Shown here: positions 1 through 7,772 of the stretch, piece by piece
How positions within the stretch are numbered: position 1 is the first letter of the stretch
Layout: each line of letters opens with the position of its first letter
Assembly (NCBI GenBank): GCA_020442095.1
Contig: JAGRKY010000429.1
Span: forward strand, 1 to 7,772
Direction of reading: 5' to 3'
From: Bauldia sp.
GTDB lineage: Bacteria > Pseudomonadota > Alphaproteobacteria > Rhizobiales > Kaistiaceae
DNA length: 7,772 nt
The notes under the pieces: model-generated
Told to the model about the DNA's origin: nothing
The model's input: only the letters and a program-made list of their open reading frames with translations
Database searches by the model: none
Translations under genes and position numbers: made by a program

Positions 1-20
1 GGGTCAAGCCCGGCCATGAC
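1..20. repeat. Edge of a possible dispersed alphaproteobacterial intergenic palindrome
   Basis: The first 20 bases read, on the minus strand, GTCATGGCCGGGCTTGACCC. This resembles an intergenic element I know as frequent in Hyphomicrobiales genomes (core GGCCGGG-CTTGA-CCCGGCC). Only one side is inside the window, so the full palindrome cannot be checked. From here to base 56 I see no other structure and no gene. Confidence 0.35.
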
Positions 21-56
21 GGTGGTGTGGTGGCTGCGTTGTGCGTCACGCTACTC

Positions 57-90
57 GTTGCGGTGACGCGGGCATTGCCCGCGCCGCAAC
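57..90 (-). terminator. Stem-loop just after the SDR gene, probable transcript 3' end
   Basis: The outer arms GTTGCGG (57-63) and CCGCAAC (84-90) pair, and the inner arms CGCGGGC (67-73) and GCCCGCG (77-83) pair around an ATT loop. This makes a 14-bp stem with a 3-nt bulge (64-66). It begins three bases past the SDR stop codon. No T-run follows on the minus strand, so it may be a Rho-assisted end or an mRNA-stabilising hairpin rather than a classical intrinsic terminator. Confidence 0.5.
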
Positions 91-93
91 CGC

Positions 94-1056
94 TCAGGCG
101 AAATGCTCGCCGACCATCTCTTCGCTCTTCGCCCAGAGTGCCCTGGCGCGGTCGGGATCGAGTGCGTAGGCGCGGACGCCGGTGCGCAATTCTGAACCGC
201 TGACGAGTTCGGCGACATGGCAGTCCTCGCAATATTTCCCGCCGACGAGCTCGGCCGGCGCGGTAACGCCCGCCCAGAGCGACGTGGCCGCGCCTTGCTG
301 GACCGTCTTAAAGACGTAGGCGGGTGTCCCGGCGGGGGTGTTCGCCTCGATGTGGGCAACGAGCGACTGAAGGTATTCCGGCGTCATGTGTCGACTGAGT
401 TCGGTCTGGATGGCGCCGGGATGAACGGCGGTCGCGCGAATGCCCTCCGCCTTGTGGCGCCGGTCGAACTCGACGGCGAAGAGGATGTTGGCGGTCTTGG
501 ACCGGCCATAGGCGATCATCTGCTCGTAGGGCGTATGCTCGAAGGTCGGGTCGTCGAGATCGACGTCGGCGTAGCGATGGCCGACCGACGAGAGATTAAC
601 CAGCCGCGACCCGGGCTTCATCAGCCCGGCGATGCGATTGACCAGGACGAAGTGACCGAGATGGTTGGTGCCGAACTGGGTCTCGAAGCCGTCCGCGGTC
701 GTGCCCTTCGGCGTCGCCATCACCCCGGCATTGGCGATGACGAGATCGAGGGGCTTGCCGGCGGCGACGAGCTTGTCGGCGGCGGCGCGTACGCTTGCAA
801 GCGAGGCGAGGTCGAGCGCGACGAGCTCGATCCCGCCGCCGTTCGCGGCCTGGTCGCGCACCACCGCGGTCGCCTTCTCCGCCTTGTCGAGATCGCGGGC
901 GGCGCCGACGACCTCTGCGCCATGGGCGGCGAGAGCGCGCGCGGTCTCCACGCCGATGCCGGCGGAGACGCCGGTCACGAGAATGCGTTTGCCGGAGAGG
1001 TCAATGCCGTCCAGCACGTCGTCGGTGGTCGATTCAGCACCAAATGCCGTGTTCAT
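94..1056 (-). CDS. Short-chain dehydrogenase/reductase (SDR family oxidoreductase)
   Basis: A 320-residue, presumably cytosolic NAD(P)-dependent oxidoreductase; substrate unknown. Visible motifs in order: the Rossmann nucleotide-binding turn TGVSAGIG (28-35); NAG at 109-111; the catalytic serine region NLSS (154-157); and the active-site pair Y183 and K187 in YGRSK. The C-terminal part carries GGKYCEDC (272-279), a segment I associate with the retinol-dehydrogenase/protochlorophyllide-reductase-like branch, which is longer than the usual 250-residue classical SDR. The start is supported by AAGGA (minus strand, 1065-1069) eight bases before the ATG. The gene is divergent from a TetR regulator (1225-1806), and the gap between them holds palindromes likely bound by that regulator, so induction by a small molecule, perhaps the substrate, is a reasonable inference. 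Family assignment is secure; the reaction is not. Confidence 0.93.
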   Translation of the reverse strand: MNTAFGAESTTDDVLDGIDLSGKRILVTGVSAGIGVETARALAAHGAEVVGAARDLDKAEKATAVVRDQAANGGGIELVALDLASLASVRAAADKLVAAGKPLDLVIANAGVMATPKGTTADGFETQFGTNHLGHFVLVNRIAGLMKPGSRLVNLSSVGHRYADVDLDDPTFEHTPYEQMIAYGRSKTANILFAVEFDRRHKAEGIRATAVHPGAIQTELSRHMTPEYLQSLVAHIEANTPAGTPAYVFKTVQQGAATSLWAGVTAPAELVGGKYCEDCHVAELVSGSELRTGVRAYALDPDRARALWAKSEEMVGEHFA

Positions 1057-1117
1057 GATTGCTGTCCTTGATGGTGGAATCGGGCTGGCGAGCCGCCGGA
1101 AGCCCGGGGAGGTGGAG

Positions 1118-1136
1118 GACGGACATGGAATCCGTC
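1118..1136. promoter_or_regulatory. Possible third, degenerate operator half-site pair
   Basis: GACGGA (1118-1123) and TCCGTC (1131-1136) form a 6-bp inverted repeat with a 7-bp spacer. The arms share ACGGA/TCCGT with the two clear operators downstream, but the spacing differs. It lies between those operators and the SDR start codon. It may be an auxiliary site or chance. Confidence 0.2.
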
Positions 1137-1158
1137 GGGAGAAGCGCTATATTCAATG

Positions 1159-1179
1159 AAACGGAGGATGCCTCCGTTT
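1159..1179. promoter_or_regulatory. Operator palindrome 1 of the SDR/TetR divergent region
   Basis: AAACGGAGG (1159-1167) and CCTCCGTTT (1171-1179) form a perfect 9-bp inverted repeat around ATG (1168-1170). The same core recurs at 1192-1207. Two such palindromes in a short divergent promoter region beside a TetR gene are the expected arrangement for TetR binding to control both genes. A TATA-like stretch (TATATT, 1148-1153) lies next to it. Confidence 0.65.
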
Positions 1180-1191
1180 AGTCGCTCATAT

Positions 1192-1207
1192 ACGGAGGGT
1201 CCTCCGT
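1192..1207. promoter_or_regulatory. Operator palindrome 2 of the SDR/TetR divergent region
   Basis: ACGGAGG (1192-1198) and CCTCCGT (1201-1207) are a 7-bp inverted repeat with a 2-bp spacer (GT), the same core as palindrome 1. The two centres are about 30 bp apart, close to three helical turns, so bound dimers would lie on roughly the same DNA face. The site ends 17 bases before the chosen GTG start of the TetR gene, in its leader, which fits autorepression. Confidence 0.65.
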
Positions 1208-1224
1208 TTTACAAGGGGGCTTCC

Positions 1225-1806
1225 GTGCCCAAAGCTGAAAAATCGCGCGCGCCCCGCGCCGACGCGCAGCGCAATCGCCAGCGTTTGCTCGATACGGCCT
1301 TGAAATTGTTTGCTTCTTCGGACGAAGAGGTGACGCTGTCGGCCGTCGCCAAAGAGGCCGATGTCGGCATCGGCACGCTCTATCGTCACTTCCCGACCCG
1401 CGACGCGTTGGTCGAAGCGATCTATCGGCAGGAGGTCGAGCGGCTGAGCGAGGCGGCGCCGGCGCTGCTGAAGGAAATGCCGGCCGACAAGGCGCTGGAG
1501 GAATGGCTGACCCGCTATGCCGGCCTGGTCGCGACCAAGCGCGGGCTGAAGGAAGCTGTCCGCTCCATCTTCGAGCCGGGCACGGATGCCTATGCCTATT
1601 CGCGCGACCGGATGACCGATGCGGTAACGCTGCTGCTTGACGCCGCCGCCGGGACCGGCGCGATCCGCAACGATCTCGATCCGCAGGACGTTCTGCTCGC
1701 GGTCGCGGCGAGCACATGGGTCTTCGCCAGCGATCGCGACTGGCAGGAGCGCGTCCGGCCGGTGTTGCGCCTCGTCATGGATGGCTTGCGCTACAAGCCC
1801 GGCTGA
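1225..1806 (+). CDS. TetR/AcrR-family transcriptional regulator of the SDR module
   Basis: A 193-residue TetR-type repressor. The N-terminal helix-turn-helix spans about residues 36-56, ending in the typical GIGTLYRHFPTRDALV segment. The C-terminal ligand-binding and dimerisation half (LEEWLTRYAG... onward) resembles the SbtR-like C-terminal domain group. I chose GTG at 1225 because AAGGGGG (1213-1219) sits five bases before it. An in-frame ATG at 1156 would add 23 residues encoded by the operator palindromes themselves, have no good ribosome site, and place the binding sites inside the gene. The regulator is divergent from the SDR gene (94-1056), so it probably represses both that gene and itself and releases on binding a small ligand. 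The ligand cannot be told from sequence. Confidence 0.9.
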   Translation: MPKAEKSRAPRADAQRNRQRLLDTALKLFASSDEEVTLSAVAKEADVGIGTLYRHFPTRDALVEAIYRQEVERLSEAAPALLKEMPADKALEEWLTRYAGLVATKRGLKEAVRSIFEPGTDAYAYSRDRMTDAVTLLLDAAAGTGAIRNDLDPQDVLLAVAASTWVFASDRDWQERVRPVLRLVMDGLRYKPG

Positions 1807-1909
1807 TTTCCGGCGCTGACGGAGGTGGCGCGACCCGGCGCCCAGGGTTCCGGGGCGGTTGTGGCGATGCTAGGCTGGCGCTCCCCGATTGCCGACGATG
1901 GAGGATCCG

Positions 1910-2392
1910 ATGACGGACGCGCGGCAACTGGCCTTCCCGATGCGAGCCGCGATTGCCGCCCGGGTCTCGTTCCTGGCGCTATTGACCATTCTTGCCTTGG
2001 CGCTGGCGCGGCCGGTGCTGGCGGCCGATCTCGATGCCGAGGGAAAGGCCGCGGTGCAGGCCTGGGTCGACGCGGTGGTTTCCGGCGACGTCGACAGGAT
2101 CGGGGCGATCCTCGCCCCGGAGTTCCAGATCCTCCGGGCGGACGGCTCGGCCTACGACAAGGACGAATACCTCCAGAGCATCCTGCCGCGGTTTCCGGAG
2201 AACGGGCCGGAAATGAGCGACCTGGTCGTCACCGGCGAGGGCGAAATCATGGTCACCCGCTACGTGCTGACGACCGGCGGGGTCCGCGGCGACGAGGCAG
2301 AACCGGAAGCGCCCCGGCTCACGGTCTTCCGCAAGGACGGCGATGCCTGGCTCGTGGTCGCCCACGCCAATTTCGGGCTGATCGCCAAGTGA
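1910..2392 (+). CDS. Exported SnoaL/NTF2-like (DUF4440-type) small protein
   Basis: A 160-residue protein with an N-terminal signal peptide: basic start, a hydrophobic run at about residues 19-34, and a VLA-AD cleavage site near residue 38. The mature part looks like a single cone-shaped alpha+beta domain of the NTF2/SnoaL superfamily: a helix beginning AEGKAAVQAWVDAVVSGD, then an aspartate-rich AILAPEFQILRADG stretch, and closing strands ending DAWLVVAHANFG. Such domains bind small hydrophobic ligands or act as lyases or isomerases, but the superfamily is so varied that no reaction can be assigned. The start is ATG 1910, preceded by GGAGGA with four bases between; in-frame ATGs at 1889 and 1898 lack this. 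About 100 bases without recognisable features separate it from the TetR gene. It is convergent with the hydrolase gene (2401-3312), 8 bp apart, with no clear terminator between them. Confidence 0.7.
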   Translation: MTDARQLAFPMRAAIAARVSFLALLTILALALARPVLAADLDAEGKAAVQAWVDAVVSGDVDRIGAILAPEFQILRADGSAYDKDEYLQSILPRFPENGPEMSDLVVTGEGEIMVTRYVLTTGGVRGDEAEPEAPRLTVFRKDGDAWLVVAHANFGLIAK

Positions 2393-2400
2393 CGATCTGA

Positions 2401-3312
2401 TCAATTGCCGAGGCGGCGGACGAGGAAATCGGCCTGCGCGGCGCTGACGGTGTCGAACAGCGGGCTCCGGTCATAGAGCAGGCCAAAATGGCCGCCCTCG
2501 ATGTCGAGGAGCTCCTTGTCGCCGCCGGCCGCCTCGTAGCAGAGATGCGATACCTCCGGCTCGGAGCCCGGCATCTCGTCGTCACGGGCGATGACCCATA
2601 GCGACGCCCCGTTGAAATGCGGCGCGCAGAGCCCGGGATGGAGCGGCACGGCCGTGTCCGGCACGACCGAGGTGGCGTGGTTCAGCCAGCCGGTGCCGGG
2701 CCGGCTGCCATATTCGATGAACCAGCGATAGGCGGTGATCGGCTTGAGGAGCGACGGGTTGGCCGCCTGGTCATCCGAAACGACCGGCATCGGGCCCCGT
2801 GTCGCCTTCGGGTTGGAGACGATGTCGGCGGTCAGGAAGGACTCGCGGAGCGACCGGTAGAGACTGCCGTCGGGATCAGGTGGCGGCGGCTCGCTGCCGC
2901 ATGCCGGGACCTGGACGACGAAGGCCGCGACCCGGCCGTCGAAGGCGGCGAGGCTGATGACGGCGACCGAGCTCGCGCTGTCGCCCCAGAGCGCCATGCG
3001 CGTCGCGTCGATGCCGGGAAGGCCGGCGGCAAAGTCGAGGGCGGCGCGATAACCGCGGCCCTGGAGCCAGCGGTTGATCACCTGCCGCGGTTCGCCGCCG
3101 CTGAGGCCGAAGCCCTGGTGATCGAAAAGGAGGACGTCGATGCCGGCCGCGTGGATCACCTCGGCGTAGCGTTCGGCGACCATGCCGGTGATCGTCGCCG
3201 AGAAGCCGTGCGCCATGAGCAGGATCGGCCCCGGCGCGGGGTCGTGCCGGTAGAGCACGCCGCGCAGCACCGTTCCTTCGCACGGGAATTCGACGACCCG
3301 GGTTTCCGGCAT
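2401..3312 (-). CDS. Alpha/beta-hydrolase fold protein
   Basis: A 303-residue alpha/beta hydrolase without a signal peptide, so probably cytosolic. HGFSA (35-39) follows the strand PILLMA and is the usual oxyanion-hole segment. LFDHQGFGLSGG (62-73) matches the next conserved strand and loop. The nucleophile elbow is LWGDSAS with S112. H275 in EGGHFG is the likely catalytic histidine, with D244 or D245 in IARDDEMPG as the acid. The elbow reads G-D-S-A-S where most family members have G-x-S-x-G; see findings. The overall pattern is close to the dienelactone-hydrolase/peptidase-like group (Hydrolase_4 or S9-like), but the substrate is unknown. The start is backed by GGAGG at 3323-3327 (minus strand), ten bases before ATG. 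The gene lies downstream of the second curlin gene on the same strand, but a hairpin at 3382-3401 separates the two, so I do not place it in the curli unit. Confidence 0.85.
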   Translation of the reverse strand: MPETRVVEFPCEGTVLRGVLYRHDPAPGPILLMAHGFSATITGMVAERYAEVIHAAGIDVLLFDHQGFGLSGGEPRQVINRWLQGRGYRAALDFAAGLPGIDATRMALWGDSASSVAVISLAAFDGRVAAFVVQVPACGSEPPPPDPDGSLYRSLRESFLTADIVSNPKATRGPMPVVSDDQAANPSLLKPITAYRWFIEYGSRPGTGWLNHATSVVPDTAVPLHPGLCAPHFNGASLWVIARDDEMPGSEPEVSHLCYEAAGGDKELLDIEGGHFGLLYDRSPLFDTVSAAQADFLVRRLGN

Positions 3313-3369
3313 GCGCTCTTCGCCTCCGACGACGGACCACGAGCATCATAGCCGATCGGATGCCGGACA

Positions 3370-3401
3370 AGAAAAGAGTGACGCGGACGTCTCCGTCCGC
3401 G
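3370..3401 (-). terminator. Probable intrinsic terminator of the second curlin gene
   Basis: CGCGGACG (3382-3389) and CGTCCGCG (3394-3401) form an 8-bp perfect stem with a TCTC loop. Read on the minus strand, the stem is followed by TCACTCTTTTCTTG, a moderately T-rich tail. It sits about 110 bases past the curlin stop codon and before the hydrolase gene, so it would isolate the two. The stretch 3402-3510 holds nothing else that I recognise. Confidence 0.55.
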
Positions 3402-3510
3402 CCACCCTAAACACCCTGAAGACTGAGGGGGCGGAAAGCCTTCAAGGCGATTCTGCCGGCCGGCCGCGTGGGGGATTGCGTGACCGGGAGCTGCGAGGAG
3501 GCCGCCCGGG

Positions 3511-3921
3511 CTACCAGCCCCACTGGAAGGTCGCGCCGGCCTTGCCGTTGCCGTTCTGGACGACATTCGCCTTGGTCTTCTTGCCGAACTGGAAGAGGCC
3601 ATAGGCGTTGTTGTTGCCGTTCTGCTGGAGCGTGCCCTTGTGGCCGTTGCCCTGCTGGTGGACGAGGCCGAAATTGCCGGTGCCCTTCTGGGCGAGGCCG
3701 GCGGCGTTGTTCTTGCCCTTCTGCTTGATGCCGCCCTTCTTCAGGCCATCGAAAGAGCCGAAGAGCTCGAGGGTGGAGGCAAGCGCCCTGGTCTGTTTCG
3801 CGTCGCGGGGGATGTAGGTGAAGGACGCCGAGCCGGCGGCGGCCGGCGTGGCAAGCGCTGCGGCGCCGATCATCACGGCGGCGACGGCGGCAGCAACAGT
3901 GCGGGTCGTCCTGGCCATCAT
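3511..3921 (-). CDS. Second curlin repeat protein (curli-like amyloid subunit or nucleator)
   Basis: A 136-residue exported protein. A signal peptide spans about residues 1-29 (basic ARTTR, hydrophobic alanine-rich core, PAAA-G cleavage). Residues 30-66 are a non-repetitive segment containing IPRDAKQTRALASTLELFGS. From Q67 come six uninterrupted 11-residue units of the form Q-x-G-x-x-(N/H/T/K)-x5, then a partial seventh, QWGW, at the C-terminus. This Q-G-N spacing is that of curlin repeats, which stack as a beta-solenoid amyloid outside the cell. ATG 3921 (or the adjacent ATG 3918) is preceded by GAGGAG; a longer frame from 4020 lacks a ribosome site and would run through the promoter array. 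It has fewer repeats than the other curlin plus an N-terminal segment, which would suit a CsgB-like nucleator or cap, but nothing proves it. It is transcribed separately from csgH, from which a strong terminator divides it. Confidence 0.82.
   Translation of the reverse strand: MMARTTRTVAAAVAAVMIGAAALATPAAAGSASFTYIPRDAKQTRALASTLELFGSFDGLKKGGIKQKGKNNAAGLAQKGTGNFGLVHQQGNGHKGTLQQNGNNNAYGLFQFGKKTKANVVQNGNGKAGATFQWGW
3526..3723 (-). repeat. Six 11-residue curlin repeats within the second curlin gene
   Basis: Six consecutive 33-nt units encode residues 67-132, each starting with Gln and having Gly at position 3. Position 6 is N, N, H, N, T, K in order, so the Asn ladder degrades towards the C-terminus. 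There are no insertions or deletions between units. Confidence 0.85.
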
Positions 3922-3975
3922 CGTGATTCTCCTCGTTCGCTTGGGGTCGCCGGGTTCGTCCAGCCGATGAACGCG

Positions 3976-4030
3976 ACTATGGGGGAGCCGCCCTGAACCC
4001 GATCGGAACCCGACATTCATCCGGGGTTAA
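3976..4030 (-). promoter_or_regulatory. Promoter region of the second curlin gene with shared 11-bp repeat array
   Basis: On the minus strand, four 11-bp elements run from 4030 down to 3987: TTAACCCCGGA, TGAATGTCGGG, TTCCGATCGGG, TTCAGGGCGGC. The same array stands before the other curlin gene (5213-5256). Over the 36-bp core the two copies agree at 28 positions by my count, with identical spacing. A possible -10, CATAGT, follows at 3981-3976. The array ends 66 bases before the start codon, in the place expected for an activator overlapping the -35 region. The regulator is not identifiable from this window. Confidence 0.65.
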
Positions 4031-4105
4031 TGGCCCGGCCGGGGTTTCGCCCGCTTGGTGGCGGCGGGGATTTGACGGCGGCGCGGCCCGGCGGATGTGT
4101 CGTCG

Positions 4106-4143
4106 AAAAAAAGAGGGGCCCCCTGGGGGAAAGGGGACCCCTC
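4106..4143 (-). terminator. Intrinsic terminator after csgH
   Basis: On the minus strand, GAGGGGTCCCC (4143-4133) pairs with GGGGGCCCCTC (4123-4113), an 11-bp stem with one G-U wobble and a 9-nt loop. It is followed directly by seven Ts (4112-4106). This is a textbook Rho-independent terminator, beginning 39 bases past the csgH stop codon. It separates the csgA-csgH unit from the second curlin gene. Confidence 0.9.
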
Positions 4144-4163
4144 GATCTGACTCGTACCCTCGA

Positions 4164-4181
4164 GGGGGCGGGGAGGGAGGG
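4164..4181 (+). other. G-quadruplex-forming motif abutting the csgH stop codon
   Basis: The plus strand reads GGGGG-C-GGGG-A-GGG-A-GGG, four G-runs with single-base loops, the strictest form of the quadruplex motif. It ends at 4181, immediately next to the csgH stop codon (4184-4182). The plus strand is the template for csgH, so the mRNA here is the C-rich complement. Whether it folds in the cell is not known. Confidence 0.5.
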
Positions 4182-4619
4182 TCAGATTGCGCCGCCGACG
4201 CGCTCGCTGCATTCGAGCGTTTCGCCGTCGACGGTGATGGTAAGGCGGGCGTCGTAGATGGTGGTGCCGTTGCTGCCGAGCATGACCTGGCCGAGCGTCG
4301 CGGTCTCGCCGGCAACAAGGGCGAAGTCACCGCCCTGGCTGACCTTGGCGCCGCCACCGCCACCGGTATTGCGGACCGTGAAGCGGTAGGAGCCGGCGGC
4401 GTCGACATCGGCGGAGACGAGGCCCTGCAGCGTCAGCATGCCGCCGCTCGCACCGGAATTGATGACGCAGCGGACCGGGGCATGGGCGCCGCGGGAAGCG
4501 CCGGGCTCCCGGTCGACCGAGGCGGCGGGGGTGGCCGCGCCGAGGGCGGCGCCGATCACGCCGACACCGAGCATGAGCGGGATGGCGCGGGCCGCGAGGC
4601 GTCTGGTGTTGTCGAGCAT
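4182..4619 (-). CDS. csgH: Curli assembly chaperone CsgH
   Basis: A 145-residue periplasmic protein of the CsgH family, the alphaproteobacterial counterpart of CsgC, which blocks premature curlin amyloid formation through a small immunoglobulin-like beta-sandwich. Residues 1 to about 33 are a signal peptide (RRLAARAIPLMLGVGVIGAALGAATPAA). The mature part shows the strand and loop pattern I associate with the family: VRCVINSG, SYRFTVRNTGGGG, then QGGDFALVAGETATLGQVML, and YDARLTITVDGETLEC. C51 and C137 are the only cysteines, one in the first strand and one in the last, and may form a disulfide. ATG 4619 is chosen because AGGAG lies eight bases upstream; a longer in-frame stretch up to 5057 runs antisense-like through csgA and is not real. 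It lies 95 bases downstream of csgA in the same unit and ends at a strong intrinsic terminator. The mature N-terminal spacer before C51 is not recognisable. Confidence 0.85.
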   Translation of the reverse strand: MLDNTRRLAARAIPLMLGVGVIGAALGAATPAASVDREPGASRGAHAPVRCVINSGASGGMLTLQGLVSADVDAAGSYRFTVRNTGGGGGAKVSQGGDFALVAGETATLGQVMLGSNGTTIYDARLTITVDGETLECSERVGGAI

Positions 4620-4652
4620 GGGTCTCACTCCTGATCTCTCTGCTTCGAGCGG

Positions 4653-4689
4653 GGCCGGGAAGCGCACTGGCGGGCAACGCTTCCCGGCC
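4653..4689 (-). ncRNA. 12-bp perfect stem-loop between csgA and csgH
   Basis: GGCCGGGAAGCG (4653-4664) and CGCTTCCCGGCC (4678-4689) are exactly complementary, with a 13-nt loop. On the minus strand no T-run follows, and the csgH ribosome site begins about 20 bases beyond it. It therefore looks like a cis RNA element (processing, stabilising or attenuating hairpin) rather than a full terminator. It is likely to favour csgA message over csgH. Confidence 0.6.
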
Positions 4690-4695
4690 GGCCGA

Positions 4696-4715
4696 ATCCG
4701 CGCTTTGCCGCGGAT
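4696..4715 (-). other. Small stem-loop overlapping the csgA stop codon
   Basis: ATCCGCG (4696-4702) and CGCGGAT (4709-4715) pair around a 6-nt loop. Base 4715 is the last base of the csgA TGA stop. With the 12-bp hairpin that follows, the csgA transcript would have two tandem stems at its 3' end. Confidence 0.45.
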
Positions 4716-5149
4716 CAGTTGCAGGTCTGGACGAAGGCGGCGACGTTGCCGTGGCCGGACTGGATCACGTCGCCGCGGCAGCCGTTGCCGACCTGGACGC
4801 CGGCGGCGATGTTGCCGTTGCCGTCCTGGGTGATGATGGCGTTGTGGTTCGAGCCGAACTGGCCGATGCCGGCGGCGTTGTTGCGGCCGCGCTGGAAGGT
4901 GTCGCCGTAATTGTTGTAGCCGTCCTGGCCGATCGCCGAGGTGTTGCGCTTGCCGTATTGCTCGGCGATACCGGTATTCCAGGAGCCGTTCTGGTGGATG
5001 CCGATCCGGTTCTTCTTGCCGACCTGGTTGCCGCCGGCGCTGTTCGACCAGCCCCATTGCTCGATCTTGATCTTGCCGGCCATGGCGGGCGCCGAGCCAA
5101 GGGTGAGGACTGCGACGAGGGCGCTGCCGATGAGAAATGTGCGGGTCAT
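4715..5149 (-). CDS. csgA: Curlin repeat protein (major curli-like amyloid subunit)
   Basis: A 144-residue exported amyloid subunit. A signal peptide covers about residues 1-24 (MTRTFLIGSALVAVLTLGSAPAMA). After six residues, ten perfect 11-residue units run from Q31 to V140 as Q-x-G-x-x-N-x5, with a partial eleventh, QTCN, at the end. The Q-G-N spacing matches curlin half-repeats; two units would make one beta-solenoid rung, so about five rungs, as in enterobacterial CsgA. Almost the whole mature protein is repeat, which favours the major subunit. ATG 5149 has AGGAG eight bases upstream. Transport through a CsgG-type pore is expected, but no csgG, csgE or csgF lies in this window. It is the first gene of a unit with csgH (4182-4619), under an array of 11-bp elements (5213-5256). 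The two C-terminal cysteines, C124 and C143, are unusual for a curlin. CsgA versus CsgB identity is inferred from length only. Confidence 0.85.
   Translation of the reverse strand: MTRTFLIGSALVAVLTLGSAPAMAGKIKIEQWGWSNSAGGNQVGKKNRIGIHQNGSWNTGIAEQYGKRNTSAIGQDGYNNYGDTFQRGRNNAAGIGQFGSNHNAIITQDGNGNIAAGVQVGNGCRGDVIQSGHGNVAAFVQTCN
4730..5059 (-). repeat. Ten uninterrupted 11-residue curlin repeats in csgA
   Basis: Ten 33-nt units encode residues 31-140. Position 1 is Gln and position 3 is Gly in all ten. Position 6 is Asn in eight, with His in unit 7 and Cys in unit 9. Some units at the DNA level share short tracts such as the complement of gccgttctg, so copy number could change by slippage. Confidence 0.88.
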
Positions 5150-5203
5150 GCTTCCGTCTCCTTGGTTGTGCGGTGGCGCCAGCGGGCTGGACACGGTCAC
5201 GGG

Positions 5204-5256
5204 TTTACGACCCCGGCCGGGAACCCAGCCTGAACCCGCCGTTCATCCGCGGTTCA
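5204..5256 (-). promoter_or_regulatory. Promoter region of csgA with 11-bp repeat array
   Basis: On the minus strand the elements TGAACCGCGGA, TGAACGGCGGG, TTCAGGCTGGG and TTCCCGGCCGG run from 5256 to 5213 without gaps. They correspond element by element to the array before the second curlin gene (3987-4030). A weak possible -10, CGTAAA, lies at 5209-5204. The array ends 64 bases before the start codon. The elements may also be read as two TGAAC half-sites facing two GTTCM half-sites about one centre. The array also sits just upstream of the clpS promoter candidate. Confidence 0.65.
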
Positions 5257-5261
5257 CCGAC

Positions 5262-5289
5262 TTGCAGCAGCCCGCGGGCGGCGTATCTT
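5262..5289 (+). promoter_or_regulatory. Candidate housekeeping promoter of clpS
   Basis: TTGCAG (5262-5267) and TATCTT (5284-5289) are separated by 16 bp and resemble -35 and -10 hexamers. Transcription would start near 5296, giving a leader of about 18 bases before the clpS ATG. The call is by hexamer resemblance only. Confidence 0.4.
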
Positions 5290-5313
5290 CATCAGGTCAC
5301 CGGAGAGATGCCG

Positions 5314-5619
5314 ATGCGTGACACCGACGAAAAGACCATCACCAAGACCCGGGTGAAGATCGAGCGGCCGCGCCTGCACAAGGTGATCCTGGTCAATGAC
5401 GACTACACGCCGCGCGAATTCGTGGTGAAGGTGTTGAAGGCCGTGTTCTCGATGAGCGAGGACCAGGCGGCGCGGGTGATGCTCACCGCCCATATCAAGG
5501 GGGTCTGCGTGGTCGCCGTCTATACCGCCGAGATCGCGGAGACCAAGGCGACCGAAGCCACCGATGCCGGACGCAGCGCCGGCTATCCGTTGCTCTTCAC
5601 CACCGAGCCGGAGGAATAG
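5314..5619 (+). CDS. clpS: ATP-dependent Clp protease adaptor ClpS (ClpS2-like)
   Basis: A 101-residue cytosolic adaptor that hands N-degron substrates to the ClpAP protease. The core signature VILVNDDYTPREFV (25-38) holds the residues that bind the substrate's alpha-amino group (N28, D29, D30). H60 in MLTAH supplies the third contact, matching N34/D35/H66 of the E. coli protein at a constant offset of six. The C-terminal ETKATEA...GYPLLFTTEPE is also typical. R34 stands where E. coli has the pocket gatekeeper Met40. Short N-terminus, YTPREF and the FTTEPEE ending fit the second ClpS paralogue (ClpS2) known in alphaproteobacteria. ATG 5314 is preferred over ATG 5308 because GGAG (5302-5305) is then eight bases away. 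It is divergent from csgA. Its last 37 bases overlap the 3' end of the convergent TetR gene (5583-6182). clpA is not in the window. Confidence 0.93.
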   Translation: MRDTDEKTITKTRVKIERPRLHKVILVNDDYTPREFVVKVLKAVFSMSEDQAARVMLTAHIKGVCVVAVYTAEIAETKATEATDAGRSAGYPLLFTTEPEE

Positions 5620-6182
5620 GCCTCAGCCATTTCGCGCGGCCGGCTAACCTCGCTCGCCGTAGACAGGAGGGACGCGACAACGGCCTCGCGTTCCCCGGTG
5701 GCAAGAATCCTCGAGCCGAAGAGCTTCATGTTACGTAGCCCCTCGACGGCGAGGAAGGTGACCAGCATCGCGGTCGGGTCGGTCGCTTCGGCGCGCAGGC
5801 GATCGAGCAGCCGATCGCGGAAGGCGTGGATCGGCTCGAGGAAATCCGGGTCCTCGGCCATCGCCGCGAATATCCAGGCGGCGGCCGGCTGGGCCGATTC
5901 GCAGTCCTTCGCCGAGAGGCGGATATAGGCGGCGAGCAGGCTTTCGTCCTTGCCGGGCCCGGTCGCGGCGTCAAGCGCCGCCTCGAACTCGTCGAGGTAA
6001 TCCTCGACGAGCCCCTGCATCAGCTTGGCCTTGGTCGGGAAGTTGTAGAGGAGCCCGCCCTTGGAGACGCCGGCGTGGCTCGCGACCGCGTCGAGCGAGA
6101 AGCGAACGGGGCCAGCCTGCCGCGCGAGATCGGCGGCGGCTGCAAGGATCTTCTTCCGGGAACTTGGTCTGTGGCCTGCCAT
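5583..6182 (-). CDS. TetR/AcrR-family repressor of the RND efflux genes
   Basis: A 199-residue TetR-type regulator. The helix-turn-helix lies at about residues 28-49: FSLDAVASHAGVSKGGLLY followed by NFPTKAKLM. The remaining helices form the ligand-binding half, with PAAAWIFAAMAEDPDFLEPI in the middle and the AMLVTFLAVEGL segment typical of the dimer interface. ATG 6182 has GGAGG six bases upstream; an in-frame ATG at 6215 lacks this and would begin within the intergenic promoter. The gene is divergent from the RND adaptor gene (6336-7574), with a clear palindrome (6223-6238) between them, the standard layout for an efflux repressor that also represses itself. Its stop codon lies inside clpS (37-bp tail-to-tail overlap), so the two messages could pair. 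The inducing compound is unknown. Confidence 0.92.
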   Translation of the reverse strand: MAGHRPSSRKKILAAAADLARQAGPVRFSLDAVASHAGVSKGGLLYNFPTKAKLMQGLVEDYLDEFEAALDAATGPGKDESLLAAYIRLSAKDCESAQPAAAWIFAAMAEDPDFLEPIHAFRDRLLDRLRAEATDPTAMLVTFLAVEGLRNMKLFGSRILATGEREAVVASLLSTASEVSRPREMAEAYSSGSVVKSNG

Positions 6183-6215
6183 GATGTTCCTCCGCGGCCA
6201 TCGGTATAAAGGCAA

Positions 6216-6244
6216 TTGACATTACCGTCCAGACGGTACAGTAA
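6216..6244 (+). promoter_or_regulatory. Promoter of the RND efflux operon
   Basis: TTGACA (6216-6221) is a perfect -35 consensus. The -10 is less clear: TACAGT (6237-6242, spacing 15) or CAGTAA (6239-6244, spacing 17). The operator palindrome fills the spacer, so a bound repressor would block RNA polymerase directly. On the other strand a TTATAC -10-like hexamer (6209-6204) may serve the TetR gene. Confidence 0.55.
6223..6238. promoter_or_regulatory. TetR operator of the efflux locus
   Basis: TACCGTC (6223-6229), CA, GACGGTA (6232-6238): a perfect 7-bp inverted repeat with a 2-bp spacer, 16 bp in all. It lies between the divergent TetR and efflux genes, inside the promoter spacer. Size and symmetry are usual for a TetR-family dimer site. 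Confidence 0.7.
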
Positions 6245-6335
6245 GCAGGCGGAAAGAAAGACTCGTATATCGCATGGTTAGGCGCTGGACGGATCCGGTC
6301 GCCGTAGGCCGTATCGGCATGCAGGGGACCGGGAC

Positions 6336-7574
6336 TTGATCAAGCGTTTCATCATAGCCTTCGTGCTGCTCGTCCTCGTCGCCGGCGGCATTGTCGGCTT
6401 CAATCTCTTCCGCGATCAGGCGATCAAGGACTTCTTCGCCGGCATGAAACCGCCGCCGGTGACGGTCTCGACGATCACCGTCGAGCCGATCACCTGGACG
6501 CCCGGGATCGACGCGATCGGCACCGTCGGCGCCGCGCAAGGCGTCGACCTGACGGTCGAGACGACGGGCGTGGTCGAGGCGATCAACTTCACCGCCAACG
6601 AACGCGTCGCCAGGGACAAGGTCCTTGTCCAGCTCGACGACGCCAAGGAGCGGGCCGACCTCGAGGCGGTCAAGGCGCAGGCGGCCCTCGACCAGCAGGC
6701 GCTGGAGCGGGCGCTCGAATTGCAGAAGCGCGGCGTCAACACCGATGTGACGGTGGACTCGGCGCGCGCCGCGGCCACCGCCTCGGCGGCGCAGGTGGCG
6801 CGGGCCCAGGCGGTCGTCGACCAGAAGCAGGTCCGGGCGCCTTTCTCGGGGACGATCGGCATCCCACGGATCGAGGTCGGCCAGTATATTTCGCCCGGCA
6901 CGAAGATCGCGACGCTGCAGGATCTCAGGACGATGCGGGTCGACTTCACGGTGCCGGAGCAGCGCTTCGACGACCTGAGGATCGGCCAGCCGGTGACCTT
7001 CGGCCTGACATCCGGCGACATGCCGTTCAAGGGATCGGTGACCGGCATCGACCCCAAGGTCGACCCGGTCAGCCGGCTGGTCTCGGTCCGCGCCGAGATG
7101 ACCAACCCGGAAGGGCGGGTCAACCCGGGCCAGTTCCTCCAGGTGCGGGTGATCCTGCCGACCGAGCAGAACGTCATCGCCATTCCGCAGACGGCGCTGG
7201 TCAGCAGCCTCTATGGCGACTTCGTCTATATTGTGCGTGAGGCCAAGGCGCCCGAGCCGGCGCCGGCCGCAGAGCCGGATGCGGATGCGGCGGCGGACGC
7301 GGCGCCAGCCGAACCGGCGGCTCCGGCGGCCCCTGCGGGGCCGTCGCTCGCCGCCTATCAGGTTTTCGTCAAAGCCGGCAGACGGGCCGCGGGCATGGTT
7401 GAGATTACCGAGGGCCTGTCTGCCGGCGACCAGGTGGTGACGGCCGGGCAGAACCGGCTGTTCAGCGGTTCGCCGGTGACGATCGACAACACGATCAACC
7501 CGCTCCCGGCAGCGCTCGTCGAAGCCGGCGGCGACAAGGCCACCGAGACCACATCCGGGGCGGCCGGCGAATGA
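6336..7574 (+). CDS. RND efflux pump periplasmic adaptor (membrane fusion protein)
   Basis: A 412-residue HlyD/AcrA-type adaptor that bridges an inner-membrane RND pump and an outer-membrane channel. Residues 4-23 are an uncleaved-looking membrane anchor without a lipobox Cys. Then come the first lipoyl half (VDLTVETTGVVEAINFTANERVARD), an alpha-hairpin at about 101-163, the second lipoyl half (VRAPFSGTIGIPRIEVGQYISPGTKIATL), the beta-barrel (MRVDFTVPEQRF onward) and the membrane-proximal domain. An alanine/proline/acidic stretch at about 303-337 interrupts the last part. I chose TTG 6336: AGGGGA (6323-6328) sits seven bases before it, and the nearby ATGs at 6274 and 6319 are out of frame. 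The gene overlaps the permease start by four bases (ATGA), so the two are translationally coupled. It is likely repressed by the divergent TetR protein. Substrates are unknown. Confidence 0.92.
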   Translation: MIKRFIIAFVLLVLVAGGIVGFNLFRDQAIKDFFAGMKPPPVTVSTITVEPITWTPGIDAIGTVGAAQGVDLTVETTGVVEAINFTANERVARDKVLVQLDDAKERADLEAVKAQAALDQQALERALELQKRGVNTDVTVDSARAAATASAAQVARAQAVVDQKQVRAPFSGTIGIPRIEVGQYISPGTKIATLQDLRTMRVDFTVPEQRFDDLRIGQPVTFGLTSGDMPFKGSVTGIDPKVDPVSRLVSVRAEMTNPEGRVNPGQFLQVRVILPTEQNVIAIPQTALVSSLYGDFVYIVREAKAPEPAPAAEPDADAAADAAPAEPAAPAAPAGPSLAAYQVFVKAGRRAAGMVEITEGLSAGDQVVTAGQNRLFSGSPVTIDNTINPLPAALVEAGGDKATETTSGAAGE

Positions 7575-7772
7575 ACATTTCCGCTCTCTTCATCCGCCGC
7601 CCCGTCCTGTCGACGGTCGTGGCGATGCTGATCCTGCTGCTCGGCTTCCAGGGCATCTTCAATCTGACGGTGCGGCAGTATCCGGAGGTCGAGGAGACGG
7701 TGATCACCATCAACACCGTCTATCCCGGCGCCAGCGCCGACCTGATTCAGGGCTTCATCACCGCGCCGATCG
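7571..7772 (+). CDS. RND efflux permease, N-terminal fragment (cut by window edge)
   Basis: The first 67 codons of an AcrB/MexB-type proton-driven pump. It opens MNISALFIRRPVLSTVVAML, the conserved cytoplasmic helix followed by the first membrane helix. Next come VRQYPEVEETVITINTVYPGAS and ADLIQGFITAPI, the start of the periplasmic porter domain with the classical YPGAS motif. A full protein of this family is about 1,030 residues, so over 90 percent lies outside. ATG 7571 overlaps the adaptor stop (7572-7574). No strong ribosome site of its own is seen, which fits coupled translation. Confidence 0.95.
   Translation, partial: MNISALFIRRPVLSTVVAMLILLLGFQGIFNLTVRQYPEVEETVITINTVYPGASADLIQGFITAPI

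Follow-up and report, generated by a model that had tools for sequence, protein, structure and literature searches.

In E. coli, curli are controlled by EnvZ/OmpR via CsgD, and promoters of the PhoB/PhoP/PmrA type carry 11-bp direct repeats to which the regulator binds head to tail, replacing the -35 element. The csgD gene has been reported missing from all Alphaproteobacteria (PMC3521004), and since curli of this class would be made without CsgD, their control has so far been an open question. The motif closest to the elements described here is TTCA-N7-TTCA (Motif 3), which a 2013 study of Sinorhizobium meliloti 1021 put forward as the binding site of FeuP, a protein described there as needed to activate at least 14 genes. 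In S. meliloti, 12 genes have Motif 3 upstream and five of these depend on FeuP; three further FeuP-dependent genes, including feuN, have it at a fitting distance (PMC3616915).

Two Curlin Genes Are Preceded by a Conserved Dyad

The window analyzed here is a stretch of 7,772 nucleotides from Bauldia sp. Curlin repeats and CsgH are both present in it (PF07012, PF21112), as expected of a curli system; the CsgG exporter was absent among the scanned window genes, and PF03783 was found in 1 of the 15 related curli genomes searched. The features concerned, all on the minus strand, are the following.

5220..5256, minus strand: operator of the curlin c2/csgH unit, TGAAC-N6-TGAAC-N5-GTTCA-N6-GTTCC, with half-sites at 5252-5256, 5241-5245, 5231-5235 and 5220-5224
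5202..5207, minus strand: inferred -10 of the c2 promoter, TAAACC, its TA beginning 12 bp past the last half-site
4715..5149, minus strand: curlin c2 gene, 144 amino acids with two Curlin_rpt stretches (PF07012, E=5.5e-19)
4182..4619, minus strand: csgH, curli assembly protein gene, 3′ of c2 (PF21112, E=2.5e-27)
4113..4143, minus strand: intrinsic terminator-like hairpin of 12 pairs followed by T7, between csgH and curlin c1
3994..4030, minus strand: operator of curlin c1, TTAAC-N6-TGAAT-N5-GTTCC-N6-GTTCA, with half-sites at 4026-4030, 4015-4019, 4005-4009 and 3994-3998
3974..3979, minus strand: inferred -10 of the c1 promoter, TAGTCG, its TA beginning 14 bp past the last half-site
3511..3921, minus strand: curlin c1 gene, 136 amino acids (PF07012, E=4.8e-5)

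Because the terminator-like hairpin lies between csgH and c1, this layout suggests that curlin c1 forms its own transcription unit.

An earlier note on this DNA had described two 44-bp stretches, at 3987-4030 and 5213-5256, each as four 11-bp elements, and both were found at these places. A T at position 1 and a G at position 10 are indeed constant across all eight 11-mers of the window; the consensus that the note gave, TKMANNNCGGR, fits in full only the first two of each array (4/8) and not the other four. The second way in which the note had read the array, as a dyad, turned out to be the correct one, since the mirror-image half-sites are conserved in 33 sites. The operator consensus is TGAAC-N6-TGAAY-N5-KTTCA-N6-GTTCM (3994-4030 and 5220-5256 of the window, minus strand), and it stands upstream of 33 of the 35 curlin genes in the window and 17 loci; both curlin genes that lack it belong to one Rhodobacteraceae locus. 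Presence in relatives had been set beforehand as a test, and outside the window the element was found at 31/33 curlin genes. Twelve positions are invariant in 33/33 sites (T1, A3, A4, T12, G13, A14, A15, T24, C25, G33, T34 and T35), and for each of the 33 sites none of 500 shuffles of the 230-bp upstream region scored equally. The c2 operator fits the dyad at 20/20 positions and the c1 operator at 18/20 (0/500 shuffles as good in either case). At up to two mismatches the dyad pattern was matched in 16/17 genomes and a reversed control pattern in 0/17. Within the window, TTCA-N7-TTCA has 7 matches with at most one mismatch, where 1.86 would be expected; 0/200 shuffles reached this count. Four of these seven matches are the operator arms, one of them exact (c2, 5242-5256, plus strand, 0 mismatches) and three with 1 mismatch each (c2, 5220-5234, minus strand; c1, 3994-4008, minus strand, and 4016-4030, plus strand).

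We considered, and rejected, the idea that the upstream region as a whole had been duplicated recently. Identity between the c1 and c2 copies is 28/37 within the dyad, consistent with the 28/36 that the note had counted for its core, and falls to 12/60 in the adjoining upstream flank and to 26/60 in the downstream one, so that the similarity is concentrated in the dyad; the c1 and c2 paralogs also retain differing half-site letters across genera. The repeats upstream of both curlin genes are real and conserved.

The Dyad Lies Where a -35 Element Would Be Expected

A consensus scan of 3480-5320 found no -35/-10 pair of the sigma-70 type, and no -35 hexamer is shared beneath the curlin operators. 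The TA of the inferred -10 lies exactly 12 bp past the site in 25/33 curlin promoters and in 28/29 promoters of the feuP operon; in 4/33 curlin sites, that of c1 in the window among them, it lies at 14. Altogether the TA falls 12-14 bp past the downstream arm in 30/33 curlin sites, and the arm sits on the -35 region. As far as sequence allows, the check on transcription starts proposed in the earlier note came out in favor of the element, the inferred -10 being downstream of it. The same spacing appeared in an order-wide sample of 29 loci picked by pattern alone, with TA at 12 in 20/31 dyad orientations and a left-side TA at 12 in just 2/31. The left arm was also considered as a divergent promoter at curlins and rejected, as TA at 12 on the left occurred in 0/33 curlin sites. 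Among the non-curlin sites of 17 genomes (54 orientations, many with two mismatches), 11 had the TA at 12 and 10 had it at 14, indicating that some of these sites are not real promoters. The best explanation of the sequence is that the curlin c1 and c2 promoters would be -35-less promoters activated via two inverted boxes.

Each Arm Is a Candidate FeuP Box

Each arm of the dyad is one TTCA-N7-TTCA box. The same box was found 200-620 bp upstream of feuP (feuN region) in 33 of the 35 loci read, where every other TTCA spacing from 0 to 20 was seen once at most. After removal of four duplicates and one paralog, and addition of the G005 feuP locus, 30/31 distinct loci carry it, the sole miss being L207. 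The Hyphomicrobiales feuP operon has one box without an inverted partner, which counts against reading the double box as a FeuP site. A search for the full dyad upstream of OmpR-type genes of G002 and G007 gave 0/26 loci (best 5/18 mismatches; several genes mis-called), and this seemed to speak against autoregulation, until feuP itself turned out to be preceded by the single box. Among 24 chvA/ndvA promoters in the family of G009, one showed a near-dyad with 3 mismatches (gene starts were called imperfectly) and three more, read by eye, a single box; the site is therefore not uniformly carried by a known FeuP target, and the list of targets is not simply conserved.

S. meliloti Ak57, in which feuN-feuP-feuQ is annotated, provided an anchor and the name FeuP, a name that was not given by database names among the best 120 of 7882 matches. 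Its FeuP is 77% identical to Bauldia FeuP, its feuN promoter reads ATTCA-N6-ATTCA with TA at 12, and the promoter of its ndvA-type glucan exporter gene reads TGAAT-N5-GTTCA-N6-ATTCA with TA at 14 (both offsets read by eye). The recognition-helix region DSNTIEVF[V/I]GRLRKK is present in S. meliloti and in 14/15 frame-intact FeuP orthologs of curli genomes, the remaining one having one substitution; it differs in the one paralog examined and in the best match of G014. By sequence FeuP belongs to the PhoB/PhoP/PmrA-type family, with BasR (8jo2, 4s04) among its PDB matches.

FeuP and the Operator Occur Together

A FeuP ortholog with 74-100% identity was found in 15/17 curli genomes (the G011 match crosses one TAG). 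In G005 feuP is frameshifted, with pieces of 81 and 72% identity, and in G014, the only locus without the dyad, the best FeuP match is 40%. Matches to CsgH were found class-wide in a further 6/385 genomes, including G002 again and G351 (below the family cut-off). Of the five new genomes, four encode FeuP (68-73%) and carry an operator in front of a curlin gene, namely G352 (1/18 mismatches, 0/1000 shuffles), G486 (4/18, 9/1000), G584 (3/18, 0/1000) and G351 (3/18, 2/1000); in G486, G584 and G351 the outer left half-site is missing, a point against the proposal. The fifth, G655, had neither FeuP (best 39%) nor an operator (7 mismatches, 730/1000 shuffles). In all, 20/20 feuP-bearing curli genomes have the curlin operator (feuP is frameshifted in one, and three operators have three half-sites), and 2/2 without feuP lack it. 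The window's own genome would be expected from its relatives to encode FeuP.

Beyond curli, in 385 Alphaproteobacteria the dyad (at most 1 mismatch) was found in 32/73 genomes with a FeuP match at E<=1e-85 vs. 6/312 without one (Fisher p=1.2e-20, kinship ignored); 6 of the 38 dyad genomes thus have no such match, which counts against the FeuP reading. In 18/32 dyad genomes with FeuP, feuP has a dyad at a distance of 330-1345 bases upstream; of these 20 dyads, 12 have TA at 12 and 8 do not, and these 8, like the TA at 14 of c1 in the window, count against the proposal. An order-wide sample gave an exact dyad in 93/271 genomes with FeuP and 2/26 without close FeuP (p=0.004, kinship ignored; 13 of these 26 assemblies are just 0.9-1.6 Mb), a co-occurrence that is weak alone because nearly all members have FeuP; the 2 genomes with an exact dyad and no close FeuP speak against the FeuP reading.

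Proposed Control of Curlin Expression by FeuP

By sequence, position and distribution the curlin switch is most likely a FeuP landing site, and we consider it very probable that FeuP~P activates the curlin promoters through a double FeuP box. Each element would consist of two TTCA-N7-TTCA direct repeats, head to head about one center, and FeuP would serve as the OmpR/PhoP-type response regulator of a FeuQ-FeuP two-component system that periplasmic FeuN modulates. A head-to-tail FeuP~P dimer would occupy the downstream box on one DNA face and cover the position of the missing -35; the -10 would follow 12 bp further (14 for c1), and bound FeuP~P would activate transcription. A second dimer on the inverted upstream box may raise occupancy, output or both. 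Curlin c2-csgH and curlin c1 would be turned on jointly by an envelope or osmotic signal read by FeuQ; co-control of two transcription units by one regulator, as the earlier note had suggested, is probable in view of the matched operators and their steps of one helical turn.

Dyad-type sites also occur before many other genes, often encoding small exported proteins. We lean, by a little, to the wider view that FeuQ-FeuP may regulate surface functions widely among Alphaproteobacteria, with an operator code of two forms, and may be CsgD's substitute as the direct curli switch; in such a code the single TTCA-N7-TTCA found upstream of feuP in Hyphomicrobiales would be one form, and the inverted double box would mark high-output surface genes. 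On this wider view, envelope or osmotic stress would lead FeuP to drive, in addition to curli, many hsp20-like genes and small exported proteins that have yet to be named.

Alternative Explanations

FeuP bound to the dyad could instead repress curlin transcription by covering the promoter, and the operator does overlap the -35 region. We regard this as unlikely, as no -35 hexamer is shared underneath, no sigma-70 type promoter pair was found, the geometry upstream of feuP is identical, and the role described for FeuP in S. meliloti is that of a required activator (PMC3616915).

It is very unlikely that the dyad is bound by a different OmpR-family response regulator of the envelope, for example CenR or ChvI. 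TGAAC-N6-TGA includes TGA-N8-TGA, the motif reported for CenR in Rhodobacter sphaeroides (PMC9275681), and CenR also regulates envelope genes. However, many of the CenR sites listed read T(G/C)(A/G)C..TGA and 28/31 of them are upstream of the -35 (PMC9275681), whereas the curlin arm replaces it; the ChvI motifs TTGC-N3-GCAA and N-GCC-N8-GCC (PMC9731502) do not match. Neither regulator accounts for the box upstream of feuP or for the co-occurrence with FeuP.

The physiological curli regulator could also be a paralog of FeuP, akin to SMc02366, that shares its DNA specificity, and sequence alone does not separate the two. Paralogs with 50-55% identity occur in curli genomes G001, G005, G006, G011, G013 and G015, and in S. 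meliloti the similarity between SMc02366 and FeuP is 60% (PMC5539429). We nevertheless hold this to be highly improbable: full-length paralogs (>=50%) are listed in 6/17 curli genomes, and G016 adds a partial match, whereas a feuP gene is present in all 16 dyad-bearing genomes (one frameshifted); the single paralog locus that was read, L189, has no box in front of the gene and a different recognition-helix region.

That the arms are LexA boxes, and curli an SOS-repressed function, is scarcely credible, even though the alphaproteobacterial LexA box is GTTC-N7-GTTC and both c2 arms and one c1 arm literally match it or its complement. The first base of the third half-site is G in 20/33 sites (C 10, T 2, A 1) and the second T in 23/33; in the feuP boxes (n=29) the base preceding TTCA is mostly A, not G (18 A and 11 G before the first half-site, 19 A and 10 G before the second); and operator presence tracks FeuP.

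The one-orientation tandem array of four 11-bp units with a dedicated activator, to which the note had been led by the constant T1 and G10 of the eight window units, has next to no probability, because the conserved form is the dyad, with G10 kept in only 8/33, 16/33 and 25/33 in the first three units and the mirror-image half-sites retained in relatives, and because similar sites before feuN-feuP and many other genes leave no room for a dedicated regulator.

Comparison With Known Systems

The earlier note knew of no described operator of this form. The single arm is in fact already published as a candidate FeuP box; a search of one literature library, covering main texts, found neither an inverted double FeuP box nor a link to curli, and these two are what is new here. 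The curlin operators share with S. meliloti Motif 3 the half-site, the 11-bp step and the place upstream of the transcription start, but comprise two boxes head to head where the available passages of that paper describe a single box and mention feuN, and no curlin genes, among its genes (PMC3616915). A weakly defined motif of one species (12 genes) thereby becomes an operator with fixed promoter geometry, order-wide and beyond, from which the FeuP regulon can be read in many genomes.

Like PhoB/PhoP/PmrA promoters, the curlin promoters have an 11-bp direct repeat 12 bp before the -10 TA and no shared -35; unlike them, they have the half-site RTTCA and a second, inverted box upstream. The CenR motif is alike in its 11-bp step, TGA core and envelope regulon, and its sites differ in half-site letters, in promoter position and, in the portion of the source available, in having no link to feuN-feuP (PMC9275681).

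FeuP, a regulator of envelope stress and osmolarity, would be a candidate curli switch where the usual one is absent. With FeuP named, the sensor (FeuQ) is one already studied, a modulator (FeuN) is known and S. meliloti FeuP offers a model that can be cultured, so that the question of curli control becomes directly testable. Common to E. coli and to the proposal is that an osmolarity-answering response regulator of the OmpR family governs curli; unlike the E. coli route through CsgD, FeuP would act directly on the curlin promoters. If true, curli would have come under an osmosensor independently of the EnvZ/OmpR-CsgD route in E. coli, a convergence worth noting.

Conservation of a double inverted repeat upstream of curlin genes

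The genes of the curli locus in the window and an accompanying hairpin are located as follows, with clpS starting divergently from curlin c2:

5149-4715, minus strand: curlin c2
4619-4182, minus strand: csgH
4143-4113, minus strand: terminator-like hairpin
3921-3511, minus strand: curlin c1
5314-5619, plus strand: clpS

DNA resembling the clpS region was seen by eye upstream of curlin at locus L001 and, less clearly, at L002. The 44-bp stretch that an earlier note had placed before each curlin gene of the window is present where it was reported. That note had divided each stretch into four tandem 11-bp units, TKMANNNCGGR; T at position 1 and G at position 10 indeed recur in all eight 11-mers, but the full pattern fits only four of them. 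A CsgH-based scan of named genome contigs yielded 17 loci from Bauldia, Devosia, Mesorhizobium, Pelagibacterium, other Hyphomicrobiales and one Rhodobacteraceae, with the gene order c2-csgH-c1 in all except L006, whose stretch stops before the second curlin. Among the 35 curlin genes examined, the window's two included, 33 are preceded by the dyad TGAAC-N6-TGAAY-N5-KTTCA-N6-GTTCM, which retains 17-20 of its 20 positions and sits 55-82 bp ahead of the start codon (131 bp in one case, where the start codon is uncertain), and for each of these sites 0 of 500 shuffles scored as well. The element is thus conserved in relatives as a pair of head-to-head boxes and not as tandem units, since the mirror half-sites are near-invariant and the tandem positions vary. 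The dyad is absent before both curlins of the Rhodobacteraceae locus L014 (10 and 11 of 20 positions).

The window's two sites match at 28/37 positions inside the dyad, at 12/60 in the flank directly upstream and at 26/60 in the flank directly downstream. At dyad positions 26 and 37 the c1 sites read C and A in 15 of 16 cases, and the c2 sites A and C in 14 of 17. Given this concentration of identity in the dyad, the paralog-specific letters and the conservation, the operator pair looks old and the element itself looks to be under selection. The c1/c2 letter split holds across genera in the 33 operators, and it may give the two sites different affinities for the candidate regulator, FeuP.

FeuP as candidate regulator

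Each arm of the dyad, YTCA-N6-GTTCA, is an 11-bp direct repeat, and such repeats are typical of OmpR-family regulators. The target genes led us to propose FeuP, the response regulator of the FeuQ-FeuP two-component system, ahead of the match of the arm to Motif 3. In a Sinorhizobium meliloti start-site study, Motif 3 (TTCA-N7-TTCA) precedes 12 genes, of which five depend on FeuP, and is also found at a fitting distance in three more FeuP-dependent genes, feuN included; it is put forward there as a candidate FeuP site (PMC3616915). According to further papers, FeuQ-FeuP senses osmolarity and controls ndvA, and FeuN modulates the system negatively (PMC12486126; PMC5539429; PMC11103875). By its sequence, the arm of the curlin dyad is this known candidate site.

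FeuP combines a receiver domain with a Trans_reg_C domain, and BasR/PmrA (8jo2, 4s04) is among the PDB entries it matches in sequence. An annotated S. meliloti Ak57 record (3.7 Mb, labelled plasmid) carries feuN-feuP-feuQ; its FeuP shares 77% identity with the protein from Bauldia and has a recognition-helix region the same as in 14 of 15 orthologs (one substitution at L188). The Ak57 feuN promoter reads ATTCA-N6-ATTCA with the TA that starts the inferred -10 at 12, and that of an ndvA-type gene, annotated as a glucan ABC transporter, reads TGAAT-N5-GTTCA-N6-ATTCA with TA at 14 (both offsets by eye).

Promoter geometry at curlin and feuP

As a test of autoregulation, the 200-620 bp preceding feuP were read in 35 loci; TTCA-N7-TTCA is present in 33 of them, and each other spacing from 0 to 20 occurs at most once; after four duplicate loci and one paralog were removed and the feuP locus of genome G005 was added, the box was present in 30 of 31 loci, the miss being L207. 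In nine of the loci where the feuP start was also detected, a simple pattern picked out a small exported ORF immediately ahead of feuP, in the feuN position. TA lies exactly 12 bp past the last half-site in 25 of 33 curlin sites (13 bp in one, 14 bp in four), in 28 of 29 sites upstream of feuP, and in 20 of 31 orientations from 29 order-wide exact dyads chosen regardless of genes. The sites share no -35 element, and none was found by a consensus scan of window positions 3480-5320.

Co-occurrence of FeuP and the dyad

FeuP of 74-100% identity is encoded in 15 of the 17 curli genomes; in G014, the sole genome whose curli locus lacks the dyad, the best match is 40%. Devosia sp. A8/3-2 (G005, feuP locus L222) has a frameshifted copy in two frames (pieces of 81% and 72%), yet keeps the TTCA-N7-TTCA box with TA at 12; the frameshift is either an assembly error or the mark of a decayed regulator. 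A PF21112 (CsgH) profile search of 385 class-wide genomes gave six matches, among them the already known G002 and, below the family cut-off, G351. Four of the five new curli genomes combine a FeuP of 68-73% identity with an operator ahead of a curlin gene: G352 (1 mismatch of 18; 0/1000 shuffles as good), G584 (3; 0/1000), G351 (3; 2/1000) and G486 (4; 9/1000), the outer left half-site being missing in the last three. The fifth, G655, showed neither FeuP (best 39%) nor a curlin operator (7 mismatches; 730/1000). Combined, the operator is present in 20 of 20 curli genomes with FeuP versus 0 of 2 without (p=0.004).

Across the 385 genomes, with FeuP presence defined as a match at E<=1e-85, a dyad with at most one mismatch occurs in 32 of 73 genomes with FeuP versus 6 of 312 without (p=1.2e-20, kinship ignored); those six genomes count against FeuP. 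Among the matches listed, at least 18 of the 32 have a dyad 330-1345 bases upstream of feuP, and 12 of the 20 such dyads show TA at 12 toward feuP, the others having it at 13, 14 or 16 or lacking it. For 12 class-sample dyads the stretch as far as feuP was examined, and each time it contains an ORF with an exported-type start.

A wider regulon and the possible role of the second box

The dyad (at most two mismatches) was found in 16 of the 17 curli genomes, with 2-9 matches per strand (a single site may count on both strands), and not in G014; a reversed control pattern gave no match in the 17. In a stricter exact form the dyad is present in 95 of the 297 order genomes examined, and the control pattern in none. 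In 40 further stretches from these genomes and 29 order-wide loci, the neighbours of the dyad include hsp20-like genes paired with a divergently oriented alpha/beta hydrolase, an exported protein with an SH3 domain encoded beside an epimerase-like gene, and numerous small proteins whose starts resemble signal peptides; the SH3 domain comes from a domain search and the remainder from informal annotation of translations. The hsp20-like neighbour was seen at L064, L070, L073, L081, L082 and L086 (start judged by eye), the hydrolase at L055, L061 and L078, and the SH3/epimerase-like pair at L054, L083 and L087. The recurrence of the same genes beside dyads in several genera suggests a conserved FeuP regulon, and the dyad is a regulon element rather than a curli-only switch. 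In G357, G668 and G680 of the class sample the contig that bears feuP also has a dyad some 2.1 kb downstream of where feuP starts, and further genes near it may be FeuP targets.

Among the results against the proposal, a scan of 24 chvA/ndvA promoters from the family of G009 gave a near-dyad in only one, with a single box seen by eye in three more. The feuP-operon promoters of Hyphomicrobiales carry a single box, which shows that a FeuP promoter can do without the inverted one. That the upstream box might be a divergent promoter for the curlins was rejected by TA-offset analysis. At L217 (G352), two curlins diverge from a short intergenic region that holds a near-perfect dyad plus an extra TTCA-N7-TTCA box, possibly a single operator for both directions.

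Proposed mechanism and comparison with known curli systems

Regulators of the BasR/PmrA type bind as a dimer head to tail across the -35 position. By analogy, we infer that a phosphorylated dimer of the putative FeuP of the window's genome would bind the downstream box head to tail over the place of the -35 and activate transcription by retaining RNA polymerase at a -10-only promoter, while the inverted upstream box would bring a second dimer onto the same DNA face. Both curlin units would then respond to FeuQ. The operator, its promoter geometry and its co-occurrence with FeuP are observed here, and FeuP binding, activation, the contribution of the second box and the signal are proposed.

Neither the double inverted box nor its use at curli was found in the literature searched; those papers examined that pair FeuP with curl-type terms mostly meant root-hair curling or else cited E. 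coli curli, with no curli-FeuP link in the text examined. The arm was already known as a candidate FeuP site; what appears new is the inverted pairing of two such boxes and its presence before curlin genes. The CsgG exporter family PF03783 was detected in 1 of 15 curlin-CsgH genomes searched (G002 only; set G001-G009 and G012-G017), so these curli loci are mostly without the known outer-membrane exporter, in agreement with PMC3521004. The same paper reports alphaproteobacterial curli without csgD, a gap that the proposed FeuP-curli link would fill.
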